Below are positions 1 to 64,000 of a stretch of DNA of 64,000 nucleotides, one piece after another. Location of the stretch: assembly GCF_901521055.1 (NCBI RefSeq), contig NZ_CABEGA010000009.1, positions 1 through 64,000 of the forward strand. The letters run 5' to 3'. How positions within the stretch are numbered: position 1 is the stretch's first letter; the number at the start of each line of letters is the position of its first letter. The notes under the pieces were generated by a model. It searched no databases. It was not told where the DNA came from and saw only the letters and a list, made by a program, of their open reading frames with translations. The position numbers and the translations under genes were made by a program. The DNA comes from Cellulomonas hominis (GTDB taxonomy: Bacteria; Actinomycetota; Actinomycetes; Actinomycetales; Cellulomonadaceae).

Positions 1-117
1 GAGGACGGGGCGCAGGACGAATAAGACGGCCTATGCAGAGAACACAACGGCGACCGCGACGAAGACAGCCGCCCCGTATCCACGCTAGCGCCCGAGCAGT
101 TGCGGATCGAGCAAAAA
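1..117. other. Unassigned sequence left of the adapter
   Basis: No gene, RNA or repeat is supported here. The stretch sits on the far side of an Illumina adapter and is compositionally less GC-rich than the rest of the window. It is most likely low-quality read sequence carried into the contig with the adapter. A 9-base match to the P5 adapter core (ACGGCGACC, 47-55) is too short to count as evidence. Confidence 0.5.
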
Positions 118-175
118 TTTTTTTTTTTCAAGCAGAAGACGGCATACGAGATAGCGTAGCGTCTCGTGGGCTCGG
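118..175 (+). other. Illumina P7 flow-cell / Nextera i7 adapter (contaminant)
   Basis: Eleven T residues (118-128) are followed by the complete 24-base P7 sequence (129-152, beginning CAAGCAGAAGACGG), then AGCGTAGC (153-160), which matches a Nextera XT i7 index (N709 as I recall it), then GTCTCGTGGGCTCGG (161-175), the Nextera read-2 primer site. The T-run before P7 is how the grafted flow-cell oligo looks. Translation in one frame gives the well-known contaminant peptide FFQAEDGIRD. This is synthetic, not biological, and marks a contig end. Confidence 0.98.
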
Positions 176-371
176 GCTTGTCCTGCGGCATGATCATCCG
201 TTCGTCCGGGAGTGCGGTGGTGGGCGCGGTCCGCGGTACAGGGCGTCCGCGCCGGTGCCGGCCCCGTCCCGGCGCGTCGGCCGCCCGGGGTCGGGCACAT
301 CCGTCCAGCATGCCAGGGTTCGCTGTGCCGTGCCTGGACGCCCCGGGACGGGCCGGCGGCCCGCGAAGTCT

Positions 372-389
372 CTCGACGTCAAGTAATCT
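372..389 (+). promoter_or_regulatory. icd promoter -10 with overlapping palindrome
   Basis: TAATCT at 384-389 ends 7 nt before the icd ATG, so the transcript is predicted to be leaderless. Immediately upstream, CTCGACGTCAAG (372-383) is an imperfect 12-bp palindrome with GACGTC at its centre, abutting the -10. A protein bound there would block RNA polymerase, so it is a candidate repressor site. No -35 element is obvious. Confidence 0.5.
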
Positions 390-395
390 GGCCGC

Positions 396-1613
396 ATGGC
401 GAAGATCAAGGTGGTTGGACCGGTCGTCGAGCTCGACGGTGACGAGATGACGCGGATCATCTGGCAGTTCATCAAGGACCGCCTCATCCATCCGTACCTC
501 GACATCGACCTGCGCTACTACGACCTGTCGATCGAGAACCGGGACGCGACGGACGACCAGGTGACGGTCGACGCCGCGCACGCGATCAAGGAGCACGGCG
601 TCGGCGTCAAGTGCGCCACGATCACGCCGGACGAGGCGCGGGTCGAGGAGTTCGGGCTCAAGAAGATGTGGCGGTCCCCGAACGGGACCATCCGCAACAT
701 CCTCGGCGGCGTGGTGTTCCGCGAGCCGATCATCATCAGCAACATCCCGCGCCTGGTGCCGGGCTGGAACAAGCCGATCATCATCGGCCGCCACGCCCAC
801 GGCGACCAGTACAAGGCGACGGACTTCACGGTTCAGGGGGCCGGCACGCTGACCCTGACGTTCACCCCGGCGGACGGCTCCGAGCCGATCCAGCAGGAGG
901 TCGTGACGTACCCCGAGGGCGGCGGCGTCGCGATGGCCATGTACAACTTCGACGAGTCGATCCGCGACTTCGCGCGCGCCTCGTTCGCGTACGGCCTGCA
1001 GCGCAGCTACCCGGTGTACCTGTCGACGAAGAACACGATCCTCAAGGCCTACGACGGCCGGTTCAAGGACCTGTTCCAGGAGGTCTTCGACGCGGAGTTC
1101 GCGACGGCGTTCGCCGAGGCCGGGCTGACCTACGAGCACCGCCTCATCGACGACATGGTCGCCTCGGCCATGAAGTGGGAGGGCGGCTACGTCTGGGCCT
1201 GCAAGAACTACGACGGCGACGTCCAGTCCGACACCGTCGCGCAGGGCTTCGGCTCGCTCGGCCTCATGACGTCGGTCCTCATGACCCCCGACGGCCAGAC
1301 CGTCGAGGCCGAGGCGGCGCACGGCACGGTGACCCGGCACTACCGCCAGCACCAGCAGGGCAAGCCGACGTCGACCAACCCGATCGCGTCGATCTTCGCC
1401 TGGACCGGTGGCCTCAAGCACCGCGGCAAGCTGGACGGCACCCCGGAGGTCACGCAGTTCGCGGAGACCCTCGAGGACGTCGTGGTGAAGACCGTCGAGA
1501 GCGGCAAGATGACCAAGGACCTCGCTCTGCTGGTCGGCCCGGAGCAGCAGTGGCTGACCACCGAGGACTTCCTCGCCGCGCTGGACGAGAACCTGGCGAC
1601 GCGCCTCGGCTGA
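396..1613 (+). CDS. icd: NADP-dependent isocitrate dehydrogenase
   Basis: Converts isocitrate to 2-oxoglutarate with NADPH production (EC 1.1.1.42) in the TCA cycle; cytoplasmic. The 405-residue length and sequence match the type II, eukaryote-like homodimeric family rather than the E. coli type. Visible landmarks are LDGDEMTR (13-20), the substrate loop [12 protein letters not shown] (about 93-104) and [12 protein letters not shown] near residue 310. There is no ribosome-binding site; the -10 hexamer 7 nt upstream of the ATG supports this start and a leaderless mRNA. A strong hairpin follows the stop codon, so the gene is probably monocistronic. Confidence 0.97.
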
Positions 1614-1628
1614 CGTCCCGCGACCGCC

Positions 1629-1669
1629 CGACGGCCGCCGCCCGCGCACCCCGCGGGCGGCGGCCGTCG
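1629..1669 (+). terminator. Hairpin terminator after icd
   Basis: A perfect 18-bp GC stem (1629-1646 with 1652-1669) closes a 5-nt loop 15 bases after the icd stop. There is no T-tract, as is common for terminators in high-GC actinobacteria. Confidence 0.8.
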
Positions 1670-1778
1670 TCGTGCGCGGCCCGGTTCTGGACAGGGGTTG
1701 CCGTCGAGCAGTGAACGCATCGCTGAGTGGTGCCGTCCGCGTCCCGGGCTAGGTGTTCGCGGCTGTATCCTCGGGGAC

Positions 1779-2963
1779 GTGGGCACTGACCGGGTGACTC
1801 CGGGCTCGCAATCTTCACTCCGTGAAGCCAACCGGGCCCGGATCGTGAGTGCCGTCCAGCAGCGTGGCTCCCTCACGCAGGTCGAGCTGGCCGGCCTCAC
1901 GGGGCTGTCACCCGCCACCGTGTCGAACATCGTCAAGGAGCTCACGGGCGCCGGCGTCCTGCACACGTCGCCCACCTCCCGCAGCGGCCGCCGGGCCCAG
2001 CAGGTCACCCTCGCGCGGAACCTCGGGCTCGTCGGCGGCATCCACTTCGGCTCCCGGTCGCTGCGCGTCACCGTCGCCGACGTCGCGCACCGGATCGTCG
2101 CCGACCAGCGCATGCCCCTGCCGCCCGACCACCGCGCCGACGCGGGCCTCGAACGGGCGTCCCTCCTGCTCACCGAGCTCGTCGACTCCGTCGAGGCGTC
2201 GATGTCCGAGGTGCTGGCCGTCGGTGTCGGCGTCCCCGCGCCCGTCGACCCGGTGTCGGGCCGCATCGTGTCCGTGGGCGTGCTGCGCGGCTGGGACGGG
2301 GTGTCGGTGCCGGAGGTCCTGGAGCGCCGGCTCGGCGTGCCCGTGCAGGTCGACAACGACTCCAACCTCGGGGCGCTCGCCGAGCTGCGGCTGGGTGCCG
2401 CCCGCGGTCGCCGGCACGTCCTGTACCTGCGGGTGTCGCACGGGGTCGGCAGCGGCCTGATCGCCGACGGGCGCGTGTTCCACGGCCGGACGGGCGCGGC
2501 GGGGGAGTTCGGGCACATCACCATCGACGACAACGGCCCGATCTGCCGGTGCGGGAACCGCGGGTGCCTCGAGACGTTCATCGGTGCGCCCGCGCTGCTC
2601 GCCATGCTCGAGGCGAGCCACGGGCACCTCACCCTGCCCGACGTGATCAGCCGCGCGCAGGAGGGCGACCCGGGGTGCCGGCGGGTGATCTCGGACGCCG
2701 GGCGGTCGCTCGCCGTCGCCGCCGCGAACACGTGCAACCTCTTCGACCCGGAGCTCGTGGTGGTCGGCGGGCGGCTCGCGGAGGCCGGCCCGATCCTGCT
2801 GGACACCTTCAGGAACGTCCTCGCGCAGCGCACCCTGCCGAGCACCGCCGGGCCGGTCGAGGTGGTCGTCTCCGAGCTGGGCACCGCCGCGGAGGTGCGG
2901 GGCGCTCTGGCCCTGGCGCTGGACCACGCCGGTATTGCGCAGTCGATGGCGGTGGCAGGATGA
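1779..2963 (+). CDS. ROK-family transcriptional repressor
   Basis: About 394 residues. An N-terminal winged helix (about residues 14-70, with LTQVELAGLTGLSPATVSNI as the helix-turn-helix) is followed by a ROK sugar-kinase fold: DNDSNLGALAE near 190 and the zinc-binding CxCGxxGCLE motif as CRCGNRGCLE near 260. This architecture is that of XylR/NagC-type regulators that sense a sugar. The GTG start is chosen because TATCCT (1766-1771) lies 8 nt upstream, giving a leaderless message; a longer in-frame reading to 1698 lacks any initiation signal. It is followed 49 bp later by a sugar-type ABC ATPase, the probable target. The inducer is unknown. Confidence 0.88.
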   Translation: MGTDRVTPGSQSSLREANRARIVSAVQQRGSLTQVELAGLTGLSPATVSNIVKELTGAGVLHTSPTSRSGRRAQQVTLARNLGLVGGIHFGSRSLRVTVADVAHRIVADQRMPLPPDHRADAGLERASLLLTELVDSVEASMSEVLAVGVGVPAPVDPVSGRIVSVGVLRGWDGVSVPEVLERRLGVPVQVDNDSNLGALAELRLGAARGRRHVLYLRVSHGVGSGLIADGRVFHGRTGAAGEFGHITIDDNGPICRCGNRGCLETFIGAPALLAMLEASHGHLTLPDVISRAQEGDPGCRRVISDAGRSLAVAAANTCNLFDPELVVVGGRLAEAGPILLDTFRNVLAQRTLPSTAGPVEVVVSELGTAAEVRGALALALDHAGIAQSMAVAG

Positions 2964-3012
2964 ACCACGGGTGCAGCAGGGCACGCGGCAGGGACGCAGC
3001 GGAGGAGGCCAG

Positions 3013-3783
3013 GTGAAGCAGCCGGTCCTGTCGGTGCGGGGCGTCTCCCGCAACTACGGCGCCGTGCGCGCGCTGGTCGACGTCGACCTCGACATCCACC
3101 CCCACGAGGTCGTCGCGATCGTCGGCGACATCGGCGCCGGCAAGTCGACGCTGGCGCGCGTGATGTCCGGCGCGCTCGCCCCGGACTCGGGGCACATCGA
3201 GGTCGACGGCACCCCCGTCGCCCTGCCGTCCACGCGCGCGGCCCGGGAGCTCGGGATCGCCGCGGTGTTCCAGGACCTCGCCCTGTGCGAGAACCTCGAC
3301 GTGGTGCAGAACCTCTTCCTCGGCCAGGAGCTCCGCCGCGCCGGGATGCTGGACGAGCGCCTGATGGAGCGCCGCGCGTGGGAGGTGCTGAGCCGGCTCG
3401 CCGCCCGGGTGCCCTCCGTGCGAGCCCCCGTGCGCGCGCTGTCCGGCGGGCAGCGGCAGGCCGTCGCCGTGGCCCGCACCCTGGTCGGGAACCCGCGCGT
3501 GGTCGTCCTGGACGAGCCGCTGGCGTCGCTCGGCATCTCGCAGACCGCCGAGGTGCTCAACATGGTCGAGCGCCTGCGGGAGAGCGGCCTCGGCGTCGTG
3601 ATGATCAGCCACTCGATGGTCGACGTGCAGGCCGTCGCCGACCGCATCGTCGTGCTCCGCCTCGGCCGGATCAACGGCGACTTCGACGCGCAGCACGCGT
3701 CCTACGAGGACCTGATCGCCGCGATCACCGGCATCACGCCGACGGGCCGGCTACCCCGGCCGACCCGCCCCGCGTCGCTCTGA
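3013..3783 (+). CDS. Sugar-type ABC transporter ATP-binding protein
   Basis: A 256-residue single ATPase domain of the carbohydrate-uptake class (FrcA/XylG half size). Walker A reads GDIGAGKST (about 39-47; most relatives have GDNGAGKST), the signature is LSGGQRQAVAVART (about 139) and Walker B is VVVLDEP (about 162), followed by the switch histidine in VVMISHSM. The GTG start follows GGAGGAGG at 3001-3008. No permease or substrate-binding protein is adjacent, so it must work with subunits encoded elsewhere or be a relic. The upstream ROK regulator suggests sugar-responsive expression. Confidence 0.85.
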   Translation: MKQPVLSVRGVSRNYGAVRALVDVDLDIHPHEVVAIVGDIGAGKSTLARVMSGALAPDSGHIEVDGTPVALPSTRAARELGIAAVFQDLALCENLDVVQNLFLGQELRRAGMLDERLMERRAWEVLSRLAARVPSVRAPVRALSGGQRQAVAVARTLVGNPRVVVLDEPLASLGISQTAEVLNMVERLRESGLGVVMISHSMVDVQAVADRIVVLRLGRINGDFDAQHASYEDLIAAITGITPTGRLPRPTRPASL

Positions 3784-3801
3784 GGCCGGGCGCCGGACCG
3801 C

Positions 3802-4659
3802 TCAGCGGAAGACGATCGTGCGGTGCCCGTCCAGGAGCACCCGGTGCTCCGCGTGCCAGCGCACCGCCCGCGCCAGGGCCCGCCGCTCGACGTCCTGGCC
3901 GAGGGCGACCAGGTCGTTCACGCCGCGGCTGTGGTCGACGCGCTCGACGTCCTGCTCGATGATCGGTCCCTCGTCGAGGTCGCCGGTCACGTAGTGCGCG
4001 GTGGCGCCGATCAGCTTCACGCCGCGGTCGTGGGCCTGCGCGTAGGGGCGGGCGCCCTTGAACGACGGCAGGAACGAGTGGTGGATGTTGATGATCCGGC
4101 CCGCGAGCGCCCGGCACAGGTCATCGGACAGGATCTGCATGTAGCGGGCCAGCACGACCAGCTCGACGTCGAGCTCGTCGACCAGCTCCAGGAGCCGGGC
4201 CTCCGCCGCCGCCTTGGTGTCCCGGGTGACCGGGACGTGGTGGAAGTCGATGTCGTAGAACCGCGCCAGGTCCGCGAGGGCGGTGTGGTTCGACACGAGC
4301 CCCACGATGTCGATCGGCAGGTTCTCGGACCGCTGCCGGAACGCCAGGTCGTTGACGCAGTGCGCGGCGGTCGACCCGAGGAGCAGCGTGCGCATCTTCC
4401 GGCCGGCGACGTCCAGCGACCAGTCCAGGGCGAACCGCGGGGCGAGCGCCGTCAGGGCGGCCTCGAGCTCCTCCCGCGACGCCTGCGACGCGACCTCGAC
4501 GCGCATGAAGAACAGGCCCGACAGGGGGTCGCCGAACTGCTGCGACTCGGTGATGTTCCCCCCGTGCTCCGCCAGCAGGCCGGCGACCGCGGCGACGATG
4601 CCCGGCTGGTCGGGGCAGGACAGGGAGAGCACCCAGGAGGTGGGGGTCGAGTTCGGCAC
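3802..4659 (-). CDS. purU: Formyltetrahydrofolate deformylase
   Basis: Hydrolyses 10-formyl-THF to formate and THF (EC 3.5.1.10), balancing one-carbon units for purine and glycine metabolism. The 285-residue product has an N-terminal ACT domain (SWVLSLSCPDQPGIVAAVAG, about 8-27) and a C-terminal formyl-transferase fold with NIHHSFLPSF (about 215-224), AHYVTGDLDEGPIIEQ and a terminal RVDHSRG catalytic region. The GTG start is supported by TACCCT (rev, 4672-4667) 8 nt upstream, so it is predicted leaderless. It runs tail-to-tail with the ABC ATPase gene. Confidence 0.95.
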   Translation of the reverse strand: MPNSTPTSWVLSLSCPDQPGIVAAVAGLLAEHGGNITESQQFGDPLSGLFFMRVEVASQASREELEAALTALAPRFALDWSLDVAGRKMRTLLLGSTAAHCVNDLAFRQRSENLPIDIVGLVSNHTALADLARFYDIDFHHVPVTRDTKAAAEARLLELVDELDVELVVLARYMQILSDDLCRALAGRIINIHHSFLPSFKGARPYAQAHDRGVKLIGATAHYVTGDLDEGPIIEQDVERVDHSRGVNDLVALGQDVERRALARAVRWHAEHRVLLDGHRTIVFR

Positions 4660-4779
4660 GAGGTGGAGGGTACCGGCGGGCGCCCCCGGCGTGCCGGTGG
4701 CGACCGTACTGCGGCCGTTCACCCGGGTGATGGGACCTGTGAGTGGTCGAGCCCGCGCAGGGGCTGAGACGATGGGGGC

Positions 4780-5280
4780 ATGAGCGAGACCGAGGTGACC
4801 ATCCGACCCGTCGTCGACGCCGAGGCGGGGGAGCTGCTGACGCTGCGCCGCGCCGCGTTCGTCACCGAGGCGCAGCAGTACGACGACCCGCACATCCCGC
4901 CGCTGACCCAGACGCTCAGCGAGCTGCGCGCCGACCTCGCCGCCGAGGGCGTCGTGACGCTCGGCGCGTGGGCCGGTCACCGGCTCGTCGGCTCGATCCG
5001 GGTGGTGCTGGAGGGCAGGAAGGCGACGCTCGGCCGGTTCGCCGTCGCGCCCGACCAGCAGGGTCACGGCATCGGCACCCAGCTGCTGCTCGCGATCCTG
5101 CCGCACCTGCCCGAGGACGTGGAGGAGATCTGGGTGTTCACCGGCCGGGACTCCGTGCACAACCTCGCGCTGTACGAGAAGCACGGCTACACCCACGAGC
5201 ACGACCAGACGGTGGGCGACCTCACGTACGCGTACCTGCGGCGGATCCTCGGCGACGACGAGACCGCCGAGTCCGCCTGA
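4780..5280 (+). CDS. GNAT-family N-acetyltransferase
   Basis: 166 residues with a complete GNAT fold. The acetyl-CoA loop is RFAVAPDQQGHGIGTQLL (about 86-103) and the C-terminal NLALYEKHGYTHEHDQ is the usual beta-5/alpha-4 segment. The substrate cannot be told from sequence. The ATG has no Shine-Dalgarno sequence but GACGAT (4768-4773) ends 7 nt upstream, so a leaderless transcript is predicted. It stands alone, divergent from purU and ahead of the glyA riboswitch. Confidence 0.88.
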   Translation: MSETEVTIRPVVDAEAGELLTLRRAAFVTEAQQYDDPHIPPLTQTLSELRADLAAEGVVTLGAWAGHRLVGSIRVVLEGRKATLGRFAVAPDQQGHGIGTQLLLAILPHLPEDVEEIWVFTGRDSVHNLALYEKHGYTHEHDQTVGDLTYAYLRRILGDDETAESA

Positions 5281-5326
5281 GGCGACCGACCGGCGGACGC
5301 CTCCCCGCGGTGCCCGGTGACGTTGC

Positions 5327-5332
5327 TAGGCT
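5327..5332 (+). promoter_or_regulatory. Putative -10 of the glyA-folD transcript
   Basis: TAGGCT lies 5-6 bases before the conserved start of the riboswitch aptamer, so transcription would begin at about 5338-5339 and the RNA would open directly with the aptamer. No convincing -35 is visible. Confidence 0.5.
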
Positions 5333-5336
5333 GACG

Positions 5337-5413
5337 GGGTCGCGACTGGCGCACAGGTGGGGCACCACCGGGGAGCGACGCAGCAGCACGACGTCGGGTC
5401 GGACGCCTGGGCC
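5337..5413 (+). promoter_or_regulatory. ZTP (pfl) riboswitch aptamer upstream of glyA-folD
   Basis: The segment 5337-5382 carries the conserved first half of the pfl/ZTP aptamer: GGGTCGCGACTGGCG, then AGGTGG and CCACC forming the P2 helix, then GGGGAGCGAC. The conserved second half, CGCCTGGGC, follows at 5404-5412 after a variable linker. ZTP riboswitches bind ZMP/ZTP, which accumulates when 10-formyl-THF is short, and turn on folate one-carbon genes. Position, between promoter and glyA, and the downstream folD fit the class exactly. Short hairpins at 5427-5440 (CACACC/GGTGTG) and 5441-5456 may be part of the expression platform. Confidence 0.95.
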
Positions 5414-5479
5414 CCGCGGTCACCCCACACCATCGGTGTGCGGTCGACAGACCGCGCACGCCGACTGCCGAGGAGACGC

Positions 5480-6769
5480 ATGAGCGCCGAGAACACGCCG
5501 CTGCTCGACCAGAACCTGTCGCAGGTCGACCCCGAGATCGCCGCCGTCCTGGACGGGGAGCTGGCGCGCCAGCAGGGCACGCTCGAGATGATCGCCAGCG
5601 AGAACTTCGTGCCGCGCGCCGTCCTGCAGGCGCAGGGCTCCGTGCTGACGAACAAGTACGCCGAGGGTTACCCGGGCCGCCGCTACTACGGTGGCTGCGA
5701 GCAGGTCGACATCGCCGAGAACCTGGCGATCTCCCGCGCCCAGGAGCTGTTCGGCGCCGAGCACGCCAACGTCCAGCCCCACTCCGGCGCGACCGCCAAC
5801 GCGGCCGTGCTGCACGCCCTGGCCAACGCCGGCGACCGCATCCTGGGCCTCGAGCTCGCGCACGGCGGCCACCTGACACACGGCATGAAGATCAACTTCT
5901 CCGGCAAGCTCTACGACGTCGGCGCGTACGGGGTGAACCCGGAGACCTTCCTCATCGAGCCGGAGGCGATCCGCGAGGCGGCCCTCAAGCACCGCCCGGC
6001 CGTGATCATCGGCGGCTGGTCCGCCTACCCGCGGCACCTCGACTTCGCCGCGATGCGGGAGATCGCCGACGAGGTCGGCGCGAAGCTCTGGGTCGACATG
6101 GCGCACTTCGCGGGCCTGGTGGCCGCGGGCCTGCACCCGTCGCCCGTCCCGTACGCGGACGTCGTGTCGTCGACCGTGCACAAGACCATCGGCGGACCGC
6201 GGTCGGGCTTCATCCTGAGCAAGCAGGAGTACGCCAAGAAGATCGACTCCGCCGTGTTCCCGGGCCAGCAGGGCGGCCCGCTCATGCACGTCATCGCCGC
6301 CAAGGCCGTGTCGTTCAAGATCGCCGGCGGCCAGGAGTTCAAGGACCGTCAGCAGCGCACGATCGACGGCGCGCGGATCATCGCCGAGCGCCTCGTCGCG
6401 CCGGAGGTCGCCGCCGCGGGCGTGTCCGTGCTGACCGGCGGCACCGACGTGCACCTGGTCCTCGTGGACCTGCGGAACTCGTCCCTGGACGGCCAGCAGG
6501 CGGAGGACCTCCTGCACGACGTCGGCATCACCGTGAACCGCAACGCCGTGCCGTTCGACCCCCGCCCCCCGCGCGTCACCTCCGGCCTGCGGATCGGCAC
6601 CCCGGCGCTCGCGACCCGCGGGTTCGGGGACGCCGAGTTCACCGAGGTCGCGGACATCATCGCCACGGCGCTGGTGGCGGGCGCGTCGGCCGACGTCGAG
6701 GCGCTCCGGGCGCGCGTGGCCAAGCTGGCCGACGCGTTCCCGCTGTACCCCGGCCTCCAGCAGTACTGA
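5480..6769 (+). CDS. glyA: Serine hydroxymethyltransferase
   Basis: PLP enzyme that interconverts serine + THF and glycine + 5,10-methylene-THF (EC 2.1.2.1), the main source of one-carbon units. The 429-residue sequence contains [13 protein letters not shown] (about 57-69) and the PLP-lysine motif [14 protein letters not shown] near residue 230. The ATG follows AGGAGA at 5471-5476. It is the first gene of an operon with folD, 13 bp apart, under control of the ZTP riboswitch. Confidence 0.98.
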
Positions 6770-6782
6770 GCGGGGAGCGACG

Positions 6783-7658
6783 ATGACGGCACGCACGCTC
6801 GACGGCAAGGCCACGGCCGCCACCATCAAGGCGGAGCTCAAGCAGCGGGTCGACGCGCTCGCGGCGCGGGGCGTCCGCCCCGGGCTCGGCACGCTGCTGG
6901 TGGGGGAGGACCCGGGCTCGGTGTCCTACGTCGCCGGGAAGCACCGTGACTGCGCGGAGGTCGGCATCGCCTCGATCCGTGAGGACCTGCCCGCCGACGC
7001 GACGCAGGAGGACATCGAGGCCGCGGTCCGGCGGCTGAACGAGGACCCGGCCTGCACCGGGTTCATCGTGCAGCTGCCGCTGCCGCGGGGTGTCGACACC
7101 AACCGGGTGCTCGAGCTCGTCGACCCCGACAAGGACGCCGACGGCCTGCACCCGACGAACCTGGGCCGGCTGGTGCTGCGGGTCAACGACGACATCACGT
7201 CGCCGCTGCCCTGCACGCCGCGCGGGATCATCGAGCTGCTCACGCGGCACGGCATCGAGCTGGCCGGTTCGGACGTCACGGTCATCGGCCGGGGCACGAC
7301 CGTGGGCCGGTCCATCGGCCTGCTGCTGACGCGCCGCGCCGTGAACGCGACCGTGACGCTGACGCACACCGGCACGGTGGACCTCGGCGAGCACACCCGG
7401 AACGCGGACGTCATCGTCGCGGCGGCGGGCGTCCCCGGCGTGGTGACGGCCGACCTGGTGAAGCCGGGGGCCGTGGTGATCGACGTCGGCGTCTCGCGGG
7501 TGACGGACAGCGACGGCAAGAGCCGCATCGTCGGGGACGTCGACCGCGGCGTGGCCGAGGTGGCCGCGTGGGTGTCGCCGAACCCGGGCGGCGTCGGGCC
7601 CATGACCCGCGCGATGCTGCTCGCCAACGTGGTGGAGACGGCCGAGCGCCTGGCCTGA
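6783..7658 (+). CDS. folD: Bifunctional methylene-THF dehydrogenase / methenyl-THF cyclohydrolase
   Basis: NADP-dependent oxidation of 5,10-methylene-THF and hydrolysis to 10-formyl-THF (EC 1.5.1.5, 3.5.4.9). 291 residues. Catalytic YVAGKHRDC (Tyr and Lys at about 50 and 54), GFIVQLPLP (about 94-102), the dinucleotide loop [11 protein letters not shown] (about 165) and PGGVGPMT near the C terminus are all present. The ATG follows GGGGAGC. Its product 10-formyl-THF is the substrate of PurU encoded 2 kb upstream, and its shortage is what the upstream riboswitch senses. Confidence 0.98.
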
Positions 7659-7673
7659 ACCGCCGGACGACAC

Positions 7674-7713
7674 CGCCCCGGGGGCGACTCGATCACGGGT
7701 CGCCCCCGGGGCG
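7674..7713 (+). terminator. Hairpin terminator after folD
   Basis: A perfect 15-bp stem (7674-7688 with 7699-7713) closes a 10-nt loop 15 bases after the folD stop codon. Confidence 0.85.
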
Positions 7714-7810
7714 TTCGCGTCACCGCCTGGGCCACTCGCGCGTGTACACGGTGGCTCCGGGGGGTCGCGGTCGACTTCCGGGGAGTGCGACCACGGTGAC
7801 CGCCGTGGCT

Positions 7811-8000
7811 GCGGTGACTGCGGTGGTCGCGGTTGGCGGAGGTGTCCGGCGGGGTCGCTGCGGGGCGCGGTGACTGCGGTGGTCGCGGTTGGCGGAGGTG
7901 TCCGGCGGGGTCGCTGCGGGGCGCGGTGACTGCGGTGGTCACGGTTGGCGGAGGTGTCCGGCGGATTCCCTGCGGGGCGCGGTGACTGCGGTGGTCACGG
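7811..8000. repeat. 56-bp tandem repeat, 3.4 copies
   Basis: Three head-to-tail copies of a 56-bp unit beginning GCGGTGACTGCGGTGGTC (7811-7866, 7867-7922, 7923-7978) and a 22-bp partial fourth copy (7979-8000). Copies 1 and 2 are identical except where they meet; copy 3 differs in GGATTCCC for GGGGTCGC and in TCACGG for TCGCGG. It occupies the non-coding gap between folD and the convergent cysteine hydrolase gene (7659-8062). No promoter or ORF in it is convincing. Confidence 0.92.
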
Positions 8001-8062
8001 TGAGCCCCTCGACACCGTTCGTGGGTGCCCGGCGGAGTCGTGCCCGTCGCGGACGGACCGGT

Positions 8063-8632
8063 TCACGTGGTGGTGGCCAGGACCGCCCGCGCGGTGGTGG
8101 TGTCGACGACGTCCGCGAGCGGCGCGTACAGCCGGATCGCGTCGAGGGCCCGGGTGTGCGCGGCGTCGTCGGACCCCGCGCAGCCCTCGGCGACGACCCG
8201 GACCGCCACCCCGGCGTCGGCCGCGGCCAGGGCGGTCGACAGGACGCAGCAGTCGGTCGAGACGCCGACGAGCAGCATCGTGTCGCCCGGCTGCACGTGC
8301 GCGGCGAGCTCGGCGCCCCACTTGCCGAACGTCGTGGCCGTGACGACGGGCGACACGGCCGCGAGGTCCTCCAGGGCGGGCACCACCCGGTAGGCGGGGG
8401 CGTCCGGCGACTGCAGGGCGAACGGCCACTCGGCGTAGTACGGGACCCACGAGCCCTCGGGCCGCTCGGGCGCCACGAAGCGCGTGAAGACCGTCCGCTC
8501 CGGGCCGGCCGCCTCCGCGAGCGAGCGGACCACGGGCAGCGCCTCGCCGAACCTCGGCGCCGCCCAGGGGCTGCCGTCGTCGGCGAACACGGGCTGCATG
8601 TCCACGACGACCAGGACGCTGCGGCCCGTCAC
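8063..8632 (-). CDS. Isochorismatase-like cysteine hydrolase
   Basis: 189 residues of the isochorismatase/nicotinamidase superfamily. The catalytic triad is visible as Asp in VLVVVDMQPVF (about residue 10), Lys in TTFGKWGAEL (about 110) and Cys in VGVSTDCCVLST (about 143). Members hydrolyse amides such as nicotinamide, ureidoacrylate or N-carbamoyl compounds; the substrate here is not determined. The GTG start overlaps the stop of the upstream permease gene (GTGA), so the two are translationally coupled, which suggests that the hydrolase acts on a compound related to what the permease imports. Confidence 0.85.
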   Translation of the reverse strand: MTGRSVLVVVDMQPVFADDGSPWAAPRFGEALPVVRSLAEAAGPERTVFTRFVAPERPEGSWVPYYAEWPFALQSPDAPAYRVVPALEDLAAVSPVVTATTFGKWGAELAAHVQPGDTMLLVGVSTDCCVLSTALAAADAGVAVRVVAEGCAGSDDAAHTRALDAIRLYAPLADVVDTTTARAVLATTT

Positions 8633-10173
8633 CGGACCGCCTCGGCGCCGGCGGTCGTCGGTGCGCCGGGGCCGGACGGCGGCAGCGACTCCTGCCGGCG
8701 GACCGCCCCGCGGCGGAGCAGCACGGTGCCGGCGAAGCCGACGACCAGCGCCACGAGCACGCCGAGGTTCGCGTACGCCCAGGCGCCCTCCTTGCCACCG
8801 AGGCCGACGGGTCCGAGCAGGTAGCCCTGCCAGGTCAGCCAGCCGGCCGACGCGTTGGTGACGAGCCCCCAGCCCAGGACGGTGCCGAGCGCCAGCAGGG
8901 TCAGCGGCACCGCGGGCGCACGGCCGTACCGGCCGGTGGGGCGGTACAGGTCGAGGTCGTCGTAGTCCCGGCGCCGGAGCAGGACGTCGGCGAGCATGAT
9001 CCCCGCCCAGGCGGCGATCGGGACGCCCAGGGTGATGAGGAAGCCCTGGAAGACGCCGAAGAACGTGTCGGAGCCGAAGACGATGTAGATCGTCCCGAGC
9101 ACCATGATCACGCCGTCGATGCCGGCCGCGACCGGCCGCGTGATCGGCAGGCCCGTCGACACGAGCGCCAGCCCCGACGAGTAGATGTCGAGCACGGCGC
9201 CGCCGATCAGGCCGAGCACCGCGACGACCGCGAACGGCACCAGGTACCAGGTGGGCAGCACCGTCGTGAGCGCGCCGATCGGGTCCCCGCTGATGGCCGC
9301 GCGGAGCTCGGCGTCGGACCCCGCCAGCAGCAGGCCGAACACGACCAGGAGCACCGGGGCGAGGGAGGCGCCGAACGTGGTCCACCCGACGACTCCGCGC
9401 CCGGAGGTGTGCCGGGGGAGGTAGCGGGAGTAGTCGGCGGCCATGTTGACCCACCCGAGCCCGAAGCCGGTCATCATGAACACCAGGGCCCCGATGAACG
9501 CCTGCGCGGTCCCGGCTGGCAGCGCGGTCACGGCGTCGAGGTCGACGTGGTCGACCACCAGCAGCACGTAGCCCACGGTCAGCACCGCGGTGACGATGGT
9601 GATGACGGTCTGCATCCGCATGATGAGGTCGAAGCCGAACACCCCGCCGGCGATGATGAGCGCGGCCACGACGACCAGCGCCACGACCTGCACGCCCGTG
9701 CCGCCGCCCCAGCCGAGCGCCTCCACGACCGTCGCGGTCGCCAGGGTCGCGAGGGCGGTGAGGATCGTCTCCCAGCCGACGGTCAGCAGCCAGGACAGCA
9801 CCGCGGCGACCCGGTTGCCCTGCACGCCGAGGGCGGCCCGGGACAGCACCATGGTCGGGGCGGAGCCGCGCTTGCCCGCGAGCGCGACGACGCCGCACAG
9901 GAGGAACGAGAAGACGATCCCGACGACGCTCGCGATCACGGCCTGGGTGAACGAGACGCCGAAGTCCAGCACCCAGGCGCCGTAGGACAGCCCGAGCACG
10001 GACACGTTCGCGGCGAACCAGGGCCAGAACAGCTGCCGCGGCGTCCCCTTGCGGTCGCGGTCGGCGATGATGTCGACGCCGGCGGTCTCGACGGTCAGGG
10101 CGCTGCCGGACGGCACGGCGCCGGCGTCCGGGCGGGCGCCCGGGTCGGTGGTGGCCGGGGGTGGGACGGACAT
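8629..10173 (-). CDS. NCS1-family cytosine/purine permease
   Basis: 514 residues with about 12 hydrophobic membrane segments from residue 45 onward, after a hydrophilic N-terminal tail. GTPRQLFWPWFAANVS (about 43-58) is the typical NCS1 entry motif and GLGWVNMAADYSRYLPR (about 243-259) the conserved NCS1 core loop seen in CodB-type proteins. Expected to import a nucleobase or hydantoin-like compound with H+ or Na+. The ATG is preceded by GAGGAGGA. It is followed without a gap by the coupled hydrolase. The substrate is inferred from family only. Confidence 0.9.
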   Translation of the reverse strand: MSVPPPATTDPGARPDAGAVPSGSALTVETAGVDIIADRDRKGTPRQLFWPWFAANVSVLGLSYGAWVLDFGVSFTQAVIASVVGIVFSFLLCGVVALAGKRGSAPTMVLSRAALGVQGNRVAAVLSWLLTVGWETILTALATLATATVVEALGWGGGTGVQVVALVVVAALIIAGGVFGFDLIMRMQTVITIVTAVLTVGYVLLVVDHVDLDAVTALPAGTAQAFIGALVFMMTGFGLGWVNMAADYSRYLPRHTSGRGVVGWTTFGASLAPVLLVVFGLLLAGSDAELRAAISGDPIGALTTVLPTWYLVPFAVVAVLGLIGGAVLDIYSSGLALVSTGLPITRPVAAGIDGVIMVLGTIYIVFGSDTFFGVFQGFLITLGVPIAAWAGIMLADVLLRRRDYDDLDLYRPTGRYGRAPAVPLTLLALGTVLGWGLVTNASAGWLTWQGYLLGPVGLGGKEGAWAYANLGVLVALVVGFAGTVLLRRGAVRRQESLPPSGPGAPTTAGAEAVR

Positions 10174-10231
10174 CGGTCCTCCTCGCGAGGGGCGGGTGTG
10201 TCGGGACGAGCGGGGTGCGGGCCGCGGGCGG

Positions 10232-11422
10232 TCAGCCCGACGCGACGGCGGCGGCCAGCCGGGTGACGGTGTCGCGCAGGACGGGGCGGGGCGTCGCGAG
10301 GGTGTACCGGGCGAAGCCGGCGCCGGCCGCGCCGCACGCCGGCCCGTCCGTGAGCGCCACGCCCGCCGCGGCGAACCGCTCCGCGGGCCGGTCGCCCAGC
10401 CCGAGGGCGCGGCAGTCCAGCCACGCCAGGTACGTGCCCTCCGGCGGGGTGTACCGGACGGCGGGCAGCTGCTCGGCCAGCAGCTCGCCGAGCAGCCGCC
10501 GGTTGCCGTCGAGGTAGTCGAGCGCGGCGTCGAGCCACGGGCCGCCGTGCGTGTACGCGGCGGTGCTCGCCACGGCGCCGAGGATCGAGGCGCCCTCCTC
10601 GTACTCCTCGGCGAGCCCCGCCCACCGCTCCGCGTCGGCGTCGTCGCTCAGCACGAGCTGCGCGCACTTCAGGCCCGGCACGTTCCACGCCTTCGACGCC
10701 GACACGGCGGTGATTGCGTGGCCGGCGGCGACCGGGCCGACGGACGCGTACGGGACGTGCCGGCGCCCGGCGTAGACCAGCGGTGCGTGGATCTCGTCGG
10801 CGAACACCCGGGCACCGTGCGCGTCGGCGACCTGCGCGATCCCCAGGAGCTCGTCGCGGTCGAGCACCCGGCCGGTGGGGTTGTGCGGGTTGACCAGCAT
10901 GACGAGCCCGCCGCCGTCGGCGAGCGCCCGGTCGATCCCGTCGAGGTCGTGCACCAGCCGGTCGCCGTCGCGCACCAGGGGCACCTGGACGACGCGGCGC
11001 CCGAGCGTGGCGGGGACGGTGAGGAACGGCATGTACGCGGGCGTCGGCAGCACGATCGTCGACCCCGGGGCTGTGTAGTGCCGGACCGTCGCGCGGAAGG
11101 CGGCCATCACGTCCGCGACCGGCCGCACCCGCTCGGGCGCGACCGCCCAGCCGTACCGCCGGGCGGCCCAGCCGGCGAACGCCTCGGACAGCGCGTCGAC
11201 CGTGGGCGGCGGCAGGTAGCCGAACCGCTCCGCGTCCACCGCCTCGCGCAGCGCGGCACGGACCTCCGGGGCGGTGCCGAAGTCGGCCTCGGCCACGAAC
11301 GCGCCGATCTGGTCCGGGAACGTCGTCCACTTGATGCCGCCGCCGGCGCGCAGGTCGGCGACGGTACGGCGGTCGGCGTCGGCCGCGAAGCCGTCGTGCG
11401 TGGCGGTGCCCGGTGCGGCCAT
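10232..11422 (-). CDS. PatB/MalY-type aminotransferase, probable cystathionine beta-lyase
   Basis: 396-residue fold-type I PLP enzyme. LVNPHNPTGRV (about 170-180), FADEIHAPLVY (about 203-213) and the PLP lysine in SASKAWNVPGLKCA (about 238) match the PatB/MalY branch, which mostly cleaves cystathionine or other C-S bonds (EC 4.4.1.13). The ATG at 11422 follows GAGGA; an in-frame ATG 17 codons upstream lacks a ribosome site. It lies upstream of the permease-hydrolase pair on the same strand with a 58-bp gap, so co-transcription is possible. Confidence 0.88.
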   Translation of the reverse strand: MAAPGTATHDGFAADADRRTVADLRAGGGIKWTTFPDQIGAFVAEADFGTAPEVRAALREAVDAERFGYLPPPTVDALSEAFAGWAARRYGWAVAPERVRPVADVMAAFRATVRHYTAPGSTIVLPTPAYMPFLTVPATLGRRVVQVPLVRDGDRLVHDLDGIDRALADGGGLVMLVNPHNPTGRVLDRDELLGIAQVADAHGARVFADEIHAPLVYAGRRHVPYASVGPVAAGHAITAVSASKAWNVPGLKCAQLVLSDDADAERWAGLAEEYEEGASILGAVASTAAYTHGGPWLDAALDYLDGNRRLLGELLAEQLPAVRYTPPEGTYLAWLDCRALGLGDRPAERFAAAGVALTDGPACGAAGAGFARYTLATPRPVLRDTVTRLAAAVASG

Positions 11423-11478
11423 CGGTGCTGGTCCTCGGTGTCGGAGCGGTGCGTGCTGCCCCCATCCCACCACCCGAA

Positions 11479-11527
11479 CCGCGCCCGGTCACCCCCACGG
11501 CAGCAGCCTGGGGACGACCGGGCGCGG
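11479..11527 (-). terminator. Terminator of the ABC exporter operon
   Basis: A perfect 12-bp stem (11479-11490 with 11516-11527) with a second inner CCCCA/TGGGG stem, lying 11 bases beyond the stop codon of the ABC permease gene. Confidence 0.75.
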
Positions 11528-11537
11528 CCGGGGACCG

Positions 11538-12350
11538 TCAGCGTGCGGCGCGCCGCCGGAACATCCAGGCGGCGGTGAGCCGGGCGACGACGAGCAGGCC
11601 GACGCACCACGCCAGTGCGACCACCGGCTGCCCCCCGGGAGCGCCGGTGAGCCAGGCCCGCACGGTGTCGGTCACGGGGGTCACCGGCTGGTACGTCGCG
11701 ACCACCTCGAGCACCCGCGGCATCGACTCCGGCGGGACGAACGCGCTGGACACGTAGGGCAGGAACATGATCGCGAAGGTGAACCCGTTCGCCGCCTCGG
11801 GCCCGGACGCGACCATGCCGATGCACACCGCGGTCCAGGTCAGCGCGAGCACGTACAGCAGCACGACCCCCGACACGGCGAGCCACTCGGACAGGCCCGC
11901 CGTCGGCCGGAACCCCGCGGCGTACGCGACGGCCACGACGAGGGCGGTCGAGACGGCGTTGCGCACCACCGACTCCACGACGTGCCCGGTGAGCACGGCG
12001 ACCGGCCGCACGGGCAGCGTCCGGAACCGGTTCATCAGGCCGCCCGTCATGTCGGAGGCCACGGACACCGCGGTGGTGGCGGCGCCGTACCCGGCGCACA
12101 GCAGGATGATGCCCGGCACGACGTAGTCGACGTAGCTCTGGCCGGTCCGGATCGCGCCGCCGAACACGTAGACGAACAGCAGCATGAGGATGACCGGCAG
12201 CGCGATCCCCATGATCAGGGTGTCGGGCGTGCGGGTCGACCGGCGCAGGCTGCGGCCGATCATGGCCGCGGTGTCCTGCAGGGCCCAGCCGCCCAGCGGG
12301 GGCCGGACGGTCACCCGCGCGGGCGCGGACGGGGCGAGGGTGGTGGTCAT
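11538..12350 (-). CDS. DrrB-type ABC-2 exporter permease
   Basis: 270 residues with six predicted membrane helices, beginning after a 40-residue cytoplasmic N terminus; the family motif VVPGIILLCAGYGAATTAVSVASDMTGG-like segment (about 95-122) includes the conserved DMTGGLMNRFRTLPV region of daunorubicin-resistance type permeases. Works with the ATPase encoded just upstream as a drug or lipid exporter. The ATG overlaps the ATPase stop (ATGA), so translation is coupled. Expression is probably controlled by the divergent TetR regulator. Confidence 0.9.
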   Translation of the reverse strand: MTTTLAPSAPARVTVRPPLGGWALQDTAAMIGRSLRRSTRTPDTLIMGIALPVILMLLFVYVFGGAIRTGQSYVDYVVPGIILLCAGYGAATTAVSVASDMTGGLMNRFRTLPVRPVAVLTGHVVESVVRNAVSTALVVAVAYAAGFRPTAGLSEWLAVSGVVLLYVLALTWTAVCIGMVASGPEAANGFTFAIMFLPYVSSAFVPPESMPRVLEVVATYQPVTPVTDTVRAWLTGAPGGQPVVALAWCVGLLVVARLTAAWMFRRRAAR

Positions 12351-13279
12351 GACGCCTCCCGGGCGAGCAGGGCCTGCGTGTCGAGGGCGCCCGCGGGGGC
12401 CGCGTGCTCGGCGTGGTGGCCGGTGAGGGTGAGGAACACGTCGTCGAGGGTCGGCACCGCGACCCGCCAGGTCTCGACGGGCAGGGCGCGTCGCTCGACG
12501 TCGGCGAGGATGCGGCGGACGTCCGGGACGGAGGCGTCGGTCGCGATGCGCTCGGTGCGGCCGTCGGCGAGCTGCAGCTCGACGTGCGCGGCGCCGACCT
12601 GGCGCTTGAGCTCCGCGGCGGTGCCGTCGGCGATCACCCGGCCGCGGTCCAGCACCGCGACGCGGTCGGCGAGCGCGTCGGCCTCGTCGAGGTACTGCGT
12701 GGTCAGCAGCACGGTGGCGCCGCCGGCCACGACGTCGCGGACGACCTCCCACAGGTCCGCGCGGCTGCGCGGGTCGAGGCCGGTCGTGGGCTCGTCGAGG
12801 AAGATCACCTGCGGGCGCGTCAGCAGGCTGACCGCGAGGTCCAGGCGGCGGCGCATCCCGCCGGAGTAGGTCCGCACGAGCCGGTCGGCGGCGTCCACCA
12901 GGTCGAAGAGCTCGAGCAGCTCGTCGGCGCGTCGCCGGCCCGCCGCCCGCGGGAGGTGCGCGAGCCGGGCCATGAGCCGCAGGTTCTCCCGCCCGGTCAG
13001 CAGCTCGTCGACAGCGGCGTACTGGCCGGTGAGGCTGATCGTCTCGCGGACCCGCTCGGGCTCGCGCACGACGTCGTGGCCGGCGACGGTCGCGGTCCCG
13101 CCGTCGGGGCGCAGCAGCGTGCTGAGGATCTCGACCGTGGTGGTCTTGCCCGCACCGTTGGGCCCGAGCAGGCCCAGGACCTGCCCGCGCGGCACGGTGA
13201 GGTCGACCGCGGTGAGCACGGGGGTCGCGCCGAAGGCCTTCTGGAGGCCCCGCGTCCGGATCATCGGGGTGTCGTCCAT
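12347..13279 (-). CDS. DrrA-type ABC exporter ATP-binding protein
   Basis: 310 residues. Walker A LGPNGAGKTTT (about 38-48), signature TYSGGMRRRLDLA (about 136), Walker B VIFLDEPTTGLDP (about 157) and switch His replaced by Gln in LLTTQYLDEAD, which is normal for the daunorubicin-resistance (DrrA) branch. A C-terminal DUF4162-like domain ends with VPTLDDVFLTLTG. The ATG follows AGGAG. First gene of the exporter operon; its promoter region holds two copies of a probable TetR operator. Confidence 0.93.
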   Translation of the reverse strand: MDDTPMIRTRGLQKAFGATPVLTAVDLTVPRGQVLGLLGPNGAGKTTTVEILSTLLRPDGGTATVAGHDVVREPERVRETISLTGQYAAVDELLTGRENLRLMARLAHLPRAAGRRRADELLELFDLVDAADRLVRTYSGGMRRRLDLAVSLLTRPQVIFLDEPTTGLDPRSRADLWEVVRDVVAGGATVLLTTQYLDEADALADRVAVLDRGRVIADGTAAELKRQVGAAHVELQLADGRTERIATDASVPDVRRILADVERRALPVETWRVAVPTLDDVFLTLTGHHAEHAAPAGALDTQALLAREAS

Positions 13280-13293
13280 GGCCGGCTCCTTTC

Positions 13294-13310
13294 TGTCTAC
13301 GTCGTACACG
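13294..13310. promoter_or_regulatory. Predicted TetR operator, copy 1
   Basis: TGTCTACGTCGTACACG. It aligns with copy 2 at 13 of 17 positions (consensus TGTnTAyGTyGTACACn) and has partial dyad symmetry. It sits in the intergenic region between the divergent exporter and TetR genes, 15 bp before the DrrA-like start codon. Confidence 0.7.
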
Positions 13311-13320
13311 GATGATGCGA

Positions 13321-13337
13321 TGTGTATGTTGTACACA
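13321..13337. promoter_or_regulatory. Predicted TetR operator, copy 2
   Basis: TGTGTATGTTGTACACA: perfect 6-bp arms TGTGTA/TACACA around a 5-nt centre. It starts 27 bp after copy 1 in direct orientation and lies 30 bp before the regulator's start codon, so it could control both divergent transcripts. Confidence 0.75.
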
Positions 13338-13366
13338 GTTCCGAGCCCGGCGGTCAAGGAGTTCCG

Positions 13367-14611
13367 ATGGACGAGCAGCACCCGACCGGCGACCTCGACC
13401 CGGTCGCCCGCCGCGACGCCGAGGACGCCCGCAGGCAGGCCGAGGCGCTGCGCAGGGACCGCGAGAAGGCGGCGCAGGCGGCAGCCAAGGAGGCCGCGCG
13501 CGCCGAGCGCGACCGCGAGAAGGCGGTCCGCGAGGCGGAGAAGGCGCAGCGGGAGCGGGAGAAGGCCGCGCGCGCGGCCGAGAAGGACGCCGGGCGTCGC
13601 CGCGCCGAGCAGGACCGGCAGGTGCGGGAGGTCGAGCGCGAGGCGGACCGTGCGGAGCGCGAGGCCGAGAAGGCGGCGCTCGACGCCCGCCTCGCCGCGC
13701 AGCGCGCCGCACGCCAGGTGGAGCGCGCGCGCCTGCGCGCCCGGGCGGTCGAGGAGCCGGGCCCGGACGCCCCGCCGGACCTTCCTCCGGGGCTCGCGCT
13801 GCTCTGGCGCCCCGCGCCCGTGGGCCGCCGCGGTCCCCGCCCCGGACTGACGCTGGCCGGCATCGCCCAGGCCGCCGTCGCGCTCGCGGACGCGGAGGGT
13901 CTGGGGGCCGTCTCCATGGCGCGCGTCGCCGAGCGGGTCGGCGTCACGACCATGGCGCTGTACCGGTACGTGTCGAGCAAGGACGACCTGCTGGCGCTGA
14001 TGATGGAGACGGCGCTGGGCGAGGCGGTCGACGCGGCCGAGCGAGCGGCCTCGGACCTCCCGGCGGCCCCCGGCGTCCCGGCCTGGCGGACGGCGCTCGA
14101 GCGCTGGTGCCACGACCAGCTCGCGCTCGCGCAGGTGCACCCCTGGTCGGTGCAGGCCCCGGTCACGGCGTCGCTGCCGGGACCCGCGCGGGTCGCGTTC
14201 CTCGAGCGCGGGCTCCGGGCGCTCGAGGGCACCCCGCTGACGTGGGCGGAGCGGACGGCCGTCGTCGGGCACCTGTCGCTGCACGTGCTGAGCGAGAGCC
14301 AGGTCGTGGCCGCGCGGACGACGGCCGAGCGGGCGGCCCGCGCGGCGGCGGAGGCGGCGGACGGCGACCCCGCGCCACGGGCCGACGAGGCGACGCACCC
14401 CGCGCTGCTGGACTACGCCACGGTGCTGCGGGCGGTCGTGGACCCCGAGCGGCACCCGGTGCTCAGCGAGGCCGTCGCCGCGGGCGCGTTCGACGACACC
14501 TCAGACGAGCCGGGGGAGGGGGACGACCCGGACCTCGCGCTGCGGATGATGCTCGACGGGGTGGCCGCGCTGGTGGAGCGGGCCCGGGGCCGGCTGCAGG
14601 ACAGGGTCTGA
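13367..14611 (+). CDS. TetR-family regulator with long N-terminal coiled coil
   Basis: 414 residues, about twice the usual TetR length. Residues about 13-127 are almost entirely Ala/Arg/Glu/Lys/Asp with repeated RERxKAA/EAEKA heptads and no proline, a long predicted coiled coil. A proline-rich linker (PGPDAPPDLPPG) follows, then GPRPGLTLAGIAQAAVALAD and the helix-turn-helix MARVAERVGVTTMALYRYVSSKDDLL (about 185-210), then a TetR C-terminal ligand domain. The ATG follows AAGGAG. Divergent from a DrrAB-type exporter, with two operator copies between, it is the likely drug-responsive repressor of that exporter. Confidence 0.9.
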   Translation: MDEQHPTGDLDPVARRDAEDARRQAEALRRDREKAAQAAAKEAARAERDREKAVREAEKAQREREKAARAAEKDAGRRRAEQDRQVREVEREADRAEREAEKAALDARLAAQRAARQVERARLRARAVEEPGPDAPPDLPPGLALLWRPAPVGRRGPRPGLTLAGIAQAAVALADAEGLGAVSMARVAERVGVTTMALYRYVSSKDDLLALMMETALGEAVDAAERAASDLPAAPGVPAWRTALERWCHDQLALAQVHPWSVQAPVTASLPGPARVAFLERGLRALEGTPLTWAERTAVVGHLSLHVLSESQVVAARTTAERAARAAAEAADGDPAPRADEATHPALLDYATVLRAVVDPERHPVLSEAVAAGAFDDTSDEPGEGDDPDLALRMMLDGVAALVERARGRLQDRV

Positions 14612-14655
14612 CGGCGCTGTCGGCCGTGTCGGTGGCATGGGGTTGGATGGTCCGC

Positions 14656-15453
14656 GTGCTGACGGTAGCGACTGCGAACGTGAACGGGATCCGTGCCGCC
14701 TTCAAGCGGGGGATGGGGGACTGGATCGAGCAGAGGCGGCCCGACGTCCTGCTGCTGCAGGAGGTGCGGGCGTCCGACGAGATCCTCGGCGACCACCTGT
14801 CGGCGCAGGAGTGGCACCTCGCGCACGAGGCGAGCGAGACGAAGGGCCGTGCGGGCGTCGCGATCGCGTCCCGCCTGCCCATGCGCGCCGTGCGGATCGG
14901 CATCGGCACCGGCGTGCCGTCCGACAGCGGCCGCTGGGTGGAGGCCGACCTGGAGCTGCCGGGCGGCGGGCTGCTCACCGTCGTGTCGGCCTACGTGCAC
15001 TCCGGCCAGGCGGGCACGCCCAAGATGGACGAGAAGTACGCCTTCCTCGACGTCATGACGAAGCGGATGGCCGAGCTCGCGGGCGAGAACCAGCACGCCG
15101 TCGTCGCGGGGGACCTGAACATCGCCCACCGCGAGGCGGACATCAAGAACTGGAAGGGCAACCTCAAGTCGGCGGGCTTCCTGCCGCAGGAGCGCGCGTA
15201 CCTGGACACGTGGCTCGACGAGCAGGGCTGGCGGGACCTCGGTCGCGAGCACGGCGGCGAGGGTCCCGGCCCGTACACGTGGTGGTCCTGGCGCGGGCAG
15301 GCGTTCGACAACGACTCCGGCTGGCGGATCGACTACCAGCTCGCGACGCCCGGGCTGGCGGACACGGTGCGCAGCGTCGCGATCGACCGCGCCGCGACGT
15401 ACGACGCGCGGTTCAGCGACCACGCGCCCGTGGTCGTGGCCTACGACGTCTGA
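14656..15453 (+). CDS. xthA: Exodeoxyribonuclease III
   Basis: AP endonuclease / 3'-5' exonuclease (EC 3.1.11.2) for base-excision repair. 265 residues. Metal and catalytic motifs are visible: ATANVNGIRAAF (about 5-16), LLLQEVRA with the Mg-binding Glu (about 36), AGDLNIAHREADIKN (about 152) and the terminal SDHAPV. The GTG start is chosen because TTGGAT (14643-14648) ends 8 nt upstream (leaderless); an ATG three codons earlier at 14647 is the alternative. Confidence 0.95.
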   Translation: MLTVATANVNGIRAAFKRGMGDWIEQRRPDVLLLQEVRASDEILGDHLSAQEWHLAHEASETKGRAGVAIASRLPMRAVRIGIGTGVPSDSGRWVEADLELPGGGLLTVVSAYVHSGQAGTPKMDEKYAFLDVMTKRMAELAGENQHAVVAGDLNIAHREADIKNWKGNLKSAGFLPQERAYLDTWLDEQGWRDLGREHGGEGPGPYTWWSWRGQAFDNDSGWRIDYQLATPGLADTVRSVAIDRAATYDARFSDHAPVVVAYDV

Positions 15454-15474
15454 GGGGCTCGGCCCGCGGGTGGC

Positions 15475-16767
15475 TCAGCCGGCCGCGGGCGCGTCGGCCG
15501 GCACCGGCGCGCCGGGCAGGTCACGCATCCGCAGCAGCGGGGACGCGAGCACCGGCAGCGCCGCGACGGCGGTGCCCGCGGCCGCCACCCACAGCGCCGG
15601 CACCACGCCCCACGTGTGCCCGATCCAGCCGCCGAGCAGCCCGCCGACGGGCGTCGTCCCCCAGACGACGAACCGCACCGACGCGTTCATCCGCCCGAGC
15701 AGGGCGGGCGGGCAGATGCGCTGCCGGAAGCTCACCTGCGCCACGTTGTAGACGACGACCGCCCCCCAGAACAGCACCCCGCCCGCGATCAGCACGGCCT
15801 GCGGCGGCAGGGGCAGCACGGCGGCCAGGGGGACGAGCGCGGCGCCCGGGGCGAGGGCGACGGCGGCGAGCGGGATGATCCGGGCCTCGCCGACCCGGCG
15901 GGCCAGTCGGTCGGCGGTCAGCGCCCCCAGCAGCCCGCCCACGGCCGAGGCCGAGACGACGGCACCGTACTGCGCCACGTCGAGCCCGAGGTCCCGCAGC
16001 GCGTACAGCACCAGCAGCGCCCCCGAGACGCCGGAGAACAGGTTCCCGAGCGCGGTGCACGCCACGATCCGGCGCAGCAGCGGCTGGTGCAGGACGAACC
16101 GGAGACCCTCGGCGATCTCCTCCCGGAGCGGGCGCCGGCCCTCGACGGGCGGCAGCGTCTCGACCTGCCGGATCCGGTGGACCGACGCCGCGGAGAGCAG
16201 GTAGGTCACGGCGTTGACCGCCAGCACGTACGGCGGCGCGACGACCCGCAGCAGCGCCCCGCCGAGCGCCGGTGCGACGACCGCCGCGACCGACTGGGTC
16301 GCCTGGAGCTTCGCGTTGCCCTCGCCGACGTGCTCCAGCCCGACGAGGCCGGGGACGTAGGACTGGTGCGCGACGTCGAAGAACACCGTCGCCACGCTCA
16401 TCACGAGCGCGCCCGCGTAGAGCACCGCCATCGAGGCGTGCCCGCTCAGGGCGAGCGCGACGACCGTCGCGAGGACGGCGGCGCGCACGAGGTCGGCGAC
16501 CACCAGGACCCGCCGCTTGCGCATCCGGTCCACCCACGCGCCGGTGGGCAGCCCGATCACCAGGAACGCCGCCGTCTCCGCGGCGGTGAGCAGCCCCATC
16601 TGCCACTCGGTGGCGCCGAGCTCCCGCACGGCGAGCACCGGCAGCGCGAGGATGCTCAGCTGCGCGCCGAGCTGACCCAGGGCGTCGCCGAGCCACAGGC
16701 GGCGGAAGTCCGGGTGCCGGGCGAGCGAGCCGCGGCGACCCGCGGGGGCACCCGGGGCGGAGGTCAT
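15475..16767 (-). CDS. MFS exporter (EntS-like, DHA3 type)
   Basis: 430 residues with 12 predicted membrane helices; FRRLWLGDALGQLGAQLSILALP (about 21-43) and the motif A region GLPTGAWVDRMRKRRVLVVADLVRA (about 75-99) are typical of the MFS_3 branch that includes enterobactin and macrolide exporters. Divergent from a small winged-helix regulator with a perfect palindrome between them, a standard regulator/exporter pair. Substrate unknown. Confidence 0.9.
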   Translation of the reverse strand: MTSAPGAPAGRRGSLARHPDFRRLWLGDALGQLGAQLSILALPVLAVRELGATEWQMGLLTAAETAAFLVIGLPTGAWVDRMRKRRVLVVADLVRAAVLATVVALALSGHASMAVLYAGALVMSVATVFFDVAHQSYVPGLVGLEHVGEGNAKLQATQSVAAVVAPALGGALLRVVAPPYVLAVNAVTYLLSAASVHRIRQVETLPPVEGRRPLREEIAEGLRFVLHQPLLRRIVACTALGNLFSGVSGALLVLYALRDLGLDVAQYGAVVSASAVGGLLGALTADRLARRVGEARIIPLAAVALAPGAALVPLAAVLPLPPQAVLIAGGVLFWGAVVVYNVAQVSFRQRICPPALLGRMNASVRFVVWGTTPVGGLLGGWIGHTWGVVPALWVAAAGTAVAALPVLASPLLRMRDLPGAPVPADAPAAG

Positions 16768-16784
16768 GCGACCAGCGTGGGGCT

Positions 16785-16808
16785 ACTGATTGGGAGAAGT
16801 CAATCAGT
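16785..16808. promoter_or_regulatory. Palindromic operator between MFS exporter and ArsR-type regulator
   Basis: ACTGATTG (16785-16792) and CAATCAGT (16801-16808) are perfect 8-bp inverted arms around an 8-nt spacer. The site is unusually AT-rich for this genome, lies 18 bp before the exporter start on one side and just upstream of the regulator's -10 (TACGAT, 16812-16817) on the other. It should be the regulator's binding site. Confidence 0.8.
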
Positions 16809-16823
16809 GGCTACGATCAGGGC

Positions 16824-17369
16824 ATGACGACCGACCCCGGCGCCGACGTCGACCGCGACGCCGACGCCGACGCGCGCGCCCTCGCCTCGTCGACCCGCCT
16901 GCGGATCCTGCGGCTGTGCCTGGACGAGCCGCTGACCAACCGCGAGATCGCCGACCGGCTGGGCCGGAACCCCGCCACCGTCCTGCACCACGTGCGCACG
17001 CTGGTCGACCGCGGGTACCTCGCGGCGGAGCCGGTCCGGCGGGGTGCCCGCGGCTCGCGCGAGGTGCCCTACCTGGCGACGGGGAAGTCGTGGCGGTCGC
17101 CCGACTTCCCCGGCAAGTGGCAGCTGATGCTCCGGACGTTCCTCGAGGAGGTCGCGGAGGCCGACCCCGCGTCGGTGCGGATGACCCGGCTCGGCGTCCG
17201 GCTGAGCGAGGCGGAGCACGCGGAGCTGATGTCCCGCGTGGACGGCTTCTTCGCCGAGCTGGCGGAGCGCCGGCCGACGCCGGACGGCACGCCGTACTCC
17301 CTGCTCTTCGCCCTGCACGAGGACGCGGGCCGTCTGCCGCGCGGGGGCGGCGCGGCCGGCGCCGGCTGA
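16824..17369 (+). CDS. ArsR-type winged-helix regulator
   Basis: 181 residues. After a 20-residue acidic start, residues about 22-90 form a winged helix (STRLRILRLCLDEPLTNREI...RNPATVLHHVRTLVDRGYL). The remaining 90 residues are of the kind found in HTH_20/ArsR proteins regulating MFS efflux pumps; no metal-binding cysteines are present, so metal sensing is unlikely. TACGAT ends 7 nt before the ATG: leaderless. Presumed repressor of the divergent MFS gene. Confidence 0.88.
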   Translation: MTTDPGADVDRDADADARALASSTRLRILRLCLDEPLTNREIADRLGRNPATVLHHVRTLVDRGYLAAEPVRRGARGSREVPYLATGKSWRSPDFPGKWQLMLRTFLEEVAEADPASVRMTRLGVRLSEAEHAELMSRVDGFFAELAERRPTPDGTPYSLLFALHEDAGRLPRGGGAAGAG

Positions 17370-17386
17370 GCGGCCCGGCCGGCGCC
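17358..17386. terminator. Probable bidirectional terminator
   Basis: A 9-bp stem GGCGCCGGC/GCCGGCGCC (17358-17366, 17378-17386) with an 11-nt loop spans the end of the ArsR-type gene and the short gap before the convergent galK stop. Confidence 0.55.
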
Positions 17387-17391
17387 CGCCG

Positions 17392-18651
17392 TCAGGCCGC
17401 GGGGTCGCTGGCGACCGCCACCAGGAACGCCGGGGCGTGCAGGCCCTCGTCCTCGAACGCCCGCGCGACGGCCGCGGCGACCGCGTCGACGTCACCGGCG
17501 CGGACCAGCGCGATGGCCGAGCCGCCGAACCCGCCGCCGGTCATCCGCGCCCCGAGCGCCCCCGCGGCACGCGCGGCGTCCACCGCGACGTCCAGCTCGC
17601 GGCACGACACCTCGTAGTCGTCGCGCAGGGAGGCGTGCGACGCGTCCATGGCCGCGCCGACCTCCTCGACGCGGTCCGCGTCGAGCAGCGCCACGAACTC
17701 CTCGACGCGCGCGATCTCCGTGACCACGTGCCGGACGCGCTTCACGAGCACCTCGGCGTCGTGCGACCCCTCGCCGACCGCGCCGGTGCCGTGGGCGAGC
17801 GTGGCGAGCGCGTCGCCGAGCCGGTCGGGGTCGATCTCCCGCAGGGTGCTGACGCCCAGCCGGGCGGCGGCCTCGTCGCACGCGGCCCGGCGGGCGGCGT
17901 ACTGCCCGTCGACCAGCGCGTGCTCGGCCTTGGTGTCGATGACCAGCAGCGCCAGGTCGTGGGCGGTCAGGTCGAACGGCACGTGCCGGACGGAGCCGTC
18001 GCGCGTGTCGAGCAGCAGGGCGTGGCCCGCGCGGCCGCGCAGCGACACCGACTGGTCCATGCCGCCCGTGCTGGCGCCGGCGATCTCGTTCTCCGCGCGG
18101 ATGCAGGCCTCGGCCAGGACGGCCCGCCCGGCGTCGTCCGGCTGCTCGGAAGTGCCGGCCAGCCCCAGGCCGAACAGCGCGTCCAGCGCGACCGCCGCCG
18201 AGCACTCCAGCGCGGCGGACGACGACAGCCCGGCGCCGTAGGGCACGCAGGAGTCGACCGCGATGTCGAACCCGCCGACCTGGTGCCCCGCCTCGCGCAG
18301 CGCCCAGGCGACGCCCACGACGTACGCCGGCCAGCCGCTGACCGTGCCGGGCGCGACCTCGGACAGCGCGACCTCGCGCACGCCCGTCGACTCCTGCGCG
18401 GACACCAGCCGGACGGCGTCGCCGTCGGTGCGGCGCACCGCCACGTAGGTCCGGTGGGGGAGGTCGAACGGGAGGCACAGCCCGCCGTTGTAGTCGGTGT
18501 GCTCGCCGATCAGGTTCACGCGGCCGGGAGCGGACCAGGTGCCGTCCGGCTCGGCGCCGAACCGGTCGGCGAACAGCTGGCGCACCCGCGCGGCGCCGTC
18601 GGCGGGCTCCCAGGCACCCACCCACACGGGGGCGTTCGTCGGGGCGTTCAT
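17392..18651 (-). CDS. galK: Galactokinase
   Basis: GHMP kinase that phosphorylates galactose to galactose-1-phosphate (EC 2.7.1.6), first step of the Leloir pathway. 419 residues. The galactokinase signature GRVNLIGEHTDYNGG (about 41-55), the ATP loop VPYGAGLSSSAALE (about 134-147) and RMTGGGFGG (about 370) are intact. The ATG follows AGGAGG and overlaps the stop of the upstream DeoR gene (ATGA). No galT or galE lies nearby. Confidence 0.97.
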   Translation of the reverse strand: MNAPTNAPVWVGAWEPADGAARVRQLFADRFGAEPDGTWSAPGRVNLIGEHTDYNGGLCLPFDLPHRTYVAVRRTDGDAVRLVSAQESTGVREVALSEVAPGTVSGWPAYVVGVAWALREAGHQVGGFDIAVDSCVPYGAGLSSSAALECSAAVALDALFGLGLAGTSEQPDDAGRAVLAEACIRAENEIAGASTGGMDQSVSLRGRAGHALLLDTRDGSVRHVPFDLTAHDLALLVIDTKAEHALVDGQYAARRAACDEAAARLGVSTLREIDPDRLGDALATLAHGTGAVGEGSHDAEVLVKRVRHVVTEIARVEEFVALLDADRVEEVGAAMDASHASLRDDYEVSCRELDVAVDAARAAGALGARMTGGGFGGSAIALVRAGDVDAVAAAVARAFEDEGLHAPAFLVAVASDPAA

Positions 18652-19502
18652 GGGGTACCTCCTGGGTGACGGGACACGGGGTTCTCGGCCGGCACGCGGG
18701 CCGGGTCGTCGTCGGGGGCGGGCACCAGCAGCGTGCAGCCGGCGTCGGCGAGCACGGCACGGGCCGGCTCGGGCAGCCCGGCGTCGCTGACCAGCACGTC
18801 GACCTCCTCCAGCGCGGCGATCCGGGCGAGCCCGACGACGCCCCACTTGGTGTGGTCGGCCAGCACGGTGACGGCCGCCGCGCAGTGCAGCAGCGCCCGG
18901 TCGGTCGCGGCCTCCGCGAGGTTCGGGGTCATCAGACCGGACTCGTCCAGCCCGTGCACGCCGAGGAACAGGCGGTCGACCCGGAGCGTCGCCAGCGCGG
19001 TGTCCGCCACGGGCCCGACCAGCGCGTCCGACGGGGTGCGGCTGCCACCGGTGAGGATGACGTCGAGGGCACCGGCGCCCGCGGTCGCGCGGTGCAGCGT
19101 CCCGGCCACGGGCAGGGAGTTCGTCACGACGGTCAGCGGCCGCAGGGCCGGGTCGGCGGCGATGCGCCGGGCGAGCAGGTGCGTGGTCGTCCCGGCCGAC
19201 AGCGCGATCGCCTGGCCCGGCTCGACGGTCGCGGCGGCCAGCGCGGCGATCGCCTCCTTCTCGTCCGTCGACCAGGAGCTCTTCGCCTCGAACCCGGGCT
19301 CGTCCGTGGGGCGGCCGGCGCCGTCGGGGGCGACCGCGCCGCCGTGCACCCGCCGCACCAGCCCCGCCCGGTCCAGCTCCGTGATGTCCCGGCGAACCGT
19401 CATCTCGGAGACGTCGAGCTGCTCCACCAGGTCGGCGACCCGCACCGCCCCGTGGGCGCGCACCTCCGCGAGGATGCGGTCCTGCCGTTGACTCGCGAGC
19501 AC
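18648..19502 (-). CDS. DeoR-family transcriptional regulator
   Basis: 284 residues. The N-terminal HTH is RVADLVEQLDVSEMTVRRDITELDRAGLVRRVHGG (about 21-55), the hallmark DeoR signature, followed by the DeoRC sugar-phosphate sensing domain (ALSAGTTTHLLARRI near 100, ADHTKWG near 225). The GTG at 19502 is preferred because GATACT (rev, 19514-19509) ends 7 nt upstream; GTGs at 19520 and 19517 are in frame. Translational coupling with galK makes autoregulated control of galactose use likely. Confidence 0.9.
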   Translation of the reverse strand: MLASQRQDRILAEVRAHGAVRVADLVEQLDVSEMTVRRDITELDRAGLVRRVHGGAVAPDGAGRPTDEPGFEAKSSWSTDEKEAIAALAAATVEPGQAIALSAGTTTHLLARRIAADPALRPLTVVTNSLPVAGTLHRATAGAGALDVILTGGSRTPSDALVGPVADTALATLRVDRLFLGVHGLDESGLMTPNLAEAATDRALLHCAAAVTVLADHTKWGVVGLARIAALEEVDVLVSDAGLPEPARAVLADAGCTLLVPAPDDDPARVPAENPVSRHPGGTP

Positions 19503-19582
19503 CGCGACAGTATCCACCACGACCGCACACGAACCAACACGCGCCGCACCAGCAGGCAGCCGGCCGGCCGGTGCGTGCCGGC

Positions 19583-20464
19583 TCAGCCCGGGGCCGCGTC
19601 GACCGCGGGGTGCAGCACCGTCCGGGCCCAGGCGGCGAGCGTCGTGGGCGTGGTCGTCCGCACCGACCGGCCGTCCTGCGGGGTGAGGTCACGCAGCCCC
19701 CGCAGCATCCCGACCATGCCGTCCACCTGCGCGTCGGTGAGGCCGAGCTCGCGCAGCGGCGCGGCGGCCTCCGCGTCCGTGATGCGCACCGCCCGCACCG
19801 GCCGGCCGAGCGCGTCCGCGAGCACCGACGCCGCCTCGGCGAACGACAGGTCCTCCGGGCCGTGCACGCCCTGCGTGTGCCGCCCGGACCAGGCTGTCGA
19901 CAGCAGCCGCGCCGCGGCCACGTCCCCGACGTCGCGCGGGTCCACCCACGCGAGGCGCCGGTCCAGCGGGAACGTCGTGGTGAGCGTCCCGCGCAGCAGG
20001 CCCGCGACGTCGAACAGCAGGTTCGTGAAGAAGTACCCGCAGCGCAGGTGCGTCACCGACGCGCCCGTGGCGTCCAGGAGCTCCTCGACGCGGCCGAGCC
20101 CGTCGATCTCGCCGACGCCGTGCCGCGCCTCCGCCCCGACGCTGCTCTGGTGGACGACCCGCCCGATGCCGTTCTCGCGCACCGCGCGCGCCACCACCGC
20201 GCCGAGCCCCGCGTACGCCTCGACGGGGTCGTCGGCCGGGACCGACGGGCTCACCCAGTGGATCGCGTCGGCCCCCGCGGTCGCCGCGACGACGGCGTCC
20301 GCGTCCGTCAGGTCGACGGGGACCACGTCGGCGGCCTCGCGGAGCGCCGGGTCCAGGCGGCCGGGGTCGCGGGCGAGCAGCACCGGGCGCTCGCCCGCCT
20401 GGACCAGCAGGGTGGCGACACGGGACCCGACGCGACCGGACGGGGTGCTGACGACGACGCGCAC
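19583..20464 (-). CDS. NmrA-like NAD(P)-binding protein
   Basis: 293 residues. Rossmann N terminus RVVVSTPSGRVGSRVATLLVQAGERPVLLARDP (variant of GxxGxxG) and an extended SDR/NmrA body (IHWVSPSVP, VVHQSSVGAE). Atypical SDRs of this type act as redox sensors or NAD(P)H:quinone reductases; the active-site YxxxK is absent, so function cannot be assigned. GTG start after AAGGAG. Confidence 0.8.
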   Translation of the reverse strand: MRVVVSTPSGRVGSRVATLLVQAGERPVLLARDPGRLDPALREAADVVPVDLTDADAVVAATAGADAIHWVSPSVPADDPVEAYAGLGAVVARAVRENGIGRVVHQSSVGAEARHGVGEIDGLGRVEELLDATGASVTHLRCGYFFTNLLFDVAGLLRGTLTTTFPLDRRLAWVDPRDVGDVAAARLLSTAWSGRHTQGVHGPEDLSFAEAASVLADALGRPVRAVRITDAEAAAPLRELGLTDAQVDGMVGMLRGLRDLTPQDGRSVRTTTPTTLAAWARTVLHPAVDAAPG

Positions 20465-20570
20465 GGCGGCTCCTTCGACGGGGGTGAGGCGACCGGTCCC
20501 ATGCTGCCGCCGACCACCGACACGGCCGTCAGGGCCCTCCCGCGCGAGCGGTCCTCCCGTGCGAGCGGTC

Positions 20571-21737
20571 CTACCGACCGACGGGCGTCAGCCCCAGCGA
20601 CTTCCCCGCTAGGCCGCGGGAGCGGGCCGCCAGGGTGCGGGCCACACCGCGCAGCGCCTGCGCCGCGGGGGAGTCGGGGTCCGTCAGCACGACGGGCGTC
20701 CCGCCGTCGCCGGCCTCGCGGAGCCGGATGTCGAGCGGCACCTGCCCCAGCAGCGGCACCGGGGTGCCCGTGGACCGGGACAGCCCGTCCGCGACGCGCG
20801 TCCCGCCGCCGGAGCCGAACAGCTCGAGCCGGCTGCCGTCCGGCTGCTCGAGCCACGCCATGTTCTCGACGACCCCGACCACGCCCTGCCGCGTCTGCGT
20901 CGCGATCGACCCGGCGCGCTCCGCGACCTCCGCCGCGGCGAGCTGCGGGGTCGTCACCACCACGAGCTCGGAGCCCGGGAGCAGCTGGGCCACCGAGATG
21001 GCGATGTCGCCGGTCCCGGGCGGCAGGTCCAGCAGGAGCACGTCCAGGTCGCCCCAGAACACGTCGGACAGGAACTGCTGCAGCGCGCGGTGCAGCATCG
21101 GCCCGCGCCACACCACGGGCTGGCCGGGCGGGACGAACATGCCGATCGAGATGACCTTGACGTCGTGCGCGATCGGCGGCAGCAGCATCTCGTCCACGCG
21201 CGTGGGGGGCTGCGTGACGCCGAGCATGCGCGGGATCGAGAAGCCGTAGATGTCCGCGTCGACGACCCCGACCCGCAGGCCGTCGGCGGCCATCGCGACG
21301 GCGAGGTTCGCGGTGACGGACGACTTGCCGACCCCGCCCTTGCCGGACGCGACCGCGAACACCTTGGTCAGCGACGTGGGCTTGCTGAACGGGATGACCG
21401 GCTCGGGACCGCCGCGCAGCCGCTCCGTGAGCGCCGCCCGCTGCTCGGGGCTCATCACGCCCAGCGCCATCCGCACCTCCGCGACGCCCTCGACGGCCTG
21501 CACCGCGGCGGTGACGTCCTTCGTGATGGTGTCGCGCAGGGGGCAGCCGGCCGTCGTCAGGTCGATGCCGACCGTGACGTGGGCGCCCTCCGGGGCCGCC
21601 GTGTCGACGTCCACCGAGCGCACCATGCCGAGGTCCGTGATCGGTCGGCGGATCTCGGGGTCGATCACCCGGGTGAGGGCCTCCCGCACGGCGGCGGCGA
21701 CGGCCTCGGGGTCACGGGTGTCCAGGACGGGCGGCAT
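20571..21737 (-). CDS. mrp: Mrp/ApbC-type P-loop ATPase
   Basis: 388 residues. An N-terminal MIP18-like domain (about 1-85, with the TTAGCPLRDTI cysteine motif) precedes a ParA/Mrp ATPase with the deviant Walker A SGKGGVGKSS (about 131-140), GVVDADIYGFSIPRMLG and LLLDLPPGTGD. The family carries or loads Fe-S clusters. The CxxC of ApbC/Nbp35 proteins, usually after ENM, is missing: here ENMAWLEQPDGSRLELFGSGGG. The ATG at 21737 is chosen because TACGAT (rev, 21750-21745) ends 8 nt upstream; an ATG three codons earlier overlaps that hexamer. Confidence 0.9.
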   Translation of the reverse strand: MPPVLDTRDPEAVAAAVREALTRVIDPEIRRPITDLGMVRSVDVDTAAPEGAHVTVGIDLTTAGCPLRDTITKDVTAAVQAVEGVAEVRMALGVMSPEQRAALTERLRGGPEPVIPFSKPTSLTKVFAVASGKGGVGKSSVTANLAVAMAADGLRVGVVDADIYGFSIPRMLGVTQPPTRVDEMLLPPIAHDVKVISIGMFVPPGQPVVWRGPMLHRALQQFLSDVFWGDLDVLLLDLPPGTGDIAISVAQLLPGSELVVVTTPQLAAAEVAERAGSIATQTRQGVVGVVENMAWLEQPDGSRLELFGSGGGTRVADGLSRSTGTPVPLLGQVPLDIRLREAGDGGTPVVLTDPDSPAAQALRGVARTLAARSRGLAGKSLGLTPVGR

Positions 21738-21806
21738 GTCGTCCATCGTAGGTGCGCGCCGGGGCGCACCCCCCGGGACCCCGGGGCCGAGGACCGCCCG
21801 TGACCC

Positions 21807-22418
21807 TCAGGCGCGCCCGCGGAGCTCGGGCCGGTCGGTGCGGTCGCGCCGCTCGGTGCGGTCCGTGCGCTCCCGCCGGTCCGTGCGGTCGGGGCGGTCG
21901 GCCCGCTCCGGGCGGTCGAGCCCTTCGCCGTCCTCACCGGCCGCGGCCTCGCGCTCCTCCACCAGCTCCTCGAGCAGGTTGCGCAGCTCCGAGCGGACGA
22001 AGTCACGGGTGGCGACCTCCGACAGCGCGATGCGCAGGGCGGCCATCTCCCGGGCCAGGAACTCGGTGTCCGCGAGGTTCCGCTCGGCCCGCTGCCGGTC
22101 CTGCTCGGCCTGCACGCGGTCCCGGTCGGTCTGCCGGTTCTGCGCGAGCAGGATCAGCGGGGCGGAGTAGGACGCCTGGAGCGACAGCATCAGGGTCAGC
22201 GCGGTGAAGCCGTTCGCCGCCTTGTCGAACCGCAGGGCCTCCGGACCCCACGAGTTCCACACCAGCCACACCGCGCAGAACAGGCTCAGCCAGAGCAGGA
22301 ACCGCGGGGTGCCCATGAACCGGGCGATGCCCTCGGACACCTTGCCGAACGCGTCCTCCTGCAGCTTGGGCAGGAACGTCCGGCGGGCGGCCTTCGGGGT
22401 GTCGAGGCGCTCAGCCAC
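21807..22418 (-). CDS. DUF1003 membrane protein
   Basis: 203 residues. Two membrane helices (about 40-56 and 73-95), the second including the family motif LTLMLSLQASYSAPLILLAQNRQ; a following helix rich in Arg/Glu/Asp is probably coiled coil. The last 35 residues are a run of RPDRTDRRERTDRTERR-type charged repeats encoded by near-repeats of CGGTCGGTGCGGTC at 21830-21916. GTG start after GGGAGG, overlapping the upstream MgtE_N/CBS gene by 8 bp. Function of the family is unknown; the pairing with a magnesium-sensor-like protein is suggestive. Confidence 0.88.
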   Translation of the reverse strand: MAERLDTPKAARRTFLPKLQEDAFGKVSEGIARFMGTPRFLLWLSLFCAVWLVWNSWGPEALRFDKAANGFTALTLMLSLQASYSAPLILLAQNRQTDRDRVQAEQDRQRAERNLADTEFLAREMAALRIALSEVATRDFVRSELRNLLEELVEEREAAAGEDGEGLDRPERADRPDRTDRRERTDRTERRDRTDRPELRGRA

Positions 22419-23763
22419 GCCGGCCTCCCCTCGGGGCGGGTCCGACGTGCCGGGCGCCCGCGCGGTCGGCGAGCGGCTGCGGGGCCGCGGGGACCGCCCC
22501 GGTGGGGTGCTCCTCCTCGTCGGTCTCGCGCCAGTCCTCGGGCAGCAGGTGGTCCAGCACGTCGTCGACGCTCACCGCACCGAGCAGCCGGCGCTCGGCG
22601 TCGACGACCGGGATCGCCAGCAGGTCGTAGGTGGCCATCCGGCGGGTGACCGCGAGCAGCGGGGCGTCGACCAGCACCGGGTCGATGTCGGTGTCGACCA
22701 GCGTGCCGATCGCCTCGTGCGGGGGCTCGCGCAGCAGCCGCTGCAGGTGGACGACGCCGATGAACCGGCCGGTCGGCGTCTCCAGCGGGGGCCGCACGAC
22801 GAACACCATGGACGCGAGCGCGGGCGTGAGGTCCCGCCGGCGGACGTGCGCGAGGGCCGCGGCGATCGGCGTCTCCGGGCCCAGGACCACCGGCTCCGTG
22901 GTCATCAGGCCGCCGGCGGTGTTGTCCTCGTACGCCAGCAGCCGGCGGACGTCGCGCGCCTCCTCGGGCTCCATCAGCTCCAGCAGCTCGGCGGCCTGGT
23001 CGTCGGGCAGCTCACCCAGCAGGTCGGCCGCGTCGTCGGGCTGCATGGCCTCCAGGACGTCCGCCGCCCGGGTGCGCTCCAGGCTCGACAGGATCGCGAC
23101 CTGGTCGTCCTCGGGCAGCTCCTCCAGGACGTCGGCGAGCCGCTCGTTGTCGAGCGCCGTGGCGACCTCCATCCGCCGGGTCGTCCCCATGTCGTGCAGC
23201 ACGTCCGCGAGGTCGGCGGGCTTGAGCCCGTCGTACTGCGCGAGCAGCAGCGCGGCGCCCTGCGCGTCGGCGGCGGTGCGGGCCAGCCCGGCGATCTCGT
23301 CGATGTCCAGGAGCTCCGCCTCGCCGCGCCGCCGCAGCAGCCCCGTGCGGCCGGGGCGGTGCTTGCGGACGAACACCTTCGACACCAGCCAGTCGCCGTT
23401 GCGCTGCCGCTCCAGGGCGACGTCCTCGACCGTGGCGGTGCCCGTGCCGTCCGCGAGCTGCACCGTCCGGTCGAAGAGCTCGCCGACCACCAGCGTCTCG
23501 AACGGGCGCTGCTCGAACCGCCGCATGTTCACCAGGCCGGTCGAGATCACCTGCCCGGCGTCGATCGCGGTGACGCGGGTGAGCGGCACGAACACCCGCC
23601 GCTTCCCGGGCACCTCCACCACGAGCCCGACGGCGCGCGGGGCGCCCTTGGGGCGCAGCAGCACGACGACGTCGCGCACCCGCCCCACCTGGTCGCCGAT
23701 CGGGTCGAAGACGGAGGTTCCGGCGAGGCGCGCGACGAACACTCGGGTCCCGGGTCCGCTCAC
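22411..23763 (-). CDS. MgtE_N / CBS domain protein without membrane part
   Basis: 450 residues. N-terminal PRC-barrel-like region (about 1-150; DPIGDQVGRVRDVVV), a helical MgtE_N superhelix (about 190-300, with repeated LADVLEELPEDDQVAIL-type units), and two CBS motifs (about 300-420; AGGLMTTEPVVLGPETPIAAAL and DIDPVLVDAPLLAVTRRM). The transporter membrane domain of MgtE is absent, so it is a soluble or peripheral regulatory protein that may sense Mg2+ or nucleotides. GTG start: TACGCT (rev, 23776-23771) ends 8 nt upstream (leaderless). Operon with DUF1003 and perhaps mrp. Confidence 0.88.
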   Translation of the reverse strand: MSGPGTRVFVARLAGTSVFDPIGDQVGRVRDVVVLLRPKGAPRAVGLVVEVPGKRRVFVPLTRVTAIDAGQVISTGLVNMRRFEQRPFETLVVGELFDRTVQLADGTGTATVEDVALERQRNGDWLVSKVFVRKHRPGRTGLLRRRGEAELLDIDEIAGLARTAADAQGAALLLAQYDGLKPADLADVLHDMGTTRRMEVATALDNERLADVLEELPEDDQVAILSSLERTRAADVLEAMQPDDAADLLGELPDDQAAELLELMEPEEARDVRRLLAYEDNTAGGLMTTEPVVLGPETPIAAALAHVRRRDLTPALASMVFVVRPPLETPTGRFIGVVHLQRLLREPPHEAIGTLVDTDIDPVLVDAPLLAVTRRMATYDLLAIPVVDAERRLLGAVSVDDVLDHLLPEDWRETDEEEHPTGAVPAAPQPLADRAGARHVGPAPRGGRRG

Positions 23764-23926
23764 GGGGGTCAGCGTAGACGCCGGGTCGGCGCCCGGCGCG
23801 CGCCCGTCCGCGTGGCCGACGTCACGTCCGCGGCGGCTGGGCACGTCCTGGGAGCTGCGCATGAACTCCCTGCGTACAGGGGGTGACGCCTGGCCAACGC
23901 GCGCCCGCGGGGGCGAGGATGGGGGC

Positions 23927-24649
23927 ATGTCGTTCACCGGTGGTGCCCGCGTCCCCAACACCCCCACGCTGCCGCAGGGCGAGACCGTCGCGTCCTACGG
24001 CACCTACCTCGAGGCGCAGAAGGCGGTGGACCACCTCTCGGACCACCAGTTCCCGGTGCAGCTCGTCACGATCGTCGGCACGGACCTGCGCATGGTCGAG
24101 CGGGTGACCGGCCGGCTCACGTACGCGCGCGTGGCCGTCGGCGGCTTCGGCTCCGGTGCCTGGTTCGGCGTGTTCATCGGCCTGCTGTTCCTCATGGCGG
24201 GCGGCAGCCAGGGGATCCTGCTCGCCGCCGTGCTGTTCGGCGGCGCGGCCGGCCTGCTGCTCGCGGTGCTCGTGTACGCCACCAGCCGCGGCAAGCGCGA
24301 CTTCACGTCGCAGAGCCAGATCGTCGCGTCCCAGTACGCGGTGCTGTGCCAGTCCGACCGCGCGCACGACGCCCGGCAGCTGCTCCGCGAGGTCGGCGGG
24401 GTGCGGGTCGGTGCCGCGACGCCCGTGCCGCCGCCCGCGGCGCCCGTCGGCGTGCGCCCCTCCGACCCGGCCGCCGCCCACCCGCAGGCCACGCCGGGGA
24501 CGCCGCAGGCCCAGCCGGCGACCCCGCCCGCCCCGCCGCGCTACGGGCAGCTCGCGCCGCAGCCGCCCGCCGAGCCGCGGTACGGCCAGCTCGCGCCCCA
24601 GCCGCCGCAGCAGCCGCAGGACCCCGAGGCGCCGGCGAAGCAGGACTGA
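23927..24649 (+). CDS. YflT-like general stress protein with two membrane helices
   Basis: 240 residues. The first 60 residues (VASYGTYLEAQKAVDHLSDHQFPVQLVTIVG) match the general-stress-protein 17M/YflT-like domain. Two hydrophobic helices follow (about 74-95 and 98-117), then a soluble stretch and a Pro/Ala/Gln-rich C-terminal tail containing two copies of RYGQLAPQPP. GAGGAT (23915-23920) ends 7 nt before the ATG: leaderless. Function unknown. Confidence 0.8.
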   Translation: MSFTGGARVPNTPTLPQGETVASYGTYLEAQKAVDHLSDHQFPVQLVTIVGTDLRMVERVTGRLTYARVAVGGFGSGAWFGVFIGLLFLMAGGSQGILLAAVLFGGAAGLLLAVLVYATSRGKRDFTSQSQIVASQYAVLCQSDRAHDARQLLREVGGVRVGAATPVPPPAAPVGVRPSDPAAAHPQATPGTPQAQPATPPAPPRYGQLAPQPPAEPRYGQLAPQPPQQPQDPEAPAKQD

Positions 24650-24654
24650 CCCGA

Positions 24655-24698
24655 CGACGACGGCCCGTCCCCCCGCAGCGGGGGACGGGCCGTCGTCG
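24655..24698. terminator. Bidirectional terminator
   Basis: A perfect 19-bp stem (24655-24673 with 24680-24698) with a 6-nt loop, between the convergent stress-protein and aminopeptidase genes. Confidence 0.88.
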
Positions 24699-24709
24699 CG
24701 TCCGGGGCG

Positions 24710-26269
24710 TCAGCGGCCGAGCAGGCCCGCCATCCAGGCCTCGACGTCCTCGGGGCGCCGGGGGAGGGCGGCCGACAGGTTCTCGTTGCCGTCGGCGGTG
24801 ATCAGCACGTCGTCCTCGATGCGCACGCCGATGCCCCGCAGCTCCTCCGGCACCCGCAGGTCGTCGACCTGGAAGTACAGGCCGGGCTCGATGGTGAACA
24901 CCATGCCGGGCTCGATCACCGCGTCCAGGTACATCTCCCGGCGGGCCTGCGCGCAGTCGTGCACGTCGAGGCCCAGGTGGTGGCTCGTGCCGTGCACCAT
25001 CCACCGGCGGTGCTGCTGCCCCTCGGGGGCCAGCGACTCCGCGGCGGGGACCGGCAGCATGCCCCACTCGTCCAGCCGCGCGGCGATGACCTCCATCGCG
25101 GCGGCGTGCACGTCGCGGAACCGGTTGCCCGGCACGGCGGCGGCGAACGCGGCGTCGGCGGCGTCCAGCACCGCCTGGTAGACGCGGCGCTGGGCGTCGG
25201 TCCACGTGCCGTCGACCGGGAGCGTGCGGGTGACGTCCGCCGTGTAGAGGGAGTCGACCTCGACGCCGGCGTCGATCAGCACGAGCTCGCCCGCGCGGAC
25301 CTGGCCGTCGTTGTCCGTCCAGTGCAGCGTCGTGGCGTGCGCGCCCGCGGCGGCGATGGTCTCGTAGCCGACGTAGTTGCCCTCGACGCGGGCCTGCGAC
25401 AGGAACGTGCCCTCGATGACCCGCTCGCCGCGGCGGTGCGCGACCGCCTCGGGGAGCCGCCGCACGACCTGCTCGAAGCCCTGGATCGTCGCGTCGACGG
25501 CGCTGCGCAGCTCGGCGACCTCGTGCGCGTCCTTGATCAGCCGCAGCTCCGAGAGGGCCTCGACCAGGGCGGCGTCGCGCTCGCCGGCGTCCTCGGCCGC
25601 CCGGATCTCCTCGACGACGGCCTCGACGGCCTCGTCCACGTCCGGGACGACCAGCAGCCGCACGCCGTCGGCGCCGACGTCCTTGGCCAGGGCGTCGTGG
25701 AGCCCGTCGCGGTGCGCGGTGCGGATGCCCGTGACCGTCGCCATGTCCTCGAGCGTCGGGCGCGGGCCCACCCAGAACTCCCCGTACCGGGCGTCGGAGA
25801 AGAACTCCTCGGTGTCCCGGCCGGCCAGGGGGCGCATGTACAGGACGGCGCGGTGCGTCGACCGGCCGCCGTCGGGCAGCTCGTCGCCCTCGCCGTCCGC
25901 GGCGGGGTGCAGCACCAGCACCGCGTCCGGCTCCTGCTCCGCGCCGAGCCCGGTCAGGTGGGCGAACGCGGAGTGCGGGCGGAACCGGTAGTCGGTGTCG
26001 TTCGAGCGCACCTTGTACGCGCCGGCGGGCACCACCAGGCGCTCGCCGGGGAACTGCGCCGCCAGGCGGGCGCGGCGGGCGGCCGCGAACGGCGCCACGT
26101 CGGCGGCCACGGCCGTGCTCGCGGGACGCTCGGCCCAGCCGGACGTCACCCACTCGAGGAACGCGGCGGACGACGGGCGCTGGCTGCGGTTCTGCCCGCG
26201 GTCGGCGAGGGTCTGCTCGGCCGGGGCCTGTGCGGGCGCGGGGGACTCGGGGGTGGTGTCGGTGGCCAT
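24710..26269 (-). CDS. pepP: Xaa-Pro aminopeptidase (aminopeptidase P)
   Basis: Removes N-terminal residues ahead of proline (EC 3.4.11.9); cytoplasmic Mn enzyme. 519 residues: an N-terminal AMP_N domain (about 60-200) and a pita-bread catalytic domain with all five metal ligands visible: two Asp in LIDAGVEVDSLYTADVTRTLP, His in HGTSHHLGLDVHD, Glu in IEPGLYF and Glu in GVRIEDDVLIT. The ATG has a CAGACT hexamer 8 nt upstream, and the first 40 residues are disordered and Ala/Pro/Thr-rich. Confidence 0.95.
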   Translation of the reverse strand: MATDTTPESPAPAQAPAEQTLADRGQNRSQRPSSAAFLEWVTSGWAERPASTAVAADVAPFAAARRARLAAQFPGERLVVPAGAYKVRSNDTDYRFRPHSAFAHLTGLGAEQEPDAVLVLHPAADGEGDELPDGGRSTHRAVLYMRPLAGRDTEEFFSDARYGEFWVGPRPTLEDMATVTGIRTAHRDGLHDALAKDVGADGVRLLVVPDVDEAVEAVVEEIRAAEDAGERDAALVEALSELRLIKDAHEVAELRSAVDATIQGFEQVVRRLPEAVAHRRGERVIEGTFLSQARVEGNYVGYETIAAAGAHATTLHWTDNDGQVRAGELVLIDAGVEVDSLYTADVTRTLPVDGTWTDAQRRVYQAVLDAADAAFAAAVPGNRFRDVHAAAMEVIAARLDEWGMLPVPAAESLAPEGQQHRRWMVHGTSHHLGLDVHDCAQARREMYLDAVIEPGMVFTIEPGLYFQVDDLRVPEELRGIGVRIEDDVLITADGNENLSAALPRRPEDVEAWMAGLLGR

Positions 26270-26339
26270 GGCCCCCAGTCTGGCACCGCCCGGGACCCGG
26301 CGGGCCGAGCCCGGGTGCACCGGTGAGTAGGCTTCCGCG

Positions 26340-27182
26340 GTGCGCATCGACCTCCACACCCACTCGTCGGCCTCCGACGGGACCGAGCCCCCCGGCGGGG
26401 TGGTGGCGTCGGCGGCGGCGGCCGGCCTCGACGTGGTCGCGCTCACCGACCACGACACGACGTCCGGCTGGGCGGCGGCGGCCGAGGCCGCGCTCACCCA
26501 CGGCGTCGCGCTCGTGCGGGGCACGGAGGTGTCCGCCCTGTCGCGCGACGTCAGCGTGCACCTGCTGTCCTACCTGCAGGACCCGGCCGACCCCGCGCTC
26601 GGCCGGCTGATCGCGCAGACCCGCGAGGCGCGGCTGCACCGCGGGCGGGCCATCGTCGAGCGGCTGTCGGCCGACCTGCCGATCACCTGGGACGACGTGC
26701 TCGCCCAGCAGGCGCCCGGCACGGTCGTCGGCCGGCCGCACATCGCCGACGCCCTGGTCGCGCTCGGCCTCGTCGCCGACCGGACCGCCGCGTTCGCCGA
26801 CCTCCTGTCGGCCGGCGGCGGCTACTACGTGCCCTACTACGCGCCCGAGGCGGTCGAGGCCGTCGAGGCGATCCGCGCGTCCGGCGGGGTGCCGGTGTTC
26901 GCGCACCCGGGCGCCGACGGCCGCGGGCGGATCGTGCCCGACGCCGTGATCGCCGAGCTCGCGGAGGCCGGCCTGGCGGGGCTCGAGGTGCACCACCGCG
27001 ACCACACGCCCGAGCAGCGCGCGCGGCTCACGGCGCTCGCGGACCGCCTCGGGCTGCTCGTCACCGGGTCGAGCGACTACCACGGCACGGGCAAGGACAA
27101 CCGGCTCGGCGAGCACACCACCGCGCCGGAGGTGCTCGCCGAGATCGAGCGCCAGGGCCGGACCGCGGTGGTGCGACCATGA
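26340..27182 (+). CDS. PHP-domain phosphoesterase (YciV/RNase AM type)
   Basis: 280 residues. PHP metal motifs are complete: DLHTHSSASDG (about 3-13), LTDHDT (about 36-41), GTEVSA (about 61), GRPHIADAL (about 125), FAHPGA (about 187) and SSDYHG (about 245). Homologues hydrolyse 3',5'-bisphosphonucleotides or trim 5' ends of small RNAs. The GTG start has TAGGCT (26328-26333) 7 nt upstream: leaderless. Its stop overlaps the marC ATG (ATGA). Confidence 0.92.
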   Translation: MRIDLHTHSSASDGTEPPGGVVASAAAAGLDVVALTDHDTTSGWAAAAEAALTHGVALVRGTEVSALSRDVSVHLLSYLQDPADPALGRLIAQTREARLHRGRAIVERLSADLPITWDDVLAQQAPGTVVGRPHIADALVALGLVADRTAAFADLLSAGGGYYVPYYAPEAVEAVEAIRASGGVPVFAHPGADGRGRIVPDAVIAELAEAGLAGLEVHHRDHTPEQRARLTALADRLGLLVTGSSDYHGTGKDNRLGEHTTAPEVLAEIERQGRTAVVRP

Positions 27183-27802
27183 GCACCGTGCTCGACTGGC
27201 GACTCCTCTCCGAGGTCTTCATCACCCTGTTCGTCATCATGGACCCGCCCGGGACGGTCCCGATCTTCCTGGGCCTCACCGGGGCGATGACCCGGCAGCA
27301 GCGCAACCGGGCCGCGCGCCAGGCGATCCTCGTGGCGTTCGGCGTCATCCTCGCGTTCGCGGTGTTCGGGCAGAGCCTGCTGTCGTACATGCACATCTCC
27401 CTGCCCGCGCTCCAGGCGTCCGGCGGCCTGCTGCTGCTGCTCGTCGCGATGGAGCTGCTGACCGGCAAGTCGGAGGAGCCGCAGCCGTCCGGGAACGCCA
27501 AGGTCAACGTCGCGCTCGTCCCGCTGGGGACGCCGCTGCTCGCCGGGCCGGGCGCGATCGTCGCGGTGATGGTGTTCGTGCAGCAGAGCGACGGCACCCT
27601 CGCCGACTGGACGGCCATCGCGGTCGGCATCGTGCTCGTGCACCTGTGCCTGTGGCTCGCGATGCGGTTCGCCGGCGTCATCCACCGGCTGCTCGGCGAC
27701 TCCGGCACGACGCTGGTGACCCGCATCGCCGGTCTGCTGCTCGCGGCCATCGCGGTGCAGCTGGTCGCCGACGCGGTGCGGGCGTTCGTCGAGGCCGGCT
27801 GA
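27179..27802 (+). CDS. marC: MarC-family membrane protein
   Basis: 207 residues with six predicted membrane helices; the family motif FVIMDPPGTVPIFLGLT (about 18-34) and the symmetric LVPLGTPLLAGPGAI (about 118-132) mark UPF0056/MarC. The role of the family is unresolved. Translation is coupled to the PHP gene by a 4-bp overlap, a pairing common in actinobacteria. Confidence 0.92.
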   Translation: MSTVLDWRLLSEVFITLFVIMDPPGTVPIFLGLTGAMTRQQRNRAARQAILVAFGVILAFAVFGQSLLSYMHISLPALQASGGLLLLLVAMELLTGKSEEPQPSGNAKVNVALVPLGTPLLAGPGAIVAVMVFVQQSDGTLADWTAIAVGIVLVHLCLWLAMRFAGVIHRLLGDSGTTLVTRIAGLLLAAIAVQLVADAVRAFVEAG

Positions 27803-27858
27803 GGACCGGCTGAGGGCGCGGGGTCGCGGCGCGGCGCCCCCGGGGTGAGGATCGCGGC

Positions 27859-28743
27859 GTGACGATCTCCACCACCACCCGGCTGCGCGGGCGGCTCGGC
27901 GGCGAGCTGTTCGCCCGCGTCGCCGGCCCGCGCGGCGCGCAGGTCCGCGACCGGATCCACGGCACGCCCGGGCCCCGGTGGTTCGCGCCCGACGACGAGA
28001 TCCGCCGCGTGCACGGCGACGCGTCGATGTTCGTCGGCGGGCTCACCGCGCTGCTCCTGCAGTCGTGGCACCCGCTGGCGATGGCGGCCGTCGCCGCGCA
28101 CTCCGGCTACCGCAGCGACCCCTGGGGCCGGCTGCAGCGCACCAGCACGTTCCTCGCCGTCACCACGTTCGGCACAGCCCAGCACGCCGAGCAGGCCGTG
28201 GGCATGGTGCGGCGCATCCACGACGAGATCGCGGGCGTCACCCCGCAGGGCGAGCCGTACGCGGCGTCCGACCCGCACCTGCTGCGCTGGGTGCACATCA
28301 CGGAGGTGCACGCGTTCCTCACGGCGCACCAGCGGTACGGCGCCCGGCCGCTCGACGCCGCCGGCTGCGACGCCTACGTGGCGCAGGCCGCCCGGGTCGC
28401 GCGGGCGCTCGGCGCGGAGCACCCGCCGGAGACCGTCGCGGAGCTCCGCGCCGACCTGGACGCGTACGTGCCGGAGCTGCGCGGCACCCCCGAGGCGCGG
28501 GAGGCCGCCCGGTTCCTGCTCGCGCGCCCGCCCGTCCCCCTGCCCGTGCTGGTCCCGTACGGCGTGCTCGCGGGCGCCGCGATCGCGCTGCTGCCCCGGG
28601 CCGCACGCCGGCCGCTGGGCCTGCCGGACCTGCCGTGGGTCGACGCGACGCTCGCGCGCGCCGGCGGGCACGCGGTCACGCGCGCCGTCCGCTGGGCCCT
28701 GGCGACCCAGCCCCCGCCGCCGACCCCGTCGGCCGACGCCTGA
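27859..28743 (+). CDS. MpaB/latex-clearing-like protein (DUF2236)
   Basis: 294 residues of the DUF2236 family, which includes the heme oxygenase rubber-cleaving protein Lcp and fungal MpaB. Conserved landmarks are RVHGDASMFVGGLTALLLQSWHPLAMAAV-type core (about 49-77), SGYRSDPWGRLQRTSTFLAVTTFG (about 81-104) and the RWVHITEVHAF histidine motif (about 142). Substrate unknown. GAGGAT (27847-27852) ends 7 nt before the GTG start: leaderless. Confidence 0.88.
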   Translation: MTISTTTRLRGRLGGELFARVAGPRGAQVRDRIHGTPGPRWFAPDDEIRRVHGDASMFVGGLTALLLQSWHPLAMAAVAAHSGYRSDPWGRLQRTSTFLAVTTFGTAQHAEQAVGMVRRIHDEIAGVTPQGEPYAASDPHLLRWVHITEVHAFLTAHQRYGARPLDAAGCDAYVAQAARVARALGAEHPPETVAELRADLDAYVPELRGTPEAREAARFLLARPPVPLPVLVPYGVLAGAAIALLPRAARRPLGLPDLPWVDATLARAGGHAVTRAVRWALATQPPPPTPSADA

Positions 28744-28751
28744 CGGCGCCT

Positions 28752-28846
28752 GCCGGCCGCGAGGTCGTCAGTCGTGGACGAGGTCGTCATGTGGGACGGA
28801 CGACCTCGTCCACGTGTGACGACCTCGTCGGCCCCTGGCGGCCGGC
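28752..28846. repeat. Nested inverted repeat (large cruciform/hairpin)
   Basis: Arms 28760-28786 and 28801-28827 pair at 24 of 27 positions around a 14-nt loop (13 bp GTGGACGAGGTCG/CGACCTCGTCCAC, a 3-bp mismatch, then 11 bp CGAGGTCGTCA/TGACGACCTCG). An outer 9-bp pair GCCGGCCGC/GCGGCCGGC (28752-28760, 28838-28846) encloses it. It lies 9 bp after the MpaB-like gene, in the gap before the convergent helicase gene, and may act as a terminator. Confidence 0.8.
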
Positions 28847-28869
28847 GGCGTAGCGCAGGGCGGACGCGG

Positions 28870-28904
28870 CGAGGGCGCCCCCACCGGTGGTGGGAGCGCC
28901 CTCG
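28870..28904 (-). terminator. Terminator of the DEAD-box helicase gene
   Basis: CGAGGGCGC/GCGCCCTCG (28870-28878, 28896-28904) with an inner CCCACC/GGTGGG stem, 20 bases past the helicase stop codon. Confidence 0.75.
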
Positions 28905-28923
28905 TCGGGTCGTGCGTGGGCGG

Positions 28924-30633
28924 TCAGCCCTCCGTGGAGGTGGGCTGCTCCGAGGCGCCCTCGGCGGACGAGCCGCCACCGCGCGTGCGACGGCGGTTGC
29001 GGCGACGACGCGGGGCGCCGCCGTCCTCGGTGCGGCCCTCGGCGGGGCCCGTCGAGCCGGACGTGCCCTCGGCGGGACCGGTCGAGCCCTCGGTGGCCTC
29101 GGCCGGGCGCTCGCCGGATCCGTGCCGGCGGTTGCGCTGCCGGCCGCCGTCGCCGTGCTCGCCGCGGCCGCCGTCACGCGGGCCGCCGTCACGCGAGCCG
29201 CGCCCGCCGTCACGCGAGCCGCCGTCACGACCGGTCTCGCGGCCCGACGAGTGCCGCTTGCCGGTCTCGCCCAGGTCCTCGAGCACCTCGGCGCCCAGGC
29301 CCTCGCGGGTGCGCTTGGACCGGGGGAGCCGGCCCGTGGTGCCGGCGGGGATGTTCAGGTCGGTGTACAGGTGCGGCGAGCTGGAGTAGGTCTCCTGCGG
29401 CTCCGGGAAGCCGAGCTCGAGCGCCTTGTTGATCAGGCCCCAGCGCGGCACGTCGTCCCAGTCGACGAACGTGACGGCGGTGCCCTTGTTGCCCGCGCGG
29501 CCCGTGCGGCCGGTGCGGTGCAGGTAGGTCTTCTCGTCCTCGGGGCACTGGTAGTTCACGACGTGGGTGACGTCGTCGACGTCGATGCCGCGGGCGGCGA
29601 CGTCGGTGGCGACGAGGACGTCGACCTTGCCGTTGCGGAACGCGCGCAGCGCCTGCTCGCGGGCGCCCTGGCCCAGGTCGCCGTGCAGCGCGCCGGCGGC
29701 GAACCCGCGCTCGACCAGGTCGTCCGCGACCTTCGCGGCGGTGCGCTTGGTGCGCGCGAAGACGATGGTCAGGCCGCGGCCCTCGGACTGCAGGATGCGG
29801 GCCAGCACCTCGACCTTGTCCAGCGCGTGGGCGCGGTAGACGACCTGCTTGATGTTCTTGACGGTCTGGCCGATGTCGTCCGGCTCGCTCGCGCGGATGT
29901 GCGTCGGCTGCGTCATGTAGCGGCGCGCCATCGCGACGACGGCGCCCGGCATGGTCGCCGAGAACAGCATGGTGTGCCGCGACGCGGGGGTCCGGGCGAG
30001 CAGCTTCTCGACGTCGGGCAGGAAGCCGAGGTCGAGCATCTCGTCGGCCTCGTCGAGCACGACGCACTTCACGCGCGACAGGTCCAGGTGGCCCTGGTTC
30101 ATCAGGTCGATCATGCGGCCCGGGGTGCCGACGACGACCTCGACGCCGCGCTGCAGCATGTCGATCTGCGGCTCGTACGCGCGGCCGCCGTACAGCAGCG
30201 CGATGCGGACGGACCGGCGCTTCGACGCGGTCTCCAGGTCGCCGGCGACCTGCACCGCGAGCTCGCGGGTCGGCACGACGACGAGGGCCTGCGGCTTGCC
30301 GGGCGCGGGCAGGGCGTCGAAGCCCTCCTCGTCCGGGGCGACGACGCGGTGCAGCAGCGGGACGCCGAAGCCCAGCGTCTTGCCGGTGCCGGTCTTCGCC
30401 TGGCCGATGATGTCGTGGCCGGACAGCGCCACGGGCAGGGTCATCGCCTGGATCGGGAACGGGGTGGTGATGCCCGCGTCGGCGAGCGCGGCGACGATCT
30501 CCGGGCGGACGTCGAAGTCCGCGAAGGTCACGTCGGCGGCCTGGACGGACGCGGCGGTCGGGGTGTCGATGGTCTCCACGGCGACGTCCTCGGGCGCGAG
30601 GCCGTCGTCGGTGGTGGGTTCGGTCGAGGTCAC
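28924..30633 (-). CDS. rhlE: DEAD-box RNA helicase
   Basis: 569 residues. Q motif (TFADFDVRPEIVAALADAGITTPFPIQA, split about 36-63), AKTGTGKT (about 80), PTRELAVQ, TPGRMID, DEADEM, SATMP, ARGIDVDDV and HRTGRTGR are all present. Unwinds RNA duplexes in ribosome assembly or mRNA decay. The last 130 residues are low-complexity Arg/Gly/Asp/Glu with RDGGRGSRDGG-type repeats, an RNA-binding tail. The GTG at 30633 follows GAAGAGCAG. Symbol by synteny with Rv3211. About 200 bp of untranslated sequence precedes it. Confidence 0.92.
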   Translation of the reverse strand: MTSTEPTTDDGLAPEDVAVETIDTPTAASVQAADVTFADFDVRPEIVAALADAGITTPFPIQAMTLPVALSGHDIIGQAKTGTGKTLGFGVPLLHRVVAPDEEGFDALPAPGKPQALVVVPTRELAVQVAGDLETASKRRSVRIALLYGGRAYEPQIDMLQRGVEVVVGTPGRMIDLMNQGHLDLSRVKCVVLDEADEMLDLGFLPDVEKLLARTPASRHTMLFSATMPGAVVAMARRYMTQPTHIRASEPDDIGQTVKNIKQVVYRAHALDKVEVLARILQSEGRGLTIVFARTKRTAAKVADDLVERGFAAGALHGDLGQGAREQALRAFRNGKVDVLVATDVAARGIDVDDVTHVVNYQCPEDEKTYLHRTGRTGRAGNKGTAVTFVDWDDVPRWGLINKALELGFPEPQETYSSSPHLYTDLNIPAGTTGRLPRSKRTREGLGAEVLEDLGETGKRHSSGRETGRDGGSRDGGRGSRDGGPRDGGRGEHGDGGRQRNRRHGSGERPAEATEGSTGPAEGTSGSTGPAEGRTEDGGAPRRRRNRRRTRGGGSSAEGASEQPTSTEG

Positions 30634-30831
30634 GGACTGCTCTTCACTCGTGAAGGTGGCGTGCCGCACGTCGCGCCCGCGTGGGGGCATCCGCGACGGG
30701 CATCGCCACAGGTGGTCCGGCAGCCGATCGTGCAGGTCAGTCGAGGGCGGCCGGCGACACCTGGGCGTCGCGACGCGCTCGGAGCACCGTGGTCGAGACG
30801 ACCGGGCAACCGATGAACGCCTCCCATGATA
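30634..30831. other. Intergenic region upstream of the helicase gene
   Basis: About 200 bp between the helicase start and the terminator of the convergent-side MFS gene. No ORF with initiation signals, no tRNA and no clear promoter hexamers could be identified. It is long enough to hold an untranslated leader of the helicase mRNA. Confidence 0.4.
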
Positions 30832-30870
30832 CGCACCGGCCCCGTCGGGGCGCGGGAGGGGGCCGGTGCG
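30832..30870 (-). terminator. Terminator of MFS gene
   Basis: A perfect 12-bp stem CGCACCGGCCCC/GGGGCCGGTGCG (30832-30843, 30859-30870), 16 bases beyond the MFS stop codon. Confidence 0.8.
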
Positions 30871-30886
30871 GCGGGGTGGGCAGGCC

Positions 30887-32140
30887 CTACGCGGCGGGCA
30901 CGGTCGCGGGTGCCGCGGCGTCCGTCGCGACCTGCGCGGCGTGCACCGCCGCCGTCAGCCGCCGCTGCTGCGTGGCCGCGAGGGTCAGCGCGAGCACGGT
31001 GGCGCAGACCGTCACGGCGAACGCGGCGCGGTGCCCCGACAGGTCGGCGAGCCGCCCGGCGACGCTCGAGCCGAGCGCGTACCCGACGCCCGTCGCGCTC
31101 GCCAGGGCGGTCATCGCGGCCCCGGTCCGACCGGCGGGGACCACGCGCTCGCCCAGCGAGAAGACGCCGATCATGTACGGCGCGATGGCGAACCCGAGCA
31201 CCGCGACGGCCGCCGTCAGGGCGGGGAGCGTGCCGACCAGCAGCAGCGGCCACGACAGGGCGACCATCGCGGCGGCCGCCACCAGGACCCGCCGCTCGTG
31301 CCCGATCCGCGCGGGGATGAACGCCGTGCCGATGCCCGCGGCGGCGCTGCCGACCCCGAGCACGGCGTGGATGAGGCCGGCCAGCCCGGGCTGCCCGGCC
31401 TGGGTGGCGAGCACCGTGGTGCCCGTCTGGGTCGCGCCGAACAGCACGCCGACGGCGGACTGCGCGACGATCAGCACCGCGAACGCCGGCGTGACCAGAC
31501 GCCCCGTGGGCCGGACGTGCGGGCCCGTGGCGGTGCGCCGGGCGGTCGGGTGCAGGGCGAACGCCGTGCCGAACACGGCGAGCAGCGCGGCGGCGGTCAC
31601 CAGCGCGCCGGCGGGGGACAGGGCCACGGCGACCACGCCGACGAGCGCCGGGCCGATCGCGAACGAGGCCTCGTCGACGGCGCCCTCGTAGGAGAACGCG
31701 GCGTCCACCAGGCGGCGCTGCTCGGCGCCGGTGCCGGCGGTGATGGGCCGCCAGCGCACCCGGGCGAGCGGCCCGACCTGCGGCATCGCGAGACCGGTGA
31801 CGGCGGAGACGGCCACGAGCGCGGGGCCGCCGGCGTCCTGCTGGGCCAGCACGGTGAGGAGCGCGAGGGACGCGGCTCCCGCGAGGGACTGCACCAGCAC
31901 CACGGGACGCTGCCCGTACCGGTCGGCGAGGCCACCGGCGACGGGCGCCCCGACGGCGTTCGCGACGGCGAGCGCGCCCGCGGCCAGGCCGCCGAGCCCG
32001 TAGGTACCGGTCGCGGTCGAGACGAGGAGCAGGGCGCCGAGCTGGGCCATCGCCATGGGCAGGCGGCCCAGGAAGGCGACGAGGACGTACGCGGGGCCGG
32101 CCAGGCGGAACAGGCGCCCGTAGGCGTTCAGGGCGGACAC
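30887..32140 (-). CDS. MFS transporter
   Basis: 417 residues with 12 predicted helices. Motif A-like GGLADRYGQRPVVLVQ lies at about 69-84. The N terminus (LFRLAGPAYVLVAFLGRLPMAMAQLGALLLV) and overall layout match a family of actinobacterial MFS permeases of unknown substrate. The GTG start follows GGAGGG, which lies in the 3' arm of an inverted repeat in the leader. It interrupts the otherwise conserved helicase/ferritin-like gene order. Confidence 0.88.
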   Translation of the reverse strand: MSALNAYGRLFRLAGPAYVLVAFLGRLPMAMAQLGALLLVSTATGTYGLGGLAAGALAVANAVGAPVAGGLADRYGQRPVVLVQSLAGAASLALLTVLAQQDAGGPALVAVSAVTGLAMPQVGPLARVRWRPITAGTGAEQRRLVDAAFSYEGAVDEASFAIGPALVGVVAVALSPAGALVTAAALLAVFGTAFALHPTARRTATGPHVRPTGRLVTPAFAVLIVAQSAVGVLFGATQTGTTVLATQAGQPGLAGLIHAVLGVGSAAAGIGTAFIPARIGHERRVLVAAAAMVALSWPLLLVGTLPALTAAVAVLGFAIAPYMIGVFSLGERVVPAGRTGAAMTALASATGVGYALGSSVAGRLADLSGHRAAFAVTVCATVLALTLAATQQRRLTAAVHAAQVATDAAAPATVPAA

Positions 32141-32228
32141 GAGAGGGACCCTCCGGGTGTGCGAGGCGGAGCGACGCGCCTCCCCGCCTCCAGGTCGCGT
32201 CCGGGTCCCTGTGCTGACGACCATGCTA
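32141..32228 (-). promoter_or_regulatory. Promoter and structured leader of the MFS gene
   Basis: TAGCAT (rev, 32228-32223) is a possible -10, placing the RNA start near 32216. The leader RNA then contains AGGGACCC close to its 5' end (32210-32203) and GGGTCCCT beside the GTG (32151-32144), an 8-bp inverted repeat, with a nested GAGGCGG/CCGCCTC pair (32190-32184, 32169-32163). The downstream arm partly covers the Shine-Dalgarno sequence, so folding could limit initiation. Confidence 0.5.
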
Positions 32229-32281
32229 GCCGGGCGCCGCGCGGGACGGCCCGTGCGGTGCCGCGGCGCTACGATCGGCGG

Positions 32282-33028
32282 ATGACCGAGGCCGCTCCCG
32301 ACGCCCAGCCGCGCACCCCGACCGTCGACGCCGCCGCCGACACCGTCGAGCTGCTGGGGCTGGTCGCCCACCTCCAGCACGTCGCGTTCGGCCGGCTCGC
32401 CGAGGACGCGCGCGTGGCCCCCACCACCGCCCAGCAGCTCGAGCTGAGCCGGCTCGCCGCGGCGGCCGTCGACCGCCGCGACCGCGTCCTGGCGCGCGTC
32501 GTCGAGCTCGGCGGGGACGCCGACCGGAGCCTCGGTGCCTACGCGCGGCTCATGGAGGACTTCGACTCCCGCACGCAGCCGAGCACCTGGTGGGAGCGCC
32601 TGCTGCGGTCGTACGTGACCGACGGCGTGTCCGACGACTTCTGCCGGATCGCCGCCGCCACCGTGGACGAGCGGTCCCGCGCGCTGCTGCTCGAGGTCCT
32701 GGACGACGCGGCGCACGAGGACCTCGCGGTCGGCGAGCTCGAGGCGGCGGGCGCGCAGGACGAGGTGCTCGTGTCCCGGCTCGCCCTGTGGGGCCGGCGG
32801 CTCGTCGGCGAGGCGCTCGGCGTCGTCCAGCAGGCGATGTCGGCGCACCCCGGTCTCGGGCGCCTGGTGGTCCGGCGCGGCGAGGCGGAGGCGGGCACCG
32901 TGGCCGCGGAGCAGACGACGGCCGGGGGCGAGACCCCGCAGGCGGACCCGGCGGCGGCCGGGAAGCTCTTCGGCGAGCTGACGGCGGAGCACACCCGGCG
33001 GATGTCCCGCCTCGGCCTCACGGCCTGA
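32282..33028 (+). CDS. Ferritin-like-fold protein (actinobacterial, Rv3210c type)
   Basis: 248 residues, all-alpha by inspection: four long helices with the ferritin-like pattern (AADTVELLGLVAHLQHVAFGRLAEDA; TTAQQLELSRLAAAAVDRRDR; FDSRTQPSTWWERLLRSYVTDGVSDDFCR; VLDDAAHEDLAVGELE). Relatives are annotated as ferritin-like or tRNA-hydroxylase-like, but the full diiron ligand set is not evident. TACGAT (32270-32275) ends 7 nt before the ATG: leaderless. Syntenic with Rv3210c. Confidence 0.85.
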   Translation: MTEAAPDAQPRTPTVDAAADTVELLGLVAHLQHVAFGRLAEDARVAPTTAQQLELSRLAAAAVDRRDRVLARVVELGGDADRSLGAYARLMEDFDSRTQPSTWWERLLRSYVTDGVSDDFCRIAAATVDERSRALLLEVLDDAAHEDLAVGELEAAGAQDEVLVSRLALWGRRLVGEALGVVQQAMSAHPGLGRLVVRRGEAEAGTVAAEQTTAGGETPQADPAAAGKLFGELTAEHTRRMSRLGLTA

Positions 33029-33049
33029 CACGTCGGCCCCGCACACGAC

Positions 33050-33080
33050 GACGCCCCGCACCGGACCGGTGCGGGGCGTC
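33050..33080. terminator. Bidirectional terminator
   Basis: A perfect 13-bp stem GACGCCCCGCACC/GGTGCGGGGCGTC (33050-33062, 33068-33080) with a 5-nt loop between the convergent ferritin-like and DUF3107 genes. Confidence 0.88.
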
Positions 33081-33103
33081 GCTGCGTCGGGGGTGCGGCA
33101 GGC

Positions 33104-33328
33104 TCAGATCGCGCCGAAGCCGACCCGGCCCTTCGACTCCGTGCCGATCTCGACGTAGCCGATCGACGCGGACGGGACGACGACGCGCCGCCCCCGGGTG
33201 TCGACCAGCTCGAGGACCGGCTTGCCGGTCAGGGCCGCGGTGACGGCGGCGGTGACCTCGTCGGCGGTCTGGTCCGACTCGATCACCAGCTCGCGCGGCA
33301 GGTTCTGCACACCGATCGTGATGTCCAC
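33104..33328 (-). CDS. DUF3107 protein (TB9.4-like)
   Basis: 74-residue acidic protein beginning MDITIGVQNLPRELVIES and ending YVEIGTESKGRVGFGAI, the recognisable full length of the DUF3107 family (M. tuberculosis Rv3208A). Function unknown. GTG start after GAGGAGAC. It lies next to a TetR gene as in mycobacteria. Confidence 0.93.
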   Translation of the reverse strand: MDITIGVQNLPRELVIESDQTADEVTAAVTAALTGKPVLELVDTRGRRVVVPSASIGYVEIGTESKGRVGFGAI

Positions 33329-33370
33329 GCTTCGTCGTCTCCTCGCTCGTCCGGCTCGTGCCCGGTCATC

Positions 33371-34090
33371 CTAGGCCGGGCGCGCGCCCGCAGGTCCGCC
33401 CAGGGGGCCGCGTTCGCCCTCGGCCGACTCGGCGGGCTCGTCCGGCTCGTCCGGACGGGGGACGAAGTCCGCGACGCCGCCCCACGCCAGCCGGGCGACC
33501 AGCGCGGCGGTGTCCCGGGCGGGCTCGGTGCTCGGGGTGCGGAGCCGGCGCGTCGCCGCGGCCTGGGCCATCGCCGCGACGGCCGGCGCCAGCACGGCGG
33601 ACGTCTCCGCGGGGACGCCCCCGACGTCGGTCAGCACGGCCTGCAGGCGTCGCGTCACGGCCTCGGTCGCGCGCTCGACGCGGGCCCGCACCTCCAGGTC
33701 GTGCCGGACGTCCGACTCGAACAGCAGGGCGGAGGACTCCCCGGCGCCGTCCACGAAATCCAGGTACGCGCGGACGACCCCGGTGACGATGGCGCGGGCG
33801 TCGTGCGGCCGGACCTCGCCCGGCGGGTGGGTCGCCACGGCGGCGTCCACCGCGGACAGCAGCTCGTCGCCGCGGGCGTCGACGACGGTCAGGTACAGGT
33901 CCAGCTTGGACGGGAAGTGCCGGTAGAGGACCGGCTTGCTCACCTCGGCCCGGTCGGCGATGTCGTCCATCGAGACGTGGTGGAAGCCCTCGGAGGTGAA
34001 CAGCTCCTGGGCGATCCGGAGCACCTGCGCCCGGCGCAGCGCGCGAGGCATGCGCACCGGGCGTCCGCGGCCGGCGGAGGGCTGGTCCAT
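33371..34090 (-). CDS. TetR-family regulator (Rv3208 type)
   Basis: 239 residues. HTH at about 17-62: RRAQVLRIAQELFTSEGFHHVSMDDIADRAEVSKPVLYRHFPSKLDLY, a well-conserved TetR N domain; the C-terminal domain ends in an acidic/Pro-rich tail. TATCAT (rev, 34102-34097) ends 7 nt before the ATG: leaderless. Divergent from adnA. The target genes are not evident, but the conserved neighbourhood is shared across actinobacteria. Confidence 0.9.
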   Translation of the reverse strand: MDQPSAGRGRPVRMPRALRRAQVLRIAQELFTSEGFHHVSMDDIADRAEVSKPVLYRHFPSKLDLYLTVVDARGDELLSAVDAAVATHPPGEVRPHDARAIVTGVVRAYLDFVDGAGESSALLFESDVRHDLEVRARVERATEAVTRRLQAVLTDVGGVPAETSAVLAPAVAAMAQAAATRRLRTPSTEPARDTAALVARLAWGGVADFVPRPDEPDEPAESAEGERGPLGGPAGARPA

Positions 34091-34199
34091 CGGGCGATGA
34101 TAGCCAGCGCGGGTCGCCGTCATCGGGCCGTCCGCGGGTGAGCACCGACGGTCCGTGGGTGGTCCGGCGATGTCGGTGCCGTGTGATGGGATCGCTGTC

Positions 34200-37100
34200 G
34201 TGAACCCGACCGCCACCGCCGCGCAGCCGGCCGGCCCGCTGCGGCTGGTGCGTCCCGCGCTGGCGGACGCGCCGGAGCTCGTGCGCCTGGGTGCGGACCA
34301 GCGCGCGGTCGTGGACCGGCTGGTCACGGGCACCGACCGGGCGCTGCTCGCGGTCGGTGCGGCGGGCACCGGCAAGACGCTGCTCGCGGTCGAGGCGGTC
34401 GCCGCGCTGCTGGGCGAGGACGAGGACGCGCTGTTCCCCTCGCCGGACCGCCCGGCCCCGGACGAGGTGCTGGTGCTGGCGGCGTCCCGGCGCGCCGCCG
34501 CCGAGCTCCGGGACCGGATCGGTGCGCGCGTCCGCCGGACCACGGGGCAGGCGATGGTGCGGACGGCGGCGTCGGCGGCCTTCGCGGTGCTGCGTGCCCG
34601 CGCCGCGCTGGTGGGCGAGCCGCCGCCCACCCTCATCTCCGGGCCGGAGCAGGACCTGGCGCTCGCCGAGCTGCTCGCGGGGCACGCCGCCGGCGAGGGC
34701 GTGCCGCTGCGCTGGTCGGCCGGCGTCCCGGAGGAGGCGCTCACCCTGCGGTCGTTCCGCGGCGAGCTGCGCGACCTCATCATGCGCGCCTCGGAGCGCG
34801 GGCTGGCGCCGGAGGACCTCGCCCTGCTCGGCGAGCGGTACCACCGCCCGGAGTGGGTGTCCGCCGCCGTGCTCTACCAGGAGTACCTCGACGTCACGAC
34901 GCTGCGGTCCGGGACGCCCGACGCGGGCGCGCGGCACGACCCGGCCGTGGTGGTCGAGGAGGCCGCGGAGGCGCTGCGGGCGTGGGACACGGAGCTCCCC
35001 GGGCACCCGCGCCCGCGCTGGCGCGTCGTGGTGGTGGACGACTACCAGGAGGCGACCGAGGCCACGGCCCGGCTGCTGCGCGTGCTCCAGGACGACGGTG
35101 CCCGCCTGCTGCTGCTCGCCGACCCGGACGCGGCCGTGCAGACGTTCCGCGGTGCGACGCCGGCGCTGGTCGGCCGGGCCGACGTGGCCGGCGACGGGCC
35201 GGGCGAGCTGGGGGCGACCCGCCTGGTGCTGGACGGCGTCCGGCGGCACGGGCCCGCGGTGCGGGCGGTCGCGGCGCGGGTGGCCGAGCGGATCGCGGTC
35301 GTGGGCGGTGCGGCGCACCGTCGGGCGCTCCCGGTGGCGCACGACGTGGCGCCGCCGGTGGGCGTGCCCGCCGCCCGTGACCGTGACGCGGCGTCGGGCG
35401 CCCCGGCCGACGTGGTGCGCGCCGCCGTGCTGCCGAGCGCGGCGCAGGAGGCCGCCTGGGTGGCGCACGCCCTGCGCCGGGCGCACCTGGAGGACGGCAC
35501 CCCGTGGGACCGGATGGCGGTGATCGCCCGGTCCGGCGCGCAGGTGACCGCGCTGCGCCGGTCGCTCGGGGCGGCCGAGGTGCCCGTCGCGGTGGTGGGC
35601 AGCGACGTCCCCCTGCGCGACGAGCCGGCCGTCCGGCCGCTGCTCGACGCCCTGCGCTGCGCCCTCGGGCCGGAGGCGGGCGGCGCCGAGCTGGACGCGG
35701 AGCTCGCCGCGCGGCTGTGCTGCTCGCCGCTGGGCGGGCTGGACGCGGTCAGCCTGCGCCGGCTGCGCCGCACCCTGCGCGCGGAGGAGGTCGCCGGGGG
35801 CGGCGGCCGGCCGAGCGACGAGCTGCTGGTCGAGGTGCTGGCGGCGCCGTCCGCCGCCTCGGTGCTGCCCCCCGCCCTGCGCCGCGGGGTCGGCCGGCTG
35901 GCCACCGTGCTCGCGCAGGGCCGGGCCGCGGCGGCGGTGCCCGGGGCGGACGCCCAGACGGTGCTGTGGGCGCTGTGGGACGCGTCCGGGCTCGCGGAGC
36001 CGTGGCGCCGGTCCGCGCTCGCCGGCGGCCCCGGTGGGGCGCGCGCGGACCGCGACCTCGACGCCGTGCTCGCGCTGTTCCGCGCGGCGGAGACGTTCGT
36101 GGACCGGATGCCGCAGGCCCGCGCCGCGGCGTTCCTCGAGTGGGTCGAGGCCCAGGAGCTGCCGTCCGACACGATCGCTGCGCGCGCCCGCCGGGACGCG
36201 GTGTCCGTGCTGACGCCCGCGGGGGCCGCCGGCAGCGAGTGGGACGTCGTCGCGGTCGCCGGCGTGCAGGAGGGCGTGTGGCCCGACCTGCGGCTGCGGG
36301 ACTCGCTGCTCGGCTCCCAGGCGCTGGTCGACGTGCTCGCCGGCCGCGGCGGGCCCCGGCACGCCGACGCCGAGGCGCAGGCGCACGCCCAGGCGCAGGC
36401 GGGTGCGGCGGCGCGGGCGGCGGTGCTCGCGGACGAGCTGCGGTCGTTCCACGTGGCCGTCTCCCGCGCCCGCCGCGTGCTGCTCGTCACGGCGGTCTCG
36501 GACGAGGACGACCAGCCGTCGCCGTTCCTGGACCTCGTGGAGCCGAACGACGAGGACGACGACCCCCGCCGGACGTCGTCGCCCGCGCCGCTGGACCTGC
36601 GCGGGCTGGTGGCGCAGCTGCGGGCGCGCGTCGAGCACACCGCCCGCCTGGGCGCCGCCGACCCCGCGGCCGCGGCCGTGCTGGCGCGCCTCGCCCGCGA
36701 GGGCGTCCCCGGCGCGGACCCGGCCGAGTGGCACGGCCTCGCGGACCCGTCGACCGACGAGCCGCTCTGGGGGCCCGGGGCGCGCGTGCCGGTCTCGCCG
36801 TCGCGGGTGGAGACCGCGGGGACCTGCACCCTGCGGTGGGCGCTCGAGGCCGCCGGCGGGACGGCGCCCAGCAGCGCGCGGCAGTCGCTCGGCACGCTGG
36901 TGCACGCCCTCGCGCAGGCCTACCCGCGCGGCGGCCGGGACGAGCTGCTGGCCGAGCTGGACCGGCGCTGGCCGGAGCTCGGGCTCGGTCACGGCTGGCC
37001 CGCGACCCTGGAGCGCCGCCGCGCCGAGGTGATGGTCGACCGGCTCGCCGACTACCTCGCGAAGGCGGGGGAGCCGCTGGCGGTCGAGGCGCGGTTCGAG

Positions 37101-37562
37101 CTCTCCCTGGACCGGGCGGTCGTGCGCGGCAGCCTGGACCGCGTCGAGCGGGCGGCCGACGACGACCCCGACGGCGGGACGCCCGTGCGCGTCGTCGACC
37201 TCAAGACCGGCCGCACCGCGCCGTCGGCGCAGGAGGCCACCACCAACCCGCAGCTGGGCGCCTACCAGCTCGCCGTCGACGCCGGGGCGGTCGAGGGGCT
37301 CCCCGCCGGGGCGCGGAGCGCGGGCGCGCAGCTCGTGTTCGTCTCCGACGTCAACAAGGCGAAGGCGGCCCTCCGGGAGCAGCCGGCGCTCGGGCCGGAG
37401 TCCCCGGACGCGCCGTCCTGGGCGCGCACCCACATCGAGGAGGTCGCGGAGCGGATGGCCGCCGCGACGTTCCCCGCGACCGTCAACGCGCTGTGCGACC
37501 GGTGCCCCGTGCGTCGGTCCTGCCCGCTGCGCGACGAGGGCGGGCAGGTGGTGGCCGGATGA
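34200..37562 (+). CDS. adnA: AdnA subunit of AdnAB helicase-nuclease
   Basis: 1120 residues, the first subunit of the actinobacterial counterpart of RecBCD/AddAB that resects DNA double-strand breaks. An SF1 motor (Walker A GAAGTGKT, about 53-60; motif II VVVDDYQEA, about 276-284, DDYQ rather than DEYQ) is followed by a PD-(D/E)XK nuclease (VVDLKTG about 997; NPQLGAYQLAV) and cysteines CTLRW (about 875) and CDRCPVRRSC (about 1099) that should bind a 4Fe-4S cluster. GTG start with TGGGAT 8 nt upstream. Its stop overlaps the adnB start (ATGA). Confidence 0.92.
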   Translation: MNPTATAAQPAGPLRLVRPALADAPELVRLGADQRAVVDRLVTGTDRALLAVGAAGTGKTLLAVEAVAALLGEDEDALFPSPDRPAPDEVLVLAASRRAAAELRDRIGARVRRTTGQAMVRTAASAAFAVLRARAALVGEPPPTLISGPEQDLALAELLAGHAAGEGVPLRWSAGVPEEALTLRSFRGELRDLIMRASERGLAPEDLALLGERYHRPEWVSAAVLYQEYLDVTTLRSGTPDAGARHDPAVVVEEAAEALRAWDTELPGHPRPRWRVVVVDDYQEATEATARLLRVLQDDGARLLLLADPDAAVQTFRGATPALVGRADVAGDGPGELGATRLVLDGVRRHGPAVRAVAARVAERIAVVGGAAHRRALPVAHDVAPPVGVPAARDRDAASGAPADVVRAAVLPSAAQEAAWVAHALRRAHLEDGTPWDRMAVIARSGAQVTALRRSLGAAEVPVAVVGSDVPLRDEPAVRPLLDALRCALGPEAGGAELDAELAARLCCSPLGGLDAVSLRRLRRTLRAEEVAGGGGRPSDELLVEVLAAPSAASVLPPALRRGVGRLATVLAQGRAAAAVPGADAQTVLWALWDASGLAEPWRRSALAGGPGGARADRDLDAVLALFRAAETFVDRMPQARAAAFLEWVEAQELPSDTIAARARRDAVSVLTPAGAAGSEWDVVAVAGVQEGVWPDLRLRDSLLGSQALVDVLAGRGGPRHADAEAQAHAQAQAGAAARAAVLADELRSFHVAVSRARRVLLVTAVSDEDDQPSPFLDLVEPNDEDDDPRRTSSPAPLDLRGLVAQLRARVEHTARLGAADPAAAAVLARLAREGVPGADPAEWHGLADPSTDEPLWGPGARVPVSPSRVETAGTCTLRWALEAAGGTAPSSARQSLGTLVHALAQAYPRGGRDELLAELDRRWPELGLGHGWPATLERRRAEVMVDRLADYLAKAGEPLAVEARFELSLDRAVVRGSLDRVERAADDDPDGGTPVRVVDLKTGRTAPSAQEATTNPQLGAYQLAVDAGAVEGLPAGARSAGAQLVFVSDVNKAKAALREQPALGPESPDAPSWARTHIEEVAERMAAATFPATVNALCDRCPVRRSCPLRDEGGQVVAG

Positions 37563-40500
37563 CCGTGCCCGCCGTGCCCGTGGCCGCCACCGCCGTGCTG
37601 TCCGCCCAGGACATCGCCCGGCTGCTGCGTCGCGACCTCCCGACCGACGAGCAGGTCGCCGTCATCGAGTCGCCGCTGCGGCCCGCGCTCGTGGTCGCCG
37701 GAGCCGGGTCGGGCAAGACCGAGACGATGGCCGCCCGCGTCGTGTGGCTGCTCGCGAACGGGCTGGTCGCCCCGGAGGAGGTGCTCGGCCTCACGTTCAC
37801 CCGCAAGGCGGCGGGCGAGCTCGCGGAGCGCGTCCGCCGCCGCCTGCGGCACCTCGCGCGGGCCGCGGCGGCCGAGGGCGTGCACCTGCCGGGCCTGACC
37901 GTCGCGGAGGACGCGTCCGACGGCGGCGCGGCGCTGCTCACCGTCGCCCGCCCGACGATCTCGACGTACAACGCCTACGCCGCGTCGCTGGTCGCCGACC
38001 ACGGGCTGCGCCTCGGCGTCGAGCCCGCCGCGCGCCTGCTCGGCGAGGCCGCGCAGTGGCAGCTCGCGAGCGAGGTCGTCGAGTCCTGGACAGCCGACCT
38101 CGACTCCGCCGCCGCCGTGTCGACGGTGATCGAGGCGGTGCTCACGCTGTCGGGCGCGCTCGACGAGCACCTGCTGGACCCGGACCGCGCGCGGCGGGGG
38201 ATCGACGACATCGTCGACGCGATCGAGCAAACGCCCCCCGGCACGCCGCCGCGCGCGCCGTACGCCAAGGTCCGCGAGCTCGTGGGGTCCCTGCGGGAGC
38301 GGCAGCGGATGCTCGACCTCGTCGCGGCGTACCGGGACCGCAAGCGGGCCGTCGACGCCCTCGACTTCGGCGACCAGGTGGCGATCGCCGCCCGCCTGGC
38401 GCGGGACGTCCCCGAGGTGGCCGCAGGGGAGCGGGCCCGGTTCCGGGTGGTGCTGCTCGACGAGTACCAGGACACCTCCTACGCGCAGCTCGTCCTGCTG
38501 TCGGCGTTGTTCGGCGCGGGGCACCCCGTCACCGCCGTCGGCGACCCGCACCAGTCCATCTACGGCTGGCGCGGGGCCAGCGCGGGCGGCCTCGAGCGGT
38601 TCCCGACCGACTTCCCGGACGTCGCCGAGGACGGCGACCGCCGACCGGCCGCCGTCTACGCGCTGTCCACGTCCTGGCGCAACGACGTCGCCGTGCTGGA
38701 CGCCGCGAACCACGTCGCCGCCCCGCTGCGCCGCGCCGACCGGGCGAAGGTCGCGCTGCCGACGCTCGCCGCCCGCCCCGGCGCCGGGCAGGGCGACGTC
38801 GTCGCGCACCTCGCCCCCACGCTCGAGGAGGAGGCGCAGGCCGTCGCGGACTTCGTCGCCGCGCGGTGGCGTCCCGAGGGCGGCCCCGGTGTCGCGGGCG
38901 GCGCGCCGGCGCCCGGAGGGGCACGCGTGACCGCCGCCGTGCTCTGCCGCAAGCGCGCGCAGTTCCCGGTGCTGCACCGCGCCCTGCGCGCGGCCGGCCT
39001 CCCGGTCGAGGTCGTCGGGCTCGGCGGTCTGCTCGCCACGCCCGAGGTGGTCGACGTGGTGGCGCTCCTGCAGGCGGCGCACGACCCCTCGCGCGGCGAC
39101 GCGCTCATGCGCCTGCTCACGGGTGCGCGCACCCGCCTCGGCGCCGCGGACCTGCACGCCCTCGCCGACTGGTCAGCGCACCTCGCGCAGGGGCTGGACC
39201 GGCGCGCCGCGGCGGCCGCCGCCCGGGAGCGGGCCGCGGGGACGGCCGACGGCGCCGGGCCGGACGCCGATGCGACGAGCGCCGTCCCGACGAGCGCCGC
39301 CCCGGCGGGCGAGGCCCCGCCGGGCGAGGCCACGACCGCCGACCCGGCGGCCGCCCCGGTCGTCGCCGACGTGGTCGACGAGCGCAGCATCGTCGACGCC
39401 GTGGACGCCCCGCCCCCGCCCGGCTGGACCAGCCCTTCCGGGCGCCGGCTCACCCCTGCCGGCCTCGCGCGCGTGGCCCAGGTCGGCGAGGTGCTGCGGG
39501 CGATCCGCCAGCACACCTACCTGTCGCTGCCGGAGCTCGTCGCGCACGCGGAGCGGCTGTGGGGGCTCGACATCGAGGTCGCCGCCCGTCCCGGGCTGGC
39601 CCCGGGTCGCGCCCGGGCGCACCTGGACGCCTTCCGCGAGGTCGCGGTGCGGTACTCCGACGCGACGGACGACCCGACGCTCGGCGGCTTCCTGGCGTGG
39701 CTGGAGTCCGCCGACGCGCACGAGCACGGCCTCGACATGCCCGTCGCGGAGCCCGATCCCGACGCGGTCCAGCTCATCACCGTGCACGCCGCCAAGGGCC
39801 TCGAGTGGGACGTCGTCGCGGTCGCCGGGCTCGTGGACGGCGGGCTGCCCGCAACCCGGACCCAGGGCAAGGACGGCCCGACCGACTCCGCGTGGCTGAC
39901 CGGGCTCGGCGAGCTGCCCTACCCGCTGCGCGGGGACCGGCACGACCTGCCGCAGCTCGAGGTGGCGGGCGCCGCCGACCCCAAGGACCTGGAGGAGCGG
40001 CGCAAGCAGTTCCTCCGGGACGCCGGCGACCACCAGGTGGCCGAGGAGCGCCGGCTCGCGTACGTCGCGTTCACCCGCGCGCGCTCGGCGCTGCTCCTGA
40101 CGGGTGCCTGGTGGGGGGACGGCAGCCGCATCCGGCCGCCGTCGCTGTTCCTCACCGAGGTGGTGGGGGCGGGGCTCGCGCGCGTCGAGACCTGGGCTCT
40201 CGAGCCCGAGGACGGCGTGGAGAACCCCCGCACCCAGGAGCAGGCCTCCGCGATGTGGCCGGTCGACCCGTTCGCCGGTGCGGGGGACGCGACGCCGTCC
40301 CGCCGGCCGGCGGTGGAGGCGGCCGCTGCCGCCGTGCGCGCCGCGCTGGCCGCGGAGGACGCCCCCCGGGTCGCGACGGCGTGGGACCGGACCGTCGACC
40401 TGCTGCTGGCCGAGCGCGAGGCGGAGTCGCGGCCCCGCTCCGAGGTCGAGCTCCCGGCGCACCTCTCCGCGTCCGCCGTGGTGCGGCTGGCGGCCGACGC

Positions 40501-41092
40501 CGGCGAGTTCGCCCGCGCGCTGCGCCGGCCCGTGCCGAACCGCCCGTCGCCGCAGGCGCGTCGCGGGACCCAGTTCCACGCGTGGGTCGAGGGCTTCTAC
40601 GGGGCGCCGACGCTCGTGGACATCGAGGACCTGCCCGGGGCGGACGACGACTCCGTGACCGTCGACGCCGACGAGGCGGCCCTGCGTGCCGCGTTCCTGG
40701 CCACGCCCTGGGCCTCGCTCGTGCCGACGGCCGTCGAGGTCGACGTCGAGACGACGGTCGCCGGCTACGTGCTCCGCTCGCGGATCGACGCCGTGTTCCC
40801 CGACCCGGACCGGCCGGGCGTGCCCGGGGCCGTCGTGGTCGTGGACTGGAAGACGGGTGCGCCGCCGTCCGACCCGGCCGCGACGGCGGTGCGGGAGCTC
40901 CAGCTCGCCGTGTACCGGCTCGCGTGGTCCCGGTGGACCGGCACGCCGCTGGACCGGGTCGGCGCGGCGTTCTGCTACGTCGGCGCGGGGCGGACCGTGC
41001 GTCCCGAGCGGCTGCTCGAGGCCGACGAGATCGAGCGGCTGCTCCTGGCGGCGACCGCCGAACCCGGGGCGCGGCCCGGCGGGCGGGACTGA
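37559..41092 (+). CDS. adnB: AdnB subunit of AdnAB helicase-nuclease
   Basis: 1177 residues. UvrD-like motor: Walker A VVAGAGSGKTET (about 44-55), LTFTRKAAGELAERV, motif II VLLDEYQDTS (about 297-306), GDPHQSIYGWRGA, and LITVHAAKGLEWDVV with VAFTRAR in the C-terminal half. A PD-(D/E)XK nuclease ends the protein (SRIDAVF; VVVDWKTGAPP about 1092; ELQLAVYRLAW). An Ala/Pro-rich insert of about 60 residues lies near 560-620. Motor motifs are canonical, whereas AdnA's are not, consistent with AdnB being the driving motor. Translationally coupled to adnA. Confidence 0.93.
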   Translation: MTVPAVPVAATAVLSAQDIARLLRRDLPTDEQVAVIESPLRPALVVAGAGSGKTETMAARVVWLLANGLVAPEEVLGLTFTRKAAGELAERVRRRLRHLARAAAAEGVHLPGLTVAEDASDGGAALLTVARPTISTYNAYAASLVADHGLRLGVEPAARLLGEAAQWQLASEVVESWTADLDSAAAVSTVIEAVLTLSGALDEHLLDPDRARRGIDDIVDAIEQTPPGTPPRAPYAKVRELVGSLRERQRMLDLVAAYRDRKRAVDALDFGDQVAIAARLARDVPEVAAGERARFRVVLLDEYQDTSYAQLVLLSALFGAGHPVTAVGDPHQSIYGWRGASAGGLERFPTDFPDVAEDGDRRPAAVYALSTSWRNDVAVLDAANHVAAPLRRADRAKVALPTLAARPGAGQGDVVAHLAPTLEEEAQAVADFVAARWRPEGGPGVAGGAPAPGGARVTAAVLCRKRAQFPVLHRALRAAGLPVEVVGLGGLLATPEVVDVVALLQAAHDPSRGDALMRLLTGARTRLGAADLHALADWSAHLAQGLDRRAAAAAARERAAGTADGAGPDADATSAVPTSAAPAGEAPPGEATTADPAAAPVVADVVDERSIVDAVDAPPPPGWTSPSGRRLTPAGLARVAQVGEVLRAIRQHTYLSLPELVAHAERLWGLDIEVAARPGLAPGRARAHLDAFREVAVRYSDATDDPTLGGFLAWLESADAHEHGLDMPVAEPDPDAVQLITVHAAKGLEWDVVAVAGLVDGGLPATRTQGKDGPTDSAWLTGLGELPYPLRGDRHDLPQLEVAGAADPKDLEERRKQFLRDAGDHQVAEERRLAYVAFTRARSALLLTGAWWGDGSRIRPPSLFLTEVVGAGLARVETWALEPEDGVENPRTQEQASAMWPVDPFAGAGDATPSRRPAVEAAAAAVRAALAAEDAPRVATAWDRTVDLLLAEREAESRPRSEVELPAHLSASAVVRLAADAGEFARALRRPVPNRPSPQARRGTQFHAWVEGFYGAPTLVDIEDLPGADDDSVTVDADEAALRAAFLATPWASLVPTAVEVDVETTVAGYVLRSRIDAVFPDPDRPGVPGAVVVVDWKTGAPPSDPAATAVRELQLAVYRLAWSRWTGTPLDRVGAAFCYVGAGRTVRPERLLEADEIERLLLAATAEPGARPGGRD

Positions 41093-41176
41093 CCGGGGGG
41101 CGGGACCGCGCGAGCGAGGACCCGCCCGGCCGGCGTTGCTCGGGCCCGCTGCGGCCGGCGTCGCTCGGGCCGGCGC

Positions 41177-41206
41177 GCTCAGACCGGCGCGGCTCAGACC
41201 GGCGCG
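41177..41206. repeat. 15-bp tandem duplication over a stop codon
   Basis: GCTCAGACCGGCGCG occurs twice in tandem (41177-41191, 41192-41206). The second copy contains the stop codon of the phosphotransferase gene (TGA, rev 41196-41194). Confidence 0.85.
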
Positions 41207-42129
41207 GCGCCCGGCTCGGCGACGTCGCGGGTCTGCTCGTCGAGCTCGTCGAGCATCTGCACGGCGTCCGCCACCACCTCGTCGTCGCCCGAGCGCACCC
41301 CGTAGAGCAGCCAGCGGGCCAGGGCGAGCTCGCCGGCGAGCAGCGCACGGTCGGCGAGGTGCCGGTCGGTGAGCTCGGTGCGACGCAGCTGGTAGGCCTC
41401 CATGATCGAGTCCACGGCGTCCTGGGGTGCGGCGACCAGCAGCCACGCGAGGTCGTCCGCGGGGTCGGCCACCTTGGCGTCGCCCCAGGCGACCATGCCG
41501 GTCACGGCGCCGTCGGCGACCAGCACGTGGTCGGCGGAGAGGTCGCCGTGCACCACCGTCGGGCTGAACTTCCACAGGGAGACGTCCTCGAGCCGCTCCT
41601 CCCAGCGCCGCAGGAGCGTCGCGGGCACGCGGCCCGTGCGCGCGGCCTCGTCCACCTCGGCCTGGCGGCGCTGGCGGTACGCGGCGGCGTCGTACACCGG
41701 CAGGCCGGCGTCCTCGACCACGGCCACCGGGAGCTCGTGCAGCGCGGCGATCGACCGCCCGAGGGACGCCGCGACCCCGGGGCCGGGCGCCAGGTGCTCG
41801 AGCGCGACGGGCCGGCCGGGCAGCTCCCGGTGCACGACCACGCGCCCGCCCTCCTCCAGCGGTGCGGCACCGGCGACCCGCGGGACGTCGAACGGCAGCC
41901 GCCCGGCGTCGACCTGCTCCGCCAGCGACGCCAGCAGCACCAGCTCCGCCTCCAGGGCGGCCCCGGCGGCGGCGCTCCGCGGCGCGCGCACCACCCAGTG
42001 CCCGCGCTGGCCGTCGGTCACCAGCGCGACGTCGTCGTCCCCCGCGCTCGCACCCGGGCGCACCTCACGGGCGTCGAAGCCGGGGACGGCGACGGTCGCG
42101 AGGGCGGCGAGGGCGAGGGGTGAACGCAC
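41194..42129 (-). CDS. APH-fold phosphotransferase (macrolide/aminoglycoside kinase-like)
   Basis: 311 residues. Kinase-like APH fold with the catalytic loop VVHGDLSADHVLV (about 196-208; His instead of Asn, as in macrolide 2'-phosphotransferases) and MVAWGDAKVADPADDLAWL (about 217-235) in place of the usual IDWGDA..GDP. Whether it inactivates an antibiotic is not shown by sequence. The GTG start is set by TACCCT (rev, 42141-42136), 7 nt upstream. It occupies the position between adnB and nudC. Confidence 0.82.
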   Translation of the reverse strand: MRSPLALAALATVAVPGFDAREVRPGASAGDDDVALVTDGQRGHWVVRAPRSAAAGAALEAELVLLASLAEQVDAGRLPFDVPRVAGAAPLEEGGRVVVHRELPGRPVALEHLAPGPGVAASLGRSIAALHELPVAVVEDAGLPVYDAAAYRQRRQAEVDEAARTGRVPATLLRRWEERLEDVSLWKFSPTVVHGDLSADHVLVADGAVTGMVAWGDAKVADPADDLAWLLVAAPQDAVDSIMEAYQLRRTELTDRHLADRALLAGELALARWLLYGVRSGDDEVVADAVQMLDELDEQTRDVAEPGAAPV

Positions 42130-42254
42130 CGTCCCAGGGTAGGACCCGCACACGCCGAGGGCCGTCCCCTGACCCGCTGGGCGTGTCACGGCCGCGGGTG
42201 TCCGGGCGTCGGCCGCCGACTGCGACCGGGCCGCGCGGCGCGTACGGTGGCGAC

Positions 42255-43487
42255 GTGTTCGCCTCCGACCTCCCTCTGTCGCGGACGGTCACGGACCGGG
42301 CCGCGGACCTCCGCGGTGACGAGAACCTGCTGGCCGCGCTGCTCGACGACGACACCACCCGGGTCCTGCTGGTCTCCGGCGGGCGGGTGGTCACCCGCTC
42401 CCGGAACGGCCGCCGCCGCGGCCTGGCCCTGTACTCGCCCCAGGAGGCCGCGCTGCGCGCCCCGACGGGGTCGCTCGAGGAGCGCTGGGCGTTCCTCGGC
42501 TACGACGACGCCGACCAGGTCCCGGGCGTCGCGCCCACGGAGACCCGGCCCGGCGGCCCGGCGTACGTCGCGCACCACGTGCCCGAGGGCGCGACGGCCG
42601 CGCTCCCGGCGGGCGACGACTGGGCCCCGCTCCGCGAGGTCGGCAACGACCTGTCGGCCCGCGACGTGGGCCTCGCGACCGCCGCCGTCGCCCTGTTCGA
42701 GTGGCACGTCCGGCACCCGCGCTGCCCGCGCTGCGGCGCCGCGACGACGCCGGTGTCGAGCGGCTGGGTCCGCCGGTGCCCGGTCGACGGCTCGGACCAC
42801 TACCCCCGCACGGACCCCGCGGTGATCATGGCCGTCGTCGACGACGACGACCGGCTGCTGCTCGCCAACTCCGCGGCGTGGCCGCAGCACCGGTTCTCGA
42901 CCCTCGCCGGCTTCGTCGAGCCGGGGGAGTCGGTGGAGCACGCCATCCGCCGCGAGGTCCGGGAGGAGTCGTCGGTCGTCGTGGGCGAGGTCGAGTACCG
43001 GGGCAGCCAGCCGTGGCCGTTCCCGGCCTCGCTGATGCTCGGGTTCCGTGCCCGGGCGCTGTCGACCGACATCACCGTCGACGGCGTCGAGCTGCGCGCC
43101 GCGCGGTGGTTCGACCGCGACACGCTGCGGTCCGAGGTCGCGAGCGGGGCGGTGGTGCTCCCGCCGGGGACCTCGATCGCCCGCGCGCTCATCGAGGACT
43201 GGTTCGGCGAGCCGCTGCCGAGCGACCCGCTGCGGGACGGCTGGAGCCGCGGTGCCGTGCCGCCCGAGGGCACGCCGTCGTCGGACGGGTCGGTCACGGG
43301 ACGCGCTGCGGCCACGCCCGCCGCAGCCGAGCCGGCCGCAGCGCAGCCGGATCAGGCCGGGGCGGATGAGGCCGGGCCTGACCAGGCCGGGGCGGTCGCG
43401 TCCGAGCAGGTACCGGGACGCACCCGGCGGCAGGGGCGCCGCGCCGCGCCCGGCCCCGTCGACGAGGGCCCGCCCGGCACGCGCTGA
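42255..43487 (+). CDS. nudC: NAD+ diphosphatase (NADH pyrophosphatase)
   Basis: 410 residues. Cleaves NAD(H) to NMN(H) and AMP and can remove NAD caps from RNA (EC 3.6.1.22). A zinc-ribbon remnant (CPRCGAATT...RRCPVDGSDHYPRTDPAVI), the Nudix box GFVEPGESVEHAIRREVREE and the NudC-specific SQPWPFPASLMLGF are present. The fourth zinc cysteine is absent (CPVD). About 85 C-terminal residues are Ala/Gln/Gly-rich low complexity beyond the usual end. TACGGT (42243-42248) ends 7 nt before the GTG: leaderless. Confidence 0.94.
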   Translation: MFASDLPLSRTVTDRAADLRGDENLLAALLDDDTTRVLLVSGGRVVTRSRNGRRRGLALYSPQEAALRAPTGSLEERWAFLGYDDADQVPGVAPTETRPGGPAYVAHHVPEGATAALPAGDDWAPLREVGNDLSARDVGLATAAVALFEWHVRHPRCPRCGAATTPVSSGWVRRCPVDGSDHYPRTDPAVIMAVVDDDDRLLLANSAAWPQHRFSTLAGFVEPGESVEHAIRREVREESSVVVGEVEYRGSQPWPFPASLMLGFRARALSTDITVDGVELRAARWFDRDTLRSEVASGAVVLPPGTSIARALIEDWFGEPLPSDPLRDGWSRGAVPPEGTPSSDGSVTGRAAATPAAAEPAAAQPDQAGADEAGPDQAGAVASEQVPGRTRRQGRRAAPGPVDEGPPGTR

Positions 43488-43520
43488 GCGGCGCGGGCGA
43501 GCGCTGAGCGGCGCGGGCGA
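43481..43520. repeat. 20-bp perfect tandem duplication over the nudC stop
   Basis: Two identical 20-bp units, GCGCTGAGCGGCGCGGGCGA, at 43481-43500 and 43501-43520; the first contains the nudC TGA stop. Confidence 0.92.
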
Positions 43521-43534
43521 GCCCCGACGGCGCG

Positions 43535-43801
43535 TCAGGCGCCGAGGCGCTCCCGGACCTGGACGAGGGACGGGTTCGTCGCCGCGGACCCGTCCGGGAA
43601 CAGCACGGTCGGCACGGTCTGGTTGCCGCCGTTGACCTGCTCGACGAACGCCGCGGCGTCGGGCTGCTGCTCGATGTCGACCTCGGTGTACGCGATGCCC
43701 GCGGAGTCGAGCTGCGTCTTCAGGCGCCGGCAGTAGCCGCACCAGGTGGTCGAGTACATCGTCACGGTGCCCGTGGCGGGCAGGTCCTGCGTGGTCGTCA
43801 T
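43535..43801 (-). CDS. mrx1: Mycoredoxin (glutaredoxin-like)
   Basis: 88 residues. Thioredoxin fold with YSTTWCGYCRRLK (active-site CGYC, about 21-24), the cis-Pro segment TVPTVLFPDGSAATNPS and no membrane segment. Reduces mycothiol-mixed disulfides. Position between nudC and uvrD2 matches mycobacterial mrx1 (Rv3198A). The ATG is preceded by AAGGCAG. Divergent from uvrD2. Confidence 0.93.
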   Translation of the reverse strand: MTTTQDLPATGTVTMYSTTWCGYCRRLKTQLDSAGIAYTEVDIEQQPDAAAFVEQVNGGNQTVPTVLFPDGSAATNPSLVQVRERLGA

Positions 43802-43998
43802 CGTCTGCCTTCTGGCTCGGTGGGTCGTGCGGTCGTGCTCGTGCACCGGGGTGAACGCCCGGGCGCCGCAGGATCATCCCCCTCGCGCGGCCCCGGCGTG
43901 CGCGACCGGTCACACTGCGGGACGTCGTGCCGGGTGCCTGCCCGGCCGCCTGGGGACGACGGTCACGGGTGTCGGTGCGGGGTGCGAGGATCGGGGCG

Positions 43999-46041
43999 AT
44001 GCCTTCCGCCGACGCCCTCCTCGACGCCCTGGACCCGGACCAGCGGGAGGTCGCGCGCGCCCTCACCGGGCCGGTGTGCGTCCTGGCCGGTGCCGGTACC
44101 GGCAAGACGCGCGCGATCACCCACCGCATCGCGTACGGGGTCCAGTCCGGCGTGTACGCGCCGACCAGCGTGCTCGCCGTGACGTTCACCGCGCGCGCCG
44201 CGGGGGAGATGCGCACCCGGCTCCGCGACCTCGGTGTCCCCGGCGTGCAGGCCCGGACCTTCCACTCCGCGGCGCTGCGGCAGCTGCGGTACTTCTGGCC
44301 GAAGGTCGTCGGCGGGCCCGTGCCCGAGGTGCTCGCGCAGAAGGCGCCCGTCGTCGCCGACGCGTGCCACCGCCTCGGCCTGTCCGTCGACCGCGTCTCG
44401 GTCCGCGACCTCGCGTCCGAGATCGAGTGGGCCAAGGTCTCCCGGATCACCTCGGAGGACTACGTCCGCGCGGCCGCCGCCGCGGACCGGCCCGCGCCCG
44501 CCGGCCACGACCACCACGCCGTCGCCCGCCTCATCACCGCGTACGAGGACGCCAAGGACGCCCGCGGCGTGATGGACATGGAGGACATCCTCTGGCTGCT
44601 GGCCGGGATGCTCGTCGAGAACGGCGCCGTGGCCGACGAGGTGCGCGGCCAGTACCGCCGGTTCGTGGTCGACGAGTACCAGGACATCTCCCCGCTGCAG
44701 AAGTTCCTGCTCGAGCAGTGGCTCGGCGGCCGCGACGAGCTGTGCGTGGTCGGCGACCCGAGCCAGACCATCTACTCGTTCGCCGGCGCGACGCCGCACT
44801 ACCTCACGCGGTTCACGGCCGAGCACCCGAAGGCGCAGGTCGTGCGTCTGGTCCGCGACTACCGGTCGACGCCGCAGGTGGTGGGGCTGGCGAACGAGGT
44901 GCTGCGGCGGGCCCCGAAGGACCGCGCGGCCCGGTGGGAGCCGCTCGAGCTCGTCGCGCAGCGGCCGTCCGCCGGGCCGGTGCGGTTCGCGGTGTACGAC
45001 GACGACGAGGCGGAGGCCGCGGGCGTCGCCACCCGGATCGGGCGGCTCGTCGCCGCGGGCACCCGGCCCAGCGAGATCGCGGTGCTGTACCGGACGAACT
45101 CGCAGTCGGAGACGTTCGAGCAGGCGCTCGCTGCCATCGGGATCGGCTACGTCCTGCGCGGCGGCGAGCGCTTCTTCGCCCGCAAGGAGGTCCGGGACGC
45201 GATCGTCCGGCTGCGCGGTGCCGCCGTCGCAGCCGACGCGGACGCCCCGATGCAGGAGACGGTGCGGGACGCGCTGCGCTCCGCCGGCTGGACCGACGAG
45301 CCGCCCGCCGCGCGGGGTGCGGCGCGGGAGCGCTGGGACTCCATGAACGCGCTCGTGGCGCTCGGGGACGACGTCGCCGCCGCCGCCGAGCGGGCCGGGA
45401 AGCGGGCCACCGTGTCGGACCTCGTCGCCGAGCTGGACGAGCGCGCCGCGGCGCAGCACGCACCGACGGTCGAGGGCGTCACGCTCGCGTCCCTGCACGC
45501 CGCCAAGGGCCTGGAGTGGGACGCGGTGTTCCTCACGGGGTTGAGCGAGGGTCTGGTGCCGTGGGCCTCCGCGGACACCGCCGCCGACATCGCCGAGGAG
45601 CGCCGCCTGCTCTACGTCGGCATCACCCGCGCGCGGCAGCACCTGGAGCTGTCCTACGGCCGCTCCCGCACGCCGGGCGGGCGCGCCACCCGTCGCCGGT
45701 CCCGGTTCCTCGACGGTCTGTGGCCCCAGGAGGGTCGAGCGCGGTTCGGCGACGGCCGCCCCCGCGCGGTCCCGCGGCTCACGGGCGAGGTCGACGCCGA
45801 GCTGCTGTCCGCCCTGCAGTCCTGGCGGGCGGACCTCGCCCGGCGGACGTCCAAGCCGACGTACACGGTTCTCGGGGACGCGACGCTCTCCGCGATCGCC
45901 GAGCTCCGGCCGGCGAGCGTGCCCGAGCTGGCGCGGGTCCAGGGCATCGGTCCCGCGAAGATCGACCGGTACGGACCCGAGCTGCTCGCCCTCGTCGCGG
46001 GCCACCGCCCGGCGGCCGCGGGCGAGGCGGCGGCGGGCTGA
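43999..46041 (+). CDS. uvrD2: UvrD2-type DNA helicase with HRDC domain
   Basis: 680 residues. SF1A motor: Walker A LAGAGTGKTRAI (about 29-40), VTFTARAAGEM, motif II VVDEYQDISP (about 223-232), GDPSQTIYSFAGA, LHAAKGLEWDAVFLTG and YVGITRAR. A C-terminal HRDC domain (about 595-670; VPELARVQGIGPAKIDRYG) matches UvrD2. The tetracysteine zinc motif found between motor and HRDC in mycobacterial UvrD2 is not seen; that segment is a short RFGDGRPRAVPRL linker. GAGGAT (43986-43991) ends 8 nt before the ATG. Confidence 0.93.
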   Translation: MPSADALLDALDPDQREVARALTGPVCVLAGAGTGKTRAITHRIAYGVQSGVYAPTSVLAVTFTARAAGEMRTRLRDLGVPGVQARTFHSAALRQLRYFWPKVVGGPVPEVLAQKAPVVADACHRLGLSVDRVSVRDLASEIEWAKVSRITSEDYVRAAAAADRPAPAGHDHHAVARLITAYEDAKDARGVMDMEDILWLLAGMLVENGAVADEVRGQYRRFVVDEYQDISPLQKFLLEQWLGGRDELCVVGDPSQTIYSFAGATPHYLTRFTAEHPKAQVVRLVRDYRSTPQVVGLANEVLRRAPKDRAARWEPLELVAQRPSAGPVRFAVYDDDEAEAAGVATRIGRLVAAGTRPSEIAVLYRTNSQSETFEQALAAIGIGYVLRGGERFFARKEVRDAIVRLRGAAVAADADAPMQETVRDALRSAGWTDEPPAARGAARERWDSMNALVALGDDVAAAAERAGKRATVSDLVAELDERAAAQHAPTVEGVTLASLHAAKGLEWDAVFLTGLSEGLVPWASADTAADIAEERRLLYVGITRARQHLELSYGRSRTPGGRATRRRSRFLDGLWPQEGRARFGDGRPRAVPRLTGEVDAELLSALQSWRADLARRTSKPTYTVLGDATLSAIAELRPASVPELARVQGIGPAKIDRYGPELLALVAGHRPAAAGEAAAG

Positions 46042-46045
46042 CCCG

Positions 46046-46064
46046 GCGCACCGGCCCCCGTCCG
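46046..46064 (+). terminator. Possible weak terminator after uvrD2
   Basis: CACCGG/CCGGTG (46046-46051, 46059-46064) with a 7-nt loop, five bases past the uvrD2 stop. Short for this genome, so tentative. Confidence 0.35.
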
Positions 46065-46171
46065 GTGTGACGCAGGTCCCGCCGTCGCTGAGCGCCGGCT
46101 GGACGGGCCCTGTGGCGGCGGTCCGGCGCCGCCCGTCACGGGCCGCAATGAGCCGTGGCAGAAACTCGTCG

Positions 46172-46221
46172 GAACTTTCTCGGTTATTCGGTTGTGCGGC
46201 CCGTCCGGGCACCTCTACGGT
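46172..46221 (+). promoter_or_regulatory. whiB7 promoter with upstream AT-rich element
   Basis: TTGTGC (46192-46197) and TACGGT (46216-46221) with an 18-bp spacer form the best promoter in the region; the RNA would start near 46228. Directly upstream, 46172-46189 is AT-rich (GAACTTTCTCGGTTATTC) in otherwise GC-rich DNA. An AT-rich block just upstream of -35 is the known recognition feature for the WhiB7-sigma-A complex, so autoactivation is expected. Confidence 0.75.
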
Positions 46222-46292
46222 GAACGAGTCCTGATGGAAGACCACGCTGCGCCAGCAGCCGGTCGGCGACACGAAGAAGGAGGTGGGCAGCT

Positions 46293-46493
46293 GTGAAGAA
46301 CATGAAGAACGGGATCTCCGTGATCGCGTCGCCGTTCACCGCACCCACCACCGGCGTGTTCCAGGGGACCACTGCGCCCTCTGCCGTCCGCGGCCTCGGG
46401 ATCGACCCGGGCTTCGGCGGCGCCGGTCTCCGGCTGCGTGCACGCGATCTCACGGTCGCCCCCGACTCCGTCCCAGGAGGACCGGTCATCTGA
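46293..46493 (+). CDS. whiB7 leader peptide (upstream ORF)
   Basis: 66 codons with GTG start and a strong AGGAGG (46279-46284) 8 nt upstream, better than most genes here. The peptide starts MKNMKNGISVIASPFTAPTT and ends VPGGPVI; it has no similarity to a known functional protein. Upstream ORFs mediate ribosome-dependent attenuation of whiB7/wblC in mycobacteria and Streptomyces. It lies between the whiB7 promoter and a terminator-like hairpin, which starts 22 nt after its stop, so it is called a regulatory leader ORF. Confidence 0.85.
   Translation: MKNMKNGISVIASPFTAPTTGVFQGTTAPSAVRGLGIDPGFGGAGLRLRARDLTVAPDSVPGGPVI
46387..46396 (+). promoter_or_regulatory. Putative antiterminator arm inside the leader ORF
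   Basis: TCCGCGGCCT is the exact reverse complement of AGGCCGCGGA (46514-46523), which contains the whole 5' arm of the downstream terminator hairpin. Pairing of the two (10 bp) would prevent the hairpin (8 bp). The segment covers about codons 32-35 of the leader ORF, so ribosome position would decide whether it is free. Confidence 0.6.
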
Positions 46494-46514
46494 GTCGATG
46501 ACCGATCTCTTCCA

Positions 46515-46543
46515 GGCCGCGGAGTCCACCGGATCCCGCGGCC
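46515..46543 (+). terminator. whiB7 leader attenuator hairpin
   Basis: GGCCGCGG (46515-46522) and CCGCGGCC (46536-46543) form a perfect 8-bp stem with a 13-nt loop between the leader ORF stop and whiB7. The sequence after it, CTCGTCATTTCC, contains only a weak T-run. Confidence 0.7.
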
Positions 46544-46632
46544 CTCGTCATTTCCGCCCTTGATGCAAGGGGGGAGCGAGGACGCGGATCCACCGCCACC
46601 TCGCTCAACCCGCAAGTCATCAGGAGGACATC

Positions 46633-46980
46633 GTGCGGCTCACGACGCTGCTCGACACGGTCAACCAGGGCGGTTCCGGCCCCTGGCCACCCGCCGAGAC
46701 GACCGCCGTCGCCGACGTGCAGTTCGACGCGCTGGTCGCCGGCCTCATCCCGTGCCGCTCGAACGACCCGGAGCTCTGGTTCGCCGAGCGCACGGCCGAG
46801 GTCGAGCGCGCCAAGGCGCTCTGCCGCACCTGCCCGCTCCTCGAGGGCTGCCTCGCCGGGGCGGTCGAGCGGCAGGAGCCGTGGGGCGTGTGGGGCGGGG
46901 AGGTCTTCGTCGGAGGTCAGGTCGTCGCCGTCAAGCGCGGGCGCGGCCGGCCCCGCAAGGACGCCAGCCCGGCGGCCTGA
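46633..46980 (+). CDS. whiB7: WhiB7 transcriptional activator
   Basis: 115 residues. Four Fe-S cysteines at 41, 64, 67 and 73, the GVWGG turn (85-89) and the AT-hook RGRPRK (104-109), which defines WhiB7 within the WhiB family. With sigma-A it activates intrinsic resistance genes at AT-rich promoters. The GTG start follows AGGAGG (46622-46627). It lies downstream of uvrD2 as in mycobacteria, with its own promoter and a roughly 400-nt attenuated leader. Confidence 0.96.
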   Translation: MRLTTLLDTVNQGGSGPWPPAETTAVADVQFDALVAGLIPCRSNDPELWFAERTAEVERAKALCRTCPLLEGCLAGAVERQEPWGVWGGEVFVGGQVVAVKRGRGRPRKDASPAA

Positions 46981-46986
46981 CACGGC

Positions 46987-47991
46987 TCACGTCGCGAGGG
47001 CGGCGCACCCGCAGTCCGGGTGCGCCGCCCACCGGCGCAACCGGGGCTCCGCCTCGGGCAGGGGGATCTCGTACTGGGCCCCGAGCGTGCGGGGCGCGTG
47101 ACCGTCGAGGTGCGCGAGCACCTCGGCCGCGGCGAGCCCCCCGGCCACCGCGGCGAGCACGGCACTGGCCCCCACCACGGCCGGCCTGCCCGGGCGGTCC
47201 CGGGCGGTCAGCTGCGCGAGCAGCACCGGCCACGCGGGGTCCAGCGCCGCCCGGTGCAGGTCGACGCACCGGACGCACGGCAGGGGTCGCCCGGCCGGGG
47301 CGAGCGCCACCGGGACCACGAACGGTCCGACGGCCGCGTCCGCCTCCCGCACGACCACGGGCAGGTGCGCGACGTCGGCCCCCAGCAGCTCCAGGGCCGT
47401 GCCGGGGTCCGTGGCACCTGCCGCGACGGTCACGACCACGTCGGGCGACGCCTGGCCGGGCCGGCGTACCCGCACGGACGGCGCGAGCGCGCGGACCAGG
47501 TCCGTCACCACCTGGTCCCGGCGCAGGCCCACGTGGTCCGCGGTCACACCGCCACCCACGTCACCCGGCCGCACGTCACCGGGGTCGTCGAGCTGGAGCG
47601 TCCCGACGCCGGAGGCCACGAGGGTCGTGGCCACCGCGACGCCGACGCGGTCGAGCCCGGTGATCGCGACGGTGGCGCCCGCGCGACGACGCAGCGCCTC
47701 CACCCCGTCGCCCTCGCCGGACGTCAGGTCGGCTCCCAGGAGCTCGGGGGCCAGCCGCCCGGCGACGCGCGGCGGGCGGGCGCGCGGGGAACGCACCAGG
47801 CCGGCGGCTGCCAACCCGTCGAGCACCGGGCGCGGCAGCGACGCGTCGAGCGCGCGGTCACCCGTGCCGAGCAGGCGCTCCGCCTGGTCTGGGGTCAGGC
47901 CCCGGATCCGCACCGCCCAGCGGGGATCCGTCCCGACCTGCACCTCGTCCGCGGCGCGTCGCAGCACGCGGAGCCCTCGCTTGAGCTGCAC
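46987..47991 (-). CDS. ThiF/E1-like protein with degenerate nucleotide loop
   Basis: 334 residues. The first 90 are unassigned. A Rossmann ThiF-like core starts at about 103 with ATVAITGLDRVGVAVATTLVASGVGTLQLDDPGDV; the glycine loop GxGxxG is altered (GLDRVG). C-terminal cysteine pairs CVRC (about 235) and CGC (near the end) could hold zinc as in ThiF/MoeB. No rhodanese domain and no clear adenylation Arg/Asp set, so activity is uncertain. GTG start; convergent with whiB7, gap 6 bp. It could correspond to the moeB-like gene of related genomes. Confidence 0.75.
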   Translation of the reverse strand: MQLKRGLRVLRRAADEVQVGTDPRWAVRIRGLTPDQAERLLGTGDRALDASLPRPVLDGLAAAGLVRSPRARPPRVAGRLAPELLGADLTSGEGDGVEALRRRAGATVAITGLDRVGVAVATTLVASGVGTLQLDDPGDVRPGDVGGGVTADHVGLRRDQVVTDLVRALAPSVRVRRPGQASPDVVVTVAAGATDPGTALELLGADVAHLPVVVREADAAVGPFVVPVALAPAGRPLPCVRCVDLHRAALDPAWPVLLAQLTARDRPGRPAVVGASAVLAAVAGGLAAAEVLAHLDGHAPRTLGAQYEIPLPEAEPRLRRWAAHPDCGCAALAT

Positions 47992-48048
47992 GGCGTCCCA
48001 CCCCCGTCCCGTCGACGGTCACCACGGTGGCACGTCGGACGGGGGCGG

Positions 48049-48072
48049 GACCCGTCGTCCACAGGACGGGTC
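48049..48072 (-). terminator. Terminator after the small zinc-ribbon gene
   Basis: Perfect 8-bp stem GACCCGTC/GACGGGTC (48049-48056, 48065-48072), three bases past the stop codon. Confidence 0.65.
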
Positions 48073-48075
48073 TCG

Positions 48076-48234
48076 TCAGGCCTTGCCGAGGATGCGGTTG
48101 AGCTTGGTGCCGCAGACGGGGCAGACGGCCTTCGCCATCCGACGACCCGACTCGGAGACGACGACGTCACCCTCGGCCTGGCGCTTCTCCTTGCACTTCA
48201 CGCAGTAGAACTCGCCGGCGTAGGTCTCGGCCAT
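48076..48234 (-). CDS. Small zinc-ribbon protein (DUF5679)
   Basis: 52 residues beginning MAETYAGEFYCVKCKEKR and ending AVCPVCGTKLNRILGKA. CVKC and CPVC make a one-domain zinc ribbon, characteristic of DUF5679, a family of unknown role found throughout actinobacteria. The ATG follows GAGGAGAC. Alone, with a promoter presumably in the 147-bp divergent gap. Confidence 0.9.
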   Translation of the reverse strand: MAETYAGEFYCVKCKEKRQAEGDVVVSESGRRMAKAVCPVCGTKLNRILGKA

Positions 48235-48381
48235 GTCTGTCTCCTCAGGTGCTGGTGGGTGCCGCCGCGTCCCGGCGACCGGCCCAGTATCCACGCCGGA
48301 CGCCGGGCACGGGAGGGTTCTGCCGCACGTCGGCGGAGAAGTTCACCGTGTTCAGGGGCGTGAACCGCTACCGTGCAGGGC

Positions 48382-49125
48382 GTGCAGCCGTCGAGGGAGC
48401 ACCACCCGGCGCCGGGAGACCCGGCCCCCTCCCGCGCGCCCTCCGCCGCGACGGGCCCCCGTCCCTCCGGTGCCCCCGCCACCGTGCCGGCGCGTGCGGC
48501 CGCGCCCCGGGACGACGACGGGTGGACGGTCGACCCGCGCCTCGGCCCGGTGGAGGTCCGCCGGTCGCGGCGCCGGTCCCGGACCGTCACCGCGTACCGC
48601 GAGGGCGGTCGCACGATCGTCGCGATCCCCGCGCGCTTCACGCGCGCGCAGGAGCGGGAGTGGGTCCGTCGGATGCTCGACCGGCTCGCGACCCAGGAGC
48701 AGCGCCGCCGCCCCTCCGACGACCAGCTCGTGCGGCGTGCGGCCGAGCTGTCGTCGCGCTACCTCGGCGGCCGGGCCGTCCCCTCCAGCGTCCGGTGGTC
48801 CGGCAACCAGGGCCGCCGCTGGGGCTCCTGCACGGTCGGTGACGGCAGCATCCGGATCTCGGACCGCCTGCGGGGCATGCCGTCGTGGGTCACCGACTAC
48901 GTGCTGCTGCACGAGCTGGCGCACCTCCTGCACGCGGGCCACGGCCCGGAGTTCTGGGCCGAGCTCGAGGCGTACCCGCGCACTGAGCGGGCGCGCGGGT
49001 TCCTCGAGGGCTACTCGTTCGCGGAGCGGGCCCCCGGCGAGGACCCCGTCGACGGGACCGGCGCGGACGACGTGGCCGGGGTCGACGAGGACACCGAGGC
49101 GGTCGAGGTCGAGGACGGAGCCTGA
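48382..49125 (+). CDS. YgjP/SprT-like zinc metallopeptidase (M48-type)
   Basis: 247 residues. After a 45-residue Pro/Ala-rich disordered start, the YgjP-type core appears: RYLGGRAVPSSVRWSGNQGRRWGSCT (about 132-157), RISDRLRGMPSWVTDYVLLHELAHLLHAGHGPEFW with zinc motif HELAH (about 176-180). The C terminus is acidic. The GTG at 48382 is chosen since TACCGT (48369-48374) ends 8 nt upstream; a GTG three codons earlier overlaps that element. Function of the family is unknown. Confidence 0.88.
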   Translation: MQPSREHHPAPGDPAPSRAPSAATGPRPSGAPATVPARAAAPRDDDGWTVDPRLGPVEVRRSRRRSRTVTAYREGGRTIVAIPARFTRAQEREWVRRMLDRLATQEQRRRPSDDQLVRRAAELSSRYLGGRAVPSSVRWSGNQGRRWGSCTVGDGSIRISDRLRGMPSWVTDYVLLHELAHLLHAGHGPEFWAELEAYPRTERARGFLEGYSFAERAPGEDPVDGTGADDVAGVDEDTEAVEVEDGA

Positions 49126-49213
49126 GCGGCTGTCGCGGATTCGCCGCTGAGTGGTCCCGGCTGAGTGGTCGCCGCGGCGACCGGTGGTGCCGGACGCCGG
49201 ACAGGATGGCCCG

Positions 49214-50245
49214 ATGGAGACGCACGGGGACGCACCGGTCGAGCCGCCCGGCTACGGGGACCTGCTCGAGCAGCTGAAGGCGCGGGTACGCGGTGCGCAG
49301 CTCCGGGCGGTGCGGGCCGCGAACACCGAGGTGCTGCGGCTCTACTGGTCGATCGGGCACGACATCCTCGACCGCCAGCGGACGGCCGGCTGGGGCGGCA
49401 AGGTCGTCGACCGGCTGGCCGCCGACCTGCGACGCGAGCTCCCGGAGATGCGGGGGTGGTCGCGGTCGAACCTCATGTACATGCGCGCGTTCGCGGAGGG
49501 GTGGACCGACTTCGTCCCGCAGCCTGTGGGACAACTGCCGTGGGGCCACGTCAGGGTGCTGCTCGACCGCCTGGCGGAGCGTGAGGACCGGGACTGGTAC
49601 GCCGCCCGCGCCGCGGATCAGGGCTGGTCGCGCGCCGTGCTGGAGCACCACGTCGGTGGCGACCTCCGCAGGGCCGTCGGCTCCGCGCCGACGAACTTCG
49701 ACCAGGTGCTCGACCCGGCGGAGTCCGACCTCGCGCGTCAGCTCGTGAAGGACCCGTACGTCTTCGAGCACCTCGCGCTGGTGGCGACGAGTCGCGAGCG
49801 CGACGTCGAGCAGGCGCTGATGGACCGGCTGCAGGACACGCTGATGGAGCTGGGCCGGGGGATGTCGCTGGTGGGGCGTCAGCTCCGGCTGCCGCTGGGT
49901 GACGGCGACGAGTTCGTGATCGACCTGCTGCTCTTCCACGTCGAGCAGCTGAGGTACGTCGTCGTCGAGCTCAAGGTCGGCCCGTTCACCCCGGCGCACC
50001 TCGGGCAGCTCGGCGCGTACGTGGCGGCCGTCGACGGCGAGCTGCGGCGGCCTGCGGTGCACGCGCCGACGGTCGGCATCCTGCTCTGCACGGGCAAGGG
50101 CGGCGCGGCCGTCCGGTACGCGCTGGCGTCGACCGCGGCGCCGGTGGCGGTCGCCGACTACCAGGGGCTGCCGGAGGACGCCCGCGCGGCCCTGCCGTCG
50201 GCCGACGAGCTGCAGGCGGTGGTCGACGCCGAGCTCAGGCGCTGA
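49214..50245 (+). CDS. YhcG-type PD-(D/E)XK nuclease (DUF1016)
   Basis: 343 residues. N-terminal DUF1016 domain (AANTEVLRLYWSIGHDILDRQ, about 36-56; GGKVVDRLAADLRRELPEMRGWSRSNLMYMRAF) and C-terminal nuclease core EFVIDLLLFHVEQLRYVVVELKVG (Asp about 241, ExK about 258-260) followed by HLGQLGAYVAAVD. The family often travels with restriction-modification and other mobile loci; its role is unclear. CAGGAT (49202-49207) ends 7 nt before the ATG: leaderless. It is an accessory insertion in a conserved gene order. Confidence 0.9.
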   Translation: METHGDAPVEPPGYGDLLEQLKARVRGAQLRAVRAANTEVLRLYWSIGHDILDRQRTAGWGGKVVDRLAADLRRELPEMRGWSRSNLMYMRAFAEGWTDFVPQPVGQLPWGHVRVLLDRLAEREDRDWYAARAADQGWSRAVLEHHVGGDLRRAVGSAPTNFDQVLDPAESDLARQLVKDPYVFEHLALVATSRERDVEQALMDRLQDTLMELGRGMSLVGRQLRLPLGDGDEFVIDLLLFHVEQLRYVVVELKVGPFTPAHLGQLGAYVAAVDGELRRPAVHAPTVGILLCTGKGGAAVRYALASTAAPVAVADYQGLPEDARAALPSADELQAVVDAELRR

Positions 50246-50262
50246 CCGGCGCCAGCCCGGCG

Positions 50263-51696
50263 TCAGCCCTGCGTCGGGCCGTCCTCGTCGGTGCCCGGGG
50301 CGGGGGGCGTGCCGTCGTCGTCGCCGAGGATCTCGGCCAGCGCCTTGTCGAGGTCCGCGTGCTCGCCCTCGGCGGCCGCGCGGCGCCCGGCGTACCCGGC
50401 GGGGTCGTCGAGGTCCTCGGCCGTCGGCAGCAGGTCCGGGTGGTCCCAGACCGCGTCGCGCGCCTCGGGTCCCTGCTCCCGGGCGATCCGCGCCCAGAGG
50501 GCGGCCGCGTCGCGGGACCGCCGCGGCCGCAGCTCCAGGCCGACGAGCGTCGCGAACGTCTGCTCGGCGGGCCCGCCCGCGGCACGGCGGCGGCGGATCA
50601 TCTCGCGCAGCGCGACGCTGTGCGGCAGGTGCGGGAGGGCGGCGGTCGCCGTGACCTCGTCGACCCAGCCCTCGACGAGCGCGAGCGCCGTCTCCAGGCG
50701 GGCGAGCACCGCCCGCTGCTCCGGGGTGTTCTGCGGGGCGAACACCCCGGACGAGAGCGCGCCCTGCAGGGCGCTCGGGTCGGTCGGGTCGATGGAGCGC
50801 ACCGACTCCTCGAGGCTCTCGACGTCGATGGTGATGCCGCGCGCGTACGCGTCGACGGCGGCGAGCAGGTGCCCGCGCAGCCACGTCACGTGCGTGAACA
50901 GGCGGGCGTGCGCCGCCTCGCGCAGCGCGAGGAACAGCCGCACCTCCTCCAGCGGGACGTCGAGCCCCTCCGCGAAGTCGGCGACGTTGCGCGGCACGAG
51001 CGCGGTCGCGGGCTCGGCCACGAGCGGCAGGCCCGCGTCGGTGAGGCCGAACGCTTCGCGGGACAGGGAGCCCGCGGCCTGACCGACCTGCATGCCGAAC
51101 ACGAGCGCGCCGAGCTGCCGCATCATCGCCGCCGGGTCGAGCCCGCCTGCCCCGAGCCCGGCGGGGAGCTCCATGCTCTCGGGCAGCTGGTCCGCGAGCG
51201 TCGCGGCGAGCGCGGTCGACATGGACGTGGCGACGGGCTCGGTGAGCGTGCGCCACGTCGGCAGCGTCTGCTCGACCCACTCGGAGCGGGACAGCGCCCG
51301 GACGTGCCCGCCCGCCGGGGGCAGGTCGGTGGCGGCGTCGAGCCACAGCTCGGCGACGCCCAGCGCCTCGGTGGACTGCCGGACCTCGGCCGGGCTGAGC
51401 GACGGGTCGCCCCCGGTGACGGCGACCTGCCGGGCGTAGTCGTGCGCCACGTCCCAGTTGACCGGCCCGTCGCCGCTCGCCGAGAGCATGCGCTGCACCT
51501 GCGCGATGACCTGGTTCACCAGGGCCGGGTCGTCGGGCAGGCCGGACGCCTTGGCCATCTCGGCGGGGTCGAGGCCCTGCTCGCGCATCTGGCGCAGGGC
51601 CTCGTCGGCCTCGTCGCCGAACATCTGCCGCAGCATCTGCTCCCAGGCGGAGGCGCCGGAGGGGTCGCCCGGCTGGCGCTGGTCGTCGGTGCTCAT
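50263..51696 (-). CDS. Zinc-dependent metalloprotease (DUF2342, Rv3195 type)
   Basis: 477 residues. Gln/Asp-rich N terminus with a SAWEQMLRQMFGDEADEALRQM helix, then the all-alpha core of the family with LFLALREAAHARLFTHVTWLRGHL (about 232-255), whose EAAHxRLF motif supplies zinc ligands in relatives. No signal peptide. ATG preceded by GGGAG. Divergent from the PDZ/Lon-like protease gene; the same pair is conserved in mycobacteria (Rv3195/Rv3194c), hinting at a joint role. Confidence 0.9.
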   Translation of the reverse strand: MSTDDQRQPGDPSGASAWEQMLRQMFGDEADEALRQMREQGLDPAEMAKASGLPDDPALVNQVIAQVQRMLSASGDGPVNWDVAHDYARQVAVTGGDPSLSPAEVRQSTEALGVAELWLDAATDLPPAGGHVRALSRSEWVEQTLPTWRTLTEPVATSMSTALAATLADQLPESMELPAGLGAGGLDPAAMMRQLGALVFGMQVGQAAGSLSREAFGLTDAGLPLVAEPATALVPRNVADFAEGLDVPLEEVRLFLALREAAHARLFTHVTWLRGHLLAAVDAYARGITIDVESLEESVRSIDPTDPSALQGALSSGVFAPQNTPEQRAVLARLETALALVEGWVDEVTATAALPHLPHSVALREMIRRRRAAGGPAEQTFATLVGLELRPRRSRDAAALWARIAREQGPEARDAVWDHPDLLPTAEDLDDPAGYAGRRAAAEGEHADLDKALAEILGDDDGTPPAPGTDEDGPTQG

Positions 51697-51822
51697 CGAA
51701 GACTCCCGAGGCTCGTCGAGGTGCCACCGTAACCACAGGTGGCTGCGGGTCCACCAGGCCGGGGCCGGCGGTTCGCTGAGGGCGCACGGGTCCCTCACGG
51801 GCGGGTGCGGCATGATCGTCCG

Positions 51823-53031
51823 GTGCACGCCCAGCCCGACCTCCCGCAGGACCCGTCCGCCGCCCCCCGGCCCGGCACGGAGCCCGACGCCGCGCCCGGC
51901 ACGGCGGACCCGGCGCCCGACGCAGCGCCCGGCACGGCCTCCGACGGGGACCGCCGCGCCGAGCCGGTGACCCGGCGCGCGGCGCTCCTGTCCGGCGGCA
52001 TGCTGCTCGCGGCGGTGCTGCTCGTCGTGCTGCTGCTCATGCCCGTGCCGTACGCGGTGTACTCGCCCGGGCCGACGCTCGACACGCTCGGCTCGCACGA
52101 CGACACGGACCTCATCAGCATCGAGGGCGCGGAGACGTTCGACTCGACGGGCGAGCTGCGGCTCACCACGGTGTCGACGACGGGCGGCCCGGGCTACCCG
52201 TCGAGCGTGCTCGGCGTCCTGGCCGGGTGGGTCGACCCGTCCCGCCAGGTGCTGCCGGTCGAGGCGGTGTTCCCGCAGGACGCGACGCAGGAGCAGCTCG
52301 ACGAGCAGACCCAGGCGCAGATGGTGTCCTCCCAGGAGAACGCGACCGTCGCGGCGCTCGAGGAGCTCGGGTACACGGTGCCGGTCACGCTGACGGTGCA
52401 CGACGCGGTCGAGGGCACCGGCGCGGTCGGCGTCGTCGAGCCGGGGGACGTGCTGCTCACCTTCGACGGCACGCCGCTGACCTCGTACGGCCAGCTCATC
52501 GACCTGCTCGACGAGACCGAGCCGGGCAGCACCGTCACGCTCGGCGTGCAGCGCGACGGCACCGACCTCGACCTCGACCTCGTCACCGGCGAGCGCGAGG
52601 ACGGCGGCAGCCAGCTCGGGGTCTACATCGACCCGGCGTTCGACCCGCCGGTGGACGTCAGCATCCAGATCGAGGAGATCGGCGGCTCCAGCGCCGGCAC
52701 GATGTTCGCGCTCGGGATCATCGACCGGCTGACGCCGGAGGACGAGGCCGCGGGCCAGGTCATCGCCGGCACCGGCACCCTGGACCTGGACGGTGCGGTC
52801 GGGCCGATCGGCGGGATCCGCCAGAAGATGGCCGGCGCGGTCCGGGACGGCGCGGACTGGTTCCTGGCGCCGGTGCGCAACTGCGGCGACGTGGTCGGCC
52901 ACGTGCCCGACGGCCTCCAGGTCGTCAAGGTGTCGACGCTGCACGAGGCGCGGGAGGCCGTCGAGGCGATCGGCGCGGGCACGGCGGACGACCTGCCGAC
53001 CTGCACGGCCGCGGACGTCGCCGCCGGCTGA
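51823..53031 (+). CDS. Membrane-anchored PDZ/Lon-like serine protease (S16)
   Basis: 402 residues. A 48-residue Pro/Ala/Asp-rich N terminus is followed by one membrane helix (about 54-73), an external region with a PDZ domain (about 195-260; VGVVEPGDVLLTFDGTPL) and a C-terminal Lon-type proteolytic domain with catalytic Ser in GGSSAGTMFAL (about 288) and Lys in GGIRQKMAG (about 331). Faces the outside of the cell. The GTG start is set by CATGAT (51811-51816), 7 nt upstream. Rv3194c type. Confidence 0.92.
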   Translation: MHAQPDLPQDPSAAPRPGTEPDAAPGTADPAPDAAPGTASDGDRRAEPVTRRAALLSGGMLLAAVLLVVLLLMPVPYAVYSPGPTLDTLGSHDDTDLISIEGAETFDSTGELRLTTVSTTGGPGYPSSVLGVLAGWVDPSRQVLPVEAVFPQDATQEQLDEQTQAQMVSSQENATVAALEELGYTVPVTLTVHDAVEGTGAVGVVEPGDVLLTFDGTPLTSYGQLIDLLDETEPGSTVTLGVQRDGTDLDLDLVTGEREDGGSQLGVYIDPAFDPPVDVSIQIEEIGGSSAGTMFALGIIDRLTPEDEAAGQVIAGTGTLDLDGAVGPIGGIRQKMAGAVRDGADWFLAPVRNCGDVVGHVPDGLQVVKVSTLHEAREAVEAIGAGTADDLPTCTAADVAAG

Positions 53032-53049
53032 GGGGCGAGGGCCGAGGCC

Positions 53050-53613
53050 TCAGGCGAACGTCGCCCGCAGCGCGTCGAGCAGCCCCGGGACCACGTCCGG
53101 CCCCTGGCCGACGGCCTCGTCGAGGTCGGCCGCGCGCTGCCGGACGGCGCACCACGAGGTGCCGTCGCGCAGCACCCCGACCGCGAGCCGCACGTCCTGC
53201 CGCTGCGGGTGGGCGAGCAGCGCGTCGAGCGCGGCGGCCGGGTCCTGCGGCAGGCCCTCCTCGGCCTCCGGCGGCAGCACGATGCGCTCGACGGTCAGCG
53301 CCGCCCCGTCGACGCCGTCGGGCCAGGCGATGGCCCCGAGCAGGCCCTCGAGGTCGTCGCTCGGCGGCAGCCCCTCCTGCTCGACCGAGGTCAGGTGGTG
53401 CGGGTCGGCGGCCGCGGCGGCGAGCACGTCGGGCGGCAGCTGGCCGGCCAGGGCGGGCTCCGCGTCGAGGGCGGCCTGCGTCCGGACCAGGGCGAACACC
53501 CGCACGGGCCCGTCCCAGCCGCCGGACGCGACGTGCCGCTCGATCTCGACGACGGCCGCGGCGAGCGCCGCCTGCGCGGGGGTGCTCGCGGGGGAGTGCG
53601 TCACGGCGGTCAT
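53050..53613 (-). CDS. PPA1309-family protein
   Basis: 187 residues without membrane segments or known motifs; recognisable blocks are GGWDGPVRVFALVRTQAAL (about 31-49), HLTSVEQEGLPP (about 73) and DVRLAVGVLRDGTSWCAVR (about 140). A family of actinobacteria encoded next to UPF0182 genes; function unknown. The ATG follows GGGAGG. Convergent with the PDZ protease gene and divergent from the UPF0182 gene. Confidence 0.85.
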   Translation of the reverse strand: MTAVTHSPASTPAQAALAAAVVEIERHVASGGWDGPVRVFALVRTQAALDAEPALAGQLPPDVLAAAAADPHHLTSVEQEGLPPSDDLEGLLGAIAWPDGVDGAALTVERIVLPPEAEEGLPQDPAAALDALLAHPQRQDVRLAVGVLRDGTSWCAVRQRAADLDEAVGQGPDVVPGLLDALRATFA

Positions 53614-53771
53614 CCTCCCACCACCTACGCGCGCCTCGCCGGGGCCCGGCGAGGCCGCGACGGTGTGGGAACCTGGGCCTCGCCTGGCGCGTTGTGACCA
53701 GCGTGTGCGCCGGGTGTGTGAACCGGCGCGTGCGCGCGTGACTTGTACCCGACGACGAGGACCCCCAGGCC

Positions 53772-56700
53772 GTGACCTTCGCCAACCCGTCCGCCCGACA
53801 GCCCCGGGGGCCGCGCCCGCCCCGGCCACCCCGAGGGGCCGCCGGCCGCCGGCGCCCCAGCCCCATCGCCCTGACCATCGTCGTGCTCGCGGTGGTCGTC
53901 ATCGCGGTGCTGGTCCTCGCCCAGCTGTGGACCGAGGTCATGTGGTTCGACCAGCTCGGGTACTCCGAGGTCCTGTGGACGCAGTGGCTGACCCGCGCCG
54001 CGCTGTTCGCCGGCGGCTTCGTGATCATGGGCGGCGCCGTCTTCACCAGCCTCGCCGTGGGCTACCGCAGCCGGCCGGTGTACGCGCCGTCGAACCAGGA
54101 GCAGATCAGCCTCGACTCCTACCGCGAGGCCATCGAGCCGCTGCGCCGGGTCGTGCTCGTGGCCGGCCCCGCCGTCCTCGGCCTGTTCGCCGGCATCGCG
54201 GCCTCCCAGCAGTGGAGCACCGTGCAGCTGTGGATGCACAGCACGCCGGTCGGCGAGACCGACGCGCAGTACGGCATCGACGTGTCGTTCTACATGTTCG
54301 TGCTGCCCGGGCTGCGGTTCGTCGTGAGCTTCCTCATGGCGGTGACCGTCCTGGCGGCCATCGCGGGCCTCGCGACCCAGTACCTGTACGGCGGCTTCCG
54401 CGTCGGCGGGTCCAGCAGCACGCCGCGCACCACCAAGGCCGCGCGGGTGCACCTGTCCGTCATCGCGACCGTGCTCATGGTGCTGATCGCCGCGAACTAC
54501 TGGCTCGACCAGTACTCGATCCTCACGAAGGAGGGTGACCGGTTCGAGGGCGCGTCGTACACCGACGTGCACGCCGTCATCCCGTCCAAGCGGATCCTCG
54601 CGGTCATCGCCCTGCTCGTGGCGATCATGTTCATCATCACCGCGGTGCGCGGCACGTGGCGCGTCCCGGCCCTCGGCGTCGGCCTCATGGTCGTCGGCGC
54701 GGTCGTCATCGGCGGCATCTACCCGGCGGTGGTCCAGCGGTTCCAGGTCAACCCGAACCAGCAGGACGCGGAGGCCGAGTACATCCAACGGAACATCGAC
54801 GCGACCCTGCAGGCCTACGACCTCGAGGACGTCGAGATCGAGACCTACGACGCGAAGGTGACGGCCGAGCCGGGCGCCCTGCGCGAGGACGCGGAGACCA
54901 CCGCGTCGATCCGGCTGCTCGACCCGCAGGAGGTCTCGAACTCCTTCAAGCAGCTCGAGCAGATCCGCGGCTTCTACTCCTTCCCGGACACCCTGTCGGT
55001 CGACCGGTACGAGATCGAGGGCGAGAGCCGCGACACCGTGATCGCCGTGCGCGAGCTCGATCTCGAGGGCCTCGACGCGCAGCGCCGGAACTGGACCAAC
55101 GACACCACCGTGTACACGCACGGCTACGGCGTCGTCGCGGCCTACGGCAACGCGACGTCGTCCACCGGCGCCCCGTCGTTCTGGGAGGGCGGGATCCCGT
55201 CCACCGGTGAGATGGGCGAGTACGAGCCCCGGATCTACTTCGGCCAGAGCTCGCCGACCTACTCGATCGTCGGCGCCCCCGAGGGTCAGGAGTGGGAGCT
55301 CGACTACCCCGACGACGAGTCCGGCGGCGCCGTGAACACGTCGTTCCCGACCGACGAGGTGTCGGCCGGCCCGGAGATCGGCAGCTTCTGGAACAAGCTG
55401 CTCTACTCGATCAAGTTCGGGTCCGAGCAGATCCTGTTCTCCGAGCGCGTCACCGAGGAGTCGCAGATCCTCTACGACCGCGACCCCGTCGAGCGCGTGC
55501 AGAAGGTCGCGCCGTACCTGACCCTCGACGGCCGCGTGTACCCGGCGGTCGTGGACGGCCGGGTCAAGTGGATCGTCGACGGCTACACCACGTCGGACCA
55601 GTACCCGTACGCGGCGGCGCAGTCCCTCGAGGACGCCACCACGGACTCCCTGACGGTCGCCTCCACGAGCATCGAGGCCCTGCAGCCGGAGACGGTGAAC
55701 TACATCCGCAACTCCGTGAAGGCCACGGTCGACGCCTACGACGGCAGCGTCACGCTGTACGCGTGGGACGCCGAGGACCCGGTGCTGCAGTCGTGGAGCA
55801 AGGTGTTCGACACCTCGCTCGCGCCGGTCTCGGAGATCAGCGCCGACCTGATGAGCCACATCCGGTACCCGGAGGACCTCTTCAAGGTGCAGCGCACGCT
55901 GCTCGGCACGTACCACGTCACCGAGCCGGAGCAGTTCTTCTCCGGCAACGACGCGTGGCGCACGCCGAACGACCCGACCGCCGGTGACGCCAACGTCGCG
56001 CAGCCGCCGTACTACCTGACGCTGGAGATGCCGACGCAGGACCAGGCGTCGTTCTCGCTGATGTCGACGTACGTGCCGGCGGGCGGCAACGCCCGTGACG
56101 TGCTGACCGGGTACGTCGCGGTCGACGCGGAAGCGGGGTCGGCGGCGGGTGAGCCGGCCGAGGGGTACGGCAAGCTCCGGCTCCTGGAGCTGCCACGCGA
56201 CTCCACGGTGCCCGGGCCGAACCAGATGAACAACAACTTCACGTCGAACCCCGACGTGTCGAACGAGCTGAACATCCTGGGTCGCGGCGACTCCGAGGTC
56301 ATCCGCGGCAACCTGCTCACCCTGCCCGTCGGCGGCGGCCTGCTGTACGTCCAGCCGGTCTACGTGCAGGCGGCCAGCGGCACCCAGTTCCCGCTGCTGC
56401 AGCGGGTGCTCGTCGCCTTCGGTGACCAGATCGGGTTCGCCAGCACCCTGGACGAGGCGCTCGACCAGGTGTTCGGCGGGGACGACGGCGCGACGGCCGG
56501 CGACGCGGGCAACGACCCGCAGCCGCCGGACACGGGCGAGGGCACCGGGGAGGGCGACGGCGGCACCGCCGAGCCCGCACCGACGCCCGCGCCGACGGGC
56601 GGGGCCACCGAGGCGCCCGCCGATGCCGCCGCGCGACTGAGCCAGGCGCTGGAGGCCGCGAACCAGGCCATCCAGGACGGCCAGGCGGCGCTCGCCGAGG

Positions 56701-56795
56701 GCGACTTCGCCGGGTACGGCGAGGCCCAGGAGCGGCTGCAGCAGGCCCTCGACGACGCGGTGGCGGCCGACCAGGAGCTCAACCCTGGCGGCTGA
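53772..56795 (+). CDS. UPF0182 large membrane protein
   Basis: 1007 residues. Seven predicted membrane helices in the first 330 residues (first at about 33-53), then a long extracytoplasmic domain of about 550 residues with NPNQQDAEAEYIQRNIDATLQAYDL, PDTLSVDRYEIEG and NNFTSNPDVSNELNILGRGDSEVIRGNLL, diagnostic of UPF0182. The tail is Gly/Asp/Pro-rich followed by a predicted coiled coil (ALEAANQAIQDGQAALAEGD). Function unknown; Rv3193c counterpart. GTG start. Confidence 0.94.
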   Translation: MTFANPSARQPRGPRPPRPPRGAAGRRRPSPIALTIVVLAVVVIAVLVLAQLWTEVMWFDQLGYSEVLWTQWLTRAALFAGGFVIMGGAVFTSLAVGYRSRPVYAPSNQEQISLDSYREAIEPLRRVVLVAGPAVLGLFAGIAASQQWSTVQLWMHSTPVGETDAQYGIDVSFYMFVLPGLRFVVSFLMAVTVLAAIAGLATQYLYGGFRVGGSSSTPRTTKAARVHLSVIATVLMVLIAANYWLDQYSILTKEGDRFEGASYTDVHAVIPSKRILAVIALLVAIMFIITAVRGTWRVPALGVGLMVVGAVVIGGIYPAVVQRFQVNPNQQDAEAEYIQRNIDATLQAYDLEDVEIETYDAKVTAEPGALREDAETTASIRLLDPQEVSNSFKQLEQIRGFYSFPDTLSVDRYEIEGESRDTVIAVRELDLEGLDAQRRNWTNDTTVYTHGYGVVAAYGNATSSTGAPSFWEGGIPSTGEMGEYEPRIYFGQSSPTYSIVGAPEGQEWELDYPDDESGGAVNTSFPTDEVSAGPEIGSFWNKLLYSIKFGSEQILFSERVTEESQILYDRDPVERVQKVAPYLTLDGRVYPAVVDGRVKWIVDGYTTSDQYPYAAAQSLEDATTDSLTVASTSIEALQPETVNYIRNSVKATVDAYDGSVTLYAWDAEDPVLQSWSKVFDTSLAPVSEISADLMSHIRYPEDLFKVQRTLLGTYHVTEPEQFFSGNDAWRTPNDPTAGDANVAQPPYYLTLEMPTQDQASFSLMSTYVPAGGNARDVLTGYVAVDAEAGSAAGEPAEGYGKLRLLELPRDSTVPGPNQMNNNFTSNPDVSNELNILGRGDSEVIRGNLLTLPVGGGLLYVQPVYVQAASGTQFPLLQRVLVAFGDQIGFASTLDEALDQVFGGDDGATAGDAGNDPQPPDTGEGTGEGDGGTAEPAPTPAPTGGATEAPADAAARLSQALEAANQAIQDGQAALAEGDFAGYGEAQERLQQALDDAVAADQELNPGG

Positions 56796-56818
56796 CGCGG
56801 CGGCGTGACGTGACGGCG

Positions 56819-56853
56819 ACGGGCCGGTCGTCCTAGGTGGGGGGCCGGCCCGT
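56819..56853 (+). terminator. Terminator after UPF0182 gene
   Basis: ACGGGCCGG/CCGGCCCGT (56819-56827, 56845-56853), a perfect 9-bp stem 24 bases past the stop codon. Confidence 0.65.
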
Positions 56854-56897
56854 GGCCGTGTCCCGGGGGTGGGCGCGGCGTCGTCGCGCGGGTGTGA

Positions 56898-56995
56898 GCT
56901 CCGTCGCCGTCCCGCGCTCCGTCGCCGAGTGGAGCTCCGTCGCCGAGTGGAGCGTTCGGCCCGACACGCTTCGGCGAGTCCGGCCGAACGCTCCA
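56898..56995. repeat. 18-bp direct repeats adjoining a 14-bp inverted repeat
   Basis: GCTCCGTCGCCGAGTGGA is repeated in tandem (56916-56933, 56934-56951) after a 12-bp partial copy (56898-56909). The second copy runs into TGGAGCGTTCGGCC (56948-56961), which pairs perfectly with GGCCGAACGCTCCA (56982-56995) around a 20-nt loop. No ORF with start signals covers this. Apart from these elements the 56854-57115 gap shows nothing recognisable. Confidence 0.85.
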
Positions 56996-57115
56996 GTCCG
57001 GCACGGGTTGGGCCCGGGTGCGCGGGGCGGGGCCGGAGGGGCGAGGTGTGTGACCGAGGGCACGGGGGCTCGATTTGGACCTGCCGTCACGCTGGCGTAA
57101 CGTAGTGATCACCGA

Positions 57116-57189
57116 CGCGGGGTGGAGCAGCTCGGTAGCTCGCTGGGCTCATAACCCAGAGGTCGCAGGTTCAAATCCTGCCCCCGCTA
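57116..57189 (+). tRNA. Initiator tRNA-fMet (CAT)
   Basis: 74-nt cloverleaf. Acceptor CGCGGGG pairs with CCCCGCT except C1-T72, the unpaired first position expected of an initiator. Anticodon arm CTGGGCTCATAACCCAG carries the three G-C pairs diagnostic of initiators and anticodon CAT; T arm GCAGGTTCAAATCCTGC. The 3' CCA is not encoded (CAC follows). A strong terminator lies 22 bp downstream. Confidence 0.96.
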
Positions 57190-57211
57190 CACAGTGCCGA
57201 TGCAGATCGGT

Positions 57212-57247
57212 GACGAAGGCCCGGACCAGTTGGTCCGGGCCTTCGTC
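57212..57247 (+). terminator. Terminator of tRNA-fMet
   Basis: A 17-base perfect inverted repeat (57212-57228 with 57231-57247) centred on ACCAGTTGGT, followed by GTTCC. Confidence 0.9.
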
Positions 57248-57390
57248 GTTCCCGCACGTCGTCGCCCGCCCGCCCGCCGGCCAGCCGCGCGGGGCGGCTC
57301 CGGACCGCCCGACGGCGGCGTCCGGGCGGCGTGGTAGACATTCCCCGCGCGGTGCGGGTGACGCCGCGGCGAGCGGCGACCGGGAGTGAC

Positions 57391-60087
57391 ATGCAGGCAG
57401 CCCCCATGGGCCGGGTGCGGGTCCCGCCGGCGCGTCCGGGCCGGGTCGCGCGTCCGCGGCTGCTGGACCTGCTGGCGTCCGTCACGCACGCGCGCCTGAC
57501 GGTCGTCACCGCACCGGCGGGCTACGGCAAGAGCACGCTCCTGGCGCAGTGGCTCGCCGCCGGGGCGGGTGGTGCCCGCGTCGGCTGGGTGGCGCTCGAC
57601 GACCGGGACGGCGACCCCGCCGTCCTGTGGCCGTCCGTGCTCGACGCGCTCGACGCGGCGGTGCCGGGTGCGTGCGCGGTGGCGCGGGGGCTGCTGGACA
57701 CGGGCGAGCCCGTGCCGGTGGTGCTCGCGGCGGTGGTCGACGCGCTCGCGGACGTCGAGGGTCACGTGGTCCTGGTGCTCGACGACGTGCACCTCGCCGG
57801 GCCGGGGGTGTGGCCGGACCTCGGGTTCCTCGTCGACCACCTGCCGGCGCGGGCGCACGTCGTGCTGGCGGGGCGGTCGGACCCGGCGGTGCCGCTGCCG
57901 AGGCTGCGGGCGCGCGGCGAGCTGGTGGAGCTGGGCCCGGCGGACCTGCGGCTGACCCCGGACGAGGTCGGCGCCGTCGTCGTTGCCGCGCACGTCGCGC
58001 TGGAGCCGTCGGACGTCGCGCTGCTGTCGGACCGCACCGAGGGCTGGGCCGCCGCGGTGCAGCTCGCGCTGCTCGCCGTGCGCGCCGCACCCGACGGGCC
58101 CGGTGTCCTGGCGCGGATCACGGGGGAGCACCGGCACGTCGCGGACTACCTGGCCGACGAGGTCCTGGACCGGCAGCCCGACGAGGTCCGGGACTTCCTG
58201 CTGCGGACCAGCGTGCTGTCCCGGCTGACGGGGCCGCTGTGCGACGCCGTCACGGGCACGACCGGGGGTGCTCTCCGGCTCGAGGAGCTCGACCGCGGCC
58301 AGCTGTTCCTGGTGCCGCTGGACGACGAGCGGCGCTGGTTCCGGTACCACCACCTGTTCGGCGAGCTGCTGGCGTCGCGCCTCACCCGCGAGCGGCCGGC
58401 GGAGGTGGCGGACCTGCACGTGCGCGCCTCGCGGTGGTGGGCGGAGCGGGACGAGCCCGCGGAGGCGGTGCGGCACGCGCTCGCCGGCGGGGACCTGCAC
58501 GGAGCGGCGGCGCTGGTCGAGGCGGCGGTGCCGGCGATGCGGCGGGCGCGCCAGGAGGCGACGGTCCGGCAGTGGTGCGACGCGCTGCCCCCCGACGTGG
58601 TGGGCGCGCGTCCGGCGCTCGCCCTGGGGTACGCCGGCGCGCTGCTGGCGGAGGGGCGGCTCGACGGCGTCGCGGAGCTGCTGGGGCACGTCGAGCGAGC
58701 CGTCGGCGTCGACGGCGACGGGCCGGTCCCGCCGGAGGCCGCCCCGGTCGTCGCCCAGGCGGCCGTGTTCCGCGCCGCTCAGGCCCGGGCCGCGGGGGAC
58801 GACGCCGGCGCGGCGCGGCACGCCGGCCGGGCTCTCGACCTGCTCGGGCCCGACGAGCACCTGGGCCGCGGCGCCGCTGCCGGGCTGCTCGGCCTGGCCG
58901 CGTGGAGCGACGGCGACCTCGAGGCCGCGGAGCGGTGGTGGGGGGAGTCGCTGGCCGCGCTGCGCCGCGCCGAGCACCACGCCGACACGTTCGGCGCGCT
59001 GCTCGCGCTCGGCGACATCCGCACGGCACAGGGGCGGCTCACCGACGCGGCCGACGGCTACAGGCGGGCGCTGGAGACGGCGGACGGCCTGCGCGGCGCC
59101 GCCGACCTGCACGTGGGCCTGGCCGGTGTGCTGCGGGAGCGCGACGAGCTCGACGCCGCGAGCAGGCAGGTCGACGCCGCCGCGGCGCTCGGCCCCGGTG
59201 CGGCGCTGCCGCAGAACCGGCACCGCGCCCTCGTGGTCGACGCGCTGATCCGGGCGGCGCAGGGTGACACGGACGCGGCGGTCGGGCTGCTGGACGAGGC
59301 CGAGCGCCACTACGTGGCCGACTACTTCCCCGACGTGCGCCCGGTGGCCGCCGTGCGCGCGACGGTGCAGGCGCGCGCGGGGCACCTCGTCGACGCGCGG
59401 CGGTGGGTGGGCGCCAGCGGGGTCGGGACCGACGACGAGCCGACGTACCGGCGGGAGGCCCAGCACCTCACCCTCGTGCGGGTGCTGCTCGCGGAGCACC
59501 GTGCCGGCGGCGACCGCGCCGCGCTGGCCGGCGCGGACCGGCTGCTCGCGCGGCTGCTCGCGGCGGCGGAGGCCGGCGGACGCGCGGGCAGCGTGCTCGA
59601 GGTCCTCGCCCTCCAGGCCCTGGTGCGGCGCGGGCTCGGTGACATGCCGGGCGCGCTGGACGTGCTCGACCGCGCGGTGCGTCTAGCCGCCCGGGAGGGG
59701 CACGTGCGGGTGCTCGCGGACGAGGGCGCGCCGATGGCGACCCTGCTGCGCCGCCTCGCGGACCAGCCCGGTGCCCACCCGTCCGCGCGGGTCCTGGCCG
59801 CGGCCGCGGAGCGCACGGCGGCGGGCCGGCCGACCATGCCGGACAGGCCGGCCCGGTCCACGGGGCCGGTCGTCGCGCCGCTCACCGCGCGCGAGCGGGA
59901 CGTGCTGCGGCTGCTCGGCGGGGACCTCGACGGACCGGCCATGGCCCGTGAGCTCGGGCTGTCCCTCAACACCCTGCGCACCCACACCCGGAACGTCTAC
60001 GCCAAGCTCGGCGTGCAGAACCGGCGGGCCGCCGTGCGACGTGGCGAGGAGCTCGGCCTGCTGGGCGGTCGGCCCGCCGGCCGGTGA
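57391..60087 (+). CDS. LAL-type LuxR transcriptional activator (MalT-like)
   Basis: 898 residues. N-terminal STAND ATPase with Walker A APAGYGKSTLLAQW (about 40-53) and Walker B VVLVLDDVHLAG (about 124-135), GWAAAVQLALL, then a TPR-like helical middle (about 380-780) and a C-terminal LuxR HTH (LTARERDVLRLLGGDLDGPAMARELGLSLNTLRTHTRNVYAKL, about 831-873). Such proteins are ligand-activated ATP-dependent activators. The ATG follows GGGAG; a TAGACA hexamer (57335-57340) may be the -10. The DUF4386 gene downstream is a likely target. Confidence 0.9.
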   Translation: MQAAPMGRVRVPPARPGRVARPRLLDLLASVTHARLTVVTAPAGYGKSTLLAQWLAAGAGGARVGWVALDDRDGDPAVLWPSVLDALDAAVPGACAVARGLLDTGEPVPVVLAAVVDALADVEGHVVLVLDDVHLAGPGVWPDLGFLVDHLPARAHVVLAGRSDPAVPLPRLRARGELVELGPADLRLTPDEVGAVVVAAHVALEPSDVALLSDRTEGWAAAVQLALLAVRAAPDGPGVLARITGEHRHVADYLADEVLDRQPDEVRDFLLRTSVLSRLTGPLCDAVTGTTGGALRLEELDRGQLFLVPLDDERRWFRYHHLFGELLASRLTRERPAEVADLHVRASRWWAERDEPAEAVRHALAGGDLHGAAALVEAAVPAMRRARQEATVRQWCDALPPDVVGARPALALGYAGALLAEGRLDGVAELLGHVERAVGVDGDGPVPPEAAPVVAQAAVFRAAQARAAGDDAGAARHAGRALDLLGPDEHLGRGAAAGLLGLAAWSDGDLEAAERWWGESLAALRRAEHHADTFGALLALGDIRTAQGRLTDAADGYRRALETADGLRGAADLHVGLAGVLRERDELDAASRQVDAAAALGPGAALPQNRHRALVVDALIRAAQGDTDAAVGLLDEAERHYVADYFPDVRPVAAVRATVQARAGHLVDARRWVGASGVGTDDEPTYRREAQHLTLVRVLLAEHRAGGDRAALAGADRLLARLLAAAEAGGRAGSVLEVLALQALVRRGLGDMPGALDVLDRAVRLAAREGHVRVLADEGAPMATLLRRLADQPGAHPSARVLAAAAERTAAGRPTMPDRPARSTGPVVAPLTARERDVLRLLGGDLDGPAMARELGLSLNTLRTHTRNVYAKLGVQNRRAAVRRGEELGLLGGRPAGR

Positions 60088-60103
60088 CGTCTCACCCGCG
60101 GCC

Positions 60104-60119
60104 TCACCAGGTGTGGTGA
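60104..60119. promoter_or_regulatory. Palindrome upstream of the DUF4386 gene
   Basis: TCACCAGGTGTGGTGA: perfect TCACCA/TGGTGA arms with a 4-nt spacer, followed by a half site CTCACCA at 60126-60132. A possible -10 TACGGT is at 60143-60148, so the palindrome lies just upstream of the expected -35 position, where an activator binds. Confidence 0.6.
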
Positions 60120-60203
60120 TCCGCCCTCACCACGTGCGTCCGTACGGTGCCGCACGGCGGACCGGCAGTCGACCGCCGCACCGCACCGCACCGAGGAGCC
60201 GCC

Positions 60204-60971
60204 ATGTCCGCGCCCGCCGCCGCCCCTGCCCCTGCCCCCGCGCCGTCCGCCGTGCCCGCCGCGGCGACCCCGTACCGGGGGACCGCCCGGCTGGCCGGGG
60301 CGCTGTACCTGCTGACGTTCGTCGCCTCGATCGCCGCGCTCCCGCTGCTCGGCCCGGTGCTCGACGACCCGGCGTACGTGCTCGGCGCCGGGGCGGACGG
60401 CGCCGTCACCGCCGGCGCGCTGCTCGACCTCGTGAACGCGCTCGCGTGCGTCGGCACGGCGGTCGTCCTGTTCCCGGTCGTCAGGCGCTGGGGCGAGCAC
60501 CTCGCTCTCGGGTTCGTCGCGTCCCGGCTGGTCGAGGCGGCGGTGATCGCGATCGGCGTCGTGAGCCTGCTCGCCGTCGTCAGCCTGCGGCAGGAGGTGG
60601 CGCCCGGCACGGACGACGCCGCACGGGTGGCAGTGGCGCAGGGCCTCGTCGCGGTGCGCGACTGGACCTTCCTGCTCGGCCCCGGGGTGATGGCGGCCGT
60701 GAACGCGCTGCTGCTGGCGCCGCTGATGCTGCGCTCTGGCCTGGTGCCCCGGGCCATCCCGGTGGCCGGACTGGTCGGGGCGCCGCTGCTGCTGGTGTCG
60801 GACCTCGCGACGGCGTTCGGGGTGAACGAGCAGCTGTCGGCGGCGTCCGCGGTGGCCGTCGCGCCCGTGTTCGTGTGGGAGCTGTCGCTGGGCCTGTGGC
60901 TGCTGGTGAAGGGCTTCCGGCCGGTCACGGCCCCCGCCGGCCAGGACGTCGCCGCTGCCCCGGAGCGGTGA
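60204..60971 (+). CDS. DUF4386 membrane protein
   Basis: 255 residues with six predicted membrane helices after a 22-residue Ala/Pro-rich start. GTARLAGALYLLTFVASIAALP (about 27-48), LDLVNALACVGTAVVLFPVVRR and LVGAPLLLVSDLATAFGV are typical DUF4386 blocks. Function unknown. ATG after GAGGAGC. It follows the LAL regulator gene with a palindromic site between. Confidence 0.9.
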   Translation: MSAPAAAPAPAPAPSAVPAAATPYRGTARLAGALYLLTFVASIAALPLLGPVLDDPAYVLGAGADGAVTAGALLDLVNALACVGTAVVLFPVVRRWGEHLALGFVASRLVEAAVIAIGVVSLLAVVSLRQEVAPGTDDAARVAVAQGLVAVRDWTFLLGPGVMAAVNALLLAPLMLRSGLVPRAIPVAGLVGAPLLLVSDLATAFGVNEQLSAASAVAVAPVFVWELSLGLWLLVKGFRPVTAPAGQDVAAAPER

Positions 60972-60993
60972 ATGGCGCGTCAGCCGACCGTCG

Positions 60994-61398
60994 TCACGGC
61001 CCGGCCCCGGGGGTGGCGACGGCGGAGGGCGTCGCGGTCTCCCGGGTGTCGTCCGCGTAGTCGCGGAACGAGACCGAGCCGTCGGCACGCACCTCGACCA
61101 CCGTGGTGCTGCACAGCGGGTGGTCGAACTCCGCGAGCGGGGTGCCGTCCTCGGCCCGCACCACGATCGCGGTGCCGACGCAGGAGGCGTCCTCCTCGCC
61201 CTCCCAGGTCCGGCCGGCGGGGACGCTCACGTCGAGGTCGGTCCCCGTGACGGTGACGAGGACCCTCGAGGACGTCTCGTTCACGACCGCGGGCGCGGAG
61301 GTGCCTCCGTCCCACGGCACGCAGGCCGTCACCGCCGGTGCGAGCACGGCGGCCCCAAGCACGCCGGCGAGCGCCCGGCCTCCGCGTGCTCGGGGCAT
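60994..61398 (-). CDS. Small secreted lipoprotein, function unknown
   Basis: 134 residues. Basic start MPRARGGR, hydrophobic stretch and lipobox LAPAVTAC make a lipoprotein signal peptide (Cys about residue 26). The mature part is a short beta-rich domain (NETSSRVLVTVTGTDLDVSVPAGRTW...) with two further cysteines that could form a disulfide. No family recognised. ATG after GGGAGGAAC. Confidence 0.75.
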   Translation of the reverse strand: MPRARGGRALAGVLGAAVLAPAVTACVPWDGGTSAPAVVNETSSRVLVTVTGTDLDVSVPAGRTWEGEEDASCVGTAIVVRAEDGTPLAEFDHPLCSTTVVEVRADGSVSFRDYADDTRETATPSAVATPGAGP

Positions 61399-61588
61399 CT
61401 CGTTCCTCCCTCGTCGCGCGCGGGCGGCCCGGCGCGGATGGGCGTGGACCCGGGTGGGTCGCGACCCTGCTGACAGTGACCCTGCCGAACGCGTCCGGGT
61501 CGTGAACGGTCCGGCGTTCACCCGATCGGCAGGCCGGGGCCGGGTGCGGACCGGGGGAGCCGCCGGATGGCCCGCCGGCCGCCTGCCG

Positions 61589-62206
61589 TCAGGCCAGGAC
61601 CGAGTACCCCGCGGGCAGCGCGGTCCGCCCGGTCAGCGCGAGCAGCACGGCCGCCGCGTCCCCGCGCGCTGCCGCCGCGTCCGCGGCCAGCGCCAGCGCG
61701 TGCCCGGCGGCCTCGCGGGGGACGTCCGCCGGGAGCGACAGAGCGCGGGCGAGGTCGCACGTGTGCACGACGAGCTCGAACGTGCGGGTCGGGAGGTAGT
61801 CCGCGAGCCGCATGCCGCCCGCCACGGTGCTGATGAGCGCGGTGCCGTCCTGCGCGTCGACGAGGCGGACGACGCGCTCCGCGGTGGCCGCGACCGCGGC
61901 GACCGGGTCCGCGCCGAGCGCGTCGCCGGCCGTGCGGCCCCGGGCGGTCACCTCCGGCCCGGCGGCGACGGCCGTGGTCGCGCGCAGGTACGCGGCCGGC
62001 GACGCGAGGTCCACGCGCACCGCGGGCGCGGCGAGGTACGCCTCGACCGTGAGCAGCGCCCGGGTGGTGTGGCCGACCAGGGCGCGGACGTCCCAGTCGC
62101 CCAGGCCCGGCTCGTCCCAGCGGTCGTCCACGCGGGTGACGGTCGCCGCGAACCACCGCGCGGCCTCGGCGAACGCCCGGCGGGACCCGGACCAGGTCGG
62201 CTCCAT
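61589..62206 (-). CDS. Mycothiol-dependent maleylpyruvate isomerase-fold protein
   Basis: 205 residues. DinB/MDMPI N-terminal helices: ARWFAATVTRVDDRWDEPGLGDWDVRALVGHTTRALLTVEAYL (about 17-59), with the WDVRALVGH metal-histidine motif, and TRTFELVVHTCDLARAL (about 141-157), whose histidines complete the metal site. Typical of TIGR03086-like mycothiol-dependent enzymes; reaction unknown. TACCCT (rev, 62219-62214) ends 8 nt before the ATG: leaderless. Confidence 0.85.
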   Translation of the reverse strand: MEPTWSGSRRAFAEAARWFAATVTRVDDRWDEPGLGDWDVRALVGHTTRALLTVEAYLAAPAVRVDLASPAAYLRATTAVAAGPEVTARGRTAGDALGADPVAAVAATAERVVRLVDAQDGTALISTVAGGMRLADYLPTRTFELVVHTCDLARALSLPADVPREAAGHALALAADAAAARGDAAAVLLALTGRTALPAGYSVLA

Positions 62207-62240
62207 GCCGGTCAGGGTAGGTCCGCCGGGCCGCGAAGCG

Positions 62241-63695
62241 TCAGGCGTGCCCCGCCTCGCCCTCGACGGTCTCGGCCAGCACCTGCTCGACCGACGCGTG
62301 CCGCATGCCGCGCAGCGACACGAACGCCACGGCGGCGGCGGCCATCGCGAGGACCGCACCGACGGCGAACGCGCTGTGCAGGCCGGACTCGTAGGCGCCG
62401 GTCGCGAGCGCCGCGCCGGCCGCGTCGAGGTGCGCGGGCACCGCGCCCTGGGCGAGGCCCTCGAGCTCGTGCTCGCCGAGGCCGAGCCCGGCCGCTCCGG
62501 AGCCGACCCGCGCGGCGACGACCGCCGACATGACGGCCGTGCCCAGCGCCCCGCCGATCTGGATGCAGGTGGACTGGAACCCGCCGGCGACGCCCGCCAG
62601 GTGCACGGGCGCGGACCCGACGACCGCCTCCGCACCCGCGGTGATGGTCATGCCGGCACCGAACGCGAGCACGACGAACGCCGCCGCGATGACGCCGTAG
62701 GACGAGTCGGCCGACGCGTCGAGCAGCACGAGGAGCGCCACGGCGGTCAGGCCGAGGCTGAGCACCGCGGTGAACCGGGTCCCGAGCCGCGACACCAGCA
62801 GGGCGCCGACCGGAGCGGCGACGATCGACAGGGCGCTGAGCGGCAGGATCATGACGCCCGCCTGGAGGCCCGTCGCGCCGCGCAGGTTGATGAAGAACAT
62901 CGGCAGCAGGAACGTCGCGCCGAGCAGGACGAAGAAGTTCACCGCGATGATCAGGCCGCCGGTCGCCACGGTGGTGCCGCGGAACAGGGACAGCGGCAGC
63001 AGCGCGTTGGCGGTGCGCGCCTGCAGGGCGAGGAAGCCGGCGATCACGAGCACGCCCGCGGCGAGCAGGCCGAGGGTGCGGGGGGAGCCCCAGCCCCAGG
63101 ACTCCGACTGGACGATCGCGAAGACGGTCGCGCACAGGCCGACGCCGAGCACGACCACGCCGCGGACGTCGAACCGGCCCTCGGACGGGAAGCTGGTGCG
63201 GGGCAGCAGGAACGCGGAGTACACGAGCCCGATCGCGGCGACCGGGACGTTGACGTAGAAGACGGACTCCCACCCGAACGACGCCTCCAGCGCGCCTGCG
63301 AGCGTCGGCCCCGCCGCGATGGCGATGCTCGAGATGCCGCCCCAGAGGCCGACCGCCATGCCGAACTTCTCGCGCGGGAAGGTGGCGCGCAGCATGGCGA
63401 GCGTCTGCGGCATGAGCACCGCGGCGCCGATGCCCTGCACGACGCGGAACGCGATGACGGCGCCGGCGGTCGACGACAGGCCGATGGCGACGCTCGCGGC
63501 GGTGAACACCACGAGGCCCACGAGGTACAGGGTGCGGTGGCCGTACTTGTCGCCGAGCTTGCCGGCCAGGATCAGGAACACCGCGAGCCCGAGCAGGTAG
63601 CCGTGGGTGATCCACTGGAGCTGCGCGAACGAGGTGCCGAGGTCGGCGGCGATCGCGGGGTTCACGATCGACACGACGGTCGAGTCGAGGCCCAC
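62241..63695 (-). CDS. 14-TM MFS drug transporter (EmrB/QacA, DHA2), 5' end damaged
   Basis: 484 residues from the first available start. GLDSTVVSIVNPAIAADLG (family motif D1), LAGKLGDKYGHRTLYLVG (motif A), VVQGIGAAVLMP (motif B-like) and GPTLAGAL (motif C) define DHA2; about 13-14 helices. In the same frame the natural N terminus continues upstream to about 63766 (ARPLRGRPLLTLVGVAFGLF, the first half of TM1) but that stretch contains no ATG, GTG or TTG before a stop near 63826. The GTG at 63695 would start within TM1. The native start appears lost. Confidence 0.8.
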   Translation of the reverse strand: MGLDSTVVSIVNPAIAADLGTSFAQLQWITHGYLLGLAVFLILAGKLGDKYGHRTLYLVGLVVFTAASVAIGLSSTAGAVIAFRVVQGIGAAVLMPQTLAMLRATFPREKFGMAVGLWGGISSIAIAAGPTLAGALEASFGWESVFYVNVPVAAIGLVYSAFLLPRTSFPSEGRFDVRGVVVLGVGLCATVFAIVQSESWGWGSPRTLGLLAAGVLVIAGFLALQARTANALLPLSLFRGTTVATGGLIIAVNFFVLLGATFLLPMFFINLRGATGLQAGVMILPLSALSIVAAPVGALLVSRLGTRFTAVLSLGLTAVALLVLLDASADSSYGVIAAAFVVLAFGAGMTITAGAEAVVGSAPVHLAGVAGGFQSTCIQIGGALGTAVMSAVVAARVGSGAAGLGLGEHELEGLAQGAVPAHLDAAGAALATGAYESGLHSAFAVGAVLAMAAAAVAFVSLRGMRHASVEQVLAETVEGEAGHA

Positions 63696-63769
63696 CAGGA
63701 ACAGGCCGAACGCGACGCCGACGAGCGTGAGCAGGGGCCGTCCGCGCAGGGGGCGCGCCGGGCCGGTGG

Positions 63770-64000
63770 GCGGCGACCACCGCGCTGCCCGCCGCCGCGC
63801 CCACCGCGATGCCCAGGTTGAACGTCACCGGGATGAGCGTCCCCGCGAGCGACCGCAGCCGCGGTCCCGCGGCCCGCATGATCGCCGTCTGTGCCAGCGG
63901 CGGGAACGCGCCGGTGGCCAGGCCCCACACGGCGACGAGCGCCAGGTCGACCGCCGCCGCGCGGCCGAGCACCCCGAGCAGGGCGAGCACGACGGTGACG
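63770..64000 (-). pseudogene. C-terminal fragment of a second MFS transporter
   Basis: In the frame one base off from the DHA2 gene, the strand reads VLALLGVLGRAAAVDLALVAVWGLATG then PPLAQTAIMRAAG and TLIPVTFNLGIAVGAAAGSAVVA, which is TM10-TM11 of a 12-TM DHA1 (Cmx/AraJ-like) exporter. TM12 and a proper stop are missing: the frame runs on as a shadow through the DHA2 gene. The gene is cut by the window edge and appears truncated at its junction with the DHA2 gene, around 63770-63785. Confidence 0.65.

What the first reader, a model, noticed from the sequence alone, without database searches (positions are those of the whole stretch)
46172..46633. whiB7 attenuator: 66-codon leader ORF, terminator, and a 10-bp antiterminator hidden in the leader ORF
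The hairpin after the leader ORF (46515-46522 with 46536-46543, 8 bp) has a competitor: 46387-46396 in codons about 32-35 is exactly complementary to 46514-46523 (10 bp). A ribosome stalled early by an antibiotic leaves the arm free, so the antiterminator forms and whiB7 is transcribed; a ribosome moving through masks it and the terminator forms. The promoter has an AT-rich element for WhiB7 autoactivation. Attenuation of whiB7 is known; this specific pairing is predicted here.
Basis: partly seen in the sequence, partly recalled or inferred. Interest (0 to 1): 0.85.

Follow-up and report, generated by a model that had tools for sequence, protein, structure and literature searches.

The report
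whiB7 antibiotic-sensing leader; proposed pairing misplaced
The DNA in front of the antibiotic-resistance regulator whiB7 in this Cellulomonas genome looks like a translation-sensing on/off switch of a kind already known in related bacteria, but the RNA arm that most likely works the switch lies at the end of the small leader gene, not in its middle as first proposed.

Summary
uORF-controlled attenuation of whiB7/wblC is published. The proposed 10-bp antiterminator is most likely chance: about 1% of shuffles contain one, only 1 of 78 leaders has one, 8 of 10 close relatives keep 3-5 of 10 pairs, and its predicted probability in nascent RNA is at most 0.11. The supported antiterminator is proximal. 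The last leader codons (46464-46471) pair with the terminator's ascending arm (46519-46526), enclosing a hairpin around the leader stop codon. Exact complements of 8 nt or more lie near the terminator in 41 of 78 leaders (1.9 expected). Native halves fold better than the median swapped half in 51 of 54. The terminator recurs in 28 of 29 further loci from the class. A conserved nucleotide element, CCAGGGGnnnRSTSYGYCC, lies about 94 nt into the leader ORF; my searches found no report of it, but the primary papers were not held. It matches the RNA polymerase pause consensus and is tied to the ORF start, not the terminator. It may hold polymerase for the first ribosome. Everything is inferred from sequence.

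The parts
46184..46188 (+). AT-rich element (TTATT), candidate WhiB7 autoactivation site, 3 bp upstream of the -35
   Evidence: Sequence; TTATT/TAAAT-like in most of the 11 rows of A1; spacing as reported for WhiB7 sites in PMC10727445 (passage)
46192..46221 (+). Promoter-like -35 TTGTGC (46192-46197) and -10 TACGGT (46216-46221)
   Evidence: Sequence; GGTTGT (46190-46195) and TA--GT of the -10 are invariant in the 11 rows of A1; a start site near 46228 is inferred
46278..46284 (+). Shine-Dalgarno of the leader ORF (AGGAGGT)
   Evidence: Sequence; AGGAGGTG invariant in the 11 rows of A1
46293..46493 (+). Leader ORF (uORF), 66 codons, GTG start, TGA stop 46491-46493
   Evidence: a uORF whose stop codon begins 15-30 nt before the terminator arm was found by script in 101 of 106 leaders
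46360..46379 (+). Conserved pause-like element TCCAGGGGACCACTGCGCCC; predicted RNA 3' end (-1) at 46375, +1 at 46376
   Evidence: Conserved bases incl. T at a codon third position with different amino acids; position weight matrix and pause-pattern tests; genome scan
46387..46396 (+).
46464..46471 (+). Antiterminator helix A, 5' arm (GACTCCGT)
46484..46503 (+). Stop-codon hairpin GGTCATC(TGAGTC)GATGACC; uORF stop in the loop
   Evidence: covariation of the equivalent helix in A2
46519..46526 (+). Antiterminator helix A, 3' arm (GCGGAGTC), inside the ascending terminator arm
46515..46543 (+). Intrinsic terminator hairpin: 46515-46527 with 46531-46543, one A.C mismatch, loop 46528-46530
   Evidence: terminator segment z < -2 in 40 of 40 leaders tested
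46633..46980 (+). whiB7 (WhiB-family regulator, 115 aa, GTG start)

Best explanation
It is a translation-sensing transcription attenuator of the known whiB7/wblC type, working in time rather than at equilibrium. Polymerase transcribes the leader and probably pauses near 46375, about 83 nt into the uORF, while the first ribosome loads. If that ribosome translates to the last codons, it covers 46464-46471 and the stop-codon hairpin as the terminator's ascending arm emerges, so the arm can pair only with 46531-46543 and transcription stops. If the ribosome is stalled or missing (antibiotic, amino-acid shortage), 46464-46471 pairs with 46519-46526 in a rod capped by the stop-codon hairpin. The ascending arm is then taken before its descending partner is made, and polymerase reads on into whiB7, whose product may boost its own promoter. 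Shown here: sequence, conservation, pairing statistics, predicted folds. Inferred: ribosome masking, pausing, induction, autoactivation.
For: Exact complement of 8 nt or more to the arm within the 54 nt upstream: 41 of 78 leaders (1.9 expected by shuffling), 13 of 40 thinned leaders (0.76 expected); three blocks farther upstream give 10, 3 and 0 of 78 (3.2, 2.0, 1.0 expected) and 3, 2 and 0 of 40 (1.5, 1.4, 0.5 expected). Nascent RNA up to the ascending arm: mean z -2.41 over 40 thinned leaders, 25 of 40 below -2; terminator 40 of 40 below -2. On MAFFT alignment A2 (41 rows chosen out of 78), 89.3% of cells pair, 18 cells change on both sides against 6.2 in shuffles (0 of 500 reach it), covariation score 0.146 against 0.110 in shuffles and at most 0.074 when slid. 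Native halves fold better than the median swapped half in 51 of 54 leaders (cut 20). In the window, helix A probability is 0.91-0.99 with the ribosome at codons 2-50 and 0.0 at codons 55-64. A covariance model of the rod has one clear match in the window's genome, which helped build it (63.4 bits, next 19.2). In 60 genomes of the class it has 19 matches in 18 genomes; 12 of the 19 lie just upstream of whiB7, including the seven best. 28 of 29 class loci have the terminator; 23 of 29 nascent segments have z below -2. The same GACTCC letters are read in different frames (Asp-Ser in L001, Thr-Pro in L037 and L040), so selection acts on RNA.
Against: With the descending arm present the terminator wins at equilibrium whatever the ribosome does (0.994-0.997), so the switch must be kinetic, which was not simulated. 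With the ribosome at codon 66 the model still allows helix A (0.977) unless pairing across a bound ribosome is forbidden. Only 19 of 54 leaders exceed 95% of swaps. In one search the count of pair types is not unusual (127 of 500 shuffles reach it), and sliding by +1 or +2 gives 16 or 14 cells changed on both sides, close to 18; five of eight helix A pairs never vary, and the rows were picked and cut by a GACTCC-like motif. RNAalifold on the class alignment A3 gave no structure. The rod model misses 42 of 60 class genomes at E 0.1 under strict filters and also matches the opposite strand of some sites. The window's T run is weak. I had no RNA data for this strain.
Confidence: 0.8

Rival explanations
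1. One reading: 46387-46396 is the working antiterminator arm in this species.
For: Exact 10-nt match; best single partner of the arm in a duplex search, 4 of 100 shuffles reach its energy; two near relatives with one shared sequence keep 8 of 10 pairs.
Against: Chance about 1%; 8 of 10 relatives keep 3-5 pairs; nascent-RNA probability at most 0.107; not covered by a ribosome finishing the uORF.
Confidence: 0.04
2. The mid-uORF conserved element acts as a nascent-peptide arrest motif (QGxALP-like) that senses drugs, rather than as a polymerase pause.
For: Most strong instances are in the same frame, and 48 of 101 uORFs match a QGx(A/G/T/S)-type peptide pattern.
Against: A codon third position is fixed while the residue differs (T in 43 of 47 distinct instances over Ala, Gly, Thr and Ser codons); strong matches occur in other frames (L039, L100, L102) and weaker ones in L101, L103, L113, L117.
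Confidence: 0.15
3. Premature termination is mainly Rho-dependent or due to uncoupling, and the hairpin only marks 3' ends.
For: Weak T run after the window's hairpin.
Against: Terminator sequence and fold conserved across the class with T-rich tails in many members; in Mtb linezolid lowers downstream RNA coverage of coding units with whiB7 as the notable exception (PMC10937400 passage).
Confidence: 0.08
4. The stop-codon hairpin and rod control translation restart or RNA decay of the leader rather than termination.
For: The hairpin holds the uORF stop codon.
Against: The rod's 3' strand is the terminator's ascending arm itself, and whiB7's own ribosome site is about 80 nt further on.
Confidence: 0.05

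Closest known systems
whiB7/wblC uORF attenuator of Mycobacterium and Streptomyces (Burian and Thompson 2018; Lee, Lee and Roe 2022; neither read, known through passages in citing papers)
   Same: uORF, Rho-independent terminator just after it, antiterminator using sequences of both, WhiB7-type promoter; the terminator core recurs in class-level loci
trp/his/ilv leader-peptide attenuators (ilvB1 of Mtb in PMC13236596, passages; trp and his recalled)
   Same: Ribosome position on a leader ORF chooses between terminator and antiterminator
   Different: No run of one regulatory codon noticed in the uORF; the signal would be general translation failure
ARE-ABCF leader attenuators (tiaA, are5sc: PMC12421871 passages; vmlR: PMC9226507, search listing only)
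   Same: Antibiotic-induced read-through via a uORF; the vmlR paper's title names RNA polymerase pausing
   Different: Different gene, very short uORFs in tiaA and are5sc; sequences not compared here

Membership tests
whiB7/wblC uORF attenuator | Downstream gene is WhiB7/WblC (WhiB domain, orthologue) | tested here: met
   Pfam Whib 58.2 bits; 56-95% identity over 98-115 residues to the 80 loci kept of 397; best match of its own genome; no NCBIfam family matched
whiB7/wblC uORF attenuator | Leader ORF with ribosome site, ending just before the terminator | tested here: met
   46293-46493, 21 nt between stop codon and GGCC of the arm; 101 of 106 leaders
whiB7/wblC uORF attenuator | Intrinsic terminator between uORF and gene | tested here: met
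   T run weak in the window
whiB7/wblC uORF attenuator | Antiterminator sharing sequence with uORF and terminator | tested here: met
whiB7/wblC uORF attenuator | Induced by ribosome-targeting drugs or amino-acid starvation | not testable with these tools
   needs expression data
whiB7/wblC uORF attenuator | WhiB7 autoactivation site at the promoter | tested here: inconclusive
   Resembles the published spacing; binding not tested
RNA polymerase elemental pause site | G-10, Y-1, G+1 (definition from PMC12288461 passage) | tested here: met
   Window 46366 G, 46375 C, 46376 G; 45 of 48 distinct strong instances match G-11 G-10 T-3 Y-1 G+1 (the -11 and -3 bases are recalled)
RNA polymerase elemental pause site | Polymerase actually pauses there | not testable with these tools
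   no NET-seq or in vitro data to hand
Any Rfam family | Match to a curated covariance model | tested here: not met
   No match up to E 1 in 45000-48000

The most novel reading that the evidence does not exclude
whiB7 leaders across the Actinomycetes carry a conserved RNA polymerase pause site fixed about 90-100 nt after the uORF start. It holds polymerase until the first ribosome has loaded, so that ribosome traffic, not chance, decides between the stop-codon-hairpin antiterminator and the terminator. This would be a built-in synchroniser of an antibiotic-sensing attenuator.
Probability: 0.4. Interest if true: 0.65.

Novelty: new member of a known kind. Interest (0 to 1): 0.5.

Why it matters
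whiB7 is a hub of intrinsic antibiotic resistance in actinobacteria, and a 2025 paper states that ribosome stalling in its uORF has not been tested (PMC12121999 passage). The comparison gives a concrete antiterminator with covariation support that can be tested base pair by base pair. It corrects a plausible but probably accidental pairing, and it points to a conserved pause-like element that could explain how polymerase and ribosome are kept in step. The rod model has one clear match in the window's 4-Mb genome, so an annotated RNA family could be built from it.

Tried and rejected
Distal arm as antiterminator: rejected. Peptide-level selection on the mid-uORF motif: disfavoured by a codon third position and by frames. 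A hairpin stabilising the pause: the 32 nt upstream show no excess fold (mean z -0.29 over 36 leaders, 6 below -1.5). RNAalifold on A3: no consensus structure; the MAFFT rows do not line up the hairpin strands. Rfam: no match. Primary papers (Lee 2022, Poulton 2024): not held. Two RNA-discovery papers contain no 'whiB' or 'wbl' in their main text.

Errors corrected on the way. In some searches thirteen minus-strand loci were read in the wrong direction, so 'no canonical terminator' there is void; one search redoes all 29. L114's match is spurious. L083's row was in the wrong orientation; one search replaces it. One search used 14 of the 28 class leaders, all plus-strand. One search ended with an index error after most of its table; carry the analysis on. 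L074, L079 and L080 lack the terminator pattern and were left out of the 78. Part's output was cut: 36 of 40 leaders were fully visible, the totals were printed.

Full report
What is there. The window is part of a 4.07-Mb genome (G000 contig 9) whose nearest named relatives are Cellulomonas (the best 80 of 397 loci). At 46633-46980 lies whiB7 (Pfam Whib). Upstream come a promoter-like pair with an AT-rich element three bases above the -35 (sequence; spacing as in PMC10727445, passage), a Shine-Dalgarno site, a 66-codon uORF (46293-46493) and a terminator hairpin. The hairpin is longer than stated: 8 pairs, an A.C mismatch and four more pairs, and it is a 14-bp stem without mismatch in L001.

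Is the distal 10-bp arm real? It is within reach of chance. A complement of 10 nt or more turns up in 1.1% of 5000 dinucleotide shuffles and 1.0% of 5000 codon-order shuffles of the uORF, and in 16 of 638 overlapping window pieces, the site itself included. Of 78 leaders with the terminator pattern (80 loci plus the window, three lacking the pattern), only the window has such a distal match. At the homologous place in 10 close relatives, eight keep 3-5 of 10 pairs and two (L006 and L082, identical there) keep 8 (some of the ten may be one species held twice). In predicted nascent RNA up to 46527 its probability is 0 to 0.107 for the 17 ribosome positions tried and without a ribosome. It also lies 94 nt before the stop codon, where a ribosome finishing the uORF would not cover it. 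In its favour, a duplex search that ignores all other pairing picks it as the arm's best partner in the window; 4 of 100 shuffles do as well.

What pairs instead. The terminator's ascending arm, (C)AGGCCGCGGAGTCC, is conserved in sequence more strictly than a hairpin needs. Its complement sits at the end of the uORF. Within the 54 nt upstream of the arm, exact complements of 8 nt or more occur in 41 of 78 leaders (1.9 expected) and in 13 of 40 leaders thinned for similarity (0.76 expected). Three equal blocks further upstream give 10, 3 and 0 of 78 (3.2, 2.0, 1.0 expected), and 3, 2 and 0 of 40 thinned (1.5, 1.4, 0.5 expected). In the window this is 46464-46471 with 46519-46526. Between the two strands is a hairpin holding the uORF stop codon, 46484-46490 with 46497-46503. 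Folding nascent RNA up to the ascending arm gives mean z -2.41 over the 40 thinned leaders, 25 of 40 below -2. The rod, or the same design in a register nearer the stop codon, is the predicted fold in most of the 36 leaders whose full output I could see. L014, L022 and L026 do not stand out (z -0.16, 0.07, -0.22).

Covariation. On the MAFFT alignment A2 (41 of 78 leaders, chosen in the commonest register and cut at the motif), 89.3% of cells pair, 18 cells change on both sides against 6.2 in shuffles, and the score is 0.146 against 0.110 (0 of 500 reach either) and at most 0.074 when slid. Against this, the number of pair types is not unusual (127 of 500 shuffles reach it), and sliding by +1 or +2 columns gives 16 or 14 cells changed on both sides. 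Fourteen of the 18 cells are in the stop-codon hairpin; five of eight helix A pairs never vary. Individual cases are telling: L027 and L053 have GTGGAGTC with GACTCCAC, L008 has ACGGAGTC with GACTCCGT, and L031 has GGAATCC with GGATTCT where its relative L011 has GGAGTCC with GGACTTC. Swapping halves between leaders costs folding energy: native is better than the median swap in 51 of 54 and better than 95% of swaps in 19 of 54 (cut 20; cuts 18 and 22 give 52 and 49, 18 and 23). The GACTCC letters are read as Asp-Ser in L001 and as part of Thr-Pro in L037 and L040, so selection is on RNA.

Breadth. A covariance model of the rod (R1) has one clear match in the window's genome, which is one of its building rows (63.4 bits; next 19.2, E about 2). 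In 60 genomes across the class, under strict filters, 19 matches in 18 genomes reach E 0.1 and 42 genomes have none; comparing coordinates, 12 of the 19 lie just upstream of whiB7, including the seven best. In a search of 61 sources, 8 of the 29 class loci, none of them used to build it, match at E 0.003 or better. The model also matches the opposite strand of some sites. One search found whiB7 in 103 of 118 class genomes and gave 29 further loci, the best-scoring ones; 28 of these 29 have the terminator core and the last one's match is spurious (which replaces). Many of those uORFs end in W(S/G)PP-type tails (WSPPV in L102, L103, L106, L110), whose codons take part in the rod. No Rfam family matches the region.

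How it would work. In the window helix A is predicted at 0.91-0.99 while the ribosome is at codons 2-50 and at 0.0 when it sits at codons 55-64; at codon 66 it is allowed again (0.977) if RNA may pair across the ribosome. Once the descending arm exists, the terminator wins at equilibrium (0.994-0.997), so the decision must be made during transcription. A ribosome in the last codons lets the terminator form; a stalled or absent ribosome lets the rod take the ascending arm first. This agrees with the published picture for whiB7/wblC (passages). Ribosome stalling in the uORF itself is said not to have been tested (PMC12121999 passage).

A second conserved element. Inside the uORF is TCCAGGGGnnnRSTSYGYCC (window 46360-46379). 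It is conserved by base, not by residue. 48 of 101 uORFs match a peptide pattern that allows Ala, Gly, Thr or Ser at one place; in 47 distinct instances the third base of that codon is T in 43. Strong matches occur in other frames in L039, L100 and L102. A matrix from 39 instances scores above 10 in 54 of 106 leaders, ten of them outside the set it was built from, and at 6 of 127,960 window positions, the element included. The layout fits the elemental pause signal, G-10, Y-1, G+1 (PMC12288461 passage; the -11 and -3 bases are recalled): 45 of 48 distinct instances match G-11 G-10 T-3 Y-1 G+1, 22 with G-2 as well. The bare pattern GGN6TNYG falls in uORF bases 60-110 in 76 of 101 leaders (15.0 expected), and in 35 of 56 leaders not used for the matrix (6.0 expected). 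Neighbouring blocks give 11 of 101 (9.0) and 11 of 91 (8.6); in the 56 they give 8 of 56 (5.3) and 8 of 46 (3.3). These leaders were not thinned for relatedness. The predicted pause lies a median of 94 nt after the uORF start (52 leaders, quartiles 88-100, range -22 to 136), whereas its distance to the terminator has quartiles 108-182 and runs from 73 to 259 nt. In 25 genomes the strict pattern has 28 matches (10 for the reversed control pattern); by coordinates 15 of the 28 lie about 210-350 nt upstream of the whiB7 match in the right orientation. No pause hairpin was seen. Against this reading, Mtb pausing 200-500 nt after starts showed no strong motif (PMC10937400 passage), and 25 of 101 leaders lack the pattern. 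A search for whiB7 with pausing and leader terms listed six papers; of these only PMC10937400 was then searched for pause terms, so I cannot exclude an earlier report.

Verdict. The finding is a real whiB7 attenuator by its anatomy, a new member of a known kind. The proposed antiterminator arm is most likely a coincidence; a proximal, covarying rod is the better candidate. The pause-like element is the part most likely to interest a specialist.

Noticed in passing
window 46360-46379: Conserved pause-like element in the middle of the uORF, spaced from the uORF start rather than from the terminator (treated in the report).
   Followed up: yes
L029, L030, L032-L036, L043, about 104-107 nt upstream of the terminator arm: These Cellulosimicrobium-type leaders carry a second AGG(A/G)CTCCG complement of the arm about 60 nt further upstream, which probably raises the nearest control block.
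   Followed up: no
L024, L053: Records titled Sphaerisporangium cinnabarinum (L024) and a Proteobacteria MAG (L053) carry Cellulosimicrobium- and Cellulomonas-like whiB7 loci; the assemblies may be mislabelled or mixed.
   Followed up: no
window 24690-24749: Weak match of the rod model (24.3 bits, E 0.01 over 259,691 bases), probably chance.
   Followed up: no
window 43927-46041: UvrD/PcrA-like helicase with an HRDC domain directly upstream of the whiB7 promoter, same strand.
   Followed up: no
L074, L079, L080: Three whiB7 loci without the otherwise conserved terminator pattern.
   Followed up: no
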